Source: Streptomyces albogriseolus (GTDB taxonomy: Bacteria; Actinomycetota; Actinomycetes; Streptomycetales; Streptomycetaceae). Taken from it: a stretch of 64,000 bases of DNA. Position numbers and translations under genes: made by a program. Positions 1-64,000 of the stretch are shown in pieces. The notes below the pieces were generated by a model, which ran no database searches, was not told the DNA's origin, and saw nothing but the letters and a program-made list of their open reading frames with translations. Position 1 is the stretch's first letter. Each line of letters begins with the position of its first letter. The stretch lies in contig BMVA01000004.1 of assembly GCA_014650475.1 (NCBI GenBank), positions 372,001 through 436,000 on the forward strand, in the 5' to 3' direction.

Positions 1-496
1 GGTCGCCGCGCGCCCTGCCGTCCGCCCAGAACAGCGAACCGCCCGCGTAGCCGCGTTCGACCTGGCCCATGACGGGGTGCACGGCGACGTTGTCCCAGTG
101 GTCGAGCATGCGCGTGGCGTACGCCGGCCGGTGCTCCTCGCGAGCCCGTTCACCGGCGAAGGCGTCCTCGCCGAGCCGTACGACGTGGAACAGGCCGTAC
201 AGCAGCCCGCGTCCGCCGGACGCGGTGACGGTGGTGACGCCGTCCCGACGTTCGAGCGTGAAGCTCTCGTCGTCCGGTGCGTCGGCCGCTTCGAGGACCA
301 ACTCGGCGTCCTCGCCGCCGTCCCGCACGACCCGGCCGCCGAACCGCACACAGGCGTCGGTCAGTTCGCGGTGGACCGTGTCGGTCCACAGCCCGTCGCC
401 GGCGCGGATCAGCGTGCGCCGGCTGCCGACCGCCCGGAACGCGGCCGGCGGCAGCCAGGCCGCGTCGAAGTCCCCCGAGTACGTCGTCCCGGTCAT
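1..496 (-). CDS. aguA: Alpha-glucuronidase, GH67 family (N-terminal part only)
   Basis: Removes 4-O-methylglucuronic acid from the non-reducing end of xylo-oligosaccharides, most likely in the cytoplasm, since no signal peptide is visible. The window holds only about the first 165 codons; the gene runs off the left edge. Residues about 1-100 look like the small N-terminal domain of GH67, and the stretch MLDHWDN followed by ERGYAGGSLFW is the hallmark entry to the GH67 barrel. The ATG at 496 overlaps the stop of the upstream membrane-protein gene as ATGA, so the two are translationally coupled. It is the last visible gene of the xylan operon. Family call is firm; specificity for MeGlcA-xylo-oligosaccharides is inferred from the family and the neighbouring xylosidase and transporter. 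Confidence 0.85.
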   Translation of the reverse strand, partial: MTGTTYSGDFDAAWLPPAAFRAVGSRRTLIRAGDGLWTDTVHRELTDACVRFGGRVVRDGGEDAELVLEAADAPDDESFTLERRDGVTTVTASGGRGLLYGLFHVVRLGEDAFAGERAREEHRPAYATRMLDHWDNVAVHPVMGQVERGYAGGSLFWADGRARGD

Positions 497-1176
497 GCGG
501 TGAACTCCTCCCGGGTCTCGGTGATCAACGGGCGGCCGGCGCGCAGCAGGGAGAGCAGCAGCGGGGCGGCGAGGAGGGCGGGCAGCGCCTCGGTGAGCAG
601 CGCTGTGCCGGCGGCCGTGAGGATCAGCAGCGAGAGGGCGCCGAGAGTGGCACGGGGGTGCCTGAACAGGAAGTACGCGGCGAGGCGTGCGGTGTCCCGG
701 GCGCGGAACGCGAACAGGGCGGTCAGCACCAGCGCGTGGGCGCCCCACAGCAGACTTCCCACGCCGGTCACGGCGAGCAGGAACGCCCACCAGCGGGGCA
801 GTCCGGTGGCCGGGAAGTGGGTGAGGGTGAACGCGATGACCGTGAGCCAGCCGAGCAGCGGCGCCCACAGCTTCAGCGCGGGCCCGGCGCCCAGCCGCCA
901 GCCGCGCAGGAAGACACGGGACGGGCGGAGTTCGGTGAGGTCGCCGCCGCGGTGGTGCAGGGCGTAGAGGGCCGCGGCGGCGGACGGGCCGAGGGGCAGC
1001 AGGCAGAGGGCCGCGAGCGGCAGGTTGGCGGGGTCGGGGGCGAGCAGGAAGAGGCCGGCGAGGCCCGGCGCCGCGGTGAGCAGCAGCAGGGCCTCGACGG
1101 TGACAAGGGTGTGGATCAGCGCGGCGGCCCGGGAGAGCGGGCCGGTGCCGAAGGCGTCGGCGCGTACGGTGCTCAC
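493..1176 (-). CDS. YesL-like DUF624 membrane protein
   Basis: A protein of 227 residues with about five hydrophobic segments, for example near residues 15-45, 105-135, 140-165 and 175-205. It resembles YesL/DUF624 proteins, which commonly sit beside polysaccharide-derived sugar ABC transporters; their molecular role is not established. The GTG start at 1176 is chosen because it overlaps the stop of the GH39 gene as GTGA; an upstream in-frame ATG would lie inside the xylosidase gene. Its own stop overlaps the alpha-glucuronidase start as ATGA. Context suggests an accessory part of oligosaccharide uptake, but this is inference. Confidence 0.75.
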   Translation of the reverse strand: MSTVRADAFGTGPLSRAAALIHTLVTVEALLLLTAAPGLAGLFLLAPDPANLPLAALCLLPLGPSAAAALYALHHRGGDLTELRPSRVFLRGWRLGAGPALKLWAPLLGWLTVIAFTLTHFPATGLPRWWAFLLAVTGVGSLLWGAHALVLTALFAFRARDTARLAAYFLFRHPRATLGALSLLILTAAGTALLTEALPALLAAPLLLSLLRAGRPLITETREEFTA

Positions 1177-2690
1177 GCCGCCTCCCCGCCGAGCAGCCGC
1201 CGTTCGTCCCACCAGGGCGGGGTCTCGTCGTCCACCGGGGTCAGCTCCACGAGGGTGATCTCGTGGCGGGCCAGGGTGAGGACGAGGTCCGTCCGGCCGT
1301 CCTCGACGGGCAGCCGGCCGTGGCCGCGGGCGGGCTCGGACGCCTCGTGCAGCAGGTCGAGCTGCCCGGGGCGCGGGGAGCGGGGGGATCCCATGTGCCG
1401 CCAGGCGGTGTACGCGTTGCCGCGCTCCTCGTCGACGGAGGAGCGGCGCACGAACACCTCGCCGCGCCCTCCGCCGCCGACCGGGAGGGACAGGCGCAGG
1501 GTGTGCCGTTCCGGTCCGGGAGTCTCTCCCGTGGGGTCGACGGGGGCCCAGGCGAGGACGGTGATCCGGCCGTCCGCGTGCCGGGTGACCAAGTGGTCCT
1601 CGCCGCGCGCCAGTCGCTCCTCCCCCATCCGCGCCATGAACGCGTACAGATGGTAGGTCGGCTTGCGGATCTGGCGGTGGGTGAGCAGGCCGAAGCCGCC
1701 GTGGAACAGGGCGGTGGGGATGCCGGTCTCCTCGAAGACGTCGCTGAACGTCCAGTACGAGAAGGAGTCGGCGTGGTCGCCGCCCGCCGCCACCACCGGG
1801 GCGAGGTAGGCGGCGTGGAACGCGGTGTCGTGGATCAGGTTGTCGGGCCGGTAGGAGGAGTTGAACTCGGTGATGTGGACGGGCAGTCCGGCCAGGCGGG
1901 TGCCCGCAAGGGCCTTCCGCGGCTGGGCGAACTGGTCGAGCAGGGTGCTCGCCGGCGCGAGGGTCTGGTGGGTGCCGAACGGGACGGGCTGCGCGGGCCC
2001 GGAGGCGTAGGCGTGCCGGGACACGAAGTCCACGGGCACGTCACGGCGTTCGGCGAACGCGGCGAACCGCTCCAGCCAGCCGTCCGCGGCCGGCGACAGC
2101 GCGGGCCCGCCGACCGCCAGCTCCGCGTCCACCTCCTTCACGGTGTGCGCCGTCGCCTCGTACAGCCGGTGGTAGGCCGCCTCGTCGGCGTCCTGCCAGA
2201 AGGGAGGCAGGTCCGGCTCGTTCCACACCTCGACGGGCCAGGTGCGCACCTCGTCAAGGCCGTAGCGGTCGATCAGGTGGGTGAGGACCGCGCGCACCAG
2301 GCGCGTCCACTCCTTCTCGTCGGCGGGCGGGGTGACGTTGCCCTCCCACCAGAACACCGTCTGCGTGCCCGACGCCATCTCCCGTGGCATGAAGCCGAGT
2401 TCGAGGAAGGGGCGGATGCCGGTGGCGAGGAGGGCGTCGAGCACCTGGTCGAGGTAGGTGAACGAGTGGTGGGTGCGGCGGGCGCCCTGCCACTCGTAGG
2501 GGCGGTGGACGCCCATGCCGTCGCTGAGCAGACCGTGGCCGCGCAGACGGCGGAAGCCGATCTCGCGCTGGAGCAGGGCGAGGGAGTCCTGGTAGTCGCG
2601 GCGCAGGGCCAGGTCGAGGCGGCCGGTGCCGACGCAGGCGCGCCAGGCCTCGGACAGCCGGCCGGCCGGTTCCGCGGGTACGCGGATCAC
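1173..2690 (-). CDS. GH39 beta-xylosidase
   Basis: A 505-residue glycoside hydrolase predicted to release xylose from xylo-oligosaccharides inside the cell; no signal peptide is seen. The acid/base glutamate is E158 in VEVWNEPD and the nucleophile is E275 in HITEFNSSY. Both lie very close to the positions known for characterised GH39 xylosidases, about 160 and 277. The barrel covers roughly residues 10-370 and a beta-rich C-terminal domain follows. The GTG start at 2690 overlaps the stop of the binding-protein gene (GTGA); longer in-frame readings run into that gene. Paired with the GH67 enzyme, it would finish degradation of imported aldouronates. GH39 also contains alpha-iduronidases, but the bacterial length and context favour xylosidase. 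Confidence 0.88.
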   Translation of the reverse strand: MIRVPAEPAGRLSEAWRACVGTGRLDLALRRDYQDSLALLQREIGFRRLRGHGLLSDGMGVHRPYEWQGARRTHHSFTYLDQVLDALLATGIRPFLELGFMPREMASGTQTVFWWEGNVTPPADEKEWTRLVRAVLTHLIDRYGLDEVRTWPVEVWNEPDLPPFWQDADEAAYHRLYEATAHTVKEVDAELAVGGPALSPAADGWLERFAAFAERRDVPVDFVSRHAYASGPAQPVPFGTHQTLAPASTLLDQFAQPRKALAGTRLAGLPVHITEFNSSYRPDNLIHDTAFHAAYLAPVVAAGGDHADSFSYWTFSDVFEETGIPTALFHGGFGLLTHRQIRKPTYHLYAFMARMGEERLARGEDHLVTRHADGRITVLAWAPVDPTGETPGPERHTLRLSLPVGGGGRGEVFVRRSSVDEERGNAYTAWRHMGSPRSPRPGQLDLLHEASEPARGHGRLPVEDGRTDLVLTLARHEITLVELTPVDDETPPWWDERRLLGGEAA

Positions 2691-4342
2691 GCGTTCTCCT
2701 TCTTGAACCGCTCGTACGCCTGGTTGTGCAGCTCGATGTAGCGGTCCATGTTCTTGGCCTTGAGCTCCTTGACGTAGTCGTCCCACTCGGAGAGAGGGCG
2801 CTTGCCGAGGACGAAGCGCAGGGCGTTCTGCGTGACGTGGTCCTTCAGCGGGGTGTCCCAGAGGGTGGCCTGCTCCTGCTCCTCGGCGCGCAGCGGGTGC
2901 GGCGGGTCGGTGGGCAGCTCCTTGCGGGCGGCCATCGCGTCGGTGAACTTCTTCTCGTCGGGGCCGAACGAGGAGGACACCAGCTTCCAGCTGCCGCCGT
3001 AGGTGAACACGCCGTTGTGGAAGCCGAAGTCCTTCTGCAGGTCCTTCGGGGCGTCCGGGTCGGAGCCCATGAGGGAGATGCCGGGCTCGAGCCGGTAGCC
3101 CGCGCCGCCGGACCGGGTGAACGTGGTGTTCTCCACGCCCCACTTGCAGAACTCCTGGCCGGCGTCGGAGTACCAGAGCCAGTCCACGAACTGCATCAGG
3201 GCGACGAAGTCGTCCCGCTCCAGCGCCTTGCTGGAGATCATCATGCCGTTCTCCAGGCGCCCGCCGCCCATGACGACCGGGCCTGCCGGCCCGAGCGGCA
3301 CCGGGATCATCTCGATGGTGGCGCCCTTGACCTGCCGCTGGAGGTTGTAGCGGTAGTTCTGCACCAGTTCCTGCGCGTTGGCGCTGATCGCGAAGGCCCT
3401 CTCCCCCAGCAGCTTCCTGACCGCCTCCTCGTCGGTCTGGGTGAAGCTCTCCGGGTCCATCAGCTTCTCCGCGACCAGCTTGCGCAGGTACTCCACGACC
3501 TGGCGGAAGGCGTCGGTGGCGCCGGTGAAGACGAACGTCTCCGCCGTGGCGTCCCAGGTGGTGTTCAGGTACGACCAGCCGGCCCGGACGCCGTGCGCCT
3601 GGCCGAGGTACTGGAACAACGCGCCCGCCGGGAAGGGGGTGTTGGTGCTCCAGCGGTCGGTGAGCGGATAGCGGTCGGGGTACTCCTCACGGAGCGCCTT
3701 GAGGGTCGTGTGGACCTCGTCCCAGGTGGTGGGGAGGGCGAGGCCGTGCTGGTCCAGGATGTCGGTGCGGAAGGACAGCGAGTACTGCTGGCGGACCTTC
3801 TCGTGCAGGCCGGGGAGCAGGTAGGAGCGGCCGTCGGACTGGCGCAGCGAGTCGACCTCCGGCTGGAGGTTCCATCTCCTGACCTTGTCCTGCAAGTTGG
3901 GCATCAGGTCGATGTACTCGCTGACCGGCAGGATGGCGCCGGAGGAGACGAAGGCGGTCTCGGCGCCCGGGTAGGTCTTGGGGATCAGCAGCGGGGCGTC
4001 GCCCGCGCCGATGAGAAGGCTGCGCTTCTTCTCGTAGTCGCTGAGCGGGACCGGGGTGGCGTCCAGGGTGACGCCGGTGCGCCGGGTGAGCTCCTTCCAG
4101 AACAGCCAGCTCTCCTTCATCGGGTAGTTGGGGTTGTCGTTGTGCAGGACGGTGAAGGTGAGCGGCTGGGTGGCCTTGAACTGCTGTCCGGAGCGGTGGT
4201 TCTTCATGGCGCCCGTGCGCTTCTTCGACAGGTCCTTGGCGTCCTCGCCGTCGCCGCTGCCGCAGCCGGTGAGGGCGGCGAGGCCGATGAAGCCCGCGGC
4301 GGCGAGTATCTGGCGCCGGGAGAGCTGTCCGGTGTTCTTCAC
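2687..4342 (-). CDS. Extracellular solute-binding lipoprotein of an oligosaccharide ABC transporter (LplA type)
   Basis: A lipid-anchored binding protein of 551 residues, the capture component for the two permeases upstream. The N-terminus has a twin-arginine-like stretch (SRRQIL), a hydrophobic core and the lipobox LTGC with the lipidated cysteine at position 27. The size and the LplB/LplC-type permeases place it with the large binding proteins that take up pectin- or xylan-derived oligosaccharides in Gram-positive bacteria. The GTG start at 4342 follows AGGAG with five bases between. No ATP-binding gene is present, which is usual, because such systems borrow a shared ATPase (MsiK type in Streptomyces). 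The ligand is inferred to be an aldouronate because GH67 and GH39 genes follow in the same operon. Confidence 0.85.
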   Translation of the reverse strand: MKNTGQLSRRQILAAAGFIGLAALTGCGSGDGEDAKDLSKKRTGAMKNHRSGQQFKATQPLTFTVLHNDNPNYPMKESWLFWKELTRRTGVTLDATPVPLSDYEKKRSLLIGAGDAPLLIPKTYPGAETAFVSSGAILPVSEYIDLMPNLQDKVRRWNLQPEVDSLRQSDGRSYLLPGLHEKVRQQYSLSFRTDILDQHGLALPTTWDEVHTTLKALREEYPDRYPLTDRWSTNTPFPAGALFQYLGQAHGVRAGWSYLNTTWDATAETFVFTGATDAFRQVVEYLRKLVAEKLMDPESFTQTDEEAVRKLLGERAFAISANAQELVQNYRYNLQRQVKGATIEMIPVPLGPAGPVVMGGGRLENGMMISSKALERDDFVALMQFVDWLWYSDAGQEFCKWGVENTTFTRSGGAGYRLEPGISLMGSDPDAPKDLQKDFGFHNGVFTYGGSWKLVSSSFGPDEKKFTDAMAARKELPTDPPHPLRAEEQEQATLWDTPLKDHVTQNALRFVLGKRPLSEWDDYVKELKAKNMDRYIELHNQAYERFKKENA

Positions 4343-4398
4343 GGGGACTCCTGTGACGTGGGGGTGGACTGCGGGGTTGGGGGGAGCGCCGGCGGTCG

Positions 4399-5277
4399 TC
4401 AGCCCTTGACCGCGCCGAGCATCACGCCGGAGACGAAGTAGCGCTGCACGAACGGGTACACGCAGAGGATCGGCAGCGAGGTGAGCACGATCGTCACCGC
4501 CTGGATGTTGGCGTTGACCTGGGTGAGGTTCTCGGTGGTGGCGCCGGCGCCGGTGCCTCCGGTGGCGCCCGCGAGGAGGTTGCGCAGATACACCGTGACC
4601 GGCATCAGCTCGGTGCGGTCCATGTAGAGGAACGCCGAGAACCAGGAGTTCCAGAAGGACACCGAGTAGAACAGCACCATGGTCGCGACGACCGCCTTGG
4701 ACAGCGGCAGCACGATCCGCAGCAGGACGCCGTAGGTGCTCAGGCCGTCGATCTGGGCGGCCTCCTCCAGCTCCGACGGCAGGCTCTCGAAGAAGGCCTT
4801 CATCACCAGCAGGTTGAAGACGCTGATCGCGTTCGGCAGGGCGATGGCCCACACGCTGTTCTTCAGCCCGAGGCTGGTGATCAGGACGTAGTTCGGGATG
4901 AGGCCGCCGGTGAAGAACATGGTGAACACGGCGATCCCGACCAGCGCGCCGCGGCCCTTGAGGTGGTGCTTGGACAGGACGTAGGCGTAGCAGGTGGTCA
5001 GCACCATGGCGACGGCGGTGGCGACCACCGTGTAGAGGACGGTGTTGCCGTAGTTCCGCCAGAACATCGAGTCGGAGAAGACGATCTCGTACGTGGTGAG
5101 GTCGAAGCCCTTGGGCCACAGCGTCACGTCACCGGCGCGGATCTCCTTCTCGCCGCTGAACGAGCGGGCGACGATGTTGACGAACGGATACAGCGTGATC
5201 AGCACGACGAGGGTGAGGATGACGCCGTTGACGCCCTGGAAGACGCGGTACCCCCGGGAGGGGCGGATCGTGCTCAC
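4399..5277 (-). CDS. Sugar ABC transporter permease, LplC/YtcP type
   Basis: An inner-membrane permease of 292 residues with about six membrane segments. It carries the MalFG/LplC cytoplasmic loop that docks the ATPase (ELEEAAQIDGLSTYGVLLRI, the EAA motif, near residue 185). The N-terminal part, TLYPFVNIVARSFSG, is typical of the YtcP/LplC branch rather than MalG. The GTG start at 5277 overlaps the stop of the first permease (GTGA). It is followed by a gap of 56 bases before the binding-protein gene. It forms a heterodimer with the other permease to import an oligosaccharide. Confidence 0.88.
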   Translation of the reverse strand: MSTIRPSRGYRVFQGVNGVILTLVVLITLYPFVNIVARSFSGEKEIRAGDVTLWPKGFDLTTYEIVFSDSMFWRNYGNTVLYTVVATAVAMVLTTCYAYVLSKHHLKGRGALVGIAVFTMFFTGGLIPNYVLITSLGLKNSVWAIALPNAISVFNLLVMKAFFESLPSELEEAAQIDGLSTYGVLLRIVLPLSKAVVATMVLFYSVSFWNSWFSAFLYMDRTELMPVTVYLRNLLAGATGGTGAGATTENLTQVNANIQAVTIVLTSLPILCVYPFVQRYFVSGVMLGAVKG

Positions 5278-6266
5278 CACAGGCTCGTCCCCACCGTGCG
5301 GCGCGACAGCTGGTTGGCCGAGGTGATCAGCACCAGGCCGATGACCGCCTCGAACAGGCCGATGGCGGCGGCGTAGCTGAAGCTGTTGGACTCCACACCC
5401 GTGCGGTAGAGATACGTGGAGATCACGTCGGCGGTGGGATACGTCAGCGGGTTGTACAGCAACAGGACCTTCTCGAAGCCGACGGCCAGGAACGTGCCGA
5501 TGTTGAGGATCAGCAGCGTGATCATGGTGGGGCGGATGCCGGGCAGGGTGACGTGCCAGATCTGCCGCCAGCGGTTCGCGCCGTCGATCCGGGCGGCCTC
5601 GTACAGGTCCTCGTCGATGGTGGTGAGCGCGGCGAGGTAGAGGATCGTGCCCCAGCCGGCGGTCTGCCAGATCTCGGAGCCGACGTAGATGGCGCGGAAC
5701 CAGTCGGGCTCCTGGATGAACCGGACCGGGTCGTGCCCGAACCAGCCGAGGACATGGTTGACGGGGCCGTCCGTGGCGAGCATCTGCATCGTGATGCCGG
5801 CGACGATCACGATGGACAGGAAGTGCGGCAGGTAGGACACCGACTGCACGAATCGTCTCAGTGACCTGCGGCGGACCTCGTTGAGCAGCAGGGCGAGCAC
5901 GATCGGGACCGGGAAGCAGAACAGGAGCGTCAGTCCGCCGATCCACAGGGTGTTCCGGAAGACCTGCCAGAACGTCGGGTCGGACAGGAACATCTCGACG
6001 TAGCGCAGGCCCACCCAGTACTCGCCGAGGATCGAACCGCCCGGCTCGAACCGGCGGAACGCGATCACGTTGCCGATCATCGGCAGATAGCGGAACACCA
6101 GGAAGAACAGCAGCGGCAGCACGGCCAGCGAGTAGAGCTGCCAGTCCTTGCGCAGCGCACGCCGCCAGCCGGTGGGCGAGGGCGAGCGGGTGCGCCGGCG
6201 GGGCGGGGGCGTCGGCGGCGGGTCCTGTGTGCCCGGAGGTGGAGCCGACGTGGTGGAGCTGCTCAT
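5274..6266 (-). CDS. Sugar ABC transporter permease, LplB type
   Basis: First gene of the xylan operon, 330 residues. A proline-rich, charged N-terminal tail of about 40 residues precedes six membrane segments starting at LYSLAVLPLLFFLVF. The EAA loop (EDLYEAARIDGANRWRQIWH) is clear near residue 220. The ATG at 6266 has GGGAGG seven bases upstream. It pairs with the LplC-type permease, with which it is translationally coupled. LplB/YtcP pairs are known from the aldouronate-utilisation operon of Paenibacillus, which has the same set of transporter plus GH67 enzyme. Confidence 0.88.
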   Translation of the reverse strand: MSSSTTSAPPPGTQDPPPTPPPRRRTRSPSPTGWRRALRKDWQLYSLAVLPLLFFLVFRYLPMIGNVIAFRRFEPGGSILGEYWVGLRYVEMFLSDPTFWQVFRNTLWIGGLTLLFCFPVPIVLALLLNEVRRRSLRRFVQSVSYLPHFLSIVIVAGITMQMLATDGPVNHVLGWFGHDPVRFIQEPDWFRAIYVGSEIWQTAGWGTILYLAALTTIDEDLYEAARIDGANRWRQIWHVTLPGIRPTMITLLILNIGTFLAVGFEKVLLLYNPLTYPTADVISTYLYRTGVESNSFSYAAAIGLFEAVIGLVLITSANQLSRRTVGTSLW

Positions 6267-6296
6267 TGCCCGGGCCTCCCGTGCCTCACACAGAAC

Positions 6297-6307
6297 CGAA
6301 ACTTTCG
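6297..6307. promoter_or_regulatory. Xylanase-type operator CGAAACTTTCG
   Basis: An 11-base palindrome with one central unpaired base, lying 31 bases upstream of the first permease start and between the divergent permease and esterase genes. CGAAA...TTTCG elements occur upstream of xylan-degradation genes of Streptomyces and bind a repressor relieved by xylo-oligosaccharides. Position and sequence fit that role; the regulator itself is not in the window. Confidence 0.5.
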
Positions 6308-6345
6308 AGAACCTACCGGTAACTCCGCGGCAACCTATGAGCGGT

Positions 6346-6359
6346 GGTAAGCGCTGTCA
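6346..6359. promoter_or_regulatory. LacI-family-like operator around AGCGCT
   Basis: GGTAAGCGCTGTCA has the AGCGCT core and outer G/C pairs of LacI/GalR operators of Streptomyces sugar genes, although the arms are imperfect. It lies in the divergent promoter region between permease and esterase, about 80 bases from the permease start and 163 bases from the esterase start. Confidence 0.35.
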
Positions 6360-6521
6360 ATGGGTGCCGCACGAGCGACTTTTGCCTGTACCGGAGGCGC
6401 ACGGAAGTCCGGAACGAACCGCTGTTGAACCCGGCGAAGATCTGTTACCGTCCACCGAAATTTCCTGCGGCATGCCCGCAACGATCGGGGCTGCCGTCCG
6501 CCCGACTCTGCGAGGTGCCGC

Positions 6522-7526
6522 GTGCCCGCGTTCGACCTGCCCCCGGCCGACCTGGAGCGCCATCGTCCCGATGTCGCCGAACCCGCGGACTTCGACGCCT
6601 TCTGGAAGCGCACGCTGGAGGAGGCGGCGGGCGCGGGCGATGTCCTGCTCTCCGCCGGCCCGGTGGAGAACGGGCTGCGGCTGACCGAGACATGGGACGT
6701 GACGTTCCGCGGCTTCGCGGGCGACCCGGTGCGGGGGTGGTTCAGCCGTCCCGCGGGGACGGCCGCAGGGGCGGCCGAACCGCTCCCGGCGGTGGTGGAG
6801 TTCGCCGGGTACGGGCGCGGCCGGGGTCTTCCCCACGAGCGGCTGACCTGGGTCAACGCCGGGTACGCGCATCTGCTGATGGACAACCGGGGTCAGGGCG
6901 ACCAGTACGGGTGCGGCGGGGACACCCCCGACCCGCACGCCGGCGCGCCCGGCGGCCCCGGGCCGGCCGCGCGGGGGCTGCTCGACCCGCACGACTACCA
7001 CTACCGCCGGCTGATCACCGACGCGGTGCGCGCGGTGGACGCGGTCCGGGCGCTGCCCGGCGTGGACGCCTCCCGGGTCGCGGCGGTCGGCAACAGCCAG
7101 GGCGGGGGCGTCGCACTGGCGGTCGCGGGACTGGTGCCGGACCTCGCGGCGGTCCTGGTCACCGCGCCCTTCCTGTGCGGGATCCGCCGCGCGCTGGACC
7201 TCACGGACGCCTCTCCGTACGGCGAGATCAGCGCGTATCTCGCCGTGCACCGGGGCGCGGAGGAGGCGGCCCACCGCACCCTGGCCTACGTCGAGGGCAT
7301 CTCCTTCGCCCGCCGCGCTCAGGCGCCCGCCCACTTCGGGGTAGGGCTCCGCGACACGGTGTGCCCGCCGAGCGGAGCGTACGCGGCGTACAACCGGTAC
7401 GCGGAACTGACGGGCGGGCAGGAGGAGAAGGTGCTGCACGCCTACCCGTTCAACGGGCACGAGGGCGGGGACGCGGTGCATGTGCGGCGACAACTGGGCT
7501 GGCTGGGGAGGGTGTTGGGGGCGTGA
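6522..7526 (+). CDS. Acetyl xylan esterase / cephalosporin-C deacetylase, CE7 family
   Basis: A 334-residue alpha/beta hydrolase that removes acetyl groups from xylo-oligosaccharides; without a signal peptide it probably acts in the cytoplasm. CE7 signatures are in order: RGQG at residues 123-126, the nucleophile S192 in GNSQGG, then D278 and H313 (HE) completing the triad. The length matches CE7 enzymes (about 320-330). The GTG start at 6522 follows GAGGTG at suitable spacing. It diverges from the xylan uptake operon and should remove acetyl decorations that block the GH67 and GH39 enzymes. CE7 enzymes also deacetylate cephalosporin C, but xylan is the better guess here. The last 19 codons are the first copy of an 81-base tandem duplication. 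Confidence 0.88.
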   Translation: MPAFDLPPADLERHRPDVAEPADFDAFWKRTLEEAAGAGDVLLSAGPVENGLRLTETWDVTFRGFAGDPVRGWFSRPAGTAAGAAEPLPAVVEFAGYGRGRGLPHERLTWVNAGYAHLLMDNRGQGDQYGCGGDTPDPHAGAPGGPGPAARGLLDPHDYHYRRLITDAVRAVDAVRALPGVDASRVAAVGNSQGGGVALAVAGLVPDLAAVLVTAPFLCGIRRALDLTDASPYGEISAYLAVHRGAEEAAHRTLAYVEGISFARRAQAPAHFGVGLRDTVCPPSGAYAAYNRYAELTGGQEEKVLHAYPFNGHEGGDAVHVRRQLGWLGRVLGA

Positions 7527-7660
7527 GGGCGCCAGGGCCGGCGGGGCGGGGACGCGGTGCATGTGCGGCGGCGACTGGACCGGCTGGAAGCGGTGTTGGG
7601 GGCGTGACGGTGCCAGGGCCGGCGGGGCGGGGACGCGGTGCATGTACGGCGGCGACTGGG
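7470..7660 (+). repeat. 81-base tandem duplication of the esterase 3' end (about 2.4 copies)
   Basis: GACGCGGTGCATGT begins at 7470, 7551 and 7632, an exact 81-base (27-codon) period. Copy 1 encodes the esterase C-terminus and stop. Copy 2 in the same frame would again encode DAVHVRRRLDRLEAVLGA and a stop. Copy 3 keeps about 29 bases before diverging. Copies differ by substitutions that mostly preserve the reading, so the duplication seems old enough to have drifted. Confidence 0.85.
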
Positions 7661-7726
7661 GTGCGCCCGGAGGTCGGTGAGGGCATGAGGGCTCGGACGC
7701 CGCGTGCCGCACGGCGGTGACCGGGG

Positions 7727-8065
7727 TCAACCGGATTGGCATGACAGGGCGGTTCCCGCGTGGGCGGCTCGCCAGGGGGCGCGGGCGGCTGCCCGGAGGT
7801 CGCAGGCCGCGGGCATCACGCGCACGGCGTCGTCCGCGCGGTCCGAGGTGTCGAGGGCGGGCGTCGTGCCCGCACGGCAGAGCAGGCCGCGCAGTTCGGA
7901 GCGCGGCAGCGTGTCGGGGCGGGTGTGGGTGACGGCGCCCGAGGTCAGGGCCAGGCCGGCCGCCGGCACCGCGGCCAGGACGCAGACGAGGACGGCGAAC
8001 AGGACCCTGTTGCCCTTGCGTCGGGGCGCCCTGGCGCCGACGTGGTCGCATGGTGACGTGATCAT
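7727..8065 (-). CDS. Small putative membrane or secreted protein, unrecognised
   Basis: A 112-residue product I do not recognise. Residues about 18-45 (RVLFAVLVCVLAAVPAAGLA) form one hydrophobic segment that could be a signal anchor. The remaining 65 residues contain three cysteines and end shortly after a stretch rich in Ala and Arg. The ATG at 8065 has GGGAG four bases upstream. Its promoter side carries a perfect CebR-type box and a second LacI-type sequence, which is unexpected for a protein of this kind. It could be a real small exported protein or the remnant of a longer carbohydrate-related gene whose control region survived. Compositional coding bias is moderate, so confidence is limited. 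Confidence 0.45.
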   Translation of the reverse strand: MITSPCDHVGARAPRRKGNRVLFAVLVCVLAAVPAAGLALTSGAVTHTRPDTLPRSELRGLLCRAGTTPALDTSDRADDAVRVMPAACDLRAAARAPWRAAHAGTALSCQSG

Positions 8066-8140
8066 GACACTCCCGTCCGCGACTGTGGGGGGCGGACGAG
8101 GTGGCGGCGCCCGGCGACGGGTTCCGGTCCGCCGCGCTCA

Positions 8141-8154
8141 TGGGAGCGCTCCCA
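8141..8154. promoter_or_regulatory. CebR-type operator TGGGAGCGCTCCCA
   Basis: A perfect 14-base palindrome identical to the known binding site of CebR, the cellobiose-responsive LacI-family repressor of Streptomyces. It lies 76 bases upstream of the small minus-strand gene ending at 7727 and downstream of aconitase, so the small gene is the only candidate target nearby. Confidence 0.7.
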
Positions 8155-8194
8155 CCTCGTCCGTGGAAGGGACGGTAGCGCCGAGGGACGGAGA

Positions 8195-8208
8195 TGTAAA
8201 CGGTTACC
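8195..8208. promoter_or_regulatory. LacI/GalR-like operator TGTAAACGGTTACC
   Basis: Matches the general LacI/GalR half-site pattern TGTAAACG..TTACA on one side with a slightly imperfect second half. It lies 41 bases beyond the CebR box, in the same promoter region of the small minus-strand gene. Confidence 0.3.
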
Positions 8209-8238
8209 GCGCGTATCGGCACGGAGGGGAAGGGAACG

Positions 8239-8276
8239 CCGAGGGCCGCATCCCCGCGCGGGGATGCGGCCCTCGG
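8239..8276 (-). terminator. Strong hairpin downstream of aconitase
   Basis: A perfect 18-base inverted repeat with a two-base centre, starting 22 bases after the aconitase stop. No T-run follows on the minus strand, as is common in Streptomyces terminators. Confidence 0.7.
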
Positions 8277-8297
8277 TTTCCGCCCTGCCTGCGCCGC

Positions 8298-11105
<2,808 letters not shown>

Positions 11106-11119
11106 TTAGGTATGCCTAA
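11106..11119. promoter_or_regulatory. Iron-box-like dyad TTAGGTATGCCTAA upstream of aconitase
   Basis: Five-base arms TTAGG and CCTAA around TATG, about 85 bases upstream of the aconitase start. DtxR/IdeR/DmdR1 iron boxes use TTAGG...CCTAA, but this site is shorter than the 19-base consensus. Control of an iron-sulfur enzyme by iron supply would make sense; binding is unproven. Confidence 0.4.
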
Positions 11120-11151
11120 CTCGCGTGGCGACCGCGGTGCGCCTCGGCAGA

Positions 11152-11169
11152 TATCTCGATGTCGAGATA
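11152..11169. promoter_or_regulatory. 18-base palindrome TATCTCGATGTCGAGATA
   Basis: Perfect 8-base arms around TG, about 131 bases upstream of the aconitase start. It contains ATCTC-N6-GAGAT, the same half-sites and spacing as the dyad before the HTH-MurA gene at 12644. The MarR-family regulator TamR is known to control aconitase in S. coelicolor through an operator of this size, so TamR is one candidate. Confidence 0.55.
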
Positions 11170-11291
11170 ACTCTAGTACACGGGCGCGCAATGGTCATGC
11201 CCGGGTTCCGTGTCCGCTGTCATCCAATCGAGGCGTTCGACAGCGAACCGGTCGTTCCGGCTTCCTTGCGGTGGGGTTCGCGGGGGGGGCA

Positions 11292-12182
11292 TCACTCCAT
11301 CGACGCCAGAATGCGGTCGAGTGTCCGGCGCCCCATTCTGCTCATCGTCGGATTGCTCTCGGCGTAGTACCAGACAAGACCCATCGCCTGTTCGAACGCC
11401 CATGCCTTGCCGCGCTCCCACTCCAGATCGTCGCAGGCCAGTGTCCGCCGGAGCACGTCCCGTGGGCCCGGCTGCAACAGGTGCCAGCCGCTGACCAGAT
11501 CCAGCGCGGCGTCGGCCGGGCCGAAGCCGCCGGTGTCGAGTACGCCGCCGAGCCGGTCTCCCGTGACCAGTACGTTGCCGGGAATCAGGTCACCATGGCT
11601 CATCACGTCGGCACCCGTGCGTGGCAACTCCCGAAAACGGCTCCACACCTGGCGCAGCCGGGGCACGTCGAGCAGCCCCTCGCTCTCCTCGAAGCACTTC
11701 GCCATCCAGTCGTCGTGGTGAGCGAGAACGCCGCCACGGTTGTCGCCGCTGAAACGCCGCCCCCGCGTCTCGGCGTCCCGCAGGGCTGCGATGAAGGCCG
11801 CGAGGTCCTCGGCGAAAGCGTCCGACCCACTCGGGTCGGCATCGAAGGCGACCGTTCCCGGCAGCCATGTCTGGACCGACCACGGCATGGGGTATCCCGC
11901 TCCAGGCTTTCCCAGGGCGACGGGTTCCGTCACGGGGAACCGGGACACCTGTGCCAGCTCCGCGCTCGCCCGGGCTTCCCGTTCCAGAACCGCCAGCGTC
12001 TCCGTGGGATCGGTCAGACGCAGCGGGAATCGCGCGGAGAGGTCGTCCCCGATGCGGAATATGGCGTGGACCGTCCCGGTCGACGACAGCGGCTGGATCG
12101 CCTTGCCGCTCCACTGAGGGAACTGTTCTTGGATCAAGGTCGCAACGATGTCGGCGGTCACGTCCACTTGGTCATCGTGCAT
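11292..12182 (-). CDS. Aminoglycoside-phosphotransferase-fold protein
   Basis: A 296-residue kinase-fold protein of the APH / phosphotransferase-enzyme family. The catalytic loop HGDLIPGNVLV is near residue 205, and the metal-binding aspartate follows in VLDTGGFG, where most relatives have DFG or DWE. The start ATG at 12182 gives a normal-length N-lobe (FRIGDDLSARFPL region); longer readings are not supported by composition. No clear ribosome site is seen. Relatives phosphorylate aminoglycosides, macrolides or small alcohols, but the substrate cannot be told here and the protein may not confer resistance. It lies between aconitase and DUF4236 without overlap. Confidence 0.8.
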   Translation of the reverse strand: MHDDQVDVTADIVATLIQEQFPQWSGKAIQPLSSTGTVHAIFRIGDDLSARFPLRLTDPTETLAVLEREARASAELAQVSRFPVTEPVALGKPGAGYPMPWSVQTWLPGTVAFDADPSGSDAFAEDLAAFIAALRDAETRGRRFSGDNRGGVLAHHDDWMAKCFEESEGLLDVPRLRQVWSRFRELPRTGADVMSHGDLIPGNVLVTGDRLGGVLDTGGFGPADAALDLVSGWHLLQPGPRDVLRRTLACDDLEWERGKAWAFEQAMGLVWYYAESNPTMSRMGRRTLDRILASME

Positions 12183-12378
12183 GGTCAATCTCGCAGGCCT
12201 TTCCACTGGTCCGGTTCGAAGCGACGGAAGCGAACACGACAGACAGCCTCCTCCCCCCTCCCGCCGCGGAGGGCCCGGCGCCACGGCCGACACGGCCGGC
12301 GGCTGCCATGACGGCCGCGGACCGGGGTATCCGACTGAGGCACAGTCAGTCACGACAGGCCCGATCAGGGAGGCGAGG

Positions 12379-12582
12379 ATGCCCCTCACATTCCGTAAGA
12401 GTTTCCGGATCCTTCCGGGGGTGCGGCTGAACATCAACAAGAAGTCGTGGTCCATCACCACCGGCGGGAAGAACGGACCCCGGCACACTCGGAGCAGTAC
12501 CGGACGTCGTACGACATCGATGGATTTGCCCGGACCTTTCGGGTGGCGGCACACCACTCGCAGCCGTCGGACCGGCGGATAG
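12379..12582 (+). CDS. DUF4236 small protein
   Basis: A 67-residue basic protein starting MPLTFRKSFRILPGVRLNIN, the typical opening of DUF4236, followed by a glycine/threonine-rich middle and an arginine-rich tail. Function unknown. GGGAGG lies five bases before the ATG. It is transcribed toward the HTH-MurA gene, which begins 89 bases downstream. Confidence 0.75.
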   Translation: MPLTFRKSFRILPGVRLNINKKSWSITTGGKNGPRHTRSSTGRRTTSMDLPGPFGWRHTTRSRRTGG

Positions 12583-12643
12583 TCGGGACACATTGACGTC
12601 ACATCACCCGACTGTCACCCGAATGGACCCCCCAGGAGGTGCC

Positions 12644-12659
12644 ATCTCATATCTGAGAT
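12644..12659. promoter_or_regulatory. Dyad ATCTCATATCTGAGAT at the HTH-MurA start
   Basis: Six-base arms around TATC, ending 12 bases before the start codon. It shares ATCTC-N6-GAGAT with the aconitase upstream dyad. The position would block transcription or ribosome access, which suits autoregulation by the HTH domain of the gene it precedes. Confidence 0.55.
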
Positions 12660-12671
12660 AGCCTCAACCTC

Positions 12672-14201
12672 ATGGCAGACGACTACCTCGTACGCATCGG
12701 CAAGCTCATCCGTGACGCCAGGCAGCACCGCGGCTGGACGCAGACCCAGCTCGCGGAGGCGCTCGGCACCAGCCAGAGCGCCGTCAACCGGATCGAGCGC
12801 GGCAACCAGAACATCAGCCTTGAGATGATCGCCCGTATCGGCGAGGCGCTGGACAGTGAGATCGTCTCCCTCGGCTACGCCGGTCCGATGCATCTGCGTG
12901 TGGTCGGCGGCCGTCGGCTCTCCGGCGCCATCGACGTGAAGACGAGCAAGAACGCGTGCGTGGCACTGCTGTGCGCCTCGCTGCTCAACAGCGGGCGCAC
13001 GGTGCTGCGCCGCGTCGCCCGCATCGAGGAGGTGTACCGCCTCCTGGAGGTGCTGAACTCCATCGGCGTGCGCACCCGCTGGGTCAACGACGGCGTCGAC
13101 CTGGAGATCGTGCCGCCGGCCGAGCTGGACCTCGCGGCGATCGACGCGGACGCGGCCCGCCGCACCCGCTCCATCATCATGTTCCTCGGCCCGCTGCTGC
13201 ACCGCCTGGACCGCTTCATGCTGCCGTACGCGGGCGGCTGCGACCTCGGCACGCGCACGGTGGAACCGCACATGATCGCGCTGCGCCGGTTCGGCCTGGA
13301 CATCGCGGCGACGGAGGGCCAGTACCACGCGGTGGTCGACCGGAGCGCCGCCCCGGACCGCCCGATCGTGCTGACCGAGCGCGGGGACACGGTCACCGAG
13401 AACGCTCTGCTGGCCGCCGCGCGGCACGACGGCACGACCGTCATCCGCAACGCGTCCTCCAACTACATGGTCCAGGACCTGTGCTTCTTCCTGGAGGCGC
13501 TGGGCGTCAAGGTCGACGGCATCGGCACCACGACGCTGACCGTGCACGGCGTGCCGAAGATCGACGTGGACGTCGACTACTCCCCCTCCGAGGACCCGGT
13601 CGAGGCGATGAGCCTGGTGGCGGCCGCGGTGGTGACGGAGTCGGAGCTGACGGTCCGCCGGGTGCCGATCGAGTTCCTGGAGATCGAGCTGGCGGTCCTC
13701 GAGGAGATGGGCCTCGACCACGACCGCTCGCCGGAGTACTTCGCGGACAACGGCCGTACGCGGCTGGTGGACCTGACGGTCCGGCCCTCCAAGCTGGAGG
13801 CGCCGATCGACAAGATCCACCCGATGCCGTTCCCCGGCCTGAACATCGACAACGTGCCGTTCTTCGCGGCCATCGCCGCGGTGGCGCAGGGCAAGACGCT
13901 GATCCACGACTGGGTCTACGACAACCGCGCCATCTACCTGACCGACCTCAACCGCCTCGGCGGGCGGCTGCAGTTGCTGGATCCGCACCGCGTGCTGGTC
14001 GAGGGCCCGACCCGCTGGCGCGCGGCCGAGATGATGTGCCCGCCGGCCCTGCGCCCGGCCGTCGTCGTCCTGCTCGCCATGATGGCGGCGGAGGGGACGT
14101 CGGTGCTGCGCAACGTGTACGTCATCAACCGCGGTTACGAGGACCTGGCGGAGCGGCTGAACTCGATCGGGGCGCAGATCGAGATCTTCCGGGACATCTG
14201 A
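12672..14201 (+). CDS. XRE-type HTH domain fused to a MurA-like enolpyruvyl transferase
   Basis: A 509-residue fusion. Residues about 6-65 form a Cro/XRE helix-turn-helix (TQTQLAEALGTSQSAVNRIERG). Residues about 72-509 form a complete UDP-GlcNAc enolpyruvyl transferase fold. MurA active-site residues appear kept: K93-N94 (SKNA), C190 in GGCDLG (the fosfomycin-target cysteine), the FPGLNIDN aspartate and LRPAV arginine near the end. It may therefore catalyse the first committed peptidoglycan step, or use the fold as a UDP-sugar sensor tied to DNA binding. Streptomyces usually carry another, HTH-free MurA. A 16-base dyad abuts the start. No strong ribosome site is visible. Confidence 0.88.
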   Translation: MADDYLVRIGKLIRDARQHRGWTQTQLAEALGTSQSAVNRIERGNQNISLEMIARIGEALDSEIVSLGYAGPMHLRVVGGRRLSGAIDVKTSKNACVALLCASLLNSGRTVLRRVARIEEVYRLLEVLNSIGVRTRWVNDGVDLEIVPPAELDLAAIDADAARRTRSIIMFLGPLLHRLDRFMLPYAGGCDLGTRTVEPHMIALRRFGLDIAATEGQYHAVVDRSAAPDRPIVLTERGDTVTENALLAAARHDGTTVIRNASSNYMVQDLCFFLEALGVKVDGIGTTTLTVHGVPKIDVDVDYSPSEDPVEAMSLVAAAVVTESELTVRRVPIEFLEIELAVLEEMGLDHDRSPEYFADNGRTRLVDLTVRPSKLEAPIDKIHPMPFPGLNIDNVPFFAAIAAVAQGKTLIHDWVYDNRAIYLTDLNRLGGRLQLLDPHRVLVEGPTRWRAAEMMCPPALRPAVVVLLAMMAAEGTSVLRNVYVINRGYEDLAERLNSIGAQIEIFRDI

Positions 14202-15059
14202 GTTCCACCCGGCCGCTGCTTCCGCCCCGCAACCGAACTCTCAGCTGATGCTTTGTCAGTCGCATCTCTCAGCGCCGCTTGCTGCGGATCCGCCGCACCT
14301 GCCGTTGGACTCGACCAAGTGGCCTGAGCAGGGTGCGGCGGTACCGCGGGTCGAACTCCCGCAGCGACCTCTCGCGGGGTAAGTGAGCCGTCCGGATGCG
14401 GTGTTCGGCCCGACGCCGATCCTGTCCTCGCACCAGGCCATCAGCAACTCGGCGAGAAAACCCGTGTAACAAGGCCCTCGCGTTCGGCCCGGGCGCTCGT
14501 GTCGGCGGCCCGGGTTCGTACGGTGGGCAGCCTCAGCAGGCGGCAGGCGCACTCCCTCGTTCTGGATCAGCCGATCGCCACAGCCCGACCGCAGAGCGAT
14601 CCGGAGCCTCCCCTTCCTGGCGTGGAACAGTTTCGGACAGCGAGCGGGAGGGTCGATTTCGTTGAGTTTCGGAAGCGACACCCTGCGGGAGCGCCGATAA
14701 CCGGTGACCATCTCCCGCATCGTCGGCTCCCGCTTCGGATTTCGTTGGTATTTCGTAGCTCCTCACGCTCCACTCAAGAGCGACCTATTCGAACGTCGCC
14801 TCAGAGCCGCGCAAAAGGTGACCGTAAGGCGCCACATCCCGCGATTGACACCCCGTCAGCCTCAACCTACTCTCCGTTCAGGCCGACGAACATTGAACGA
14901 TATATCGAACAAACAATTGCTCGCATCGGTTCCAGCGTCGGTCAAGAGCCGCCCCTGACACGGCTGGACTCCGGACCGTGGTCCAACAGCACGCGTCGCC
15001 CGCCCGTACCTCCACTGATCGCCGCCTTCCGCACGTCAGCGCCAGCGCGAACACAGAAG
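14202..15059. other. Long stretch without a recognisable gene
   Basis: About 860 bases with lower G+C than the neighbours, especially 14700-14960, where runs such as CGATATATCG occur. Several short open frames exist on the minus strand (for example 14269-14472), but none shows coding bias or a family I know. A partly symmetric 20-base element, TTG-N2-CGATATATCG-N2-CAA, lies at 14893-14912 and could be an operator. The stretch may be decayed or acquired DNA. Confidence 0.4.
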
Positions 15060-15068
15060 AGGAGACCC

Positions 15069-15262
15069 ATGGGTAGCATCACACGCCGTCACACGATGCC
15101 ATCGCCGCCCGGACCTCGCACGCGGCCAACGTGGCGCGTCATGGCGCTCTCCACCTCGTCGGCGCCGCCGGCGCACGGAGTCCGGCGTACACCGGCTTCA
15201 CCGGCCGGACCATGACCGTCGGCCTCTGGAACGTCCAGCCCGATACGGCTGCCGGCTTGTGA
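15069..15262 (+). pseudogene. Small frameshifted reading frame of unknown family
   Basis: An ATG at 15069 follows AGGAG closely, but its frame stops at 15215 after 48 poorly biased codons. Shifting frame near 15092 gives a better-biased reading, DAIAARTSHAANVARHG through TMTVGLWNVQPDTAAGL, ending at 15262. This looks like a small gene broken by one frameshift. I do not recognise the product. Confidence 0.35.
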
Positions 15263-15359
15263 GAGCAGACGCGATCGCCGGGCGGCTCCGCTCTCCGTTG
15301 GCAGACCCGCCGCCCCGGAACTCCCCTGCCCACCCACACCATCCGACAAGGAGCACAAC

Positions 15360-16691
15360 ATGGCCATGAACAGGCGTACCTTCCTGGGACTGGGCGCAGC
15401 CGGAGCCGTGGCCGCCGTCCATGCGTACGGCACCACCGCGGCAACGGCATCCACGCTCGCCCCGGCAGCCGCGCCGACCCAGCGCTTCGCCATCGGGGTG
15501 AGGGAGTACGCCTGGAGCCGCGGCAGCCGTCGGCTGACCACCCGGATCTTCTACCCCGCCACCGGCACACCGGGCGGCAATCCCGTCGTCAACGCCCCCA
15601 TCGCGGACGGCGTCTTCCCCATCTGCGAGTTCAGCCACGGCCTCGGCGGCAACCCGGAGAGCTACGCACCGCTGGTCCGCCCCCTGGCCGAGGCCGGATT
15701 CGTCGTCCCCGCACCCGTCTTCCCCACCACCTCCAGCGGCACCCAGGGCAACGTCCAGGACGTCTACAACGGCAACCAGTCCATGGACGTCTCCCAGGTC
15801 ATCACCAACACCCTCGCCCTCAACACCACGGCCGGCGACCCGCTCGCCGGGCACCTCGACACCACCACCGGCGTCGGCGTCGCGGGCCATTCGCTGGGCG
15901 GCATGACCACCCACGGGCTGCTGACGGCCTGGCCGGACAGCCGGATAGCCGCCGCCGTCCCCTTCGCCTGTGTCGACATGGGCAACCCCAGCAGCACGGT
16001 CGCCGCCAAGGTCCTCTTCGTCCACGGCGATCAGGACACCCTCACCCAGTACTCCTCCGCCCGCCAGGCGTACGGGGAACTGCCCGCGCCCAAGGCGTTC
16101 CTCACCCACCGCGGCACGGGCCACGACCAGTACATATGGAGCGGCTACAACCACACCCAGACCGTCGCCACCTACGTGGACTGGATGCGCTGGAGTCTCT
16201 ACGCCGATACCGCCGCCCGCGACCGCCTCCCCGCCGACGCCACCTCCAACACCACCACCACGACCTGGGAAGCCGTCCTCACCCCCCTCCCCACCGGGCG
16301 GATCGTCAGCCTGCGCTCCCGGGCCAACAACCAGTACGTCTGCGCGGAGAACGCCGGAGCCGACCCGCTCATCGCCGACCGCACCGCCATCGGCGACTGG
16401 GAACGATTCGACCTGCTCGACCTCGGCGGAGGCGCCGTCGCACTGCGCGCCCGCGTCAACGGCCAGTACGTCTGCGCCGAGAACGCCGGTGCCAACGCGC
16501 TCATCGCCAACCGCACCGCCGTCGGCCCCTGGGAGACCTTCCAGCGCGTGAACAACTCCGACGGCACCACCAGCCTGCGCGCACAGGCCAACAACCTGTA
16601 CGTCAGCGCCGGGAACGCCGGAACCGCCCCGCTCATCGCCAACCGCACAACGATCGGCCCCTCCGAGTCGTTCGATCTCATCAACGTCTGA
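15360..16691 (+). CDS. Tat-exported alpha/beta hydrolase with C-terminal fascin-like beta-trefoil
   Basis: A secreted esterase-type enzyme of 443 residues. The signal peptide carries the twin-arginine motif NRRTFLG at residues 4-10. The hydrolase domain (about 40-285) has nucleophile S178 in GHSLGG, acid D224 or D226 (HGDQD) and H255, in the style of polyester hydrolases and PAF-acetylhydrolase-like enzymes. Residues about 310-443 contain three repeats of some 45 residues (RANNQYVCAENAGADPLIAD-type), which form a fascin-like or related beta-trefoil, probably a carbohydrate- or surface-binding module. AAGGAG lies five bases before the ATG. The substrate is unknown; lipids, polyesters or acylated polymers are possible. 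Confidence 0.82.
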   Translation: MAMNRRTFLGLGAAGAVAAVHAYGTTAATASTLAPAAAPTQRFAIGVREYAWSRGSRRLTTRIFYPATGTPGGNPVVNAPIADGVFPICEFSHGLGGNPESYAPLVRPLAEAGFVVPAPVFPTTSSGTQGNVQDVYNGNQSMDVSQVITNTLALNTTAGDPLAGHLDTTTGVGVAGHSLGGMTTHGLLTAWPDSRIAAAVPFACVDMGNPSSTVAAKVLFVHGDQDTLTQYSSARQAYGELPAPKAFLTHRGTGHDQYIWSGYNHTQTVATYVDWMRWSLYADTAARDRLPADATSNTTTTTWEAVLTPLPTGRIVSLRSRANNQYVCAENAGADPLIADRTAIGDWERFDLLDLGGGAVALRARVNGQYVCAENAGANALIANRTAVGPWETFQRVNNSDGTTSLRAQANNLYVSAGNAGTAPLIANRTTIGPSESFDLINV

Positions 16692-16788
16692 CCGGCCGCG
16701 GAGGAGGAGCGCGAACCCCCACGGGCGATCCGTCATACACATGCTTCGCCCTGAGGGGCACCGTCATCATGCCGATCCCCGCACGCGG

Positions 16789-19464
16789 TCAGCCAGCCGC
16801 TTCGAGGGCTTGGGCGAGCTGCTGACGGGAGTGCACGCCCGTCTTCTGGAGGGCTCGGGCGACGTGCTGCTCCACGGTGCGGGGCGAAAGGTGGAGCGTG
16901 GTGGCGATCTCCCGGTTGGACATGCCCGCGGCGGCCAGTTCGGCGACCTCCGCCTCGCGGGGCGAGAGCATGTCGCCGTACCGGGGGCGGCCGGGCTGCC
17001 GACGTTCCCCGGCCGGCTGGTACCGGCGCAGTTCGGCACGGACACGGGCGGCGTCCCAGGTCGCGCCGAGCACGTCGAAGACGGCTGCGCGGTCGGTGAG
17101 CACGGTGACGGCGGAATCCCTCTTCTCTCCCAGGGTGAGCGCGCACCGGGCTGCGCCCACCGTGGTGAGGGCCTCGTGGTAGGGCCGAGGAAGCTCCCGG
17201 TAGGCGGCGGCACTCGACTCGTAGAGGAGGGCTGCTTCGGCCGTGCCGTCCGTGTGCTCGGCCAGGACGGCTCGGGTCCATTCGAGGGCGGCCTCCGCCG
17301 ACGGCGCGTCGCGGCCCTCCAGTCCGGCGGCGAACTCCTCCGTCATCGAGCCGGCGGTGACCGTCTCCCCGGCGCGCAGGGCCGCTTCCACGGCCCAGGG
17401 AGCGAGCTCCGCGGCCCAGGACCAGTTCCCCTTGGCGCGCAGGCGCTTCCACGCGGCCGCGGCCTCCTCGGTCGCGGCCGCGATGTCGTCGTGGGCGAGG
17501 GCCAGTCTGATCAGTGCCCCGGAGACGGTCGCCGAGATCGGCACGGGGCCGGTGTCGAGGTCGGCGGCCTCGGGACCACGCAGGTGGGTGACCGCGTCGG
17601 CCCATTCGCCGCGTGAGAGGGCCAGCAGACCGAGCACCATCCGGGCGTCGGAGACGAGGTAGGGCATGGTGCCGGCCTCTTCGACGAAGGCGCGGGCCCG
17701 TTCGGCGAGACCTGCCCACCGCCCGGTCGCCCAGTCGAGGACGAGCGCGCAGCCACGCCCAGTCCGTTCCGCGTACGCGGCTCCGCTGCGCGCGGCCAGG
17801 GCGACGCCCTCGGCCAGCAGCTCCCGCGACTTCTCGTAGTGCCCGAGCCAGACCGCCGCGTCCGCCGCGTTGCACAGGCCGCGGGCGGTCTGCTGACGGC
17901 AGCCGGCCAGGTCGCTCTCCCGGGGCAGGCGGTCGATCAGCTCCCAGGCGGCCGGATCGCCTCCGTTGAGCAGCACACTCACCCGGTTCGCCGCGACTGC
18001 GGTCTGGACCACCGGGTCGCCCGACTCGTCCGCGACCGCCACGGCCCGCTCGATCCACGCGGCGTTCTCGGCGAGCGAGAACCCCGGCCCGTAAGGCATC
18101 GCGAGGGCGGACAGGGCGCGGGCCAGCGGCACCGGCCGTCCCTCCAGCTCGCCCACCGCGCGGGTGAGCTCGGTCAGGCCTTCGGCCACCGCACCCACCT
18201 GGTTGCACTGCAGCAGGCCCAGGTCCAGGCGGATCTCGCCACGCACGCCGACGGGAAGCCCGGGGTCGGCCACGATGTGCCGCAGCACCCGCAGAGTCTG
18301 GTCGGAGCGCAGGCCCACGACGGCACAGCGGGCCAGCAGCGTGGCGAGCCGGGAGCGGGCCTGCCGCGGTACCAGGTCCGTGGCCAGCGCCGACTCCAGC
18401 AGAGGCACCGCCCGCTGTTGCTCACCGTTCTCCTCGAAGCTCTGGGCCGCGCGCTCGACGGCGTGCAGCCACCCCCGCTCGTCACCGCAGGCGAGACGAT
18501 GCCCGGCCACGCGTTCCCAGTCGACGGGCTGGCGAGCGGCGAGCAGCCGGGCGGCACGCCGGTGCAGGACCTCCAGTGCGGGTTCCGTGGCGGCGCGGCG
18601 GGCGGCGGCCGCGGCGAGCGGCGAGGTGAAGCCGTAGCGGCCGTCGCCGCGTGCCTCGAGGACCCCGGCCCGGCACGCCGCGGCCAGGGCGTGGTGGAAC
18701 GGCTGGCCCCGGAGGCCCGCTACGGCGGCGAGGTCGCGCGAGGCGACGGGCTCGTCCAGCACGGCGGCGGCGAAGACGACCGCGCGGTGCTCCTCGGGCA
18801 CGGCGGCGGTACGCCGCAGGACCAGGGCCTCGAGCCGCGGAGGCGTACCCGTCCGGTCGGCCACGGAGTACGGCTGACCGGGGACCGGCGGCCGGGCGAC
18901 CAGATCGTCGAGCAGGTCGGCGACGGTCTGCGCGACACCGCCGGAGGCCCGGTACAGACCGTCGACCAGGTCGGCCGTACAGTGGTCCGCTCCGAGCGCG
19001 TCCTCGGCCATCCTGCGGACCGCCGTGACGTCGAGCGGCCCGAGGACGTGCCGCACGACGGTGAGCATGGCCGGGAACTCGGTCGCGGGCCCTAGTACCA
19101 GCCCCGGCACGGCCAGTTCCTCAGGGCGATAGCTCAGGACACAGGCGAGAGGGGTACGCGGCTCGGCAAGCAGACGGATCAGGCGCGCGACGACCCCGGG
19201 CCGCGCGCGGTGGACGTCCTCGACGACGGTGAGCACAGGCCCCGAGTCGGGCGGCGACTCCTCGGGCGTCATGCGACGCACGGTAGGGGGCAGGGCCGCC
19301 GTCAGCCGGTGGACCAGGTAGCTCTTGCCCGTCCCGGCCGCGCCCTCGACGAGCAGCAGCAAGGGCCGTCCCGCGCCTTCCGGAGCGAGAGCGGCTTCGA
19401 GTCGTCTCCGCAGCGCGACCTCGGTCTCATCCGCTGTCGCGTTGGTTCCCGCCGTAGCTGTCAC
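16789..19464 (-). CDS. LuxR-family ATP-binding regulator (LAL type)
   Basis: A large transcription factor of 891 residues. The N-terminal ATPase has Walker A GAAGTGKS at 41-48 and Walker B VLTVVEDVHRA near 80. A long helical TPR-like middle follows (about 300-800). The C-terminal LuxR helix-turn-helix lies at about 825-885 (LSPREAEVAELAAAGMSNRE). Proteins of this type sense a ligand and hydrolyse ATP to activate metabolic or antibiotic pathways. The GTG at 19464 follows GAGGGT. It converges with the hydrolase gene and diverges from the anti-sigma gene; the divergent region includes the palindrome CGTATACG near 19491. The target is unknown. Confidence 0.9.
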   Translation of the reverse strand: MTATAGTNATADETEVALRRRLEAALAPEGAGRPLLLLVEGAAGTGKSYLVHRLTAALPPTVRRMTPEESPPDSGPVLTVVEDVHRARPGVVARLIRLLAEPRTPLACVLSYRPEELAVPGLVLGPATEFPAMLTVVRHVLGPLDVTAVRRMAEDALGADHCTADLVDGLYRASGGVAQTVADLLDDLVARPPVPGQPYSVADRTGTPPRLEALVLRRTAAVPEEHRAVVFAAAVLDEPVASRDLAAVAGLRGQPFHHALAAACRAGVLEARGDGRYGFTSPLAAAAARRAATEPALEVLHRRAARLLAARQPVDWERVAGHRLACGDERGWLHAVERAAQSFEENGEQQRAVPLLESALATDLVPRQARSRLATLLARCAVVGLRSDQTLRVLRHIVADPGLPVGVRGEIRLDLGLLQCNQVGAVAEGLTELTRAVGELEGRPVPLARALSALAMPYGPGFSLAENAAWIERAVAVADESGDPVVQTAVAANRVSVLLNGGDPAAWELIDRLPRESDLAGCRQQTARGLCNAADAAVWLGHYEKSRELLAEGVALAARSGAAYAERTGRGCALVLDWATGRWAGLAERARAFVEEAGTMPYLVSDARMVLGLLALSRGEWADAVTHLRGPEAADLDTGPVPISATVSGALIRLALAHDDIAAATEEAAAAWKRLRAKGNWSWAAELAPWAVEAALRAGETVTAGSMTEEFAAGLEGRDAPSAEAALEWTRAVLAEHTDGTAEAALLYESSAAAYRELPRPYHEALTTVGAARCALTLGEKRDSAVTVLTDRAAVFDVLGATWDAARVRAELRRYQPAGERRQPGRPRYGDMLSPREAEVAELAAAGMSNREIATTLHLSPRTVEQHVARALQKTGVHSRQQLAQALEAAG

Positions 19465-19625
19465 GGACCCTCACGCGCCTCACCGTTGTTTGCGTATACG
19501 TAGTCAGTCTCCCCTGATTGCCCCGCGCCGGAGACGACGGGCACCGTGGACCCGTAAGGCCGCGTCGTCTCCAGGATCCGCGGGGCCCGACGCCGGCACA
19601 GTCGGCTGCCTGGCAGGAGTCCCGC

Positions 19626-20102
19626 GTGAAAAAGGTGATGTGTCTAAGCCGCGGGGGGCCGATCGCGAGCGAGCAGGAGCCGCGGAGGACCGAGTGCCCC
19701 CGGACCGGCGCGGCGCGCGCCCTGGCCGTGGCCACCCTCCCGGCCTGTCCCCGGGCCGTGTCCCGCCTGCGCCGTCTGATGGCGGCGGTGGCGCTCAGCC
19801 ACCGGTTGCCCGCGGCCGCTGAGGAGGCGCTCGCCGTGATCGTCAGCGAGCTGGCGACCAACGTGGTCCTGCACAGCGGCAGCCCGGACCTGACGGTGAC
19901 GCTCACAGCCGACTGTCACTCGCTGACCCTGGAGGTGCGTGACCAGGGGCGGTGGCGAGACCGGTCCGCACCTCGCTGCGAGGCGACCGACATGGACGCG
20001 GAATTCGGACGCGGACTGGCCCTGGTCGACGCGTACGCCGTGGACAGGTCCGTACGGCGCGACGCCGGGGGCACGCTGGTGCGGGCCGTGGTCGCCCTGT
20101 GA
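19626..20102 (+). CDS. RsbW-like anti-sigma factor / ATP-binding protein
   Basis: A 158-residue GHKL-type ATPase of the RsbW/SpoIIAB family. The N-box is ELATNVVLHS, G1 is in VRDQGRW and G2 in GRGLALVDAYA. Such proteins are serine kinases that bind sigma factors or anti-anti-sigma factors; Streptomyces has dozens. The GTG at 19626 is chosen because AGGAG lies six bases upstream; the longer reading from 19518 has no ribosome site. No partner sigma or antagonist gene is adjacent, but a PP2C phosphatase of the kind that opposes such kinases lies about 5 kb downstream. Confidence 0.82.
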   Translation: MKKVMCLSRGGPIASEQEPRRTECPRTGAARALAVATLPACPRAVSRLRRLMAAVALSHRLPAAAEEALAVIVSELATNVVLHSGSPDLTVTLTADCHSLTLEVRDQGRWRDRSAPRCEATDMDAEFGRGLALVDAYAVDRSVRRDAGGTLVRAVVAL

Positions 20103-20540
20103 CCGCGGACGCGGGCGGCCTCCGCCGTCAGTGGCACGCCGCCTGAGGACGGTCGTCCGGTCCGGCCGGACGGGCCGGCGTCCGGTGTCTCGGTGCGTCG
20201 CCGCTTCGATCCGGTGCGCCCGTCCCGCCGCGGAACTGTTCACGGGATGGCCCGCACGGCCTGCGACAGGCATGGGTCATCCGCTCCGTCCATGGGGGTC
20301 GGCGGCGGCCCGGCCCCGACAGCCCCGTCCTGTCGGCCCGCGACGTCCGCGGCGGGCAGCGGCGGTCGCCCTCCACCGCACGGACCGGGAACACGGCGCG
20401 GGTCCTGAGGGCCGGGGCCGCCGCGGTGAGTGTGGTCGGCCCTTCCCCCTCATCGGGGAAGTCGTCGTACCGGCGATGCCGCAACCCCCGAGTCGGTCAG
20501 GGCGGGGCCCCGCAGAGCCGGCCCGCGGGCGGACGGCGCG
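20103..20540. other. Convergent gap without a gene
   Basis: About 440 bases between the anti-sigma gene and the subtilisin terminator. Open frames on both strands lack coding bias. No RNA gene or repeat was recognised. Confidence 0.5.
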
Positions 20541-20573
20541 GGGCCCGCCGGATGCGGAGGCACCGGCGGGCCC
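20541..20573 (-). terminator. Hairpin downstream of the subtilisin gene
   Basis: GGGCCCGCCGG pairs with CCGGCGGGCCC, extended inward by TGC/GCA after one unpaired A, around a short loop. It starts 26 bases after the subtilisin stop. Confidence 0.65.
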
Positions 20574-20598
20574 TGTGGTGCGGGATGATGCGAAGGGT

Positions 20599-22389
20599 TC
20601 AGAAGGTGAGGCTCCAGGAGTCGATGTAGCCCGTGTCGCCCGCGTAGGCGTCCGTGACGCGCAGCTTCCAGGTACCGCTCGCGACCACGCCGGAGGCGTC
20701 GACCGTGTAGGTGGCGATGACGTTGTCGGCGCTGTCGCTGGTGCTGGTGTTCTTGAGGACGGCCGCGGCACCGTTCGGGGCGACGATCTCGATCTTCAGG
20801 TCACCGCGGTAGGTGTGCTTGATGTCGACGCCGATCTTGAGGGACGCCGGGGCGTTACCGCTGATGCCGGTCACCGCGATGGAGGAGGCGACCGTGGTGT
20901 TGTCCGGGATGTTCACGTTGGTGGAGTTGGTGAACACGGTGCCCGTGGGTGGCTGGGTGGAACCGCCGAGGGTGGCCGCGGCGTCCGCGAGGCCGGCGCC
21001 ACAGCCGCCGGAGCAGTATCCGGGCAGGGGACGGGCGTTGCTCTTGATCGACGACTCGACCTGGGCCGGGGTGATCGACGGGTTCGCCTCGTACATCAGC
21101 GCGGCGAGGCCCGCGATGTGCGGGGCGGCCATGCTGGTGCCCTGGTACGCCTCGTAGTTCTCGCTCGCCGGGCTCCGCGTGCCGCTGTTGAGCGTGGACC
21201 AGATGCCGTTGGCGGAGCTGACCGCCGTCTCGCCGCCGGGAGCGGTGATGTCGACGATGCTGCCGTAGTTGGAGTACGAGGCGCGGTTGCCCTCACGGTC
21301 GGAGGCGGCGACCGTGATGACGTTGGAGCAGTTGGCCGGGTTGAAGCCGGCCGCGTCGGCGTTGCTGTTGCCGGCCGCGACGACGACCGACGCGCCACGG
21401 TTCACGGCGCCGTTGATGGCGCTCTGGGTGCCCGCGTCGCAGGCGCCGCTGCCGCCGAGGCTCATGTTGAGGACGTCGGCGGGGTTCGGGTTGGACGGGA
21501 CTCCCGGAACGTAGCCGCCGGACGCCCAGGTGATGGCGTCCATGATGTCCGCCGTGGTGCCCCCGCACTTGCCGAGCACGCGGACCGGCTGGACGGTCGC
21601 GTTGTACGCGATGCCCGCGATGCCCTTGCCGTTGTCGGTGGTGGCGGCGATGGTGCCCGCGACGTGGGTACCGTGCCAGGAGCTGGTGGTGTCGTACTCG
21701 GGGTAGTTGTTGCCGCACTCGCCGCGGAGCATCCAGTCGCCCGGGTCGGAGGCGTTGCTGTCGCGGCCGCCTCCGTCGTTGGCCATGAACGGGTCGGAGA
21801 TGAAGTCGTATCCCGCGACGACGTTGGCGGTGAGGTCCGAGTGGGAGACGTAGCCGGTGTCTATGACGGCGACCTTGACGCCCGCGCCCGTGGCCTTGCC
21901 CCACGCGTCCGGTACGTTCATTCCCGCCGTGGCCTCGAAGAGGTCCCACTGGCGGTTGTACTCCGCGTCGTTCGGCGTCACGGCGGTGGCGTACATCCGC
22001 TTGTCCGGGACCACGAAGGCGACGTCCGGGTCGGCGCGGAAGGCGGCCATGACGTCCGCCGCGTCCTTCTTGCCGAGTTCGGCTCCGAGGTCGACCAGCA
22101 CCGCCCCGGTGCCCAGTCTGCGGTCGAAGTCGAGGGACTCGCCGGTCCTTCCGCCCTTGTTCTTGGCGTCCTCGGTGGCAGCGGAGTCGGACTTCGCCTC
22201 CGCGGCCTGGGACGTGTATCCGACGATCAGGCGCTCGACCGGCTGACCGGCCGTGGCGGCGGGAACGGCCGCCTTCACGGGGGAGCCGACGGTCGCCGCG
22301 GGGTCGGCGACGGCGACGGCCGTGCCGGTTCCGAGCAGCACCGCCGTGGTCAGGGCGACGAGGGACATGCCGAGCGGTCTGTGCTTCAA
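20599..22389 (-). CDS. Secreted S8 subtilisin-type serine protease with C-terminal P-domain
   Basis: A secreted protease of about 596 residues. Signal peptide: residues 1-28. An I9-like propeptide covers about 30-135. The subtilisin domain follows with D177 (VIDTGY), H239 (HGTHVAG), oxyanion N341 and nucleophile S419 (GTSMAAPH). Residues about 480-596 form a proprotein-convertase P-domain (HTYRGDLKIEIVAPNG ... GYIDSWSLTF), which helps folding or substrate selection. The start is placed at TTG 22389 because AAGGAA stands at correct spacing and gives a normal signal peptide; an internal ATG (residue 8) is the alternative. Likely an extracellular nutrient or developmental protease. Confidence 0.92.
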   Translation of the reverse strand: MKHRPLGMSLVALTTAVLLGTGTAVAVADPAATVGSPVKAAVPAATAGQPVERLIVGYTSQAAEAKSDSAATEDAKNKGGRTGESLDFDRRLGTGAVLVDLGAELGKKDAADVMAAFRADPDVAFVVPDKRMYATAVTPNDAEYNRQWDLFEATAGMNVPDAWGKATGAGVKVAVIDTGYVSHSDLTANVVAGYDFISDPFMANDGGGRDSNASDPGDWMLRGECGNNYPEYDTTSSWHGTHVAGTIAATTDNGKGIAGIAYNATVQPVRVLGKCGGTTADIMDAITWASGGYVPGVPSNPNPADVLNMSLGGSGACDAGTQSAINGAVNRGASVVVAAGNSNADAAGFNPANCSNVITVAASDREGNRASYSNYGSIVDITAPGGETAVSSANGIWSTLNSGTRSPASENYEAYQGTSMAAPHIAGLAALMYEANPSITPAQVESSIKSNARPLPGYCSGGCGAGLADAAATLGGSTQPPTGTVFTNSTNVNIPDNTTVASSIAVTGISGNAPASLKIGVDIKHTYRGDLKIEIVAPNGAAAVLKNTSTSDSADNVIATYTVDASGVVASGTWKLRVTDAYAGDTGYIDSWSLTF

Positions 22390-22938
22390 GGTGTTTCCTT
22401 TCGCTGTCCCACGACCTGTCCACCACGACCCATTGATCCGGACCTGACAAGTCGCTCTCCTGGGGCGCCGCAGGAGCAAGGGGCTGGGGAGTGCGGCCCG
22501 GCCGCACGGGCGTCGGGTGTGGGGCCCCGGCGCCCGTGCGGCTCCGGTCCGGCGCGGATGTGAGGAGGCGGTCCGCACCGTCGACGTCATGCGTCGCGAC
22601 CGGTGGCTGGAACCTACGGGCGCACCGACCGCGCGCCTATCCGGGCGGCTGCCTCACGGATACTCAAACTATTCGGGCGCCGGACAGGTTGTCGTCCGCC
22701 CACCGGCCCTTGGGACGCATCGCCGGACAGCGACAGCCGGCGACAGGCCTCACCGGGGACCGGTCAGCCGGCCCGGTGGACGACCGGCCGACGCTCGGGC
22801 AACCGGGTCTGGCTTCGCCGGGCGACGTTTCGCCCGTATCGGCCCGGTTACCCATGAAGCGTCTCACCCCCGCGCCTCCCTGCGCACAACTGGACGCCGG
22901 GACAGTGGTTCGTCGACGCGATCGGAAAGGGAATTCGC
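22390..22938. other. Divergent promoter region without a gene
   Basis: About 550 bases between the divergent protease and ThDP-enzyme starts. It must hold both promoters. No convincing coding frame, operator dyad or RNA gene was recognised. Confidence 0.5.
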
Positions 22939-24783
22939 ATGGCCGGCACGAAGGTGTCCGACTACATCCTCCAGCGGCTGCGCGAGTGGGATGTGGACCA
23001 CGTGTTCGCCTACGCGGGCGACGGCATCAACGGGCTGCTGGCGGCCTGGGGGCGGGCGGACAACCACCCGAAGTTCGTCCAGGCCCGCCATGAGGAGATG
23101 TCCGCGTTCCAGGCTGTCGGCTACGCCAAGTTCTCCGGCAAGGTGGGCGTGTGCGCGGCGACCTCGGGCCCCGGCGCGATCCACCTGCTGAACGGCCTCT
23201 ACGACGCCAAGCTGGACCACGTCCCCGTCGTGGCGCTGGTGGGGCAGACCAACCGCAGTGCCATGGGCGGCTCCTACCAGCAGGAAGTGGACCTCGCGAG
23301 TCTGTACAAGGATGTCGCCTCCGACTTCTGCGAGACGGCGACGGTGCCCGAGCAACTGCCGAACCTGATCGACCGCGCGTTCCGCACCGCCTACGCCAGG
23401 CGCACCGTGACGGCGATCATCCTGCCCGGTGATGTGCAGGAGTTGGACTACAGCCCGCCCACGCACGCCTTCAAGATGGTGCCGTCCAGCCTGGGGCTGG
23501 GACGGTACGCGCCGGTGCCGGCCGACGAGGACATCCAGCGGGCCGCCGACGTGCTGAACGCGGGCGAGAAGGTCGCCGTGCTGATCGGACAGGGCGCGCG
23601 CGGCGCCCGCGAGGAGGTCGAGCGGCTGGCGGACGTGCTCGGCGCCGGGGTGGCCAAGGCGCTGCTCGGCAAGGACGCCCTGCCCGACGACCTGCCCTAC
23701 GTGACCGGCTCCATCGGGTTGCTGGGCACCCGCCCCTCCTACGAGCTGATGCGGGAGTGCGACACCCTGCTGATGATCGGCTCCAGCTTCCCGTACACGC
23801 AGTTCATGCCGGAACTGGACCAGGCGCGGGCCGTGCAGATCGACATCGATCCGCACATGATCGGCCTGCGCTACCCCAACGAGGTCAATCTCGTCGGCGA
23901 CGCCCGGGAGACGCTGCGCCGCCTGCTGCCCAAGCTGCACCGCAAGCAGGACCGGACGTGGCGGGAGCAGGTCGAGAAGAACGTCGCCCGCTGGTGGGAG
24001 GTCATGCAGCGCCGCGCCGCCGTCAGCGCCGACCCCGTCAACCCGGAGTACGTCGTCCATGCCCTGGACGGCAAGCTGCCCGACGACGTGATCCTCGCCG
24101 CCGACTCCGGCTCGGCCGCCAACTGGTACGCCCGGCACCTGCGGCTGCGCGGCCGCATGCGCGGCTCCCTGTCCGGCACCCTGGCCACCATGGGCCCCGG
24201 TGTGCCGTACGCCATCGGGGCGAAGTTCGCCCATCCCGACCGGCCGGCGATCGCCCTAGTCGGGGACGGGGCGATGCAGATGAACGGCATGATGGAGATG
24301 GTCACCGCCGCGAAGTACTACCGCGAGTGGTCCGACCCCCGGCTGATCGTCGCGGTGCTGAACAACGGCGACCTCAACCAGGTGACCTGGGAGATGCGCG
24401 CCATGTCCGGCGCCCCTCAGTTCGAGGAGTCCCAGCACATCCCCGACCTGCCGTACGCGGACATCGCCCAGCGCATCGGCCTGGACGGCGTGCGGGTGGA
24501 GAAGCCCAAGCAGGTCGAGGCCGCCTGGGACCGGGCCCTCGCCGCGGACCGGCCGTTCGTCATCGACTTCCGCACCGACCCGGCCGTCCCGCCGATCCCG
24601 CCGCACGCCTCGCTGGACCAGATCGAGGCAGCGGCCGCCGCGGTCCTCAAGGGCGACAGCGACCGCGGCTCCATGGTGAAACAGGGCCTGAAGGCCAAGG
24701 TGCAGGAGATGCTGCCCGGCAGCCGTCACCGCGACGACCGCCCGGGCGCCGGCAAGCACGACAGCGCAGACGAGAACAAGTGA
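22939..24783 (+). CDS. Thiamine-diphosphate enzyme, pyruvate oxidase / acetolactate synthase family
   Basis: A 614-residue ThDP-dependent enzyme most like PoxB-type pyruvate dehydrogenases or oxidases. The N-terminal pyrimidine domain has the catalytic glutamate E52 (QARHEEM) and the family opening YILQRLREWDVDHVFAYAGD. The central FAD/Rossmann-like domain is at about 190-330. The ThDP motif GDGAMQMNGMMEM...NNGD lies near residue 440-475. A charged tail of about 35 residues ends the protein. It would decarboxylate pyruvate or a related 2-oxo acid; acetate or CO2 production with quinone as acceptor is possible. AAAGGG precedes the ATG at moderate spacing. The exact substrate cannot be read from sequence. 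Confidence 0.88.
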   Translation: MAGTKVSDYILQRLREWDVDHVFAYAGDGINGLLAAWGRADNHPKFVQARHEEMSAFQAVGYAKFSGKVGVCAATSGPGAIHLLNGLYDAKLDHVPVVALVGQTNRSAMGGSYQQEVDLASLYKDVASDFCETATVPEQLPNLIDRAFRTAYARRTVTAIILPGDVQELDYSPPTHAFKMVPSSLGLGRYAPVPADEDIQRAADVLNAGEKVAVLIGQGARGAREEVERLADVLGAGVAKALLGKDALPDDLPYVTGSIGLLGTRPSYELMRECDTLLMIGSSFPYTQFMPELDQARAVQIDIDPHMIGLRYPNEVNLVGDARETLRRLLPKLHRKQDRTWREQVEKNVARWWEVMQRRAAVSADPVNPEYVVHALDGKLPDDVILAADSGSAANWYARHLRLRGRMRGSLSGTLATMGPGVPYAIGAKFAHPDRPAIALVGDGAMQMNGMMEMVTAAKYYREWSDPRLIVAVLNNGDLNQVTWEMRAMSGAPQFEESQHIPDLPYADIAQRIGLDGVRVEKPKQVEAAWDRALAADRPFVIDFRTDPAVPPIPPHASLDQIEAAAAAVLKGDSDRGSMVKQGLKAKVQEMLPGSRHRDDRPGAGKHDSADENK

Positions 24784-25036
24784 CCCAAGAGGCGCCGCAG
24801 CTACACATGCGGCTGCTGGGCGCGGCCCGCAACGGCATCGCGAGCACCCCCGCGAACAGAAGAAGCCGAAGGCGGTCGTCAGGCACACGTGGGCGATGAC
24901 CTTGTGACCGGAGGTCGTCAGCCACCGCACCGCAGCTCCCCCCTCCGCCGGCCGCCCCCGTGACCGGGTCCCGGTGCACACGCCGTGATGTTCGTGACGA
25001 GACGGGGAAGGAGCGACGGGGAGCGAGGAGGCTGTG

Positions 25037-26236
25037 GTGACGAGCGACCGTATGGTACTGGCCGATGTCCTGGCCGCGGCGGAGGATGCGGCCCCGGTGG
25101 CGTCCCTGGACGTGGTGGCACACCATCTCAGGGACCGGTTCGGCGCACGATACGTGTCGTTCCTCTTCGTCGACGTCGTCGGCCGCCAGATGGTACGGGT
25201 CAGTGAGGAGGCGACCTCCCGACAGGAGCGCAAGGCGGAGCAGATCCCGCTGGCGGACAGCGTCTACGAAGAGGTCCTGCGCACCCAGGAGCTCATCCGT
25301 GCTCACAGCGACCGCCCCGGACAGCGGGTCCTGGCCCCAGTCACCAATCGGGGGGACACGATCGGCGTTCTGGAGCTGCACCTGCCCGAGGCGTCGACCG
25401 ACACTCTGGAGCAGGTGGGGAAGGCGGCACACGCGCTGGCCTACATCCTCGTCACCGACCGCCGCTTCACCGACCTCTACCACTGGGGCCAGCGCACCAC
25501 TCCGGTCACCCTGGCCGCCGAGATCCAGCGCCAGCTGCTGCCGTCGGCTCCCTCCTGCGAGGCCGCCCAGTTCGCTCTGGCCGGTGCGCTGGTCCCGGCC
25601 GACGACATCGCCGGCGACAGTTACGACTACGCCCTCGACCACGACACCCTGCACGTGTCCATCACCGACGCCATGGGCCACGACGTCAACGCTTCCTTGA
25701 TGGCCACCCTCGTCGTCAACGCCTCCCGAGGCGCCCGCCGGGCCGGAGCGGACATCGCCGAACAGGCCCGCCGGATGCACCAGGCCCTCCTCGACCACGG
25801 CCGCCGCACCTTCGCCACCGGCCAGCTGCTGCGCATCGCCCTGGACGGCAGCAGCGCACAGTTCGTCAACGCCGGCCATCTGTGGCCGCTGCGGCTGCGC
25901 GAGGGCACCGTCGAGACGATCCGCCCTCACATCAACCTCCCCTTCGGGGTCCCGGTCCAGGGCCCCTACCGGGTGGAGCACCTCGACCTGCGTCCCGGCG
26001 ACCGTCTGCTGTTCTACACGGACGGCATGCAGGAACGGCACGCGTCGGGCGTCGATCTGGCCGGGCTGCTCCGCGACACCGCCGACGACCATCCCCGCGA
26101 AGTCGTCCGCACCCTGGCCACCGCGGTCACCGCGGCGAGTCGCGGACAACTGCAGGACGACGCCACCGTGCTCTGCCTGCAATGGCACGGCCCCACCACC
26201 GAAAGCCGCCGGACCCTGGCCGGAGCAGACATCTGA
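25037..26236 (+). CDS. GAF-PP2C (SpoIIE/RsbU-type) protein phosphatase
   Basis: A 399-residue regulator. Residues about 15-140 look like a GAF-type sensor domain, and 165-390 form a SpoIIE-like PP2C phosphatase with [10 protein letters not shown] (metal site), [13 protein letters not shown] and [12 protein letters not shown]. Such enzymes dephosphorylate anti-anti-sigma factors to release sigma factors. GTG at 25037 is preferred over the adjacent GTG at 25034 because AGGAGG is then five bases away. There is no adjacent anti-sigma gene, but an RsbW-like kinase lies at 19.6 kb. The ligand of the GAF domain is unknown. Confidence 0.88.
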
Positions 26237-26438
26237 ACCCCTCCGCCTCACCGCCGCTCCCGCCCGGTGAGCCGGCGCACGAAGAGGACGGACGCCCGCC
26301 GGGAGGGCCTCGTCCATGCGCGGGTTCTGCCGCGGTGCTCGGGCCTCGCGGTGTCAGGCGCCGCCCCGGCCCGCCCGGTGGGCTGGAGGTTCACGCAGGC
26401 CGAAGGGCAGGTGTCGCGAGGGAAACGAGGTGCGCACG

Positions 26439-27044
26439 ATGGACGCAGCGGACTGGGACGAGCGGTACCGCGGCAGCGAACTGGTCTGGAGGGCCGAGCC
26501 CAACCGTTTCGTCGAACAGGAGCTCGCCGGTCTGGAGCCGCCCGGCCGGGCGGTGGACATCGCCGCCGGCGAGGGCCGCAACGCGGTCTGGCTCGCGGAA
26601 CGGGGCTGGGAGGTGGACGCCGTCGACTTCTCCGCGGTGGCCCTCGGGAAGGCCGCGCGGCTGGCCGCCGAACGGGGCGTGCGCGTGCGCACCGTCCAGG
26701 CCGATCTGGTGGACTGGGCGCCCCCGGCCGCGTCGTACGACCTGGCGCTGATCGCGTATCTCCAGGTGCCGTGGCCGCAGTTGGCCGAGGTACTGTCCCG
26801 GGCCGCCACCGCCGTGCGGACGGGCGGGACGCTGCTGCTCGTCGGCCACGACGCCGCCAACCTCGAGCACGGCCACGGCGGCCCGCGGGACCCGGGCGTG
26901 CTCTGCACCGCCGAACAGGTCGCCGGTGTCTGGCGGCCTTACGCCGACATCGTGCGGGCCGGGACGGTCACCCGGCCGGTGACCGACGCCGAGGGCCGCG
27001 GCCGCACCGCTCTGGACGCGCTCGTCCGCGCCGTACGGAGATGA
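26439..27044 (+). CDS. Class I SAM-dependent methyltransferase
   Basis: A 201-residue methyltransferase. The SAM-binding glycine-rich motif I is VDIAAGEGRNAVWLAERG near residues 39-56, followed by acidic VDAVDFS and motif IV (DLALIAYLQVPWP). The opening WDERYRGSELVWRAEPNRF is shared with tellurite-resistance/TehB-like and thiopurine-like methyltransferases. ATG 26439 follows ACGAGG; a GTG nine bases upstream is a weaker alternative. The substrate is unknown. Confidence 0.85.
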   Translation: MDAADWDERYRGSELVWRAEPNRFVEQELAGLEPPGRAVDIAAGEGRNAVWLAERGWEVDAVDFSAVALGKAARLAAERGVRVRTVQADLVDWAPPAASYDLALIAYLQVPWPQLAEVLSRAATAVRTGGTLLLVGHDAANLEHGHGGPRDPGVLCTAEQVAGVWRPYADIVRAGTVTRPVTDAEGRGRTALDALVRAVRR

Positions 27045-27195
27045 CGCACGGTCTCGGCGCCGCGACCGACGGGCCCGTGCGCGCCGGGAACAACGCGGCC
27101 GTGCGGGGCGCTGTTCCTGGTGCCCCGTGAGACGGGGAAGCCACGGCGAGACCCGCCGGGGGATCGACACCGACCCGGCAAGGAGCGTGAGAGCG

Positions 27196-27480
27196 ATGAG
27201 GACGGCAGGAACCGAACGGCACCCCGCCGGTGGCGGCGCGGGCATCGTGACGACCTGTGGACGCAGGATCGCCGTGCGGCGGCTGCGGCTCGCGACCGCG
27301 GACCGGCCCATCAGCCGGATCGCCCTGGACGTGGGCCCGGACCGGGGCGGTGAACCGGGCACGTGGGCGGCGCTCACCGCGGGAGAGGCGCGTGACCTGG
27401 CGGATCTGCTCCTCCGGCACGCGGGCCAGGCCGAGCGGGGTGCCGAGCCGGCCGGCCCGGCCCGTGAGGCCGCCCCCTGA
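27196..27480 (+). CDS. Small conserved-looking protein of unknown function
   Basis: A 94-residue protein I cannot assign. After a loose N-terminus, residues about 17-80 (IVTTCGRRIAVRRLRLA ... WAALTAGEARDLADLLLRHA) have good coding bias and resemble a small alpha/beta domain with an amphipathic helix. ATG 27196 lies 11 bases after AAGGAG, a loose spacing. The stop codon lies within a 19-base tandem repeat. Confidence 0.6.
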   Translation: MRTAGTERHPAGGGAGIVTTCGRRIAVRRLRLATADRPISRIALDVGPDRGGEPGTWAALTAGEARDLADLLLRHAGQAERGAEPAGPAREAAP

Positions 27481-27509
27481 GCGTGCGGCTGCCCCCTGAG
27501 CGTGCGGCT
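27472..27509 (+). repeat. 19-base perfect tandem repeat spanning a stop codon
   Basis: GCCCCCTGAGCGTGCGGCT occurs twice without gap. The first copy contains the TGA stop of the small gene at 27196. The duplication therefore adds a second TGA in another frame without altering the product. Confidence 0.85.
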
Positions 27510-27677
27510 GCCCGCACCGGCCAGGCGCCGCCCCGCACACCACGGGGAGGGTAGCGAACCGCGACGGCGCGCATCAGAGCCGAACGGCCCCCGTGGTGCC
27601 CCGTCGGCCCCTCACGGCGCACCGCCCCCGGTGGTCGACTGGTACACGGGGACCGACACCAGCGAAGGGGGCCGGCC

Positions 27678-28130
27678 ATGACCGGCAGCACACCACAGAC
27701 CCTCGGCACGGACCGCCCGCAGCCCGTGGACGTGCACCGTCTCGAGGTCACCCACGTCGAGCAGGACGCCTACACGGTGGACGTCCGTGGACACCGCCTC
27801 CGGGTCGACCAGCCGCTGGAGGCGGGAGGCACGGACTCCGCGCCGACCCCCACGGAGCTCTTCGCGGCCTCCCTGGCCACCTGCGTGGCCTTCTACGCGG
27901 GCCGTTACCTGCACCGGCACGGCCTGCCCCGCACCGGACTGCGGGTCCGCACCGAGTTCACCATGGCCACCGACCGGCCGGCCAGGGTGTCGGCCCTGCG
28001 CCTCCTGATCGACCCGCCGCCGGAGCTGCCCGAGCAGCGCCGCGCAGGTCTGCTGGCCGTGGCCTCGCACTGCACGGTCCACAACACCCTGCACCAGCCG
28101 CCCGAGATCGCCGTCGAACTGGCCCAGTGA
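27678..28130 (+). CDS. OsmC-family peroxide-detoxifying protein
   Basis: A 150-residue OsmC/Ohr-fold protein, cytoplasmic, probably reducing organic peroxides through a cysteine pair: C69 in LATCVAFYAGRYL and C132 in SHCTVHNTL. TPTELFAASLATC and the long central helix are typical. AAGGGGG precedes the ATG. YhfA-like members of the fold have unclear substrates, so peroxidase activity is the likely but not the only role. Confidence 0.87.
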   Translation: MTGSTPQTLGTDRPQPVDVHRLEVTHVEQDAYTVDVRGHRLRVDQPLEAGGTDSAPTPTELFAASLATCVAFYAGRYLHRHGLPRTGLRVRTEFTMATDRPARVSALRLLIDPPPELPEQRRAGLLAVASHCTVHNTLHQPPEIAVELAQ

Positions 28131-28161
28131 CGTTCTTGCCGCCGCGTGCGCAGGAAGGATC

Positions 28162-28254
28162 ATGAACGTCATCGAATGGTCCTCCCCGGCAGACGACCGC
28201 GAGCGACCTGGTGCGGGTGCCGGGGCGGTCCGCCGAGCGCGAGGACGTGGCTGA
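28162..28254 (+). CDS. 30-residue upstream open frame coupled to the next gene
   Basis: ATG 28162 has a strong AGGAAGG site at good spacing and encodes MNVIEWSSPADDRERPGAG followed by an arginine/glycine-rich end. The TGA is followed immediately by the GTG start of the next gene (TGAGTG), a layout for ribosome re-initiation. It could be a leader that sets expression of the downstream gene, or chance. No family known. Confidence 0.35.
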   Translation: MNVIEWSSPADDRERPGAGAGAVRRARGRG

Positions 28255-29016
28255 GTGTTCCGCGCTTCCCTGCGTTCCTGGCTGGTCCTCGCCGTGCCCG
28301 TCGTGGGCGTGCTGGTACTGACGTACTCCGCCACCTCGCCCGAGCCACGCGCGGACGGGGACTGGCAGGCCGCCGCCGAGCCGTTGCGGGACGGTCCGCT
28401 CCCCTCCGGCGGTACGGCCCAGCTCTCCACCTGCGGGGTGGACACGTGGCCGCGCCCCGAACCCCGGGGCAAGGCCGAGCAGAGCGAGGACCCCCGACTG
28501 GCGCTCACCAGCTGGGGCTACTACGACCCGGGGCCGAAGACGCCGGGTGAACCCCGCTTCACCGTCCACGCCGCGATCCGCACGGGCGACCGCCCGCTGG
28601 TACTGGACGCACCGGTGGCCGCGGGCCGGGTCACGCTCGACTTCTACGGCCCCCACGGTGAAGGCGTCCGCGCGTCCGCCCGCGGTCTCACCGCGACCGT
28701 CGTGGACGGCGGTTACCCGGGCAAGCCGGTGGACGTCCCGGCGTCCGGCCGTTTCCGTGTCGATCCCGGCGAGGAGCTGCTCCTGGAGGTGGAGTTGCCC
28801 GCCGGGGCCGTGTGTCCGGGACACAGCCTGCTCGACGTCAGCACGTGCTCCCCCGAGCACACCAACGACGTCGCGGACTGCCCGATGCTGACGCTCACCC
28901 TCAGCGATCCGGCGATCCGTGCGTACCGCGCCGGGACGGCGGACGACAGCACCGCCCGCTCCTTCAGCGACCGGCTCGTCGCGGTCTTCCTGGAGCCGGA
29001 CGTCTCCCGGGTGTGA
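28255..29016 (+). CDS. Membrane-anchored or secreted protein of unknown function
   Basis: A 253-residue protein with one N-terminal hydrophobic segment (residues 8-24, WLVLAVPVVGVLVLTY) and an otherwise extracytoplasmic sequence with six cysteines (such as STCGVD, GAVCPGHSLLDVSTCSPEH, ADCPML) that could form disulfides. Beta-rich composition (FTVHAAIRTGDRPLVLDAPV) suggests an Ig-like fold. The GTG at 28255 follows directly on the small upstream frame. I do not recognise a family and assign no function. Confidence 0.65.
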   Translation: MFRASLRSWLVLAVPVVGVLVLTYSATSPEPRADGDWQAAAEPLRDGPLPSGGTAQLSTCGVDTWPRPEPRGKAEQSEDPRLALTSWGYYDPGPKTPGEPRFTVHAAIRTGDRPLVLDAPVAAGRVTLDFYGPHGEGVRASARGLTATVVDGGYPGKPVDVPASGRFRVDPGEELLLEVELPAGAVCPGHSLLDVSTCSPEHTNDVADCPMLTLTLSDPAIRAYRAGTADDSTARSFSDRLVAVFLEPDVSRV

Positions 29017-29169
29017 GCAGGGGCTCGCTCGGGCGGTGCGGTGCTCCGGCACCGTCCCCCGCGGGTGCGATTGGGCACGGGAACAATCCCCCGCCCGCGC
29101 CCCCTCCACCCCTGGTTGACTCCACGACCTCCCGTATCGGCGTGATCGACGTAAGTGAGTGGAGTTGTC

Positions 29170-29433
29170 GTGGAGTTTCACGAAGCGGAGCGTGCGCGGC
29201 TGGGGGTGGGGCTGCGGGTCGGCGTGCGGATCGCCGTCGTGTGGCTGGTGTACGTGGCGGGCGCCGCGCTGGTGCCCGGGGTGTACGGCACCGCCGTCCT
29301 CGGGGGCGTGAGTCTCGGGGCGTTGGCCGCCCTGGTGCCGCTCGGGGTCGGGCTGCACGGGGTGGTCGTGTACGGGCGGCGGGCCGACCAGGTCGGCGCG
29401 GCGGACGACGCGGACGACCGGAGGTGGGCGTGA
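29170..29433 (+). CDS. DUF485 small membrane protein, partner of the symporter
   Basis: A protein of 87 residues with two membrane segments (about 15-40 and 45-72). DUF485 proteins are usually encoded just before solute:sodium symporters of the ActP/MctC type, probably as accessory subunits. The GTG at 29170 is chosen for the GTGGAG site five bases upstream; a GTG at 29155 is possible. The stop overlaps the symporter start by four bases (GTGA). Confidence 0.75.
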   Translation: MEFHEAERARLGVGLRVGVRIAVVWLVYVAGAALVPGVYGTAVLGGVSLGALAALVPLGVGLHGVVVYGRRADQVGAADDADDRRWA

Positions 29434-31004
29434 CCTCGCTGCTCGACTCCTCCTCACGGTCGCTCGTCTTCGCCGTGTTCTCTGTGTTCGTCGTCATCTG
29501 CCTGATGCTGTGCGTCATCACCGGCGCCGACGAGGACGACCGCGCTCTCGTGCGGTCCGACAGCCGGCGGCTGCGGTCGTGGCAGCAGGGCATCGCGATG
29601 GGCGGTGACACCACGACCGTCGCGACCGTCACCGTGCTGGTGGGCATGGTCGCCACGACCGGGTTCGACGGGCTCGGCGTCATGCTGGGCAGCCTCGTCG
29701 GTGTGCTCCTCTTCCTCGTGCTCGTCGTCGAGCCGTTGCGGGCGCATGCCTCGCTGACCGCGCCGGATCTGCTGGACGCGCGCGGCAGCGGCGGGTCCGC
29801 CGTGCGGGTGGCGTGGGGTGTGGTGACGCTGCTGGTCTGTTTCCCTTTGCTGGTCGTGCAGTTGGTGGTGGTCGGGAACGTGGCCGCCGCGCTGCTCGGG
29901 CAGCCCGGGGCCCGTACCGGGTGCATCGTCGTCATCGGGTGTGCGATGACCGCGCTGGCCGTCAGCGGCGGGATCCGGGGCACGGGTGTCGTGATGATCG
30001 CCAAGTCGGCGATCGCGCTGCCCGTGCTGGTGGTCGCCGCCGTCCTCGTCCTGCACCGCTTCGGCGGCGACCTCGGACGGCTGCTCGACGCGGCCGCGCT
30101 CGGGTCGGGGACGGGTGAGGCGTTCCTGCGGCCGGGGGGCTACACGGGTGACGGGTGGGTCGGGGCGGTGAACCGGATCGGGCAGACCTTCGGCATGACC
30201 ATGGCCACGCTCGCCATGCCCGCCGTGCTGATGCGGGCCATCGCGACCAAGAGCCCGCGCGGGGCGCGGACCGTCGGCCGCTGGATGCTCGGTGAGCTGG
30301 CCCTGCTGTACGGCGCCCTCGCCGTCGTCGGTGTGGGTGCGGCGGCGCTGGCCGGCGGGGTGCTGCGGGAGGCCGGTCCGTCGGCGCAGGTGTTCACGCC
30401 GCTGCTGCTGGGGCGGGCGCTGGACGGCGGCGGCCTGCTGGTCGCGGCGCTCGCCTGCGTCCTCTTCCTCACCGCGCTGGCCGCCGTGGTGGACGTCACC
30501 CTCGCCGCCGGGATCACCCTCGGCCGGGACGTGCTGGCCGCTTCCGGTGACCGGCCGGCCGGGCGGCTCGACGGCACCGCGTCGCGCTGGTCGGCCGCGC
30601 TGACCGGGCTGGCCGCCGCGGCCGTGGCCGTCGTCTGCGCCGACTGGAACCTGGTCGTCGTCTCCACGCTCTGGCTCGCCCTCTGCGGCGCCGCCCTCGC
30701 GCCGGTCCTGCTGTACGCCCTGTACTGGCCCGGGTTCACCGCCCGCGGCGCGCTGTGGTGCCTGTGGGGAGCGACGGCGGTGAGCGTGGCCGCGCTCGCG
30801 GTGTCGCCGTACGTGTCGGGCACGCCGACGTCGATCCTGCCGGGGCACGACTTCCGGCTGTGGGACGTGACGATCCCGGGGGTGGTGACGGTGCCGGCCG
30901 GGTTCCTGCTGGGCTGGCTGGGCAGCGTCACGGATCGCCGGCGGCGGACGGGCGGGGCGGGGCGGCCGTCCGGAGTCATGCATGCGCGTGCCGTCCGGCG
31001 ATGA
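29430..31004 (+). CDS. Solute:sodium symporter (SSS family), monocarboxylate/acetate type
   Basis: A membrane transporter of 524 residues with about 13 hydrophobic segments. It likely imports acetate, pyruvate or another monocarboxylate with Na+ or H+, as judged by SSS features and the DUF485 partner. SWQQGIAMGGDTTTVATV resembles the substrate-binding start of TM helix 2, and a signature-like GQTFGMTMATLAMPAVLMR stretch lies near residue 250. GTG 29430 overlaps the DUF485 stop and follows GGAGGT. The divergence from canonical ActP is considerable, so the substrate is left open. Confidence 0.82.
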   Translation: MTSLLDSSSRSLVFAVFSVFVVICLMLCVITGADEDDRALVRSDSRRLRSWQQGIAMGGDTTTVATVTVLVGMVATTGFDGLGVMLGSLVGVLLFLVLVVEPLRAHASLTAPDLLDARGSGGSAVRVAWGVVTLLVCFPLLVVQLVVVGNVAAALLGQPGARTGCIVVIGCAMTALAVSGGIRGTGVVMIAKSAIALPVLVVAAVLVLHRFGGDLGRLLDAAALGSGTGEAFLRPGGYTGDGWVGAVNRIGQTFGMTMATLAMPAVLMRAIATKSPRGARTVGRWMLGELALLYGALAVVGVGAAALAGGVLREAGPSAQVFTPLLLGRALDGGGLLVAALACVLFLTALAAVVDVTLAAGITLGRDVLAASGDRPAGRLDGTASRWSAALTGLAAAAVAVVCADWNLVVVSTLWLALCGAALAPVLLYALYWPGFTARGALWCLWGATAVSVAALAVSPYVSGTPTSILPGHDFRLWDVTIPGVVTVPAGFLLGWLGSVTDRRRRTGGAGRPSGVMHARAVRR

Positions 31005-31062
31005 GTTCCGGGGACTGCCACGGTCATCACCAGTACACGGACCGACAGCTCAGGAGGACCCC

Positions 31063-31671
31063 ATGTCCCGCAAGATCGTGGCCAGCGTGTTCATCTCGCT
31101 CGACGGCGTCGTCGAGGCGCCCGACCAGTGGCACTTCCCGTATTTCAACGACGAGATGGGCGCGGCCGTGGGATCAGGGCTGAGCAACGCCGACACCATG
31201 CTCTTCGGCCGCGTGACGTACGACAGCTTCGCCGGCGCCTGGCCGGAGCGGGAGGCCGCGGGCGGGGAGGACGCGGGCTTCGCCAAGCAGCTCGGCGACA
31301 TGCGGAAGATCGTGTTCTCGCGCAGCCCTCTCGACTTCGGGTGGCGCAACTCCGAGCAGGCGCAGGGCGACGTGGCCGAGGTGGCCGCCGCGCTGAAGCG
31401 GGAGCCGGGCGGCGACATCGGGCTGAGCGGCTCGATCTCGGTCATCCGGCAACTCCTCGCCGCCGGGCTGCTGGACGAGCTGCAGCTTCTTGTGCACCCG
31501 ATCGCCGTGCGCAAGGGCATGCGCCTCTTCGACGAGGGGGAGTCCTCGATCCCGCTGAAGCTGCTGAAGTCGGAGACGTTCGGCACGGGAGTGCTGAACC
31601 TGGTGTACGGGCCGGACACGGCGCCGCCGACGGGCGGTTACGAGGAGGCGGTGGCGTCGCTCGGGGAGTAG
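31063..31671 (+). CDS. Dihydrofolate-reductase-fold protein (RibD C-terminal family)
   Basis: A 202-residue protein of the RibD_C / DHFR-like family: MSRKIVASVFISLDGVVEAP at the start, TMLFGRVTYDSFAGAWPE near residue 46, and SGSISVIRQLLAAGLLDELQLLVHPI near 125-150. It should bind NADPH, but many members have no known reaction. AGGAGG lies at ideal spacing before ATG 31063. No riboflavin or folate genes are nearby. Confidence 0.87.
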   Translation: MSRKIVASVFISLDGVVEAPDQWHFPYFNDEMGAAVGSGLSNADTMLFGRVTYDSFAGAWPEREAAGGEDAGFAKQLGDMRKIVFSRSPLDFGWRNSEQAQGDVAEVAAALKREPGGDIGLSGSISVIRQLLAAGLLDELQLLVHPIAVRKGMRLFDEGESSIPLKLLKSETFGTGVLNLVYGPDTAPPTGGYEEAVASLGE

Positions 31672-31733
31672 GGGGAGCCGCGCTGAGGGCGTGCCGTCCG
31701 CCTCTCCAGCGAACCGCACGCCCTCAAGTCCGC

Positions 31734-31880
31734 TCAGCACTCCGACGCGAACCGTACGAACCGCCCCCGGCCTTCGCGGCCGACGGCGAAGGACGGGCGG
31801 GTCACGTCCTGGGAAGCCCGTACGTGGACGGCCTGTTCGGCGCTGCCGCTGTAGCTGGACTTGAACCAGGCCCGCGATAC
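31734..31880 (-). pseudogene. DUF397 remnant
   Basis: Minus-strand reading AWFKSSYSGSAEQAVHVRAS followed by RGRFVRFASEC and a stop is a DUF397 domain (normal form: WFKSSYSG...C...V.VR...). DUF397 genes normally start just before this motif and sit next to an XRE regulator; here no start codon and no regulator are visible, and the usual cysteine-containing centre is altered. It looks like an orphaned fragment. Confidence 0.6.
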
Positions 31881-31989
31881 CCGGCATCTTCGGCCGCGAT
31901 CGACGAGGCAGCGGCAGGGCCAGTCGTTGTTGCTTGACCCGACACACCGCTCTACCGCATCCCGGGCGACGCCCCCGGCGGCCTCCGCG

Positions 31990-32970
31990 CTACGCGCCGG
32001 GGCGGACGCCGGCCGCGAGGCTGTGCAGGTGCTCGGTGGTGCCGTTGCGTCGTGCGCGGCGCAGTCCCTGTTTGGCCAGCAGACCGTTGGCCACGGTCAT
32101 GACCGTCCTGCTGGGCGGCGCTGCCATGCCGACCGATGTGTGGGGGGCGTACAACGCCTCTCCGTTGTCGACGGTCAGCCAGCCGGTGACGGTGCGCATG
32201 CTCACACCGACGCACTGCGGCCGGAATGCGTGGGCGAGGAATCCGGCTCGGCGCCCGCCGGGTGGCAGGAGTTCGGGCGGTGCGCTGAGGCGCAGCCCGG
32301 TCTCGTCGTGTCCGGTGACCGTCACCGGGAGGATGACGGGGCTGCCGTCGGCCCCCTCGTACGCCAGCAGACGATGCGGGAGGGCGGCGATCCGCCGGGC
32401 GAGCTGGGAGACGGGTATCCGGGGTGCCGTGCCGTTCTTCGGGGGTCGCTGTCCGGCGGGATGCTGTGGCCAGGACGGGCCGGTCACGGTGGCCGGTCCG
32501 TGTGCCGAGAGGTGGGGCCAGGTGGTGATGCGTTCCAGGCCGACGTCGACGAAGACGCGCTCTCGGTGGTATTCGCGCAGCAGCCAGTCCCACACTCTTC
32601 CGTGCTTGGTCTTCCCGAGGAACGGTTCTGTGGCGTCCATCAGTTCTGCCAGCCGCTGTGCCGAGGGCTGGAGGTCCACCGATGCCTTGCCCTGGGCGAG
32701 GACGTAGTGGCTGTGGGCGGCGAATCCGTGCGTGCGCGTGTGATAGGCGAGGGCGACGCGGGGGTTGTTCAGGATGCGTTCCAGTTTCTTCGGGAAGCCC
32801 AGCGAGGTGGTGAAGCTGACCTGGTTGGCTGCCCGGTTCGCGAGCCCTACCGGTGAGACGGTGGTGACCACCGCCCCTCCGGCGGGGGTGAGGTAGGCGA
32901 CCGCGACGGTCAGGTCGCCCGTGAACGCCTCGTACGCCGTGTCCGGCCAGGTGAGGTGTGTGTCCGTCAC
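31990..32970 (-). CDS. Pyridoxamine-phosphate-oxidase-like flavin/F420 protein
   Basis: A 326-residue protein with two split-barrel flavin-binding halves. The first half includes LTVAVAYLTPAGGAVVTTVSP, VSFTTSLGFPKKLERILNNP and RVALAYHTRTHGF, typical of PPOX-fold proteins that bind FMN or F420. The reaction is unknown. GTG 32970 overlaps the hemerythrin stop (GTGA), so the two proteins are made together. The pairing suggests a role in redox stress or nitric-oxide/oxygen handling, which is inference. Confidence 0.75.
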   Translation of the reverse strand: MTDTHLTWPDTAYEAFTGDLTVAVAYLTPAGGAVVTTVSPVGLANRAANQVSFTTSLGFPKKLERILNNPRVALAYHTRTHGFAAHSHYVLAQGKASVDLQPSAQRLAELMDATEPFLGKTKHGRVWDWLLREYHRERVFVDVGLERITTWPHLSAHGPATVTGPSWPQHPAGQRPPKNGTAPRIPVSQLARRIAALPHRLLAYEGADGSPVILPVTVTGHDETGLRLSAPPELLPPGGRRAGFLAHAFRPQCVGVSMRTVTGWLTVDNGEALYAPHTSVGMAAPPSRTVMTVANGLLAKQGLRRARRNGTTEHLHSLAAGVRPGA

Positions 32971-33674
32971 GGGCCGGTACCTCGCAGCACGCGCAGGTCG
33001 GCGGCGGCCTGGTCGCGCAGGGCGGGCAGCAGCGACTTCATCGCCGGCGGCATGTTCACGAATATCGACTCCACCTCGGCCGGTGTGCCCACCTCGTCGA
33101 GGAGGCCGATCATCAGATGCCCGGCCACCGGGGGCGTGGTGGCGATGACTCGTTGGGCGAACTCCGCCCACTGCGCGGGCGTGATGTGCTCCCGCAGGGC
33201 GGGGAACAGAACCGGTTCCTCGTGGTCCAGGTGATCGCGCACGCTGTCGCGCACCGCGACGGCCGCCTCGCGCAGTGCGTGCCGGTCGTCTTCGTTCAGA
33301 TGGTCGCCGTCATGGGTCTTCGCGCCGGTGAGGCCGATGTCGGCGAGGCGGTCGAGCGCGAGGTCCAGACGTTCGTGTTCTTCGCTCAGGTCGCCGAGTG
33401 CGCGCTTCACATCGGGCGCCGCGGTCAGGATGAGCGGCCACAGCCACTCGTCCTCGGTCTCGTGGTGGTGACGCAGGTTCACCACGAGGAAGTCCCGTAA
33501 CTGCGCGAGCGCTTGGCGAGGCACGGAGGGGCGGTCGGCGGCGTCCACGAGCAGCCCGGTGGCCAGTCTGTGTGTCTCATGGGTGAGCCGCGTTTCCACG
33601 ACGGCTTGTGAGTCACGCCCGGCGTTCATGTCCATGGGGTGCGAAACCTTCGGGTTGAGGGGTGCATGGTGCAT
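32967..33674 (-). CDS. Hemerythrin HHE-domain protein
   Basis: A 235-residue helical protein with iron-ligand-type residues arranged as in HHE domains: HETHRL, HHHETEDEW, EEHERLD, HLDHEEPVLFP. Such proteins bind a di-iron site and oxygen or nitric oxide. The start ATG 33674 has GGGAAG only three bases away; an internal ATG at about 33632 is possible but has no ribosome site. It leads a two-gene operon with the PPOX-like protein and diverges from a TetR regulator, its probable controller. Confidence 0.8.
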   Translation of the reverse strand: MHHAPLNPKVSHPMDMNAGRDSQAVVETRLTHETHRLATGLLVDAADRPSVPRQALAQLRDFLVVNLRHHHETEDEWLWPLILTAAPDVKRALGDLSEEHERLDLALDRLADIGLTGAKTHDGDHLNEDDRHALREAAVAVRDSVRDHLDHEEPVLFPALREHITPAQWAEFAQRVIATTPPVAGHLMIGLLDEVGTPAEVESIFVNMPPAMKSLLPALRDQAAADLRVLRGTGP

Positions 33675-33738
33675 GGTCTTCCCGTCCGGAAGGGAAGTCC
33701 CATTTTGAAGTTACAGCATCTGCAATGAATACGCCTGC

Positions 33739-33756
33739 CCTTACCTCGGGGTAAGG
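33739..33756. promoter_or_regulatory. Perfect dyad CCTTACCTCGGGGTAAGG
   Basis: Seven-base arms around TCGG, ending seven bases before the tetR start and 65 bases upstream of the hemerythrin start. The length and position are typical of a TetR operator controlling both divergent units. Confidence 0.6.
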
Positions 33757-33763
33757 TGAAGGC

Positions 33764-34396
33764 ATGTCCGCACCGACCCGCAGTTACCGATCACCACGGC
33801 GTGAGCGGGGCGCGGCTCAGACCCGGCAGGACATCCTGGCGGCCGCGCGTGAGCTCTTCATCGCGCAGGGCTACGCACAGGTGACGATGGGACACATCGC
33901 TCGCGCGGCCGGCGTCGCGACCAAGACGCTGTACGCGAGCGTGGGGACCAAGACGGAACTCCTGCACGCCCTCCTGGCCACGGACGTGGCGGACTCGCGG
34001 ACCACCGGGATCCTTGAGGAAGTGGGCCGGACCGAGGACCTTGCCTCGGCGGTCGCATGTCTGGCGCACGGCATCCGCGACAACACCGAACGCTTCGCTC
34101 CGTCCATCGACCTGCTCTACTCCTCCATGACGAGCGACGCCAAAGCGCGGGAGGTGTGGGACTACGTCGTCACGCAGTACCGCCAGGCGCTTCGCGAAGC
34201 CGCGGAGCACCTGGTCTCCATCGGCGCAGTGGCTCCGCATCTCGACGTGAACGGCGCGGCGGACCGTCTGTGGCTGTGCTTGGGGCTGTCGGCATGGCGG
34301 TCGCTCGTCGTCGACTGCGGCTGGAGCTACGACGCGGCGGAGCGCCTGCTCTCCCGCCAGGCCCTGAACATGCTGGGAGACCCTGTCCCGGCATAG
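33764..34396 (+). CDS. TetR-family repressor
   Basis: A 210-residue regulator. Residues about 18-65 form the TetR helix-turn-helix (ILAAARELFIAQGYAQVTMG ... TLYASVGTKTELL). The remainder is a helical ligand-binding domain (RDNTERFAPSIDLLYSSMTS). It is divergent from the hemerythrin/PPOX operon with a palindrome immediately before its start, so it probably represses itself and that operon. The ligand is unknown. Confidence 0.88.
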   Translation: MSAPTRSYRSPRRERGAAQTRQDILAAARELFIAQGYAQVTMGHIARAAGVATKTLYASVGTKTELLHALLATDVADSRTTGILEEVGRTEDLASAVACLAHGIRDNTERFAPSIDLLYSSMTSDAKAREVWDYVVTQYRQALREAAEHLVSIGAVAPHLDVNGAADRLWLCLGLSAWRSLVVDCGWSYDAAERLLSRQALNMLGDPVPA

Positions 34397-34479
34397 GCGA
34401 GGGGGGCGTTCCCTTCACGCGCCTCCACCACGCGGCGCGGACGGCAGTCCGCTTCGGTGGCGACGGGGGGTGGCGTCAT

Positions 34480-34502
34480 CCCACTCCCCCTCCCCCTCCC
34501 CC
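34480..34502 (-). other. G-quadruplex-forming tract
   Basis: On the minus strand, three runs of five G separated by single A, then AGT and a fourth run of three G. This fits the canonical four-tract quadruplex pattern with loops of 1, 1 and 3. It lies in a 275-base gap between the tetR stop and the decayed oxidoreductase gene. Confidence 0.6.
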
Positions 34503-34671
34503 GTAACCGCCCGCACACCGCCGGCTCTCCCCCCATCCCCGACCGCGCCTATCCGCCGCCCCTTCCCTCGCCTCCGCACCACACCGCGACGGCCGTCTCC
34601 CACGCCCGCCCGCGTCCGCCCCAGCCTGACGGATCGTCAGACGCGCCGTCCACAGCCTGCTCATGGGCACC

Positions 34672-35190
34672 TCACGCGTGATGCGTTGAGTCGCGAGCAG
34701 CACGATTCCCGGCGGCTGCCGACCTGGTCGGGGATTCCCAAGGCACACGCAGCCATTCCTCGCCGTCACCGGCTGGAGGAAGCGGGATGCTCCCGTTGAC
34801 GGAGCATTCCCCGGACGTGGTGGACCTGATGCTCTCCACCCAACGCACCCCCCAAACCCGAAGGCCCTGGCCGGTGGCGTCGAGGTCACGCCATGCCAGG
34901 GCGGCCGGGCGGCCCGGGAGGGGGTGCCCGTGGGCGGCAGGCGAGTGCAGCAGGGCGACGCCGTGCGCCTCCAGGTCGAGTGACCGCATGAACGGGGACA
35001 CCGGCGCCATGGGGTGGACGGCCGCGCAGATGTCGTGGAGCACCTCGGAGTCGAACAGCGCTTCCGTGCGCAGCCCTCCACCGATGCGCTCGTGAGCCTC
35101 GAACACCTCGACACGGAGCCCGGCACGGGCGAGGGTGAGCGCGGCGGCGAGTCCGTTCGGCCCGGAACCGACGACGACGGCGTCCCTCAT
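34672..35190 (-). pseudogene. Truncated FAD oxidoreductase (phytoene-desaturase-like)
   Basis: The first 100 or so residues (VVVGSGPNGLAAALTLARAG ... HERIGGGLRT ... HPMAPVSPFMRSLDLEAHG) are the FAD-binding start of a phytoene-dehydrogenase-like enzyme, normally about 500 residues. After APPR-like residues near 105 the sequence switches to an unrelated 65-residue tail and stops at 172. GAGGAG precedes ATG 35190. The gene has lost most of its body, probably by deletion or insertion with a junction near 34870. An FAD-binding fragment alone is not expected to work. Confidence 0.65.
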
Positions 35191-35200
35191 GGGCGTCTCC

Positions 35201-35407
35201 TCAGTGGAAGGCCAGCCATCCGACGCCCAGGGCGCAGGTGAGGCCGACGGCGGCCAGGGCGGCGGGCCGGTGGCGGTGCAGTGCGAACCAGAGCAGCGCG
35301 GCGGTCACCAGCACGGCGACCGTGCCGATCGTGGCGCGCAACGGCCCGTCGCTGTAGCCGTATTCATCGGCATGCTGGGCCAGCCAGGCGAACCAGGTGA
35401 TTCTCAC
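35201..35407 (-). CDS. Small two-helix membrane protein
   Basis: A 68-residue protein with two hydrophobic segments (about 26-43 and 48-66). GTG 35407 follows GGGAAG. It ends 10 bases before the truncated oxidoreductase start, so the two were an operon. No family recognised. It may be an intact leftover of a decayed operon. Confidence 0.55.
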   Translation of the reverse strand: MRITWFAWLAQHADEYGYSDGPLRATIGTVAVLVTAALLWFALHRHRPAALAAVGLTCALGVGWLAFH

Positions 35408-35441
35408 GACGCTTCCCGTGTCCCTCTCGTTGTGGTGGTCT

Positions 35442-36076
35442 TCAGGTGCCGCCGTGCGGCACGGGGGCCGCCAGGAGGGTTTTCCTGGCGAGACGGTCGG
35501 TACCGGCCGCGGCGCCCAGGCGGTGCAGGACGATCCAGCGGCCGTCGTCGTGCGCGGCGGCCACGACGGACGAGCCGCGCGTGGCGCCGTTGTGCCACGT
35601 GATCGGGGAACTCCGCTGCCAGCTGGGTGCGGGCGGGCCCAGCCGGCGTTCGACGAGCAGTCCGGTCACGACCTGGGACAGGGTCCGGCAGGTGGACCAC
35701 AGGCCGCCGGCCGGCAGGATCGGCCCGGTCAGCGTCCACAGGGGACGGGGCCGCCCGAACAGGCCCCGCGGCACGAGACGCTGTTCCGCCGGAGGCAGCG
35801 CGGTCACCGCACCCGCCTCCAGTCCCAGCGGCAACAGCACGTGCGTGTCCACCAGTTGCTGGTAGGGGCATCCCGTGACAGTGGTCAGGGCGTGCCCGAG
35901 CACGGCGTACGCCAGGTTGGAGTACTCCTCCTTGCCCAGGGGCCCGTGGCCACCCGGTCCAGCTCGCGCAGCGAAGCGCGCAGCGCCTGCTCGGTGAAGG
36001 TGGCGTACGGGTCGCCGGGCGGGCCTGCGGTCCCCGAACTGGCGTGCCCGGTGGCGTAGTCGGCGGTCCGGAACAC
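35442..36076 (-). pseudogene. Serine hydrolase (class C beta-lactamase-like), truncated and frameshifted
   Basis: Two readings join into one beta-lactamase-fold protein: residues like DPYATFTEQALRASLRELDR in one frame, then GKEEYSNLAYAVLGHALTTV through the C-terminus in another. The YSN element (YxN motif) is present, but the N-terminal region with the SxxK nucleophile is missing. One added base in the G-run at 35939-35942 would restore the frame. The 5' end stops against the sigma-factor gene. Either the frameshift is real or it is a sequencing error; the N-terminal loss is real in either case. Confidence 0.7.
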
Positions 36077-36100
36077 GTCGCCGGAACCCGCGGGCGCCAG

Positions 36101-37042
36101 TCACCACGCGGCGACGACCGGTGCGTCGCTTCCGTGCTGCCGCCAGGCCTCGTCCAGACGCACGAGCCGGTCCGCGGCGGCGATGCCGCACAGGGACGCG
36201 ACCCTGCCGTCCCGGACGTCGAACACCACGGTGCCGACGACCCGGTCGTCGACCACGGCCAGGACTGCCGGGGAGCCGTTGAGCACCGCGATGTGGAACA
36301 CGGGCGAGCCGCCGGCCAGCCGCCGCTTCACCGGCGTGGGCCTGAACCCCGCCCGCACGTAGGAGGCGACGCGCTCGCGCGTCGTGAGCCGCAGCAGCCG
36401 CTTGGCCCGCCCCGCACCGTCCGAGACCGCCGTCACGTCGTCGGTGAGCAGCGCGACCAGCCGCTCGGTGCGCCCCGATGTGGCGGCGGCGAGGAACTCC
36501 TCGACGACCCGGCGCGCGGACGCGAGGTCCACCTCCTCGCTGCCGCGGCGGCGCTCGGCGGCGACCCGGACCCGGGCCCGGTGGGCATGCTGCTGGCTCG
36601 CGGACTCGGTGACGTCGAGGATCCGGGCGATCTCGGCGTGGCTGTACGAGAAGGCCTCGCGCAGGACGTAGACGGCCCGCTCGACCGGTGAGAGGCGCTC
36701 CATGAGGGTCAGTACGGCCAGGGACACCGATTCGCGCTGCTCGACGGTGTCGGCGGGGCCGAGCATCGGGTCGCCCTCCAGGAGCGGCTCGGGCAGCCAG
36801 GCGCCGGCCGCGCGCTCGTGGCGCGCCTGCGCCGAGCGGAGCCGGTCGAGGCAGAGATGGGTGACGACCTTGGTCAGCCACGCCTCCGGCACCTCGATCC
36901 GTTCGCGGTCCGCCGCCTGCCAGCGCAGGAACGTGTCCTGCACGACGTCCTCGGCGTCGGCGGCCGAACCGAGCAGACGGTACGCGAGCGAGGCCAGCCG
37001 GCCCCGGCCGGCCTCGAAGCGTTCGACGGCTGCGCTGTCCAT
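36101..37042 (-). CDS. ECF41-type RNA polymerase sigma factor (SigJ-like)
   Basis: A 313-residue sigma factor. Region 2 is near residues 5-75 (DAEDVVQDTFLRWQ), region 4 near 125-180 (FSYSHAEIARILDVTESA). It has a long SnoaL-like C-terminal extension (about 200-313) containing SDGAGRAK and a late AAADRL, in the places of the DGGGK and NPDKL motifs of ECF41. In ECF41 the extension acts as a built-in regulator instead of a separate anti-sigma factor. ATG 37042 lies 11 bases after the oxidoreductase stop without a clear ribosome site, suggesting coupling. ECF41 genes are typically cotranscribed with an oxidoreductase-type partner, as here. Confidence 0.87.
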   Translation of the reverse strand: MDSAAVERFEAGRGRLASLAYRLLGSAADAEDVVQDTFLRWQAADRERIEVPEAWLTKVVTHLCLDRLRSAQARHERAAGAWLPEPLLEGDPMLGPADTVEQRESVSLAVLTLMERLSPVERAVYVLREAFSYSHAEIARILDVTESASQQHAHRARVRVAAERRRGSEEVDLASARRVVEEFLAAATSGRTERLVALLTDDVTAVSDGAGRAKRLLRLTTRERVASYVRAGFRPTPVKRRLAGGSPVFHIAVLNGSPAVLAVVDDRVVGTVVFDVRDGRVASLCGIAAADRLVRLDEAWRQHGSDAPVVAAW

Positions 37043-37052
37043 GTGCGGCAGC

Positions 37053-38261
37053 CTAGGCGGTGGTCCTCGCGCCGGCGCGGCCGGGCGCACCGGCCGGGTC
37101 GGGCACGGTGGTCAGGCGGCGCCTGCGCTTCGGCATGCCGAAGGTCGGGTGGGCGACGCCCCACCCGGCCCCCTTGAGCACGCCCGCCTTGAGCCGCGCG
37201 GCGGTCCTGCCGCCCAGGTACCAGGACTTCGCCCGGACGTCCCCGTCCACCATCTGGAAGATCGCGTCCCGCCGCCCGAGGCTGATGTGGTTCCCGTAGT
37301 ACTTCAACTCGGTGGCCGGGGTCTCGCCGCCCGTCAGGCGCGCGACGATCGCGGCGGTCGCCTGCATGTTGGTGAGGCCGGCCGAGGCGCAGGACATCGG
37401 CAGCGGTCGGCCGTTCTCACCGATCGCGTAGGCGCAGTCACCGGCGGCGTAGACGTCCGGGTGCGAGAGGGAGCGCATGGTGCGGTCGACGACGATCTGA
37501 CCGGTCTCGGCCACCTCCAGGCCGCTGGCGGCCGCGACGGGGTGCACGGCGAACCCGGCCGACCACACGGTCACATCGGCCGGGAGGGACGTGCCGTCGG
37601 CGGCGACCGCCCGTGTCGGCTCGACGGCTTCGACGGCGGTGTGCTCGTGGACGGTGATGCCGAACCGGTCGAAGGCCCGGCGCAGGTGCCGGCGGGCCTT
37701 CGGGGAGAGCCAGGCGCCCAGTTCGCCGCGGGCGGCGAGCGCGACCGAGAGGTCGGGCCGGGACTCGGCGAACTCGGTGGCGGTCTCGATGCCGGTCAGC
37801 CCCTCGCCGACGACCAGTACGGTGCTGCCCCTGTCCAGGCCGGCCAGGCGCTCGCGCAGACGCAGCGCCGAGGACAGGCCGGTCACGTCGAAGGCGTGCT
37901 CGGCCACGCCGGGGACGCCGTGGTGGGCCACGGAGCTGCCGAGCGCGTAGAGAAGGGTGTCGTACGCGAGCTCGCCGTCGCCGTCCTCGCCGGTCACGGA
38001 GACGGTCCTGCGCTCGGGGGCGACGCCGGTGACGCGCGCCAGACGCAGCCGCACGCCGGTGCCCGCGAACACGTCGGCGAGCCTGCGGAACGTGAGGTCC
38101 TGGCCGGCCGCGAGCTGGTGGAGCCGCATCCGGTCGACGAACTCGGGCGCGGCGTTGACGACGGTGATCTCGGTGTCCGCGGGGGAGAGCCGGCGGGCCA
38201 GGTTCCCGGCGGCGAAAGCCCCGGCGTATCCGGCACCGAGTACGACGATGCGGTGCTTCAT
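37053..38261 (-). CDS. FAD-dependent pyridine-nucleotide oxidoreductase (NDH-2-like)
   Basis: A 402-residue flavoprotein. The FAD-binding motif is VVLGAGYAGAFAA at residues 5-17, the NAD(P)H motif VLVVGEGLTGIETA near 150, and HPDVYAAGDCAYAIGENG near 275 contacts FAD. It resembles type II NADH dehydrogenases and related membrane-associated oxidoreductases. ATG 38261 follows AGGAG at seven bases. It heads the operon with the ECF41 sigma factor and is probably one of its targets. The electron acceptor is unknown. Confidence 0.87.
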   Translation of the reverse strand: MKHRIVVLGAGYAGAFAAGNLARRLSPADTEITVVNAAPEFVDRMRLHQLAAGQDLTFRRLADVFAGTGVRLRLARVTGVAPERRTVSVTGEDGDGELAYDTLLYALGSSVAHHGVPGVAEHAFDVTGLSSALRLRERLAGLDRGSTVLVVGEGLTGIETATEFAESRPDLSVALAARGELGAWLSPKARRHLRRAFDRFGITVHEHTAVEAVEPTRAVAADGTSLPADVTVWSAGFAVHPVAAASGLEVAETGQIVVDRTMRSLSHPDVYAAGDCAYAIGENGRPLPMSCASAGLTNMQATAAIVARLTGGETPATELKYYGNHISLGRRDAIFQMVDGDVRAKSWYLGGRTAARLKAGVLKGAGWGVAHPTFGMPKRRRRLTTVPDPAGAPGRAGARTTA

Positions 38262-38294
38262 GGCGATGCTCCTGTCTCGTTCGCGTGCCCCTTG

Positions 38295-38321
38295 AACGAG
38301 ACGGCGCCCCGGTTCCTGACA
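38295..38321 (-). promoter_or_regulatory. Candidate ECF41-type promoter TGTCAGG-N16-CGTT
   Basis: On the minus strand, TGTCAGG and CGTT are separated by 16 bases and end 34 bases upstream of the oxidoreductase start. ECF41 promoters are reported as TGTCACA with CGTC near that spacing. The match is good at -35, weaker at -10; it would make the operon autoregulated. Confidence 0.4.
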
Positions 38322-38757
38322 GCATCCGGGTGTGACGTGGATCACCTGATCGGGGCGGGCGGACGGACCCCGGACGTACGCCCGGGCCCGTTCCGTTCCG
38401 GGCGGTCACGACGGGGCGACGGCCGATCACGGATCGAGAGGACCCGCCCCCGTCGCCACCATCCCTGCGCTCCCCGCCCGACGCCGCGGAAGACCCGGCG
38501 CACCGTCGACTCGTCGCATCCGTACGCTCACTCAGCGCACGGGGCGCGGCACTCGCCCCAGCCCGCACCGGACCGCCACTCCGACGCCACCACTGGGACC
38601 GCGTCCCCTACCGTCCCAGGGCAAGACGGTCCGGGCGGTGCTCACAGGGCCGGCCTCCGCGGTCTCGCAACCCCGCTGACCGGCACAACAGGCGTGCCCC
38701 GGGGCCCGGTTGGGGCGTAAGGTCGTATTCCCTGAGGGAACGCGAAAGGGGAGACGC
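38322..38757. other. Gap without a gene
   Basis: About 435 bases between the oxidoreductase promoter and the NACHT-locus start. No coding frame with good bias and no repeat was seen. It must contain the promoter of the plus-strand conflict locus. Confidence 0.45.
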
Positions 38758-39162
38758 GTGGAACCCGTGGCGGCGGACCTTCTTATGGCTCTGGCGAGCG
38801 GGACCGCCGGAGCCGCGGGGCAGAACCTCTGGGAGCGGCTGCGTGCCCTCGTGCAGCGGCCCCCCGACCGGCAGCCCGATGCCGTGCAGGATGACGGCGA
38901 ACCGGAGGTGGGCGCGTTGGTCGGGGCCCTGGACGACGACGCCTCCGACGAGCAGCGAGCCGCCCGGCTGGCGGAGGGTCTCGCCCTGCGTGCCCGCCAG
39001 GACCCCGCGTTCGCCGAGGCCCTCGCCCAATGGCGACGGGAGGCGGAGCAACTGTCCGGCGCGTCGGCCGGCGGCGGCACCCAGCACCAGGAGATCTCCG
39101 GAGGCACCCAGCACAACGTCGTCTTCACCCGCGACGTCCACGGTTCGATCAACCTGGGCTGA
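38758..39162 (+). CDS. Small acidic protein with a C-terminal tag shared with the NACHT ATPase
   Basis: A 134-residue protein. Residues 1-100 are mostly helical and Ala/Glu/Arg-rich (VAADLLMALASGTAGAAGQN ... RLAEGLALRARQDPAFAEAL). Residues 110-134 carry HQEISGGTQHNVVF plus a short end. The next gene begins with almost the same 14 residues. GTG 38758 follows AAGGGGAG; an earlier ATG at 38710 lacks a ribosome site. The stop lies 17 bases before the NACHT start. The helical part could be an effector or adaptor domain and the tag a binding or assembly element. No family is known to me. Confidence 0.7.
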   Translation: MEPVAADLLMALASGTAGAAGQNLWERLRALVQRPPDRQPDAVQDDGEPEVGALVGALDDDASDEQRAARLAEGLALRARQDPAFAEALAQWRREAEQLSGASAGGGTQHQEISGGTQHNVVFTRDVHGSINLG

Positions 39163-39245
39163 CGGAGGAGGAGCGGGGCGTGGCGAGCGGCGGCGACGGC
39201 CTGCACCAGGAGATCTCCGGGGGAACCCAGCGGAACGTCGTCTTC
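39085..39245 (+). repeat. Two 42-base copies encoding the shared HQEISGGTQ.NVVF tag
   Basis: Copies at 39085-39126 and 39204-39245 begin CACCAGGAGATCTCCGG and are nearly identical. The first ends gene one, the second begins gene two, both in frame and on the same strand. Differences fall mainly in third positions and one codon. Confidence 0.85.
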
Positions 39246-42200
39246 GCGCAGGTCGTCGAGAACGTCTCCCTGCACGGGGACGGCGACCTGTACGCGGGGC
39301 ACGGCGTCGGCGCTCCCGGCGACCGCGGTCCCGGTGAGGCCGTCCTGCCGTACGCCGTCGGTCTGCTCGGGGTGTTCCTGCTTCTTTCCCGGCCCGAACT
39401 CCCGCTTCCCGCGCGGCTCGACCCGGGTCCGGTGGTCGGCGGCGGGCTGCTCCTCGTGGGCGCCCTCGGGCTGTCCTGGTGGTCCCGGCTGCGCAGGAAA
39501 TGGGCCCGCCGGCGCCGGGCCGCCTGGCGCACGCGGCGCACCCTCGACCGCGTCGCCGAGGCGCTCGCGGAGAGCCTGGTCGTCCGCTACGACGAGGACG
39601 AACGTCTGAGGCGGCTCAACGATCCGTACCCGCTGGACGTGGCGTGGACGACCCTGACGCCGCAGGCTGAGGACGGCGCCGAGGAGGAACGCCCGTCGGC
39701 GCGCCCCGACCCGCCGGACATCGCCGACTACTACACCGCCCTCCCCACACGTCGCCTGGTCGTCCTCGGCGGCGCCGGCGCCGGCAAGTCCGTGCTCGTC
39801 CTGCGCCTGGCCCACGCCTTGCTGCACCGGCGGGCCCGCGGATCCGGCGACCCGGTGCCGTTGATCGTGTCGCTGGCCTCCTGGGACCCGGACCAGGGGC
39901 TGTTGCTCTGGATGGCGGAACAGCTCGCCGACGCGCACCCGGAGGCATGCACCCTGGTGCGCGACGTCCCCCCGGCGGAGGTCGCCTTCCATCTCCTCCT
40001 CACCGGCAGGGTCCTGCCGATGCTCGACGGTTTCGACGAACTCCCCGAGCACCGGCGGGCCGCCGCCCTCCGCCAGATCGGCGAGACCCTGCGCGGCAGC
40101 CGGCCCTTCGTGCTGGCCGGCCGCGAGCCCGAGTACCGCCGGCATGTCTCCGACCAGCTCGACTTCGAACGCACCGAGATCCGCCTGAGGCCGCTCGGCG
40201 ACGCGACCGTACGGGCGTACCTCAGCCCCGGTCCGGCCCCCACCCGCTGGACACCGGTCCTGGACCGGATCGCCGGCCGCTCCCCCGCCGCGCCGCCCGA
40301 GGTACGGCGGCTTCGACAGGTGCTGTCCGTCCCGCTGATGGTGGGACTGGCCCGGGTCGCGTACGCCCGCGCCGACGCCGATCCCTCGGAGCTGCTCGCG
40401 CCGGATGCGTTCAGGTCCCGCGCCGACATCGAAAGCCATCTGTACGACGCCTTCCTGGACACCGTCTACAGCTCCTCGTACGACATCCAGGCCGCGCACG
40501 GCGGCTGGTCACCGCAGCAGGCGCGCGCCTGGATCGGTTTCCTCGCCGCGCAGATGAAGGCGGAGAACGAACAGGACTTCGCCTGGTGGCGACTGGACCG
40601 GGCCGTGCCCCGGCTCGTCTCCGGGCTCGTCATGGCGCCGGCACTTCTGGTCGGCTGGCTGTCGGTGGCGGGCCTCGCCTTCGGGCTGCCGTGGTGGCGG
40701 CAATGGCTGCCGCTGCCGTCCATGGCCGGGGCGTACGCGATGCTCTGCGGGCTGGCCTTCCTGGCGCAGGCAGCCGCGCCGGCCGCGGGGCGTCATGTGC
40801 CGCCGCGCAGGCTGCACAGGCCCCGGCGGGGGGACCTCCGGGGAGCGTTCGCCCCGTGGCGGGATCGAGGGCTGGCGGTTCTGGCCGCCCTCACGATCGG
40901 CGCCACGGTGACGGCCGTCGTCCGCCGGGACGGCTCGGTGTTTCTCTGCCTGTGGCTCTCCGGCGCAGTGGTGTGGTGGTACGGGCGCCGGGCCCTCAGG
41001 CATGTGTGGCGCGACGCCGATCCGGCCAGGGCGGACAGCCCGGCCGCCCTGCTGCGGACGGACCGGCGCAGCGTGCTCCGCGTGGGCTGGTTCGCCCCGC
41101 TGCGGCTGGGCGGCGACGCGACACCGCTGCGGCATGTGCTCCACCTGCCGCCCATGCTGCTGCTCGCCTGGCAGTCCAATGGAGGCGGCAGGGACGTCGT
41201 CACCGTTCGCGACTGGGTGCTGATGGCCGTCGCGACGCCGGTGTGCTGGCTGCTGTTCGCCTTCGGCTCCTCCGCGTGGGGCGGGTTCACGACGGCCCGC
41301 CTGTACTTCCGGGCCACGGGCCGCCTTCCCTGGCGGCTCCTGCCCTTCCTGGAGGACGCGCATGCCCGCGGGGTGCTGCGGCAGGCCGGCGGCGTCTACC
41401 GGTTCCGGCACATCGAGCTGCGGAACCGTCTTGCCCTCGGGGTGCCGGCCGCGGCGGGCGCGCGGTCCCGGACCGCGCCCGCGCGGGTTCGCCGAGCCCT
41501 GGCCGCGGCGCTCGCCGTCGCGGTCTCGGGCGGGCAACTGGTGGTGGGCTCCGGTGCCGTGGTCGGCGAGCGGGTGCCGGGGCCGGTCCGCTCACTGCCC
41601 AACGCCTGCGCACTGCTCGACGCGGCGGACGTGGCCCGGCTGATGCGGGATCCGGTCCAGGTGGCCGCTGACGACGGTGCCTCGTGCTCGGCGGGAGAGC
41701 AGGCGCCGTTCAGCCGCAACGTGTCCCTCGGCGTCAGCTGGGACCTGCTCGCCGGCGACGGCATCGGCGTCAGCGGAACCGAGTGGGCCCATGCCCGCTA
41801 CGGGCAGCTTCGCGCCGGCGCACCGAACTTCGAAGAAGATGTGCCGGCCCGGGGATTCCACCGGGATCTCAGCGGCCTCGGCCACGAGGCCTACCTGTCC
41901 GTCTGGCGCGGTTCGGGCGGCAGCTCCTACCGTGTCGAGGCGTCGAGGACGGCCAGGGTCGGCGTGCGGGTCGGCAATGCCGTGGTCCAGTTCGACTACA
42001 GCGAGGAATTCGCCTCCTCCGACCGCGTGGCCGACATCGCCCAGATCCTGGTCCGCACGGCGCTCCGCCGGGCCGGTCTCGCCGGGACACGTCCCCGCGA
42101 GGGGGATCCGAAGCCTCTGACCCGGGGCGCCACCGTGCCGGCCGTCGACCGGCCGCTCAGCTCCGTCACCCCGCCGCCGCCCGTGCCCGCCGGGGACAAC

Positions 42201-42743
42201 CGCCTCGCGTACTACAACCGGCGGGCCACCGGTTCGGTGCGGGGCGCGACCTGGCGGGGCGACGAGCGTTCCTACGTCTGGGAGCTGTCCGGCGTCCATT
42301 TCGTCTTCCGCGCGCCCAAGCAGATGGACTGTCAGAGCGCCTCCGGCGGCCCTGGCTCGTACACGTGCACGGCGGTGCCCGACGCCGTCGAGGCCGGGCT
42401 GCTCCCCGACCTGCGCCTGGAGATCAGGAGCGAACTGTGCGGGGCCTACTGCAGCGACCAGGAGACGGCCGCCTTTCTGCGCACCGTCCCCGACAACGCC
42501 ACGACCCCGTGGACGAAGCACAACGAGGCCACCTACCACACGGCCGGCGTGGTGGGTGACGGCCGCTACCGCATGGCCATGAAGCGGTACTGGGCCTGGC
42601 GGTACAAGGACAGCGGGGCCCAGCAGGCTCACCTGATGTGGGCACGCGTCGAGGTTCCGTCCGAGCACCGTGTCCTGGCTCAGAAGATCGTCAACGACAT
42701 GTACGCGCAGACGGGCGCCGACGAGATCGTTCTTGTCGGCTGA
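39180..42743 (+). CDS. Membrane-embedded NACHT-type STAND ATPase with extracytoplasmic C-terminal domain
   Basis: An 1187-residue protein. Order: tag HQEISGGTQRNVVF (9-22); two membrane segments (about 55-100); NACHT NTPase with Walker A GGAGAGKS (197-204), Walker B LPMLDGFDEL (279-288) and arginine element LAGREPEYRR (312-321); helical region to about 475; six or so membrane segments (about 478-700); a last hydrophobic segment (773-790); then some 390 residues with cysteines (LPNACALLDAADVARLM ... MDCQSASGG) that should lie outside the cell. GTG 39180 follows GGAGGAGGAG. NACHT ATPases act as signal switches, several in phage defence. Here the outside domain suggests sensing of an external or envelope signal. 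Confidence 0.85.
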   Translation: MASGGDGLHQEISGGTQRNVVFAQVVENVSLHGDGDLYAGHGVGAPGDRGPGEAVLPYAVGLLGVFLLLSRPELPLPARLDPGPVVGGGLLLVGALGLSWWSRLRRKWARRRRAAWRTRRTLDRVAEALAESLVVRYDEDERLRRLNDPYPLDVAWTTLTPQAEDGAEEERPSARPDPPDIADYYTALPTRRLVVLGGAGAGKSVLVLRLAHALLHRRARGSGDPVPLIVSLASWDPDQGLLLWMAEQLADAHPEACTLVRDVPPAEVAFHLLLTGRVLPMLDGFDELPEHRRAAALRQIGETLRGSRPFVLAGREPEYRRHVSDQLDFERTEIRLRPLGDATVRAYLSPGPAPTRWTPVLDRIAGRSPAAPPEVRRLRQVLSVPLMVGLARVAYARADADPSELLAPDAFRSRADIESHLYDAFLDTVYSSSYDIQAAHGGWSPQQARAWIGFLAAQMKAENEQDFAWWRLDRAVPRLVSGLVMAPALLVGWLSVAGLAFGLPWWRQWLPLPSMAGAYAMLCGLAFLAQAAAPAAGRHVPPRRLHRPRRGDLRGAFAPWRDRGLAVLAALTIGATVTAVVRRDGSVFLCLWLSGAVVWWYGRRALRHVWRDADPARADSPAALLRTDRRSVLRVGWFAPLRLGGDATPLRHVLHLPPMLLLAWQSNGGGRDVVTVRDWVLMAVATPVCWLLFAFGSSAWGGFTTARLYFRATGRLPWRLLPFLEDAHARGVLRQAGGVYRFRHIELRNRLALGVPAAAGARSRTAPARVRRALAAALAVAVSGGQLVVGSGAVVGERVPGPVRSLPNACALLDAADVARLMRDPVQVAADDGASCSAGEQAPFSRNVSLGVSWDLLAGDGIGVSGTEWAHARYGQLRAGAPNFEEDVPARGFHRDLSGLGHEAYLSVWRGSGGSSYRVEASRTARVGVRVGNAVVQFDYSEEFASSDRVADIAQILVRTALRRAGLAGTRPREGDPKPLTRGATVPAVDRPLSSVTPPPPVPAGDNRLAYYNRRATGSVRGATWRGDERSYVWELSGVHFVFRAPKQMDCQSASGGPGSYTCTAVPDAVEAGLLPDLRLEIRSELCGAYCSDQETAAFLRTVPDNATTPWTKHNEATYHTAGVVGDGRYRMAMKRYWAWRYKDSGAQQAHLMWARVEVPSEHRVLAQKIVNDMYAQTGADEIVLVG

Positions 42744-42858
42744 TCCCGCCGGGGTCGGACGGGTCGTCGTCCCTGCGTGACCGGCCTGACCAGCCCCTCG
42801 AACGGGCCCCTGCGGCCTCACGAGCAGCGTTGTCAGTGGGAGCTGCCACCATCGGCGC

Positions 42859-44766
42859 ATGGACGACAACGGGTTCGACTGGGGGACGTTCCTGCGGCGT
42901 TGGCAGGACGAGTGGGTGCCGAGCGAGGACGAGGCGATGGAGCTGGCGGAGGGGGACACGACCCTCGCCGATCTGGCGCTCGCGGCTCCGCCGGCGTCCG
43001 AGGGCGAGGTGGCCGACGCCGAGCGGCGCCTGGGGACCCGGCTGCCGCCGTCCTACCGGGGGTTCCTCCTGGCGAGCAACGGCTGGGCTCTGCGGGACGA
43101 CTCGATCTACCAGCTCGGGGCGGCGCACGAGATCGGCTGGTTCGGGGATCCGTTCTCCATGACGCCGATGTACCGGGAGAGCCTGGACGAGCGGGCGACC
43201 GAGCAGCAGGTGCTGCTCGCCGGGATGTGGGAACGCGCGCTGCAGCTGGAGACCGACTCCGACATGTCCTACGCGCTGCTGGACCCGGGCGACACCGACG
43301 AGGACGGCGAGTGGGCGCTGTACGTCTACAAGGGCTGGAGCGGTGAGTACCCGGCCCGGTATCCGTCGTTCCGGGCCTATATGCAGCGCCGGTACGAGTC
43401 CTTCCACGCCGAACGGGCGCAGCTGCCGGAGTTCGTCAACGACACCACCCGCGCCCGGGACGCCGACGTCGCGCGGGCGCGGGAGGAGGCGCTGAGCGGG
43501 AGGTGGGAGGCCGCCCGGGAGCTGCTGGCCGTCGCACGGCGCTACGGGCGGCCGGGGGCCTGGGGGATGCTGGGGCAGCTCGACGTCCTGGCACAGGGCG
43601 TCGGGCACGCTGGCGCGACCTTCGGGGGGCTCGTCGCCGATCCGCGCTGCACGGACGAGCTGGTGCCCGTGCTGGCCCTGGCCCGGGCGCGGGACAGCCG
43701 CCCCCACCTCGGCGCCCACCGGTTCCCGCTGGGCGTCGAGACCGACGACGGCATCCAGGCGGCCGCCGACGCGATACTCGCCCGGGTGCGCGACGGTTCC
43801 TACCGCTACGCACCGGACGGTGACTTCGGGCGGGCCGTCGCCGAGGCGCGGGAGGCCGCGCGGTGGGGTGACACGGACGGCGCGTGGCGGGTGATCCGTG
43901 CCGCGCTGCCCTCCTGGTCGCCGCCCGCACCGGGCCTGCTGGCGCCGCTCGGCCTGCTGGCCGACCCGGTTCTCGGGCCGGTGGTCACGCGGGAGCGGGG
44001 GCGGGAACTGCTGGCGACGCCCCGGGCCGGACGGACGGGCACGGCGCCCGAGCGGGTGCCGGACCTGGACCCGCCGGGGCTGAGCTGGCTGGCGGAGTCC
44101 CAGCGGTGGAACGCCCCGTTCGGCTCGTACCGGTGTCTGTGGGTGGAGGGCGTGGAGCCGGAGGCGCTGCCGGGTCTGGTCGGGCAGGACGAGGGTGCGG
44201 GCCTGACCGCCCCGCCCGTCCGTCCCGCCGGGTGGTTCCCCCACGACGTCAAGCAGCGGCGGGACGGCGAGGAGCTGTGGGAGGACCGGGCCGTGGTGGC
44301 GGTGGGCCGGACGGGCTCAGGGTGGGCGTTCGGCTTCGATCCGGCCGCGCGGACACGGGGGCCCGGGCGCCTCTTCGTCTCCCCCGCCGCCGAGGCCTCC
44401 CGCGGCGGCGGACGCGCCGTGGTGCTGTGGGTATGCCGTGGGCGCGACGACATGCCAAGGGTCTTCCACCTCTCGGTCGCCGAGCGGGGCGAGGAGCTGT
44501 ACGCGTACACGCTGCGCGGCACGGACGTCGAGCGCTCGGGGGACGTGCCCGCGGCCCTCGACCCGGAGCGGGTGCTGAGCGGGGTCGGCGACGCGGACCG
44601 CGAGCGGCGTCTGCTGGCCGCGGTGGAAGGCGAGTTCGGCCTCTCCCTGCCCCGGCACGCCCTGGCCGAGGGCATCCTGCCGGAGCTGACCACCCGGTCC
44701 TGGAACCGCGCGCCCCGGGAGGGCGAGGTCTTCGCCTACGCCACGGTCACCGTCAGCCCGCGATGA
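42859..44766 (+). CDS. Large SUKH (SMI1/KNR4) family protein
   Basis: A 635-residue soluble protein. Residues about 45-160 hold a SUKH domain: SEGEVADAERRLGTRLPPSYRGFLLASNGW with DMSYALLDPGDTDEDGEWALYVY. The remaining two-thirds is Ala/Arg-rich with repeat-like helices (about 195-360) and a C-terminal domain of unknown type (about 420-635, including GWFPHDVKQRRDGEELWEDR). SUKH proteins often act as immunity proteins against contact-dependent or polymorphic toxins. The gene is in the same orientation 115 bases after the NACHT gene and could belong to that conflict locus. No good ribosome site is seen before ATG 42859. Confidence 0.75.
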   Translation: MDDNGFDWGTFLRRWQDEWVPSEDEAMELAEGDTTLADLALAAPPASEGEVADAERRLGTRLPPSYRGFLLASNGWALRDDSIYQLGAAHEIGWFGDPFSMTPMYRESLDERATEQQVLLAGMWERALQLETDSDMSYALLDPGDTDEDGEWALYVYKGWSGEYPARYPSFRAYMQRRYESFHAERAQLPEFVNDTTRARDADVARAREEALSGRWEAARELLAVARRYGRPGAWGMLGQLDVLAQGVGHAGATFGGLVADPRCTDELVPVLALARARDSRPHLGAHRFPLGVETDDGIQAAADAILARVRDGSYRYAPDGDFGRAVAEAREAARWGDTDGAWRVIRAALPSWSPPAPGLLAPLGLLADPVLGPVVTRERGRELLATPRAGRTGTAPERVPDLDPPGLSWLAESQRWNAPFGSYRCLWVEGVEPEALPGLVGQDEGAGLTAPPVRPAGWFPHDVKQRRDGEELWEDRAVVAVGRTGSGWAFGFDPAARTRGPGRLFVSPAAEASRGGGRAVVLWVCRGRDDMPRVFHLSVAERGEELYAYTLRGTDVERSGDVPAALDPERVLSGVGDADRERRLLAAVEGEFGLSLPRHALAEGILPELTTRSWNRAPREGEVFAYATVTVSPR

Positions 44767-44832
44767 CCCCGGCCGGACAGCCCCGGCCGGGGACAGCTCC
44801 GGCCGGCCGGGGACAGCCCCGGCCGGGGCGGT
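44767..44832. repeat. Short tandem GC-rich repeats between convergent genes
   Basis: Three units of the kind GGGGACAGCCCCGGCCGG, imperfect, each self-complementary in CCGGCCGG. They fill the gap between two convergent genes and may end transcription from both sides. Confidence 0.6.
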
Positions 44833-45342
44833 TCAGGCGGCCTCGTGGATCACCAGCTTGAACTCCGCCAGGACGATCTTGCGGGCCACGCTGTCGTCGT
44901 GGGTGGCGCGTACCGCGAGGGGGACGGACGGGTCGACGAAGATCCCCCAGCTCTTGGTCCAGCACTGCATGCCGGGGCTCGGCGGGCGGTGTTCCGTGGC
45001 CGTGGTGTCGTTGGGGTTGGGGGTGAGTCCGAGGGGGTCGCGGACGAACTGGTCGCGGAGTTCGTCGTAGCCGCCGGCCTCCCACTGGATCATCGCGTAG
45101 AGGGTGCCCCAGCCGGCCACGCTGGGCCATATCAGGCCGGAGCGGGGGTCGTTGTCCCAGTCGGTGATCACATAGCCGTCGGGCTGGTCGACCTGGTGCA
45201 TGGTGAAACGGTCGCTGGACTCGGCGGATCCGAAGGGGAACCGGATGACCGTGTAGGGGGCGTTGGCCGGGATCGTCTGCGGGGTGTCCCGTTTGAGGGA
45301 GCAGACCTGGACTCCTGCGGCGGCCGTCGTGTGAGTGGACAT
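44833..45342 (-). CDS. Hypothetical protein, 169 residues
   Basis: Well-biased coding sequence of unknown family. Features: VQVCSLKRDTPQTIPANAPY near the start, an aromatic central part (YVITDWDNDPRSGLIWPSVAGWGTLYAMIQWE), a conserved-looking CWTKSWGIFVDPSVPLAVRA segment, and a C-terminal beta-like stretch (KIVLAEFKLVIHEAA). No signal peptide or membrane segment. ATG 45342 has only a weak GGGAAG site. The beta-rich pattern recalls small jelly-roll-like proteins but I assign no function. Confidence 0.65.
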   Translation of the reverse strand: MSTHTTAAAGVQVCSLKRDTPQTIPANAPYTVIRFPFGSAESSDRFTMHQVDQPDGYVITDWDNDPRSGLIWPSVAGWGTLYAMIQWEAGGYDELRDQFVRDPLGLTPNPNDTTATEHRPPSPGMQCWTKSWGIFVDPSVPLAVRATHDDSVARKIVLAEFKLVIHEAA

Positions 45343-45504
45343 GGTCCGGTTCTTCCCGGCGTGCGGGCCGGTGAGTCGGGCGCGGGCCGCTTCCGTGCGT
45401 GTTCTCCCGGTGAACTTGCTTTTGCCATACAACCGTTCGAGTTGTTCGGTCGTCTGACATGACGACCGGACCGGTCGCTTGACAAGGAGATCGTCATTTT
45501 TGCG

Positions 45505-46608
45505 TTGCGCAAGACCCTGACCACCACCGCCGTCGCCGGCATGGTCCTCGCCGGCACCGCCGCCTGCGGCACGGTGGAGAACCTGTCCGCCGGACAGAAG
45601 CTGGACAACGCCTTCGACAAGCTCGGTGAGGAGCGCTCGCTCGCCTTCGAGCTGGACCTCGACACCGACGCGGCCTCGCTGAAGGCGCTGGACGCCGAGC
45701 AGTCGGAGCCGGGCGAGGAGATGCCCGCCGAGATCGCCGAGCTGCTCAGCGAGGGGACGATCAGCGTCTCCATGCACTCGAAGAAGCCGATCAAGGACTC
45801 CGGGGAGAAGGACTTCACCGCGATGGCGATGAAGCTCAGCGGTCCGGACGGCGCCCTCCTCGAGTACCGGCTGGTCGGGGACTGGATCTACGCCCGTGTC
45901 GACGCCGCGACGCTCGGCGAGATGTCGGGCAGCCCGCTGCCGCCGGCCAGTGAACTGCCGCCCGAGGCGGGGGCGTTCAAGAAGCTCCTCGAAGGCGGGT
46001 GGATCAAGCTCTCCAAGAAGGAGATGGAGAAGACCGGCAAGAACATGTCCGGGGCGGAGGGCCTCGGCGCCGAGGAGCCGTCCGCGGAGCCCAGCCTCGA
46101 CGCCAAGACGCAGAAGAAGCTGACGGACGCGCTGAAGAAGGCCGTCGCCGAGAACGTCGACCTCACCACCTCCGGCGGTTCGGACGGCACCGAGCACATC
46201 AAGGCGACCGCGCCGTTCCGCACGCTGCTGACCGAGCTGTTCGACGCCCTGAAGCCGCTGCAGAACGACCTGCCGATCGGGGACGAGCTGCCCACCGCCA
46301 AGGACTTCGCGGACGCCCCGAACAAGAAGGTCAGCGCCGACTTCACGCTGAAGAACGGCGAGCTGACCGAGGTGTCCGTCGATCTCGCCAAGCTGGCGGA
46401 GACGGCGAAGGTCAAGAAGTTCGCGCTGGTGCTGCGCGTGAGCGAGGGCGAGAAGCCCGAGGCGCCCGCCGGGGCGACCGAGCTGAACATCGAGGAACTG
46501 ATGACCAGCATGCTCTCCGGCGCCTTCGGCTCGCCCGCCGCCGACGAGATGTCCGGGGACGCCTCGTTCGAGGAGGGGGACCTCGCGGGCGACGTCCAGA
46601 TATGGTGA
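45505..46608 (+). CDS. LppX/LprAFG-like lipoprotein
   Basis: A 367-residue secreted lipoprotein: hydrophobic signal with lipobox GTAACG (lipidated Cys at residue 21 from the TTG start). The mature protein is Lys/Glu-rich (DNAFDKLGEERSLAFELDLD ... YRLVGDWIYARVDAATLGEM) and fits the LppX/LprG-type half-barrel used for lipid or sensor functions in actinobacteria. TTG 45505 is 15 bases from AAGGAG; an in-frame ATT at 45496 is exactly six bases from it, so the true start may be ATT, adding MFA before the listed start. The ligand is unknown. Confidence 0.82.
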   Translation: MRKTLTTTAVAGMVLAGTAACGTVENLSAGQKLDNAFDKLGEERSLAFELDLDTDAASLKALDAEQSEPGEEMPAEIAELLSEGTISVSMHSKKPIKDSGEKDFTAMAMKLSGPDGALLEYRLVGDWIYARVDAATLGEMSGSPLPPASELPPEAGAFKKLLEGGWIKLSKKEMEKTGKNMSGAEGLGAEEPSAEPSLDAKTQKKLTDALKKAVAENVDLTTSGGSDGTEHIKATAPFRTLLTELFDALKPLQNDLPIGDELPTAKDFADAPNKKVSADFTLKNGELTEVSVDLAKLAETAKVKKFALVLRVSEGEKPEAPAGATELNIEELMTSMLSGAFGSPAADEMSGDASFEEGDLAGDVQIW

Positions 46609-46645
46609 CCGGTTCTTTGGGAGGCGGGGCCGGGCCGCCCGGGCC

Positions 46646-47305
46646 TCAGCCCGCGGCCACCGCCTCCCAGGGGACCGTGCGGTCGCACCAGCGGTTCAGC
46701 AGGACGCGGTCGTGGCCGACCGACAGCAGGCCCGCGCCCGTCGACGCGCGGTAGTCCTCCACGGCCCGCACCAGCGCGGCCGTGGTCGACGCGTCGAGCA
46801 TCGCCGTCATCTCGTCGCACACCAGCCAGCGGGGCTTCAAGGCCAACGCCCTTGCCAGACAGGCGCGTTGCAGCTGGCCGTCGCTCACCTCGTGAGGGCG
46901 GCGGCCGAGCAGGTCCGGGGTGAGGCCCACGGTGTCGGCCAGCTCCGCCACGCGGTCGGCGGCCGAGGCCCGCCGGCCCGTCGCCCGCAGAGGTTCCGCG
47001 ATCAGGTCGGCGAGGCGCAGCCGGGGGTCGGCGGCGAGGCGCGGCTGCTGGAAGACCACGCCGATCGCGGTGCGCTGCTCGCGGGGGGCGCGGTGCCGGA
47101 AGCCGCGGACGGGCGTGCCGTCGAGGACGACCTCACCGGCGTCCGGGCGGTGCAGCAGGGCGGCGACCCGGGCGAGGGTCGACTTGCCGCAGCCGCTCGG
47201 GCCGAGCAGGCCCACCGCCTCGCCCGGGGTGACCGTGAGGTGCGCGTCGCGGACGACGGGGGCGCGGCGGTCGTAGCCGGCGGTGACGGCGCGCAGCTCA
47301 AGCAC
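46646..47305 (-). CDS. nikE: ABC transporter ATPase, nickel/peptide type (NikE-like)
   Basis: Fifth gene of the probable nickel-import operon, 219 residues, slightly short for the class. Walker A is GPSGCGKST near residue 37; the signature is EVSDGQLQRACLARAL, with VSDGQ in place of the usual LSGGQ; Walker B is LVCDEMTAMLD. GTG 47305 overlaps the preceding gene by eight bases. It forms the second ATPase of the importer. The D-for-G change in the signature is worth noting but is seen in other NikE/DppF-like proteins. Confidence 0.75.
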   Translation of the reverse strand: MLELRAVTAGYDRRAPVVRDAHLTVTPGEAVGLLGPSGCGKSTLARVAALLHRPDAGEVVLDGTPVRGFRHRAPREQRTAIGVVFQQPRLAADPRLRLADLIAEPLRATGRRASAADRVAELADTVGLTPDLLGRRPHEVSDGQLQRACLARALALKPRWLVCDEMTAMLDASTTAALVRAVEDYRASTGAGLLSVGHDRVLLNRWCDRTVPWEAVAAG

Positions 47306-48290
47306 GGGTGTCCTCCGGGGTCCGGGTCGCGTGGGACGTGCCGGCCGGGGCCGGTACCGGGTGGTGGCAGGCGACGGTGTTCTCCAGGTACGGGAGCACG
47401 CGGCAGATGTCCGTCGCGCGGTCGCAGCGGGGGGCGAAGGCGCAGCCCTCGGGGAGGCTGCCCAGTTCGGGCGGCAGGCCGGGGACGGGAGTGAAGGACC
47501 GCTCGGGGAGGGCCTCCAGCAGGCCGCGGCTGTAGGGGTGACGGGGGCCCGGGGAGCCGAAGAAGGGTGCCGCGTCGCTGAGTTCGACGATGCGGCCCGC
47601 GTACATGACGGCGACGCGGTCGGCGATGCGCTCGGCGGCGGCCAGGTCGTGCGTGATCATCAGCAGGGCGTGACCGTCGTCCACGTGCCGGCGCAGTTCG
47701 TCGACCGTGCGGTCCACCAGGTCGCGGTCCAGGCCGGTGGTGGGTTCGTCCGCGAGCAGCAGCGGGGCGTCACCGATCAGCGCGAGGGCGGTCGCGGCGC
47801 GCTGGGCCAGCCCGCCGGACAGTTCGTGCGGGTGCCGGTCGAGGTGGTCGAGGGGGAACTCGGCGCGCGACGAAGCCTGTTCGCCCGCCTTCCGGCGGGC
47901 GGTGCGGCCGCGGACGCCGGTGAGGCGGGCGACCGTCTCCTCGATGTGCGAGCGGATCGTCCGCACCGGGGTCAGATGCGCTGCCGGGGACTGCGGGACC
48001 AGGCCGATACGGCGGCCGCGTACGGTGCGGGCGAGGGTGCGTTCGCCGGCCGTCAGCAGGTCGAGCTCGCCCAGGTGGGCGTGGCCGGCGGTGCGGGCGT
48101 TGGCCGGGAGCAGCCCGAGCAGGGCGGACGCCAGCACGGACTTGCCGCAGCCGCTCTCCCCGATGAGGGCGAGGCACTCCCCCGGCGCGACGTCGAACGA
48201 CGCGTCCGACACGGCGGCGACGCGGCGCCCTCCGGGGAGCAGGAAGCGGACGGACAGGTCGCGTACCGAGAGCAGGGGCGCGGGCGTCAC
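47298..48290 (-). CDS. nikD: ABC transporter ATPase, nickel/peptide type (NikD-like)
   Basis: A 330-residue ATPase of the DppD/NikD/OppD class. Walker A GESGCGKSV near residue 40, signature ELSGGLAQRAATALAL, Walker B LLLADEPTTGLD, and the C-terminal oligopeptide-transporter extension with a cysteine cluster (CAFAPRCDRATDICR). GTG 48290 overlaps the permease stop (GTGA). It powers the importer together with the NikE-like protein. Confidence 0.82.
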   Translation of the reverse strand: MTPAPLLSVRDLSVRFLLPGGRRVAAVSDASFDVAPGECLALIGESGCGKSVLASALLGLLPANARTAGHAHLGELDLLTAGERTLARTVRGRRIGLVPQSPAAHLTPVRTIRSHIEETVARLTGVRGRTARRKAGEQASSRAEFPLDHLDRHPHELSGGLAQRAATALALIGDAPLLLADEPTTGLDRDLVDRTVDELRRHVDDGHALLMITHDLAAAERIADRVAVMYAGRIVELSDAAPFFGSPGPRHPYSRGLLEALPERSFTPVPGLPPELGSLPEGCAFAPRCDRATDICRVLPYLENTVACHHPVPAPAGTSHATRTPEDTRA

Positions 48291-49183
48291 AGCATCAGCT
48301 CCGATCGGCGGCGGGGATTGATCCGTTCGCGCCAGGCGCCCGCCAGGCCGGCGACCGCGAGGGTGGGGAGGATCAGGAACAGGCCGGGGAAGAGGGTGGG
48401 CCACCACTGGCCGGCGAGGAGGGAGCCGCGGGCGCCCTGGATGAGCGTGCCGAGGCTCGCGGTGTGGGTGGGCAGGCCCAGGCCCAGGAAGGACAGGGCC
48501 GACTCGTGCCACATGGCGTGCGGGACCATCAGGACGGCGGCGAGACCCGCCTGGGGCAGCACGCCCGGCAGCAGGTGGCGTACCGTCACCCGCCACCGGC
48601 TCGCCCCGCCGGAGACGGCCGCGTCGACGAACGGCCGGGACCGCAGCGACAGCACCTCCGCGCGGACGATGCGCGCGGTGGACAGCCAGTGCGTGAGGGC
48701 GACGGAGATCACCACCGGCCAGACGCCCGGCCGGAACATGGCCACGATGAAGATGCCGAGCAGCAGGTGCGGGACGGACGACAGGGTGTCGACCAGACGC
48801 ATGACCAGACGGTCGGCCCAGCCGCCGAGGGCGCCGGCGGCGGCTCCCACGGCGGTGCCGATCACCGTGGCGGTGAGCGCGGCCACCACGCCCACGAGCA
48901 GGGACACCCGCAGTCCGTAGACGCAGCGCAGCAGCAGGTCGCGGCCCACGTCGTCGGTGCCGAACGGGTGCGCCCAGCTGGGCGGTTCGAGCTTGGCGGC
49001 CAGGTCGACGGCCTGCTGGTCGAGCTGGACCAGCGGCGGGACGAGCAGCACGGCCAGCACGGTCACGGCGACCAGGGCGGCGGAGACGCGCAGCCGCAGG
49101 ACGTGCGTGGAGCGGCGGGCGGCGTCGTGCGCTCGCCACTCGGGAGCCGCCGGGCCGGCGGCGGTATCGGCCTCGGTCGTCAC
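48287..49183 (-). CDS. nikC: ABC transporter permease, nickel/peptide type (NikC-like)
   Basis: A 298-residue permease of the DppC/NikC class with six membrane segments. The N-terminal tail is followed by the hydrophobic entry RLRVSALVAVTVLAVLLVPP-like stretch and HPFGTDDVGRDLLLRCVYGL, a signature of the class. GTG 49183 overlaps the preceding permease stop (GTGA). Confidence 0.82.
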   Translation of the reverse strand: MTTEADTAAGPAAPEWRAHDAARRSTHVLRLRVSAALVAVTVLAVLLVPPLVQLDQQAVDLAAKLEPPSWAHPFGTDDVGRDLLLRCVYGLRVSLLVGVVAALTATVIGTAVGAAAGALGGWADRLVMRLVDTLSSVPHLLLGIFIVAMFRPGVWPVVISVALTHWLSTARIVRAEVLSLRSRPFVDAAVSGGASRWRVTVRHLLPGVLPQAGLAAVLMVPHAMWHESALSFLGLGLPTHTASLGTLIQGARGSLLAGQWWPTLFPGLFLILPTLAVAGLAGAWRERINPRRRSELML

Positions 49184-50172
49184 ATCTCCTCCAGCTTCAC
49201 CCTCGGGTCGATCAGCCCGTAGAGCAGGTCGGCGAGCAGGTTGCCGGCGAGGACGGCGGCGGTGGCGAGGGTGGTCAGCGCGGCCAGCAGCGGGAAGTCG
49301 ACCGCCGTGGCCGCCTCCACCGTGGCCGAGGCGATGCCGGGCCAGCTGAAGACGGTCTCCACCAGCAGCGCCCCGGTGATGAGTTCCGGCACCCGGGAGC
49401 CGATGAGCGTGAGCACCGGCAGCAGTCCGGAGCGCAGGGCATGGCCGAGGAGCACGGTGCGTTCGCTCAGGCCGCGCGCCCTCGCCCCGCGCACGGGGTC
49501 CTCCGCGAGGGCGTCGCCGACGCCCTGGCGGACGTACAGCGTGAACCAGGGCAGTTGGGAGACGGCGAGGACGCCGGCGGGGAGCACCAGGTGCTGGACC
49601 AGGCCGCCGAAGGTCACCCGGTCGCTGCCGGTGTCGGTGAGGCCGCCCGCCGGGAGGACGTCCAGTTGGAGGGCGAACAGCCAGACGGCGAGCAGGGCGA
49701 TCCAGAAGACCGGGGCGGCCTCCAGGACGTACGCGGCGGAGGTGACCGCACGGTCCACGAGGGAGCCGGGGCGGCGGGCGGCGAGCACGCCGAGCACCGT
49801 GCCGAGCAGCACGGCCGCGGCGAACGCGACGGCGCACAACAGCGTGGACCACACCAGGCGTTCGCCGATGACCTCGGCCACCGGCTGGCGCATCACCGCC
49901 GAGAGGCCGAGGTCGCCGCCGAGGGCGGAGGTCAGCCAGTCCCACCAGCGGGCGGTGAACGGCCGGTCCACGCCGAGGTTGTCCCGCAGCCGGTCCAGGG
50001 TCTCCTGGTCGGCGCCAAGCGCGGCGGTGCCCGCGTACGCCTTCACCGGGTCGAAGGGGGACGCGGCGGCCACGGCGAAGACGCCGAAGGTGACGACGAG
50101 GAGCACCGGCACGGCGTACAGCGCGCGGCGCGCCGTGAGCCGTGCCATGGCGCGCCAGGGGGCGTGGGTCAT
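49180..50172 (-). CDS. nikB: ABC transporter permease, nickel/peptide type (NikB-like)
   Basis: A 330-residue permease of the DppB/NikB class: N-terminal membrane segment (ALYAVPVLLVVTFGVFAVAA), periplasmic loop with LGVDRPFTARWWDWLTSALG, then about five more segments and the EDPVRGARARGLSERTVLLG cytoplasmic loop. ATG 50172 overlaps the binding-protein stop (ATGA). Confidence 0.82.
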   Translation of the reverse strand: MTHAPWRAMARLTARRALYAVPVLLVVTFGVFAVAAASPFDPVKAYAGTAALGADQETLDRLRDNLGVDRPFTARWWDWLTSALGGDLGLSAVMRQPVAEVIGERLVWSTLLCAVAFAAAVLLGTVLGVLAARRPGSLVDRAVTSAAYVLEAAPVFWIALLAVWLFALQLDVLPAGGLTDTGSDRVTFGGLVQHLVLPAGVLAVSQLPWFTLYVRQGVGDALAEDPVRGARARGLSERTVLLGHALRSGLLPVLTLIGSRVPELITGALLVETVFSWPGIASATVEAATAVDFPLLAALTTLATAAVLAGNLLADLLYGLIDPRVKLEEM

Positions 50173-51761
50173 GGCGTGGGCTGCCAGTCCTCGACGTTCC
50201 ACCAGGGTCCGGCGGCGAAGCCGTGCTCGTGCGGCTCGGTCTGGGTGGTGAGGCCCTTCCAGCGGTCGGCGAGCACGTACAGGTGGTCGATGTGGGTGAG
50301 GAAGGTGTAGCCGGGGTTCTTGACGAGGGCGCGCTGGAGGGCGGCGTAGGCGGCCTTGCGGGTCTCGGGGTCCTGGGTGCGCCGGCCGGTCTCCAGGGCG
50401 CGGTCGACGGCAGGATCGGCGTAGTGGGCCATGTTGTTGAAGCCGTCGCCGGCGAGGGAGGAGTGCAGCATCGTGTAGAGCCCGAAGTCGGGGTCGCCGG
50501 TGCTGCCGAAGCCCGCGAGGACGGCGTCCCGGTGCATGCGCGGCTCGATGACCTCCCAGGTGGCGCTCTCCACCCGGACGTCGATGCCGGCCTTCTTGGC
50601 GTCGGAGGCGTAGGCGAGGGCGTGGTCCTGGCGGACCTTGTCGCCGGAGGGGTAGTACAGCGTGAAGCGGGCGGGGCGGCCGTCCTTGGCGCGGACGCCG
50701 TCCTCGCCCTTCGTCCAGCCGGCGGCGTCGAGGACGCGGCCGGCCTCGGCGAGGTCGCGCGGGCGCTCGACGTCCTCGGCGAACCAGGGGTCGTCGACGG
50801 GCAGCGGGCCGTAGGCGGGGCGGCCGGCGCCGTCGAGGATCTTGTCGACCATGGCCTGCCGGTCGACGGCGAGGTCGAGGGCGCGGCGGATCGCGGTGTC
50901 GCCGGTGACGGGGTTGCCGCTGGGGAGGGTGACGACGCGGACGTCGTAGGAGGTGGCCCGGTACGTCTTCTTGTCGTCGTCGCCCTTGAAGGTGGCGGCG
51001 AGGTTGGGCGGGAGGACCGCGCCGTCGAGGTCGCCGGAGCGGAGCCGGGTGGCGCGGACGTCGTCGTCGGGGACGATCGCCATGGTGAGTTTCTTCACCT
51101 TCGGGGCGCCGCCCCAGTAGTGCGGGTTGGCCTTGAAGGTGAGCTTCTCGCCCTTGCGCCAGTCGGCGAGGACGTACGGTCCGGTGCCGACCGGCTTGGT
51201 GTTGAAGGGGCCGGTGTTGGGGTCCTGCCCGCCGGCGACGTGCTCGGGGACGATCGGCAGCACCGTGCGGGCGGCGAACGGCGCGTAGGGGTGGTGGAGG
51301 GTGAAGACGACCGTGTCGTCGCCCACCGCCCGGACGTCCTTGACGGCCGCGAGTTCGCTCTTGGCGGTGTTGTTGGTGTCGTCGTCGAGCACCGTGCGGT
51401 ACGTGAAGACGACGTCCCGCGCGGTCAGCGGCTTGCCGTCGCTGAACCTGACGCCCTTGCGCAGGGTGTACGTGTAGGTGCGTCCGCCGTCCGTGATCCG
51501 CGGAAGTGCCGTGGCCAGGGCGGGTTCGAGGGTCATGTCGGCGGTGCGGGCGAGGAGGCCGTCGAAGAGCTTGGAGTTGCCGTCCTTGCCGTAGCCGAGG
51601 AGCGGGCTGAGGGTGTCGGGCTCGGTGGAGACGCCGATCACCACGGACTCGCCGGCCGCCGCGCCGTCCGCGCCGCCGGAGCCCGGTGCCGAGCAGGCGG
51701 AGACCGCCGCGGCCGTCGCCAGCACGGCGGCGGCGCCCCGTATGCGTCGTCGGGTCGTCAT
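50169..51761 (-). CDS. nikA: Periplasmic-binding lipoprotein of a nickel/peptide ABC importer (NikA-like)
   Basis: A 530-residue SBP_bac_5 lipoprotein with lipobox VSAC (Cys 23). It starts VVIGVSTEPDTLSPLLGYGK and has the class motif TLRKGVRFSDGKPLTARDVVFTYRT near 105-130. The family binds peptides, nickel chelates or haem. Nickel is proposed because a Nur-type box lies 35 bases upstream of the start and Nur is the nickel-uptake regulator of Streptomyces, and because a cobalt transporter is divergent from it. GAGG precedes ATG 51761. Confidence 0.85.
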   Translation of the reverse strand: MTTRRRIRGAAAVLATAAAVSACSAPGSGGADGAAAGESVVIGVSTEPDTLSPLLGYGKDGNSKLFDGLLARTADMTLEPALATALPRITDGGRTYTYTLRKGVRFSDGKPLTARDVVFTYRTVLDDDTNNTAKSELAAVKDVRAVGDDTVVFTLHHPYAPFAARTVLPIVPEHVAGGQDPNTGPFNTKPVGTGPYVLADWRKGEKLTFKANPHYWGGAPKVKKLTMAIVPDDDVRATRLRSGDLDGAVLPPNLAATFKGDDDKKTYRATSYDVRVVTLPSGNPVTGDTAIRRALDLAVDRQAMVDKILDGAGRPAYGPLPVDDPWFAEDVERPRDLAEAGRVLDAAGWTKGEDGVRAKDGRPARFTLYYPSGDKVRQDHALAYASDAKKAGIDVRVESATWEVIEPRMHRDAVLAGFGSTGDPDFGLYTMLHSSLAGDGFNNMAHYADPAVDRALETGRRTQDPETRKAAYAALQRALVKNPGYTFLTHIDHLYVLADRWKGLTTQTEPHEHGFAAGPWWNVEDWQPTP

Positions 51762-51795
51762 CGAACCTCACATCCCTGTTGCTGGAAAATCGCTC

Positions 51796-51812
51796 TTGCA
51801 TATTAGTTGCAG
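51796..51812. promoter_or_regulatory. Nur-type nickel box TTGCAT-N5-TTGCAG
   Basis: Two TTGCA half-sites with the five-base gap expected of Nur boxes (TTGCAA-N5-TTGCAA). It ends 35 bases upstream of the nikA-like start. Nur is a Fur-family repressor that acts with nickel. Confidence 0.6.
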
Positions 51813-51965
51813 GAAGACCTTGCCCAGGACGGCGGCCCCCCAGTCACCCCGGTCGCCGGGCTGCCCGAACGCGCAGGTGTGCGCCGGGTCCCGAGCCGCC
51901 GGGCGCCCTCCGCGCGCCCCCGTCGCCGCTTGTCACCGGACCGCGACGGGGACTACTGTCACCAC

Positions 51966-52123
51966 GCCTTGGTGACGGGAAATCGGTGCGATACCGGTGC
52001 GGCCCTCGCCACTGTGATCGGGAAGTCCGGCTCCGGCCCTCACGGGCAGCCACTGGGTTCTTCGGGACCCGGGAAGGCGGAGCACGGGCGGTGGTACCCG
52101 TCAGCCAGGAGACCGGCCAAGGC
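51966..52123 (+). ncRNA. Cobalamin riboswitch upstream of cbiM
   Basis: Begins and ends with a perfect seven-pair P1 (GCCTTGG 51966-51972 with CCAAGGC 52117-52123). Between them are the conserved elements: GACGGGAA near 51974, GCCACTGTGATCGGGAAG near 52007-52025, and the B12 box AGCCAGGAGACCGGCC at 52103-52118. About 40 bases separate it from the cbiM start. Adenosylcobalamin binding would shut off cobalt uptake when B12 is plentiful. Confidence 0.9.
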
Positions 52124-52165
52124 GCGTCAACCATCCACGAGGTGCTGGAGAGGGTCTGCTGAGCC

Positions 52166-52876
52166 ATGCACATTGCCGAGGGTTTCCTGCCTCCGGCGCA
52201 CGCGGTCGCCTGGGGCGTCGCGTCCGCGCCCTTCGTCGTCCACGGAGCCCGGTCGCTCGTCCGTGACGTCAGAGAACATCCCGAGAGCACGCTGCTGCTG
52301 GGCGCGTCGGGAGCGTTCACCTTCGTCCTGTCCGCGCTGAAACTGCCCTCGGTGACCGGGAGTTGCTCCCACCCCACCGGCACCGGGCTGGGCGCGATCC
52401 TGTTCCGGCCGCCGGTCATGGCGGTGCTCGGGACCATCACCCTGCTGTTCCAGGCGCTGCTGCTCGCCCACGGCGGGCTCACCACGCTCGGCGCCAACGT
52501 CTTCTCCCTGGCGGTCGTCGGCCCCTGGGCGGGGTACGGCGTCTACCGGCTGCTGCGCCGGTACGGTGTGCCGCTGATGGGCGCGGTGTTCTGCGGCGCG
52601 TTCGTCGCCGACCTGTCGACGTACTGCGTGACGAGCGTCCAGCTGGCGCTGGCGTTCCCCGACCCGGGCAGCGGATTCCTGGGCGCGCTGGGGAAGTTCG
52701 GCTCCATCTTCGCCGTCACGCAGATCCCGCTCGCGGTCAGCGAGGGGCTGCTGACCGTGCTGGTGATGCGTCTGCTGGTGCAGTCCAGCAAGGGCGAGCT
52801 GACCCGGCTCGGGGTGCTGGTCACCTCGGCGGCCGGCGGCAAGCGGGCCGAGTCGGCCGGGGCGGTGGCCCGGTGA
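52166..52876 (+). CDS. cbiM: Cobalt ECF transporter substrate-binding subunit CbiM
   Basis: The 236-residue membrane component that binds cobalt. The N-terminus MHIAEGF is intact, as required, since the free amine, H2 and a later histidine (H69 in [12 protein letters not shown]) form the metal site. About seven membrane segments follow. It is under the riboswitch upstream and is coupled to cbiN by GTGA. NikM is a close relative, but the B12 riboswitch and cbiN point to cobalt. Confidence 0.92.
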
Positions 52877-53244
52877 GCCGCAACGCGAGGATCAACACCC
52901 TGCTCCTGCTGCTCGTCGCCGCCCTCGCCGTGATCCCGCTGGCGTTCGGGCTCGGCGACCACAAGGAGGAGCCGTTCGCCGGGGCGGACGGCGAGGCGGA
53001 GACCGCGATCACCGAGATCGACCCGGACTACGAGCCGTGGTTCTCGCCGCTGTACGAACCGCCGTCCGGGGAGGTCGAGTCGGCGCTGTTCGCCCTCCAG
53101 GCCGCGATCGGCGCGGGCGTCCTGGCGTACTACTTCGGGCTGCGGCGCGGGCGCCGGCAGGGCGAGGCGCGGGCCCGTGAGCGGTCCGTCGCGGTGGACA
53201 CGGACGCGGGGGCACGCACCGGCGCCGACGGCGGACGGGACTGA
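52873..53244 (+). CDS. cbiN: Cobalt transporter accessory subunit CbiN
   Basis: A protein of 123 residues with two membrane segments (about 8-25 and 72-90) around an extracytoplasmic loop ([15 protein letters not shown] ... [17 protein letters not shown]). It helps load CbiM with cobalt. GTG 52873 overlaps the cbiM stop. A charged tail of about 30 residues follows the second helix. Confidence 0.88.
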
Positions 53245-53251
53245 CGGGTCC

Positions 53252-54001
53252 GTGCTGCCGATCGACGCGGCGGCGCACAGCAGCCGCTGGCGCCGCCGAC
53301 ATCCCGTGGACAAGGCCGTCCTCGGCCTCGGCCTCACCGTCCTCGCGGTCTCGCTGCCTCCATGGCCGGGCGCCGCGCTGGTGCTGGTCACCGCGCTGGT
53401 GCTGCTGCTCGGCCCGGCGGGGGTGCCGGCCGGGCGGCTGTGGCGGGCGTACCGGGTGCCGCTGGGGTTCTGCGTCACCGGGGCGCTGACCCTGCTGGTG
53501 CGGGTGGGCGGGCCCGGCGGTTTCGTGTCGCCGGCCGAGGACGGGCCGCTGCGTGCCGGGGAGTTGCTGCTGCGCACCTCGGCGGCCTCGCTGGGCGTGC
53601 TGCTGTTCGCGTTCACCACACCGATGTCGGACCTGCTGCCGCGGCTGGTGCGCGCCGGGGTGCCCGCGCCGCTCGTGGACGTGGCGCTGGTGACGTACCG
53701 GATGAGCTTTCTGCTGCTGGACTCGGTGCGCCGGGTGCACCGGGCGCAGGCGGCGCGGCTCGGGCACACCACCCGTGCGGCGGCCTGGCGTTCGCTCGGC
53801 GGGCTCGGCGCGACCGCGTTCGTCCGGTCCTTCGACCGGGCGGCGCGGCTGCAGACCGGGCTCGCGGGCCGCGGCTACGACGGCGCCCTGCGCGTGCTGG
53901 TGCCCGAGGCCCGGGTGTCCGCCCGGTTCACGGCCGCGAGCGGCGCGCTCCTGGCGGCGCTGGCCGCCCTCACCTTCGTACTGGAAAGGCCCCTGTCGTG
54001 A
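53252..54001 (+). CDS. cbiQ: ECF transporter transmembrane subunit CbiQ
   Basis: The 249-residue T component that couples CbiO to CbiM. About five membrane segments and the Ala-Arg cytoplasmic motifs (SFDRAARLQTGLAGRGYDG; ARLGHTTRA) near the C-terminus are visible. GTG 53252 gives the normal N-terminus (LPIDAAAHSSRWRRRHPVDK); a reading from 53177 would overlap cbiN. The stop overlaps the cbiO start (GTGA). Confidence 0.9.
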   Translation: MLPIDAAAHSSRWRRRHPVDKAVLGLGLTVLAVSLPPWPGAALVLVTALVLLLGPAGVPAGRLWRAYRVPLGFCVTGALTLLVRVGGPGGFVSPAEDGPLRAGELLLRTSAASLGVLLFAFTTPMSDLLPRLVRAGVPAPLVDVALVTYRMSFLLLDSVRRVHRAQAARLGHTTRAAAWRSLGGLGATAFVRSFDRAARLQTGLAGRGYDGALRVLVPEARVSARFTAASGALLAALAALTFVLERPLS

Positions 54002-54858
54002 GCGGATCCGTGCTGGTGGCACTGCGGGACGTGTCGTTCGCGTACGAGGACGGGCCGCCGGTGTTCACCGGGCTCGACTTCGAGGTGCGCGAGGGACGGG
54101 CGCTGGCGCTGCTGGGCCGCAACGGCAGCGGCAAGACCACGCTGATGCGGCTGCTGAGCGGCGGACTGCGGCCGCACGGCGGGGAGTTGCTGCTGTCGGG
54201 CCGTGCGGTGCGGCACGACCGGAAGGGGCTGACGGTGCTGCGCACCACCGTGCAGCTGGTGGTGCAGGACCCGGACGACCAGTTGTTCGCCGCGTCCGTG
54301 GGGCAGGACGTGTCGTTCGGGCCGCTGAACCTCGGGCTGCCCGACGGGGAGGTGCGCGTACGGGTCGCGGAGGCGCTGGAGGCGCTGGACATCGCCGCGC
54401 TCGCCGACCGGCCCACGCATCTGCTGTCGTACGGGCAGCGTAAGCGGACGGCGATCGCGGGCGCGGTCGCGATGCGGCCGCGGGTGCTGATCCTGGACGA
54501 GCCGACGGCGGGTCTCGATCCCGACGGCCAGGAACGGCTGCTGGCCACCCTCGACGGTCTGCGGGCGAGCGGCACGACGGTGGTGATGGCCACACACGAC
54601 GTGGATCTCGCCCTGCGCTGGGCCGACGACGCGGCGCTGCTCACCCCGGCGGGCGCCCACACCGGCCCGGCCCCGCAGATGCTGTCCCGGCGGGACCTTC
54701 TCACGGCGGCGGGGCTCAGGCTGCCGTGGGGCGTGGCGGCCGGGCTGTTCCTGCGGGCGCGGGGGCCGGCCGGCGGCACGGACGCCGGTCCCCGCACCCC
54801 GGAGGAGCTGGCGGCGCTGGCCGCCCTGCCGGAGGACGGGGACCGGAGGTCCGGCTGA
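53998..54858 (+). CDS. cbiO: ECF transporter ATPase CbiO
   Basis: A 286-residue ATPase. Walker A GRNGSGKTT near residue 40, Q-loop VVQDPDDQLF, signature LSYGQRKRTAIAG (where most have LSGGQ; LSYGQ is common in CbiO), Walker B VLILDEPTAGLD, His-loop THD. It powers cobalt import with CbiMNQ. A C-terminal extension of about 50 residues is less conserved. It ends 16 bases from the convergent gene. Confidence 0.92.
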   Translation: MSGSVLVALRDVSFAYEDGPPVFTGLDFEVREGRALALLGRNGSGKTTLMRLLSGGLRPHGGELLLSGRAVRHDRKGLTVLRTTVQLVVQDPDDQLFAASVGQDVSFGPLNLGLPDGEVRVRVAEALEALDIAALADRPTHLLSYGQRKRTAIAGAVAMRPRVLILDEPTAGLDPDGQERLLATLDGLRASGTTVVMATHDVDLALRWADDAALLTPAGAHTGPAPQMLSRRDLLTAAGLRLPWGVAAGLFLRARGPAGGTDAGPRTPEELAALAALPEDGDRRSG

Positions 54859-54874
54859 GGCCTCCGACGCGAGG

Positions 54875-55390
54875 TCAGCAGCCGCCGCAGTTGTAGTAGG
54901 TGACGTCCCAGTGGTTGCCCTCGTCGGCGTAGACGTTGCCGGAGCCGGACCGCCACTGCGGGGCTCCGTCGCCGCGCACGCCGATGTAGGTGAAGGTGTT
55001 CTTGATGTAGTTCCCGACGCAGGTGGTCTTGGAGAAGTCGAGCTTGTAGCCGTTCCAGTGCGAGTACGTGCCGGAGGCGTGCCCGGTCTCGGTGCCGCCC
55101 GTGATGTTCAGTGCGCAGCCGGTGGCCCGCTTCAGGGTCTGGGCGCCCTGGGCCGTGGCCAGGTTGAGCTGGTCGAAGGACGTGCAGGTGGAGACGTAGC
55201 GGTCGGAGCAGCCTCCGGACGACGACCAGGTGATGCCGACCTCGCGGAACATGGACGTCGCGGTGGCGTGGCTGATCTTGGTGACGGCGAACGCCTCGCC
55301 GGCGGTGCCCACCACGGCGGCGCCCGGGGCGACGACGAGGGCGAGGGCGGTCAGGACGGAGCGGAGCTTCGGGGCCTTGAGGGTCTTCAT
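54875..55390 (-). CDS. Secreted protein, LAS/M15-like zinc peptidase fold
   Basis: A 171-residue secreted protein: signal peptide to about residue 35 (AGEAFA). The mature part has TGHASGTYSHWNGYKLD and EGNHWDVTYYN, matching the LAS superfamily layout SxHxxGxxxD then ExxH, metal ligands of D-Ala-D-Ala peptidases (M15). At least eight cysteines suggest disulfides. GGAAGG precedes ATG 55390. It may cut peptidoglycan or another peptide; the substrate is unproven. Confidence 0.68.
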   Translation of the reverse strand: MKTLKAPKLRSVLTALALVVAPGAAVVGTAGEAFAVTKISHATATSMFREVGITWSSSGGCSDRYVSTCTSFDQLNLATAQGAQTLKRATGCALNITGGTETGHASGTYSHWNGYKLDFSKTTCVGNYIKNTFTYIGVRGDGAPQWRSGSGNVYADEGNHWDVTYYNCGGC

Positions 55391-55532
55391 GTGGGGGCCT
55401 TCCTGCTGTCGGGGCCAGGGTGCGTGGGGGACGGCTGTGCAGGCGGAGCAGACCGATGATGCCCGTGGTCTACGCGCGTCCGCCAGAGGACAAAGCGGAA
55501 TGCTGCCGCCTGCGTGCACCGGTGACGTTCCG

Positions 55533-56327
55533 TCAGACTGCTGACCGGAAGGCGGGCAGGTAGCCGCTCGACTGGCCGGCGGCCTTCGGGTGGTAGGAGT
55601 TGCCGATCGGGAAGGTGACGCTGTGCAGCCAGGCGTCGCCCGAGCAGAGTTCGTGTCCGGTGAACTCGTCCACCACGCTGGAGTAGGCGAAGCCGGCGTT
55701 GGCGGCCCGCTTGGCGATCACCCCGTTCAGCACGTCACCGGCGTTGTTGATCGCGGAGCGCTCGGTCTCGCTCAGGCCCGCGATGCAGCTGCCCGACAGC
55801 TTGTAGAAACGCGGGTAGCCGAGGACGACCACGCGTGCCTGCGGGGAGCGGGACCGGATGCCGGAGTACAGCGAGTCGAGCTTGCCCGGGAGGGTGTTCT
55901 GCATCTGCGAGACGGCGGTGTCGACCCGGGAGACGCAGGTGGCCTCGCTCTGCAGCACGCAGGTCTGCATGACGTCCGCGAAGCCGACGTCGTTGCCGCC
56001 CGCGGTGACGCTCACGAGGGTCGTGGAGGAGGACAGTGCGCCCAGCTGGGTGGAGGACACACTCGTCGTCGTCGCGCCCGAGCAGGCGACGAACTTGAAC
56101 GACGCCGGAGCGTTGGCGTTCTTCCAGAGCTGGGGGTAGGCGGCGGTGCTGCGCTTGCAGTCACCGCTCTCGGAGGTGTAGCTGCCGGCGCCCACACCGG
56201 AGGAGTAGGAGTCGCCGAGCGCCACGTAGTTGTGGCCGGCGGCGGTGGCGGGCTGGGCGAGGCCGAGTACGGTCGCCACACCCAGGACGAGGGTGGCGAG
56301 AGTTGTTCCCAGGGAGCGCGTTGACAC
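55533..56327 (-). CDS. Secreted SGNH-family esterase/lipase
   Basis: A 264-residue secreted hydrolase with signal peptide to about residue 30. Block I GDSYSSG (nucleophile S40), block III TAGGND, and block V SYHPKAAGQ with the catalytic H246 fit GDSL/SGNH lipases of Streptomyces such as the SCO1725-type esterases. Six cysteines, paired as in those enzymes, are present. The GTG start at 56327 follows AGGGCGG loosely. Confidence 0.9.
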   Translation of the reverse strand: MSTRSLGTTLATLVLGVATVLGLAQPATAAGHNYVALGDSYSSGVGAGSYTSESGDCKRSTAAYPQLWKNANAPASFKFVACSGATTTSVSSTQLGALSSSTTLVSVTAGGNDVGFADVMQTCVLQSEATCVSRVDTAVSQMQNTLPGKLDSLYSGIRSRSPQARVVVLGYPRFYKLSGSCIAGLSETERSAINNAGDVLNGVIAKRAANAGFAYSSVVDEFTGHELCSGDAWLHSVTFPIGNSYHPKAAGQSSGYLPAFRSAV

Positions 56328-56578
56328 GTGTATCCGCCCTTCACGACGAAACTCGCGACGGTAGTTGAGGGAGCAACATGGGTTGTAGCAGGGCCGAATA
56401 CCGCTCGGTAACTACCGGTCGGAAAGTCTTCCGTAATGACCCGAATACTGATTTCGCCGAACCAGCTCCGCGCGTAGATAAACTCCAGATAGGCCATGTT
56501 CACGTCAAGTTGATGGCGTGAAACCGATGCCGGGTCACGCCTCGCGCGACCCGGCTCGGTGTCCTCGGCCGGCCCCGT

Positions 56579-59500
56579 TCAGCCGTCGTCCTCCTGCCGG
56601 GGCGGGGGCATGAGAAGGCGCCGGGAGCCGGCCGCGCGCGTGATCGCCGACTCGACCGCCGCGATGCGGTCGCCGAGCAGGGCGAGGGCGGACACCGCGC
56701 GGGCGAGGGCGTCGTCGTCGGGACCGCCCAGGGTGAGCGTGCGGACGTGAGCCGCTTTCACCTCCGCCCAGCGGGCCGCCTGTTCGGACGTGAGCGTGCC
56801 CCGCAGCTCTGCGAGCTTCAGCAGGTTCGCCTCGGCGCCGGTGGTGAGGGTCTGGGCCTCGGCCGCGTAGTGGTCCTCGACGACGGCGGACAGCTCCGCG
56901 TCGTTCATCACGGGCTGGATCCGCTGCGCGATCTTGTTCATGTTGCGGTACGAGCCCTGGAGCAAGAACGGCGGCTCGGTACGGGCGTGGTCGGAGCGGG
57001 CCGCGGACGCGATGTAGGCCGCGTTGACCGCGAGGACCGTGCGACGGGCGGTGAGCAGATGCCGCAACACCGCCAGCACGCGGTCGAGTTCGGTCGGCGC
57101 GTACGGGTGGAGCAGGCGGTCCGGGCGGGCCGTCGGGTCGTCCGAGGCGAGCCGGATCAGCTGGTCCAGGTCGGCGCGGTCGCGTCCGGCGAGCGGCGCG
57201 AGCACCGGGTTCGCGGTGAGCGCGTTCTCGACGAAGCTGAGCGCGAAGACCTCCTCCTTGCCGGTGAGGACGTCGCCCAGGTTCCACACGTCGGCCCGGT
57301 TGGCGAGCATGTCGGGGATGCGGAAGACCTCGCCGGACTCGGTGTAGGGGTTGCCGGCCATGCACACCGCGAACCGCTTGCCGCGCAGGTCGTAGGTGCG
57401 CGGCTCGCCCTGCCACACGCCCTCCACCCGGCGGGTGGCGTCGCACAGCGGAATGAACTTCTGGAGCAGTCCGGGCGAGGTGTGCTGGATGTCGTCCAGG
57501 TACAGCAGGGTGTTGCTGCCCGCCGCCAGCGCGAAGTTGATCTTCTCGACCTCCTGGCGGGCGGTGGCGTCCGGGGCCTCGGCCGGGTCGAGCGAGGTGA
57601 CGCCGTGGCCCAGCGCGGGGCCGCTGATCCGCACCAGGACCAGGCCGAGGCGGTGGGCGACGTACTCCATCAGGGTCGTCTTGCCGTAGCCGGGCGGGGA
57701 CAGGAGCAGCAGCAGACCGCCGGCGCCGGTGCGGGCGGACTCGCCCGTGGTGCCGAGCTGCTTGGCGAGGCTGTCGCCGATCAGCGGCAGGTACACCTCG
57801 TCGACCAGCCGGTTGCGGACGAACGACGCCGTCACCCGCGGCCGGTGGTCGTCCAGGCGCAGCCGGGTCCGCTCGGCGGTGACGAGGGCCGCGCGGCGCC
57901 GCTGGAAGGCGCGGAAGGCGGGCGCCTCGCGCGCACGGAAATCCCCGGTGCGGGCGAGGAACTCGTCCAGGCGGAGGGTGAGCCGGCGGTCGGTGATGCG
58001 CGGGTGAGTGGAGACCAGGCCCTCGACGGTGACGCTGAGGGGCGCGTCCGACGCGTGGCGGGGCGCGTCCGGGCACAGCTCGGCGGCCGCGGCCTCCGCG
58101 AGGTCCCCGGGGTCCGCCTCCTCCCCGGACGCCCGCGTGTACGCGGTGAGCCACGCCTCGACGAGCTGCCTGCGCGCGCCCAGGTCGCCGAGGCCCGTGA
58201 GGTCCTCGTCGTACCCCTCACCGGCGACCGTGCGGCGGAAGGTGTCGAGCAGGGAGCGCGCACGGGCGCTGATCACGAACCCCTCGGGCCCGGTGGTGAG
58301 TTCGTCGAAGAGGTACGCGGCGCACGCCTCCGGGCGGACCGGCGCGTCCAGGTCCCACTCCCCCACCGCGCGGGCGAGTTCGTCCCGCAGCGCGTCCAGC
58401 GCGGGCGGCGCCCCGAAGGCGTCCCGGACCCGGGCCAGCGAACGGGAGCGGGTCGTCCACTCGGCGCGCTCCTGCTCCGTCGTGCCGTGCGCCCAGAACA
58501 GCAGGGCGTGGGCGCGGGCCGCGGAGGCGTGGCGCAGGGTGCCGGCGCCGTCGGACAGCGGGAGCAGGGCGGTGAGGATCGCGGTGGCGTCGTGGTCGTG
58601 CACACCCCGCTCGTAGCCCTCGTCGTACGCCTCCTCGGCGGCCGTGCGGACCAGGGCGGGGAGGTCGTCGGCCCCGGCGAGCGCGTCCGGGCCGTGCTCG
58701 TGCAGCAGCCGGGCGGCGAGGTGTTCGGCACGGGCGACCCGCGGCGACTCGGACGGCAGGCGCCGGTCCCACAGCGGGCGGTCGGCGAGCAGGGCCGGGT
58801 CGGTGACGGGGGCGCGGTAGTCGGTGCCGGTGAGGGCGAGGGCGAGGGCGTCGTCGTGCGGGACGACGGTGAGGTCGAAGGGCTGGGTGGAGACGGCGAA
58901 GCGGTGGGCGCCCAGACGGATGGCGCGGCCGCCGTCGGCGTAGAGGTCGGTGCGGTCGCGCAGGGCGCGGGCGGCCTCCTCGCGGGCGGAGCGCAGCTTG
59001 CCGTCGAGCTCCTCGGCGCGCACCCGGTCGCCGAGGGAGCGCAGCTCGTCTGCGCTGCGGCGGACCTTGGCGACCAGCGGGTCGGAGGCGAAGTAGGTGC
59101 TCACCGCGTCGGCGTCGGCGAGCGCGGCGCTGCGGCGGGCGACCGTCTCCAGCACCCGCTCGGCGGCGGAGGCGAGCTGTCCGGCGCGCCGGGCGCGGGC
59201 GTCGGTGAGGCTCTGCTTGCGGGCGGAGAACGCGTCGTGGATCTCGGTGCGCTTGTCGGCGAGTTCGCCGAGGACGTCGTCGAACTCCGCGTACCTGGAC
59301 TCCAGTTCCTCGAGCTGGGCGAGGACGCGGGCGAGCTGGTCGTCGCAGGCGTCCGGGTCGCCGGCCGCGGCGAGGGCGCCGGTGACGGTCTGGCCGAGCA
59401 GGGTCAGCTCGGCGGCGAGCCCGGCGCGCGCCTCCCGGTCGCGCAGGGCCCTGCACCGGGCGTCGAGGGTGGCGCGGGCGCGGTTGACGCCGCCGAGGGC

Positions 59501-61546
59501 GTCGGCGACGCGCTCAAGGACGCCGGTGCGGACGGTGGCGTCGGCGATGTCGAGCCCGGCGACCACCTCGGTCACCGTGCGCAGCCCGTCGGCGAGTTCG
59601 CCGAGCCGGGCGGTGAGCGGGGCGGCCTGGGCGGTGGTGGTGACCGCCTCGATGCCGGCGTGCAGCCTCTCCAGGCCGGTGTGGTGGGCGGCGAAGGCGT
59701 CCTCGCGGGTCAGGAACGCTACGGCGCGCTGCCCGAAGGACGCGAGGTCGCTCTCGGCCTCGGCGGCGAGCGCGTCGATGCGCCCGTGGTCCGCGTACCG
59801 CATCTCCTTCAGGGTCAGCAGGTGGCCCTGGGCCTGGCGGAGTTCGGTGAGGCCGCGCACCCAGGCGGCGGCCTCGCGGGGCTGTTCGCCCCGCAGCCGG
59901 CGCACCACGGCTGCGATCCGTTCGGCGGCCTCGTCGAGCGCCCCGGCCGCCCGGCGGGTGAGGTCGGTGACCGTCTCGAACTCGGCGAGCACCTGCGCGG
60001 CGGTCGCGCGCACCTCCTCCAGCGGGGAGCGCAGGTCGCCGACCTCGGGGTCGCCCAGCCAGTGGTGGGTGTCCAGGGCGCGCACGCAGGCGGCGGCGAG
60101 GGTCGCGTAGATCTCGGCGGTGGGGGCGGTCTCGGCGGCGGCGCGGGCCAGCGACAGGCAGTCGGAGACGCCGCGCACCAGGTCGGCGTTGCCCACCCGG
60201 GCCAGCGGCCCCTCCCCCACGGGCCGCGCGGCGGCGCGGGCGTCGGACAGGTACGGCGTGTCCCACTGCCGCACGGGGTGCACGCGGGCGGGTTCGTCGC
60301 CCTCGGGGCGCAGCAGGGTGAGGCGCCCGTCGTCGAAGAGGGCCCAGCCGTGGCAGGCCATCGGGGTGGCCACGGCCTCGCGGATCTGGTTGTAGGAGAG
60401 CAGCAGGGCGCGTCCGCGCGCGGGCGCGTGGAAGGCGTAGAGCACGTCCTCGCCGTACGGGGAGCGCACCTCCCGCTCGAACTCCATGCCCTCGGTGTCG
60501 AGGTCGTAGGTCTTGTGGCTGCCTGCGGCGAGGCAGTAGCCGCCGGGGAAGACGATGCCCTGGTCCTCGGGCAGCCGGCGGCAGCCCTGGCCGATGCCGT
60601 CGAGGCGGACGACGGTGCGGGTGAGGGTGTTGAAGACCAGATGGCGGTGTGCGGTCTCCTTGTAGGGGAGGATCCGCAGCAGGATCAGCGGGCCGACGCG
60701 GGCATGGGCGATGTCGGCGTCGGCGAGGGACTGCAAAGGCTCGTCGACGGGCTCGCTGTGGATGCCGTCGGGCGTGCCGGTGTCGTTCTCCGCCTTGACG
60801 GTGAGGGTGCCGCCGAGGGTGTCGACGAACACCTCTCCCCGCACGGAGACGTGCGGGTGGCGGCCGAGGACGTGGTCCTCGCGGGTGGCGGGCGTCCAGG
60901 TGAGGCCGGCGGGCGGGACGCGCGCGTGGTCACGGTCGCCGCGGGCGTCGAGGAAGGCGGCCTGGCCGTCCTCGGAGACCGCCCAGCGCAGGACGCGGAT
61001 GTCGCCGGGCTTCTCGCCGGTCTGGAAGACGGCGAGCAGCGTGCCCTCGACGCGGCGCAGCCGCAGCAGGCGGGCCTGCCGGTAGTAGCGGTGCAGGGCG
61101 GCGAACTCCCGCTGGAACGCGGGGTCGTCGAGCAGGCCGGGCACGGCGTCCTCGGGCAGCCGGTTCAGGTCGCGGTCGTGTGCGGCGAGGACGTCGCCCA
61201 CGGTGATGTCCCGCTCCGGGCGGGGGCGGGTCTCGTAGCCGAAGAGCAGCACGTCGCCGACGGCGACGACGTCGCGGGGCACGGCGGTGCGCCCGGTGCG
61301 CAGCCGCTCGGTGCCGGTGAGGCGCAGCTCGGGCGCGCCGAACTCCTCGGCCCGGCGCCGGTTCAGCGCCTCGGCGCGGCGGGCGAGTTCACGGGCGCGG
61401 TCGGTGAGGCGGTCGCGCAGCACCTGGTAGGCGCCGCCGTCGACCGCCGCGCCGGGCCGCCGCGGAGCGGTGTCCGCGGCGGACGCGTCCGGGGCGGCGC
61501 CGGGGCGGGCGCCGTCGTGGATGGGCTCGTGGGTGCCGGTGGTCAT
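56579..61546 (-). CDS. Giant DUF3686 AAA ATPase, partner of a flotillin
   Basis: A 1655-residue ATPase. The N-terminal half (about 30-560) is a DUF3686-like beta-rich region (VGDVLLFGYETRPRPERDI ... FPGGYCLAAGSHKTYDLDTE). The middle (about 560-900) has long helical, coiled-coil-prone segments. The C-terminal part has an AAA core: Walker A SPPGYGKTTL near 1285, Walker B NTLLYLDDIQH near 1347, then arginine-rich elements. ATG 61546 follows AGAGG. Such proteins are often called DNA-repair ATPases, on little evidence. It lies 70 bases downstream of a flotillin gene in the same orientation, so they are probably cotranscribed. Proposed role: membrane-linked remodelling under stress (inference). Confidence 0.85.
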   Translation of the reverse strand: MTTGTHEPIHDGARPGAAPDASAADTAPRRPGAAVDGGAYQVLRDRLTDRARELARRAEALNRRRAEEFGAPELRLTGTERLRTGRTAVPRDVVAVGDVLLFGYETRPRPERDITVGDVLAAHDRDLNRLPEDAVPGLLDDPAFQREFAALHRYYRQARLLRLRRVEGTLLAVFQTGEKPGDIRVLRWAVSEDGQAAFLDARGDRDHARVPPAGLTWTPATREDHVLGRHPHVSVRGEVFVDTLGGTLTVKAENDTGTPDGIHSEPVDEPLQSLADADIAHARVGPLILLRILPYKETAHRHLVFNTLTRTVVRLDGIGQGCRRLPEDQGIVFPGGYCLAAGSHKTYDLDTEGMEFEREVRSPYGEDVLYAFHAPARGRALLLSYNQIREAVATPMACHGWALFDDGRLTLLRPEGDEPARVHPVRQWDTPYLSDARAAARPVGEGPLARVGNADLVRGVSDCLSLARAAAETAPTAEIYATLAAACVRALDTHHWLGDPEVGDLRSPLEEVRATAAQVLAEFETVTDLTRRAAGALDEAAERIAAVVRRLRGEQPREAAAWVRGLTELRQAQGHLLTLKEMRYADHGRIDALAAEAESDLASFGQRAVAFLTREDAFAAHHTGLERLHAGIEAVTTTAQAAPLTARLGELADGLRTVTEVVAGLDIADATVRTGVLERVADALGGVNRARATLDARCRALRDREARAGLAAELTLLGQTVTGALAAAGDPDACDDQLARVLAQLEELESRYAEFDDVLGELADKRTEIHDAFSARKQSLTDARARRAGQLASAAERVLETVARRSAALADADAVSTYFASDPLVAKVRRSADELRSLGDRVRAEELDGKLRSAREEAARALRDRTDLYADGGRAIRLGAHRFAVSTQPFDLTVVPHDDALALALTGTDYRAPVTDPALLADRPLWDRRLPSESPRVARAEHLAARLLHEHGPDALAGADDLPALVRTAAEEAYDEGYERGVHDHDATAILTALLPLSDGAGTLRHASAARAHALLFWAHGTTEQERAEWTTRSRSLARVRDAFGAPPALDALRDELARAVGEWDLDAPVRPEACAAYLFDELTTGPEGFVISARARSLLDTFRRTVAGEGYDEDLTGLGDLGARRQLVEAWLTAYTRASGEEADPGDLAEAAAAELCPDAPRHASDAPLSVTVEGLVSTHPRITDRRLTLRLDEFLARTGDFRAREAPAFRAFQRRRAALVTAERTRLRLDDHRPRVTASFVRNRLVDEVYLPLIGDSLAKQLGTTGESARTGAGGLLLLLSPPGYGKTTLMEYVAHRLGLVLVRISGPALGHGVTSLDPAEAPDATARQEVEKINFALAAGSNTLLYLDDIQHTSPGLLQKFIPLCDATRRVEGVWQGEPRTYDLRGKRFAVCMAGNPYTESGEVFRIPDMLANRADVWNLGDVLTGKEEVFALSFVENALTANPVLAPLAGRDRADLDQLIRLASDDPTARPDRLLHPYAPTELDRVLAVLRHLLTARRTVLAVNAAYIASAARSDHARTEPPFLLQGSYRNMNKIAQRIQPVMNDAELSAVVEDHYAAEAQTLTTGAEANLLKLAELRGTLTSEQAARWAEVKAAHVRTLTLGGPDDDALARAVSALALLGDRIAAVESAITRAAGSRRLLMPPPRQEDDG

Positions 61547-61616
61547 GGCTGCCTCTCGGAAGGGAGCCGGCCGGGAGCCGCCGTCCCCTGTGCGGCGGCT
61601 CCCGGCCGGGTGGTGG

Positions 61617-63662
61617 TCAGGCCCTGGCACGGCCGTTCAGCACGGCCAGCGGAGTGTCCGCCAGACCCAACTCACCCGCCTTGTCGAGCAGTTGCTTGAC
61701 CTGCCCGGTGTTCTCGCCGCCCTGCCTCATCAGCTTCGTCAGCAGCGCGGAGACCGTGAGGTTCCGCACGTCGGAGGTGGAGACGGAGCCGAGCATCCGG
61801 CTCAGGTCGTCGGTGAAGCTCGCGGAGCCGTCCAGCCAGGGCCCGGCGAGGGCCTGCGCGGTCTCGGAGTGCTTCATGAAGCCGTCCACGCCCTTGCCGA
61901 GCGAGATGGACGACACCAGGCGGTCGAAGAACACCGAGTCCCCGCCGACGATGTGGATGTCCGCGTTCTCCAGGCCCGTGGCGAGCACGGTGGCCTGCGC
62001 CTCCGCGACCTGCCGCTGCACGTCCAGTCCGGCCAGCCGGACGTCCTTCTCGGCCTCAAGGCGCAGGCGGTACTCCTCGTGACCGCGGGACGCCTCGTCG
62101 AGTGCGGCCATCGCCGCGGCCTTCTCGGTGAGGCCGGCCGCCTCGGCGCGCAGCCTGCCGGAGATGGCCTCCGCCTCGGCGACCGCCTTGGCGCGGGCGC
62201 CCTCGGCCTCCGCGCGCAGCCGGGCCTCGGTGGCCCCGGCCTCGGCGCGGCCGGCCTTCTCGATGACCTCGGCCTCCTTGTCGCGCACCTGGACGGCGGC
62301 GAGACCCTCGGCCGCGGACTCCGCCTGGACGCCCTCCGCGAGGCGGAGCTTGGCCTTGGCGTCCAGGTCGGCCGTCTTCAACCGGGCCTCGGCGAGGGTG
62401 AGTTCCTCGGCGGCGCGGTGCGCGGCGGCCTGTTCGGCGGCCTCGGCCGCCTTGATGTCCTTGACCAGCTTCTCCTGCGCCTCGGCCTCCGCCGCGATGA
62501 TCACGGCCTGACGCCGGCGCTCCGCCTCCTCGACGGCCCGCAGCTTCTTGATGGACTCCTCCTGCTCGGCGACCGTGCGGTCCACCGCGACGCGCTCGCG
62601 GACGACCTCGGCGATCTCCCGCTTCTCCGCCTCGACCTCCTTGTCGGCGGCGATGCGGGTCAACGAGGTCTCCCGCTCCCGGGCGATGACCTCCAGCAGG
62701 CGGTCCTTCTCGATGCGCTCGCTCTCCACCGCGATGACCCGCTCGCGGTTCTTGGCGGCGACGGCGACCTCGCGGGCCTGGTTCTCCCGCTGCACGCCGA
62801 GCTGTTCCTCGGTGCGCAGGAAGGCGCTCTGCGCCCGCAGCCGCTCCTCCTCGACCACCCGCGCGGTCTCCGCCTCCTCGCGGGCCCGCACGGTCTCGAT
62901 CTCCCGCCTCTGCTTGATCTCCGCGTCGGCCTGCCGGCGCTGGAGCTCCAGGATCGCCTCGCGTGCGTCGACGTCCTGCCGGGTGATCTCCTTCTCCTCG
63001 TTGCGCTGCGCCTCGTTGGTGCGGACGTGCTCCACCGCGGTCAGCTCGGTGATCTTGCGGATGCCCTGGGCGTCGAGGACGTTGCCGGGGTCGAGCTGGC
63101 TGAGCGGCGTCTGCTCCAGGTAGTCGATCGCGGCGTCCTCGAGGTGGTAGCCGTTCAGGTCGACGCCGATGACCTCGATGATGCGGTACCGCAGTTCCTC
63201 GCGTTTGGTGTAGAGGTCGGTGAAGTCCAGCTGCTTGCCGACGGTCTTCAGCGCCTCGGAGAACTTGGCGTGGAACAGCTCCTGGAGCGTGTCGCGGTCG
63301 CTGGCGCGGGCGGTGCCGACGGCCTGGGCGACCTTGATGACGTCCTCGACGGTCTTGCTGACCTTGACGAAGAACGTGATGCGGATGTCCGCGCGGATGT
63401 TGTCCCGGCAGATCAGTCCTTCCTTGCCGGCGCGGGTGATCTCGATGGTCTTCACCGAGATGTCCATCACCTCGGCCTTGTGCAGCACGGGCAGCACGAC
63501 CGAGCCGGTGAAGGTCACGTCGACCTTGCGGAGCTTGGAGACGATCAGCGCCTTGCCCTGTTCCACCTTGCGGAACAGTTTGGTGACGAGCAGCAGACCG
63601 ATGAGCACGAGCAACAGGGCGGCGCCGACGAGTACGGCGATGCCCACGGTGGCGGCATCCAT
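61617..63662 (-). CDS. Flotillin-like SPFH protein
   Basis: A 681-residue membrane scaffold. One N-terminal membrane segment (residues 5-27), an SPFH domain (about 30-215, EQGKALIVSKLRKVDVTFTG ... HLEDAAIDYLEQTPLSQLDP), a long Ala/Glu coiled coil (about 215-560) and a C-terminal conserved end. It resembles YqiK/FloT-type flotillins that organise membrane microdomains. AGAAGG precedes ATG 63662, spacing eight to nine. The giant AAA ATPase follows 70 bases downstream. Here the usual NfeD-like partner is not seen in the window, though it could lie elsewhere. Confidence 0.92.
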   Translation of the reverse strand: MDAATVGIAVLVGAALLLVLIGLLLVTKLFRKVEQGKALIVSKLRKVDVTFTGSVVLPVLHKAEVMDISVKTIEITRAGKEGLICRDNIRADIRITFFVKVSKTVEDVIKVAQAVGTARASDRDTLQELFHAKFSEALKTVGKQLDFTDLYTKREELRYRIIEVIGVDLNGYHLEDAAIDYLEQTPLSQLDPGNVLDAQGIRKITELTAVEHVRTNEAQRNEEKEITRQDVDAREAILELQRRQADAEIKQRREIETVRAREEAETARVVEEERLRAQSAFLRTEEQLGVQRENQAREVAVAAKNRERVIAVESERIEKDRLLEVIARERETSLTRIAADKEVEAEKREIAEVVRERVAVDRTVAEQEESIKKLRAVEEAERRRQAVIIAAEAEAQEKLVKDIKAAEAAEQAAAHRAAEELTLAEARLKTADLDAKAKLRLAEGVQAESAAEGLAAVQVRDKEAEVIEKAGRAEAGATEARLRAEAEGARAKAVAEAEAISGRLRAEAAGLTEKAAAMAALDEASRGHEEYRLRLEAEKDVRLAGLDVQRQVAEAQATVLATGLENADIHIVGGDSVFFDRLVSSISLGKGVDGFMKHSETAQALAGPWLDGSASFTDDLSRMLGSVSTSDVRNLTVSALLTKLMRQGGENTGQVKQLLDKAGELGLADTPLAVLNGRARA

Positions 63663-63828
63663 GGGACACGTCCTTCTGGGCTGACTTACGGGCAGAAGTC
63701 GGATGTGTGCGGCGTCTCGCGGGCGAGGGCCTCAAAGCGGTGGGGGCCTCGCGCCGGGCGAGGCGGTGACGTCGGATCCCGTCGTCGCGTGCGACGGCCG
63801 ATGCCGTAGGGCGGCACCGCTCCCCTCC

Positions 63829-63870
63829 GGTTCCGGTGCCGGACGCCTGCCGGTGTCCGGCACCGGAACC
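63829..63870. other. Strong 16-pair hairpin in the flotillin upstream region
   Basis: GGTTCCGGTGCCGGAC pairs perfectly with GTCCGGCACCGGAACC around a ten-base loop. It lies about 170 bases upstream of the flotillin start and 86 bases before the next plus-strand start, so it is not a terminator of either gene inside the window. It might be part of a leader or a protein-binding site. Confidence 0.55.
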
Positions 63871-63921
63871 TCCGCAGTGCTCCCCGCGAGCCATGCTGCA
63901 CGGCCCGCCCCGCACCGCGCA

Positions 63922-63938
63922 TTGCCGGATTCCGGCAA
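63922..63938. promoter_or_regulatory. Palindrome TTGCCGGATTCCGGCAA
   Basis: Perfect eight-base arms around a single T, 18 bases before the partial plus-strand gene at the right edge. Size and location fit a repressor operator overlapping its promoter. Confidence 0.5.
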
Positions 63939-63956
63939 AGTTCACTAGGGTCTGCA

Positions 63957-64000
63957 TGCCGGTGAGCCGCCATGAACGCATCAGGACCGCGTCAGGGAGT
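63957..64000 (+). CDS. Start of a plus-strand gene, too short to identify
   Basis: ATG 63957 opens MPVSRHERIRTASGS and continues past the edge. TAGGGT a few bases upstream could be a -10 element, giving a leaderless transcript, with the 17-base palindrome just before it. A regulator-like start is possible; 14 codons do not allow a call. Confidence 0.3.

What the first reader, a model, noticed from the sequence alone, without database searches (positions are those of the whole stretch)
38758..42743. Two adjacent genes share a 14-residue tag: small protein and membrane NACHT ATPase
HQEISGGTQ-[HR]-NVVF ends the first protein and begins the second, with a 42-base near-identical DNA copy 119 bases apart. 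Shared short tags between a STAND NTPase and a small partner suggest a recruitment or polymer-forming interaction, like the short linking motifs of other conflict systems. I know no description of this particular pair.
Basis: partly seen in the sequence, partly recalled or inferred. Interest (0 to 1): 0.8.

Follow-up and report, generated by a model that had tools for sequence, protein, structure and literature searches.

The report
Matched tags link effector and receptor
Two neighbouring Streptomyces genes, a small helical protein and a membrane-bound immune-type ATPase, end and begin with the same short tag, and relatives show such tags changing together, so they are probably the contact through which the receptor switches on its partner, as in a known class of bacterial amyloid signalling pairs, here with an unusual receptor whose sensor seems to lie outside the cell.

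Summary
HQEISGGTQ[H/R]NVVF lies at the C-terminus of a 134-aa protein (38758-39162) and the N-terminus of a 1187-aa NACHT protein (39180-42743); BLASTP between them gives E=9e-7. It is not a fresh duplication: in one relative the copies differ at 9 of 42 bases but only 2 of 14 residues. The small protein belongs to a Streptomyces family without a Pfam match (found in 111 of 392 genomes). Most members end in a variant of one motif, about HN-x-ISGGTxxGPVVQxRDxxG, and 26 of 102 lie beside another tag-bearing gene. Neighbours' tags resemble each other more than permuted pairings (22 clusters, p=5e-5; 2.5e-4 without the window). The window pair shares a rare Q-to-F change. This fits the published BASS/Bell-NLR amyloid signalling pairs, so the kind is known. 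The receptor looks unusual: tag, membrane hairpin, NACHT, membrane bundle, then a cysteine-rich domain related to exported DUF3558 lipoproteins. Most likely an external signal clusters the cytosolic tags, which template polymerisation of the small, probably membrane-active protein. Amyloid formation, killing and trigger are untested.

The parts
38758..39162 (+). small effector-like protein, 134 aa, GTG start; N-terminal hydrophobic stretch, helical domain, C-terminal tag
   Evidence: of 33 family members scanned the best Pfam E-value was 0.012, scattered over unrelated families
38758..39060 (+). helical domain (residues 1-101; predicted helices 6-14, 19-33, 51-60, 65-81, 83-101; residues 4-15 the most hydrophobic 12-residue window in the family)
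   Evidence: AlphaFold2 model, mean pLDDT 65.8; hydropathy
39085..39126 (+). tag copy 1, HQEISGGTQHNVVF; in the family the motif runs on towards the C-terminus (39159)
   Evidence: model pLDDT below 50 at residues 102-120 and 122-129
39180..42743 (+). membrane NACHT (NLR-like) protein, 1187 aa, GTG start preceded by a GGAGG-type ribosome site
   Evidence: NACHT PF05729 E=6.4e-9
39204..39245 (+). tag copy 2, HQEISGGTQRNVVF, residues 9-22, predicted cytosolic
39330..39485 (+). predicted transmembrane hairpin (residues 51-69 and 84-102)
   Evidence: hydropathy averaged over 6 homologs; with the window protein alone only the first passes the stricter threshold
39750..40223 (+). NACHT NTPase domain (residues 191-348), Walker A GGAGAGKS at residue 197
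40614..41273 (+). predicted transmembrane bundle (six averaged peaks within residues 479-698, the one at 650-668 weak)
   Evidence: three of them pass in the window protein alone
41493..41549 (+). last predicted transmembrane helix (residues 772-790)
41577..42740 (+). C-terminal domain (residues 800-1187), six conserved Cys (810, 836, 1051, 1087, 1091 in 6 of 6; 1063 in 5 of 6), predicted extracytoplasmic; first ~140 residues related to DUF3558-type lipoproteins

Best explanation
The pair is a two-gene amyloid-type signalling module of the BASS kind with a transmembrane receptor. The NACHT protein sits in the membrane with its tag and NTPase inside and a cysteine-bonded sensor domain outside. 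When the sensor meets its signal, the NACHT domains oligomerise and bring several N-terminal tags together; these form a cross-beta seed that captures and templates the matching C-terminal tag of the small protein. The clustered helical domains, each with an N-terminal hydrophobic stretch, then act on the membrane and stop or kill the compartment. Shown here: the shared tag, its co-variation and maintenance, the gene pairing, and relatives of the sensor region with lipoprotein signals. Predicted from sequence: the membrane topology. Inferred: tag-to-tag binding, amyloid form, membrane attack, the trigger.
For: Tag identity E=9e-7. Neighbours' tags resemble each other more than permuted pairings: 22 clusters, p=5e-5, and 2.5e-4 without the window cluster; 13 clusters with the repeated partner type left out, p=4e-4, and 0.0025 without the window. 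At the conserved Q column, identical non-Q residues are shared by partners in 3 of 22 clusters (F/F window, T/T L121, M/M L103), permutation p=0.0098 (column chosen after seeing the data). Synonymous divergence with the peptide largely kept. Of 23 NACHT loci in order of similarity, the top 4 have tag and small gene, the next 19 have neither detected. Small protein predicted helical with a disordered tag. Eight of 9 scanned tag-bearing partners (of 11 set up) have a NACHT or NB-ARC domain over the Pfam cut-off. Six Cys columns conserved in at least 5 of 6 sequences lie after the last membrane segment, one before it; that C-terminal region matches lipobox-bearing proteins, one of which, scanned alone, scores just over the DUF3558 cut-off. 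Described analogues.
Against: 76 of 102 small-family members have no detected tag-bearing gene within 600 bases, and in 3 of 10 genomes searched with the tag profile (G177, G237, G192) only the small gene's own tag was found. Without the three strong clusters L051, L121 and L093 the pairing signal is weak (10 clusters, p=0.034). Several partners match poorly (for example L070, L089, L114). L032 has a NACHT gene upstream of the small gene without a visible tag. The small protein's model has no significant PDB match, so a HeLo/MLKL-like structure is not supported. Amyloid formation, toxicity and trigger are untested. The BASS1-10 models were not available. In G027 the NACHT gene is split between two frames.
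Confidence: 0.62

Rival explanations
1. The tags are a soluble short linear docking motif: they pair as a small beta-augmentation or bind a third protein, without amyloid templating, and simply recruit the small protein to the NACHT oligomer.
For: Co-variation shows matching, not amyloid. The tag is short and glycine-rich and is modelled as disordered. The tag profile's score for a published RHIM-like BASS3 peptide is no better than for its shuffles (824 of 2000 score as well).
Against: Position (C-end of the small protein, N-end of the NTPase), length and gene pairing follow published amyloid signalling pairs. Of four published peptides tried, one, the fungal sigma amyloid peptide, scores above all of its 2000 shuffles (15.9 bits).
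Confidence: 0.25
2. The tag is a recent chance duplication between adjacent genes, or is kept identical by gene conversion, without function.
For: 38 of 42 bases are identical in the window; independent codon choice would give 2 or fewer differences at the 13 shared residues in 3.4% of draws.
Against: Copies differ at 9 of 42 bases in L052 (2 of 14 residues) and at 5 of 42 in L071 (1 of 14 residues). Motif variants occur in about 100 small proteins. Other pairs share different variants.
Confidence: 0.04
3. The small protein is an adaptor or inhibitor rather than a killer: it carries the polymer signal to other tag-bearing proteins, or holds the NACHT protein inactive.
For: Many small-family genes lack a detected tagged neighbour (76 of 102); five long ORFs match the small-family profile in a helical region followed by a tag, so the domain need not be a separate toxin.
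Against: Only the two tag-bearing genes were detected in this genome, leaving no known third target here. The hydrophobic N-terminal stretch is conserved in the family.
Confidence: 0.25

Closest known systems
BASS motifs in Bell-domain / NLR gene pairs (Dyrka et al. 2020, J Mol Biol, not held; seen as a reference and as described in PMC7889193 and PMC8086366)
   Same: Short motif at the C-terminus of a small protein predicted helical with a hydrophobic helix and at the N-terminus of an NLR, adjacent genes, filamentous actinobacteria
   Different: The window tag is an off-consensus variant of its family (Q replaced by F in both partners); the receptor is predicted to span the membrane with an extracytoplasmic C-terminal domain. 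Which BASS family, if any, it belongs to could not be tested
Fungal sigma amyloid motif (Nectria haematococca AAS80314 peptide; Pfam NACHT_sigma)
   Same: The Streptomyces tag profile scores the published peptide above 2000 of 2000 shuffles
   Different: Pfam NACHT_sigma is over its cut-off in 0 of 101 Streptomyces genomes; a second, sigma-like fungal peptide scored no better than shuffles (1044 of 2000)
Fungal HET-S/NWD2 and HELLP/PNT1 signalosomes (PMC7889193)
   Same: NLR with N-terminal amyloid motif beside a membrane-targeting protein with the same motif at its C-terminus
   Different: No detectable homology of the effector domain in the searches made; NWD2 and PNT1 are described with WD and TPR repeats, not an external domain
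Effector-associated domains (EADs) of STAND conflict systems (PMC8195603, passages)
   Same: Homotypic modules that link NTPases to effectors; those of one locus or genome tend to be more alike
   Different: EADs are small domains, mostly alpha-helical; here the two proteins share only a short tag
bNACHT antiphage proteins (PMC12169576, search listing and start of abstract only)
   Same: NACHT NTPase
   Different: No PADLOC or NCBIfam defence model reached a convincing score; no phage test was made

Membership tests
BASS / Bell-NLR amyloid signalling pair | same short motif at effector C-terminus and NLR N-terminus | tested here: met
[quoted passage not shown]
   17 bases between the stop of one and the start of the other; the pair is adjacent in 3 genomes, the NACHT gene being split in one of them
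BASS / Bell-NLR amyloid signalling pair | receptor with NACHT or NB-ARC domain | tested here: met
   PF05729 E=6.4e-9
[quoted passage not shown]
   five helices predicted at moderate confidence, hydrophobic residues 4-15; no Bell model was available
BASS / Bell-NLR amyloid signalling pair | motif matches one of the BASS1-10 profiles | not testable with these tools
   source paper not held
BASS / Bell-NLR amyloid signalling pair | motif forms amyloid and cross-seeds | not testable with these tools
   needs experiment
RHIM-like BASS3 | similarity to one published BASS3 peptide | tested here: not met
   824 of 2000 shuffles score as well
Fungal sigma (Pfam NACHT_sigma) | match over the curated cut-off | tested here: not met
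   0 of 101 genomes over cut-off; G000 had no match at E<=10
EAD / death-like adaptor | globular adaptor domain present in both partners | tested here: not met
   BLASTP of the two proteins finds only the tag; no EAD family among the Pfam hits (that Pfam holds EAD models is recalled)
Antiphage NACHT system | defence model hit | tested here: not met
   PADLOC best E=0.06 (mad8); NCBIfam EruA 14.8 bits against a cut-off of 1000

The most novel reading that the evidence does not exclude
A transmembrane NLR that carries a signal from outside the cell inward by amyloid templating: an extracytoplasmic DUF3558-like, disulfide-bonded sensor drives NACHT oligomerisation in the cytosol, whose tags seed a membrane-attacking partner, with tag specificity tuned pair by pair so that parallel modules do not cross-talk.
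Probability: 0.38. Interest if true: 0.78.

Novelty: new variant of a known kind. Interest (0 to 1): 0.52.

Why it matters
A review read here (PMC7889193, parts 1-3 of 4) describes bacterial amyloid signalling pairs as NLR-like sensors with an effector and says that their outcome remains to be explored and that triggers of microbial NLRs are mostly unknown. A receptor whose predicted sensor lies outside the membrane points to envelope or neighbour-cell signals and gives a testable ligand-binding domain. The co-varying tags offer a natural set of matched and mismatched pairs for testing whether cross-seeding specificity insulates parallel pathways.

Tried and rejected
Chance or fresh duplication: rejected. 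Similarity to the BASS3 peptide: none. Pfam NACHT_sigma: not met; 28 of 101 genomes had a match below the cut-off, as had 3 of 14 control genomes; of the 35 matches listed, one fell on a tag of this study (G097:C399:26395-26490, E=4.25), the others were not checked further. HeLo/MLKL-like fold of the small protein: Foldseek gave nothing with E<=0.001, and six weak matches with E between 5 and 9; a profile search of PDB sequences gave 10 matches, best E=0.27. External domain: no Pfam hit with its own sequence in 6 of 6, no PDB sequence match; its model (mean pLDDT 60.2) gave no match with E<=0.001; LpqN is at rank 23 (E=8.2e-3), on which I do not rely. Downstream SUKH gene as a third component: in S. 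werraensis most of it has no match at that place, and about 1.2 kb of other DNA lies between it and the NACHT gene in both relatives, so I leave it out. A scan of genome contigs for the NACHT protein confirmed 1 relative among 119 candidate stretches. Plasmids: 3 of 72,556 records hold a relative, below 60% identity; not followed.

Limits. The effector set came from 107 profile hits; the 5 weakest, all long ORFs, were set aside, leaving 102, of which one had no tag located. Partner tags were sought with a profile built from effector tags, so divergent ones are missed: the NACHT gene head-to-head with one small gene of G097 shows GVFKGNVVF where that effector has GTVHGNLVQ, and the profile did not report it. 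Adjacent pairs (within 600 bases): 27, in 22 clusters. The pair in L059 was not among the 27, because its partner tag fell below the profile threshold, and though written into the script it was not used. Tag windows were cut by pattern; the one for L114 was completed by hand. The permutation test treats clusters as exchangeable, although related pairs remain. The Q-column letters were read off by hand, and the column was chosen after seeing the data. The count of residues at that column is by pattern: 90 of 101 tags classified, and it misread L121. The Fisher value ignores relatedness. The lipoprotein reading rests on 3 of the 5 short ORFs L149-L153; my script showed no usable ORF for L150 and L153.
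Full report
What is there. The small gene (38758-39162) encodes 134 residues; the NACHT gene (39180-42743) encodes 1187. The shared stretch is HQEISGGTQ[H/R]NVVF, residues 110-123 and 9-22. BLASTP of one protein against the other gives E=9e-7 over 25 residues. No third copy was detected in the 8.07-Mb genome.

Not a fresh duplication. In the two other genomes found with close orthologs (G027, locus L052; S. werraensis, L071) both copies are present. Copies within a genome differ at 4, 9 and 5 of 42 bases (window, L052, L071), mostly at third positions, and at 1, 2 and 1 of 14 residues. Sequence right after the tags is unrelated (10 to 12 of 30 bases identical; 18 or 19 of 30 just before them).

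A family with a terminal tag. A profile of 33 members (A1) finds relatives in 111 of 392 Streptomyces genomes at E<=1e-8. Pfam gave only scattered weak hits to the 33, best E=0.012. I fetched 100 stretches around members besides S. werraensis; 102 genes passed my filter and 101 had a tag located by pattern. Most fit about HN-x-ISGGTxxGPVVQxRDxxG; some are far from it (for example L046, L048, L135). AlphaFold2 predicts five helices and a disordered tag (mean pLDDT 65.8); the most hydrophobic window of the family is residues 4-15. The Foldseek search gave nothing significant.

Partners and co-variation. 26 of 102 family members have a detected tag-bearing gene within 600 bases, and 45 of 102 have one somewhere in the fetched stretch. 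Of 11 partner proteins set up, 9 were scanned: 6 have NACHT and 2 NB-ARC over the Pfam cut-off; the ninth (L121) shows TPRs and a Walker A-like site. Grouping the 27 adjacent pairs gives 22 clusters. Own partners score higher than permuted ones: mean 58.8 against 50.1, p=5e-5 (none of 20,000 permutations reached it); without the window cluster 58.1 against 51.3, p=2.5e-4; same-strand pairs only (18), p=5e-5. Leaving out the repeated partner type, 13 clusters give p=4e-4, 12 without the window p=0.0025; dropping also L121 and L093, 10 clusters give p=0.034. So the signal does not rest on the window alone, but a few pairs carry much of it. The window pair has F in both partners where most family tags have Q; among 90 effector tags classified by pattern (of 101), F there occurs in the three orthologs only. 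L121 has T in both partners.

Presence and absence. Among NACHT loci in order of similarity to the window's, the four best genomes (G000, G027, G097, G026) have both a tag and a small-family gene; in the next 19, fetched with several kilobases around, neither was detected. Against a strict rule: L032 has a NACHT gene upstream of a small gene without a visible tag, and a second NACHT gene in G097 has a divergent motif that the profile did not report. In 10 genomes picked for the purpose, the tag profile also hits long ORFs away from the small genes in several, so action at a distance is possible; in 3 of the 10 it found only the small gene's own tag.

The receptor. Five relatives share the layout (L071, L056, L059, L106, L101; alignment A3). 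Averaged hydropathy gives a hairpin at residues 51-102, six peaks between 479 and 698 (one weak), and a last segment at 772-790; two further peaks (193-211, 378-396) lie in or just behind the NACHT domain and I take them as soluble. In the window protein alone five segments pass a stricter threshold, so the exact count is uncertain. Six cysteine columns are conserved in at least 5 of 6 after the last segment; only one such column (residue 257) lies before it. The C-terminal domain has no Pfam match, but its profile has matches in 21 of 150 genomes; most of those outside the four close relatives are partial, covering mainly its first ~140-240 residues. Of the five short ORFs L149-L153, three could be read and have a lipobox-like signal sequence (L149, L151, L152), and the one scanned (L149) scores 34.3 against the DUF3558 cut-off of 34.1. 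This places the C-terminal domain outside the membrane and, with the tag inside, makes a membrane-spanning receptor; this is inference from sequence.

How it probably works. As given in the best explanation. The steps shown are the matched tag, its maintenance and the pairing; the layout is predicted. Binding between tags, amyloid form, the action of the small protein and the trigger are inferred from the analogy with described systems.

What is known. [quoted passage not shown] PMC8086366, passages; PMC9815663, passages; PMC12261475, passages; PMC8195603, passages; PMC7885112, passages). The original paper was not held. The family here has this layout, so the kind is known; whether its motif is one of BASS1-10 could not be tested. 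Of four published peptides tried with the tag profile, the fungal sigma peptide scores above 2000 of 2000 shuffles, and three do not stand out (BASS3 824, Methanothrix 1308 and a sigma-like peptide 1044 of 2000 shuffles score as well). Pfam's sigma model does not support membership. In nine library searches I saw in the listings no paper on a membrane-spanning NLR with such a tag; the library lacks most subscription journals.

Noticed in passing
window 42859-44766: SUKH-domain protein (SMI1/KNR4) downstream of the pair; in S. werraensis most of it has no match at that place, and about 1.2 kb of other DNA lies between it and the NACHT gene in both relatives, in S. werraensis with a 385-codon open stretch with hydrophobic segments on the opposite strand.
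   Followed up: partly
window 35462-38686: The stretch upstream of the pair, with an oxidoreductase gene on the minus strand, has no match between the same flanks in G027, where homology resumes at 38686, about 70 bases before the small gene.
   Followed up: partly
L170, minus-strand ORF 4183-6823: A NACHT relative begins with AEYLIQIGILEGDLNLTL, an IQIG core that recalls RHIM motifs (recalled, not tested).
   Followed up: no
L043, L062, L067, L090, L094: Five long ORFs match the small-family profile in a helical region followed by the tag; in four of them the printed stretch runs on into a P-loop, a possible fusion of effector-like domain, tag and NTPase.
   Followed up: no
L154 (G094): A NACHT relative whose C-terminal domain also matches the external domain (E=5.3e-29) but with no detected tag and no small-family gene in its fetched locus.
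   Followed up: partly
L052 (G027): The NACHT gene is split between two reading frames: a broken gene or a sequencing fault.
   Followed up: no
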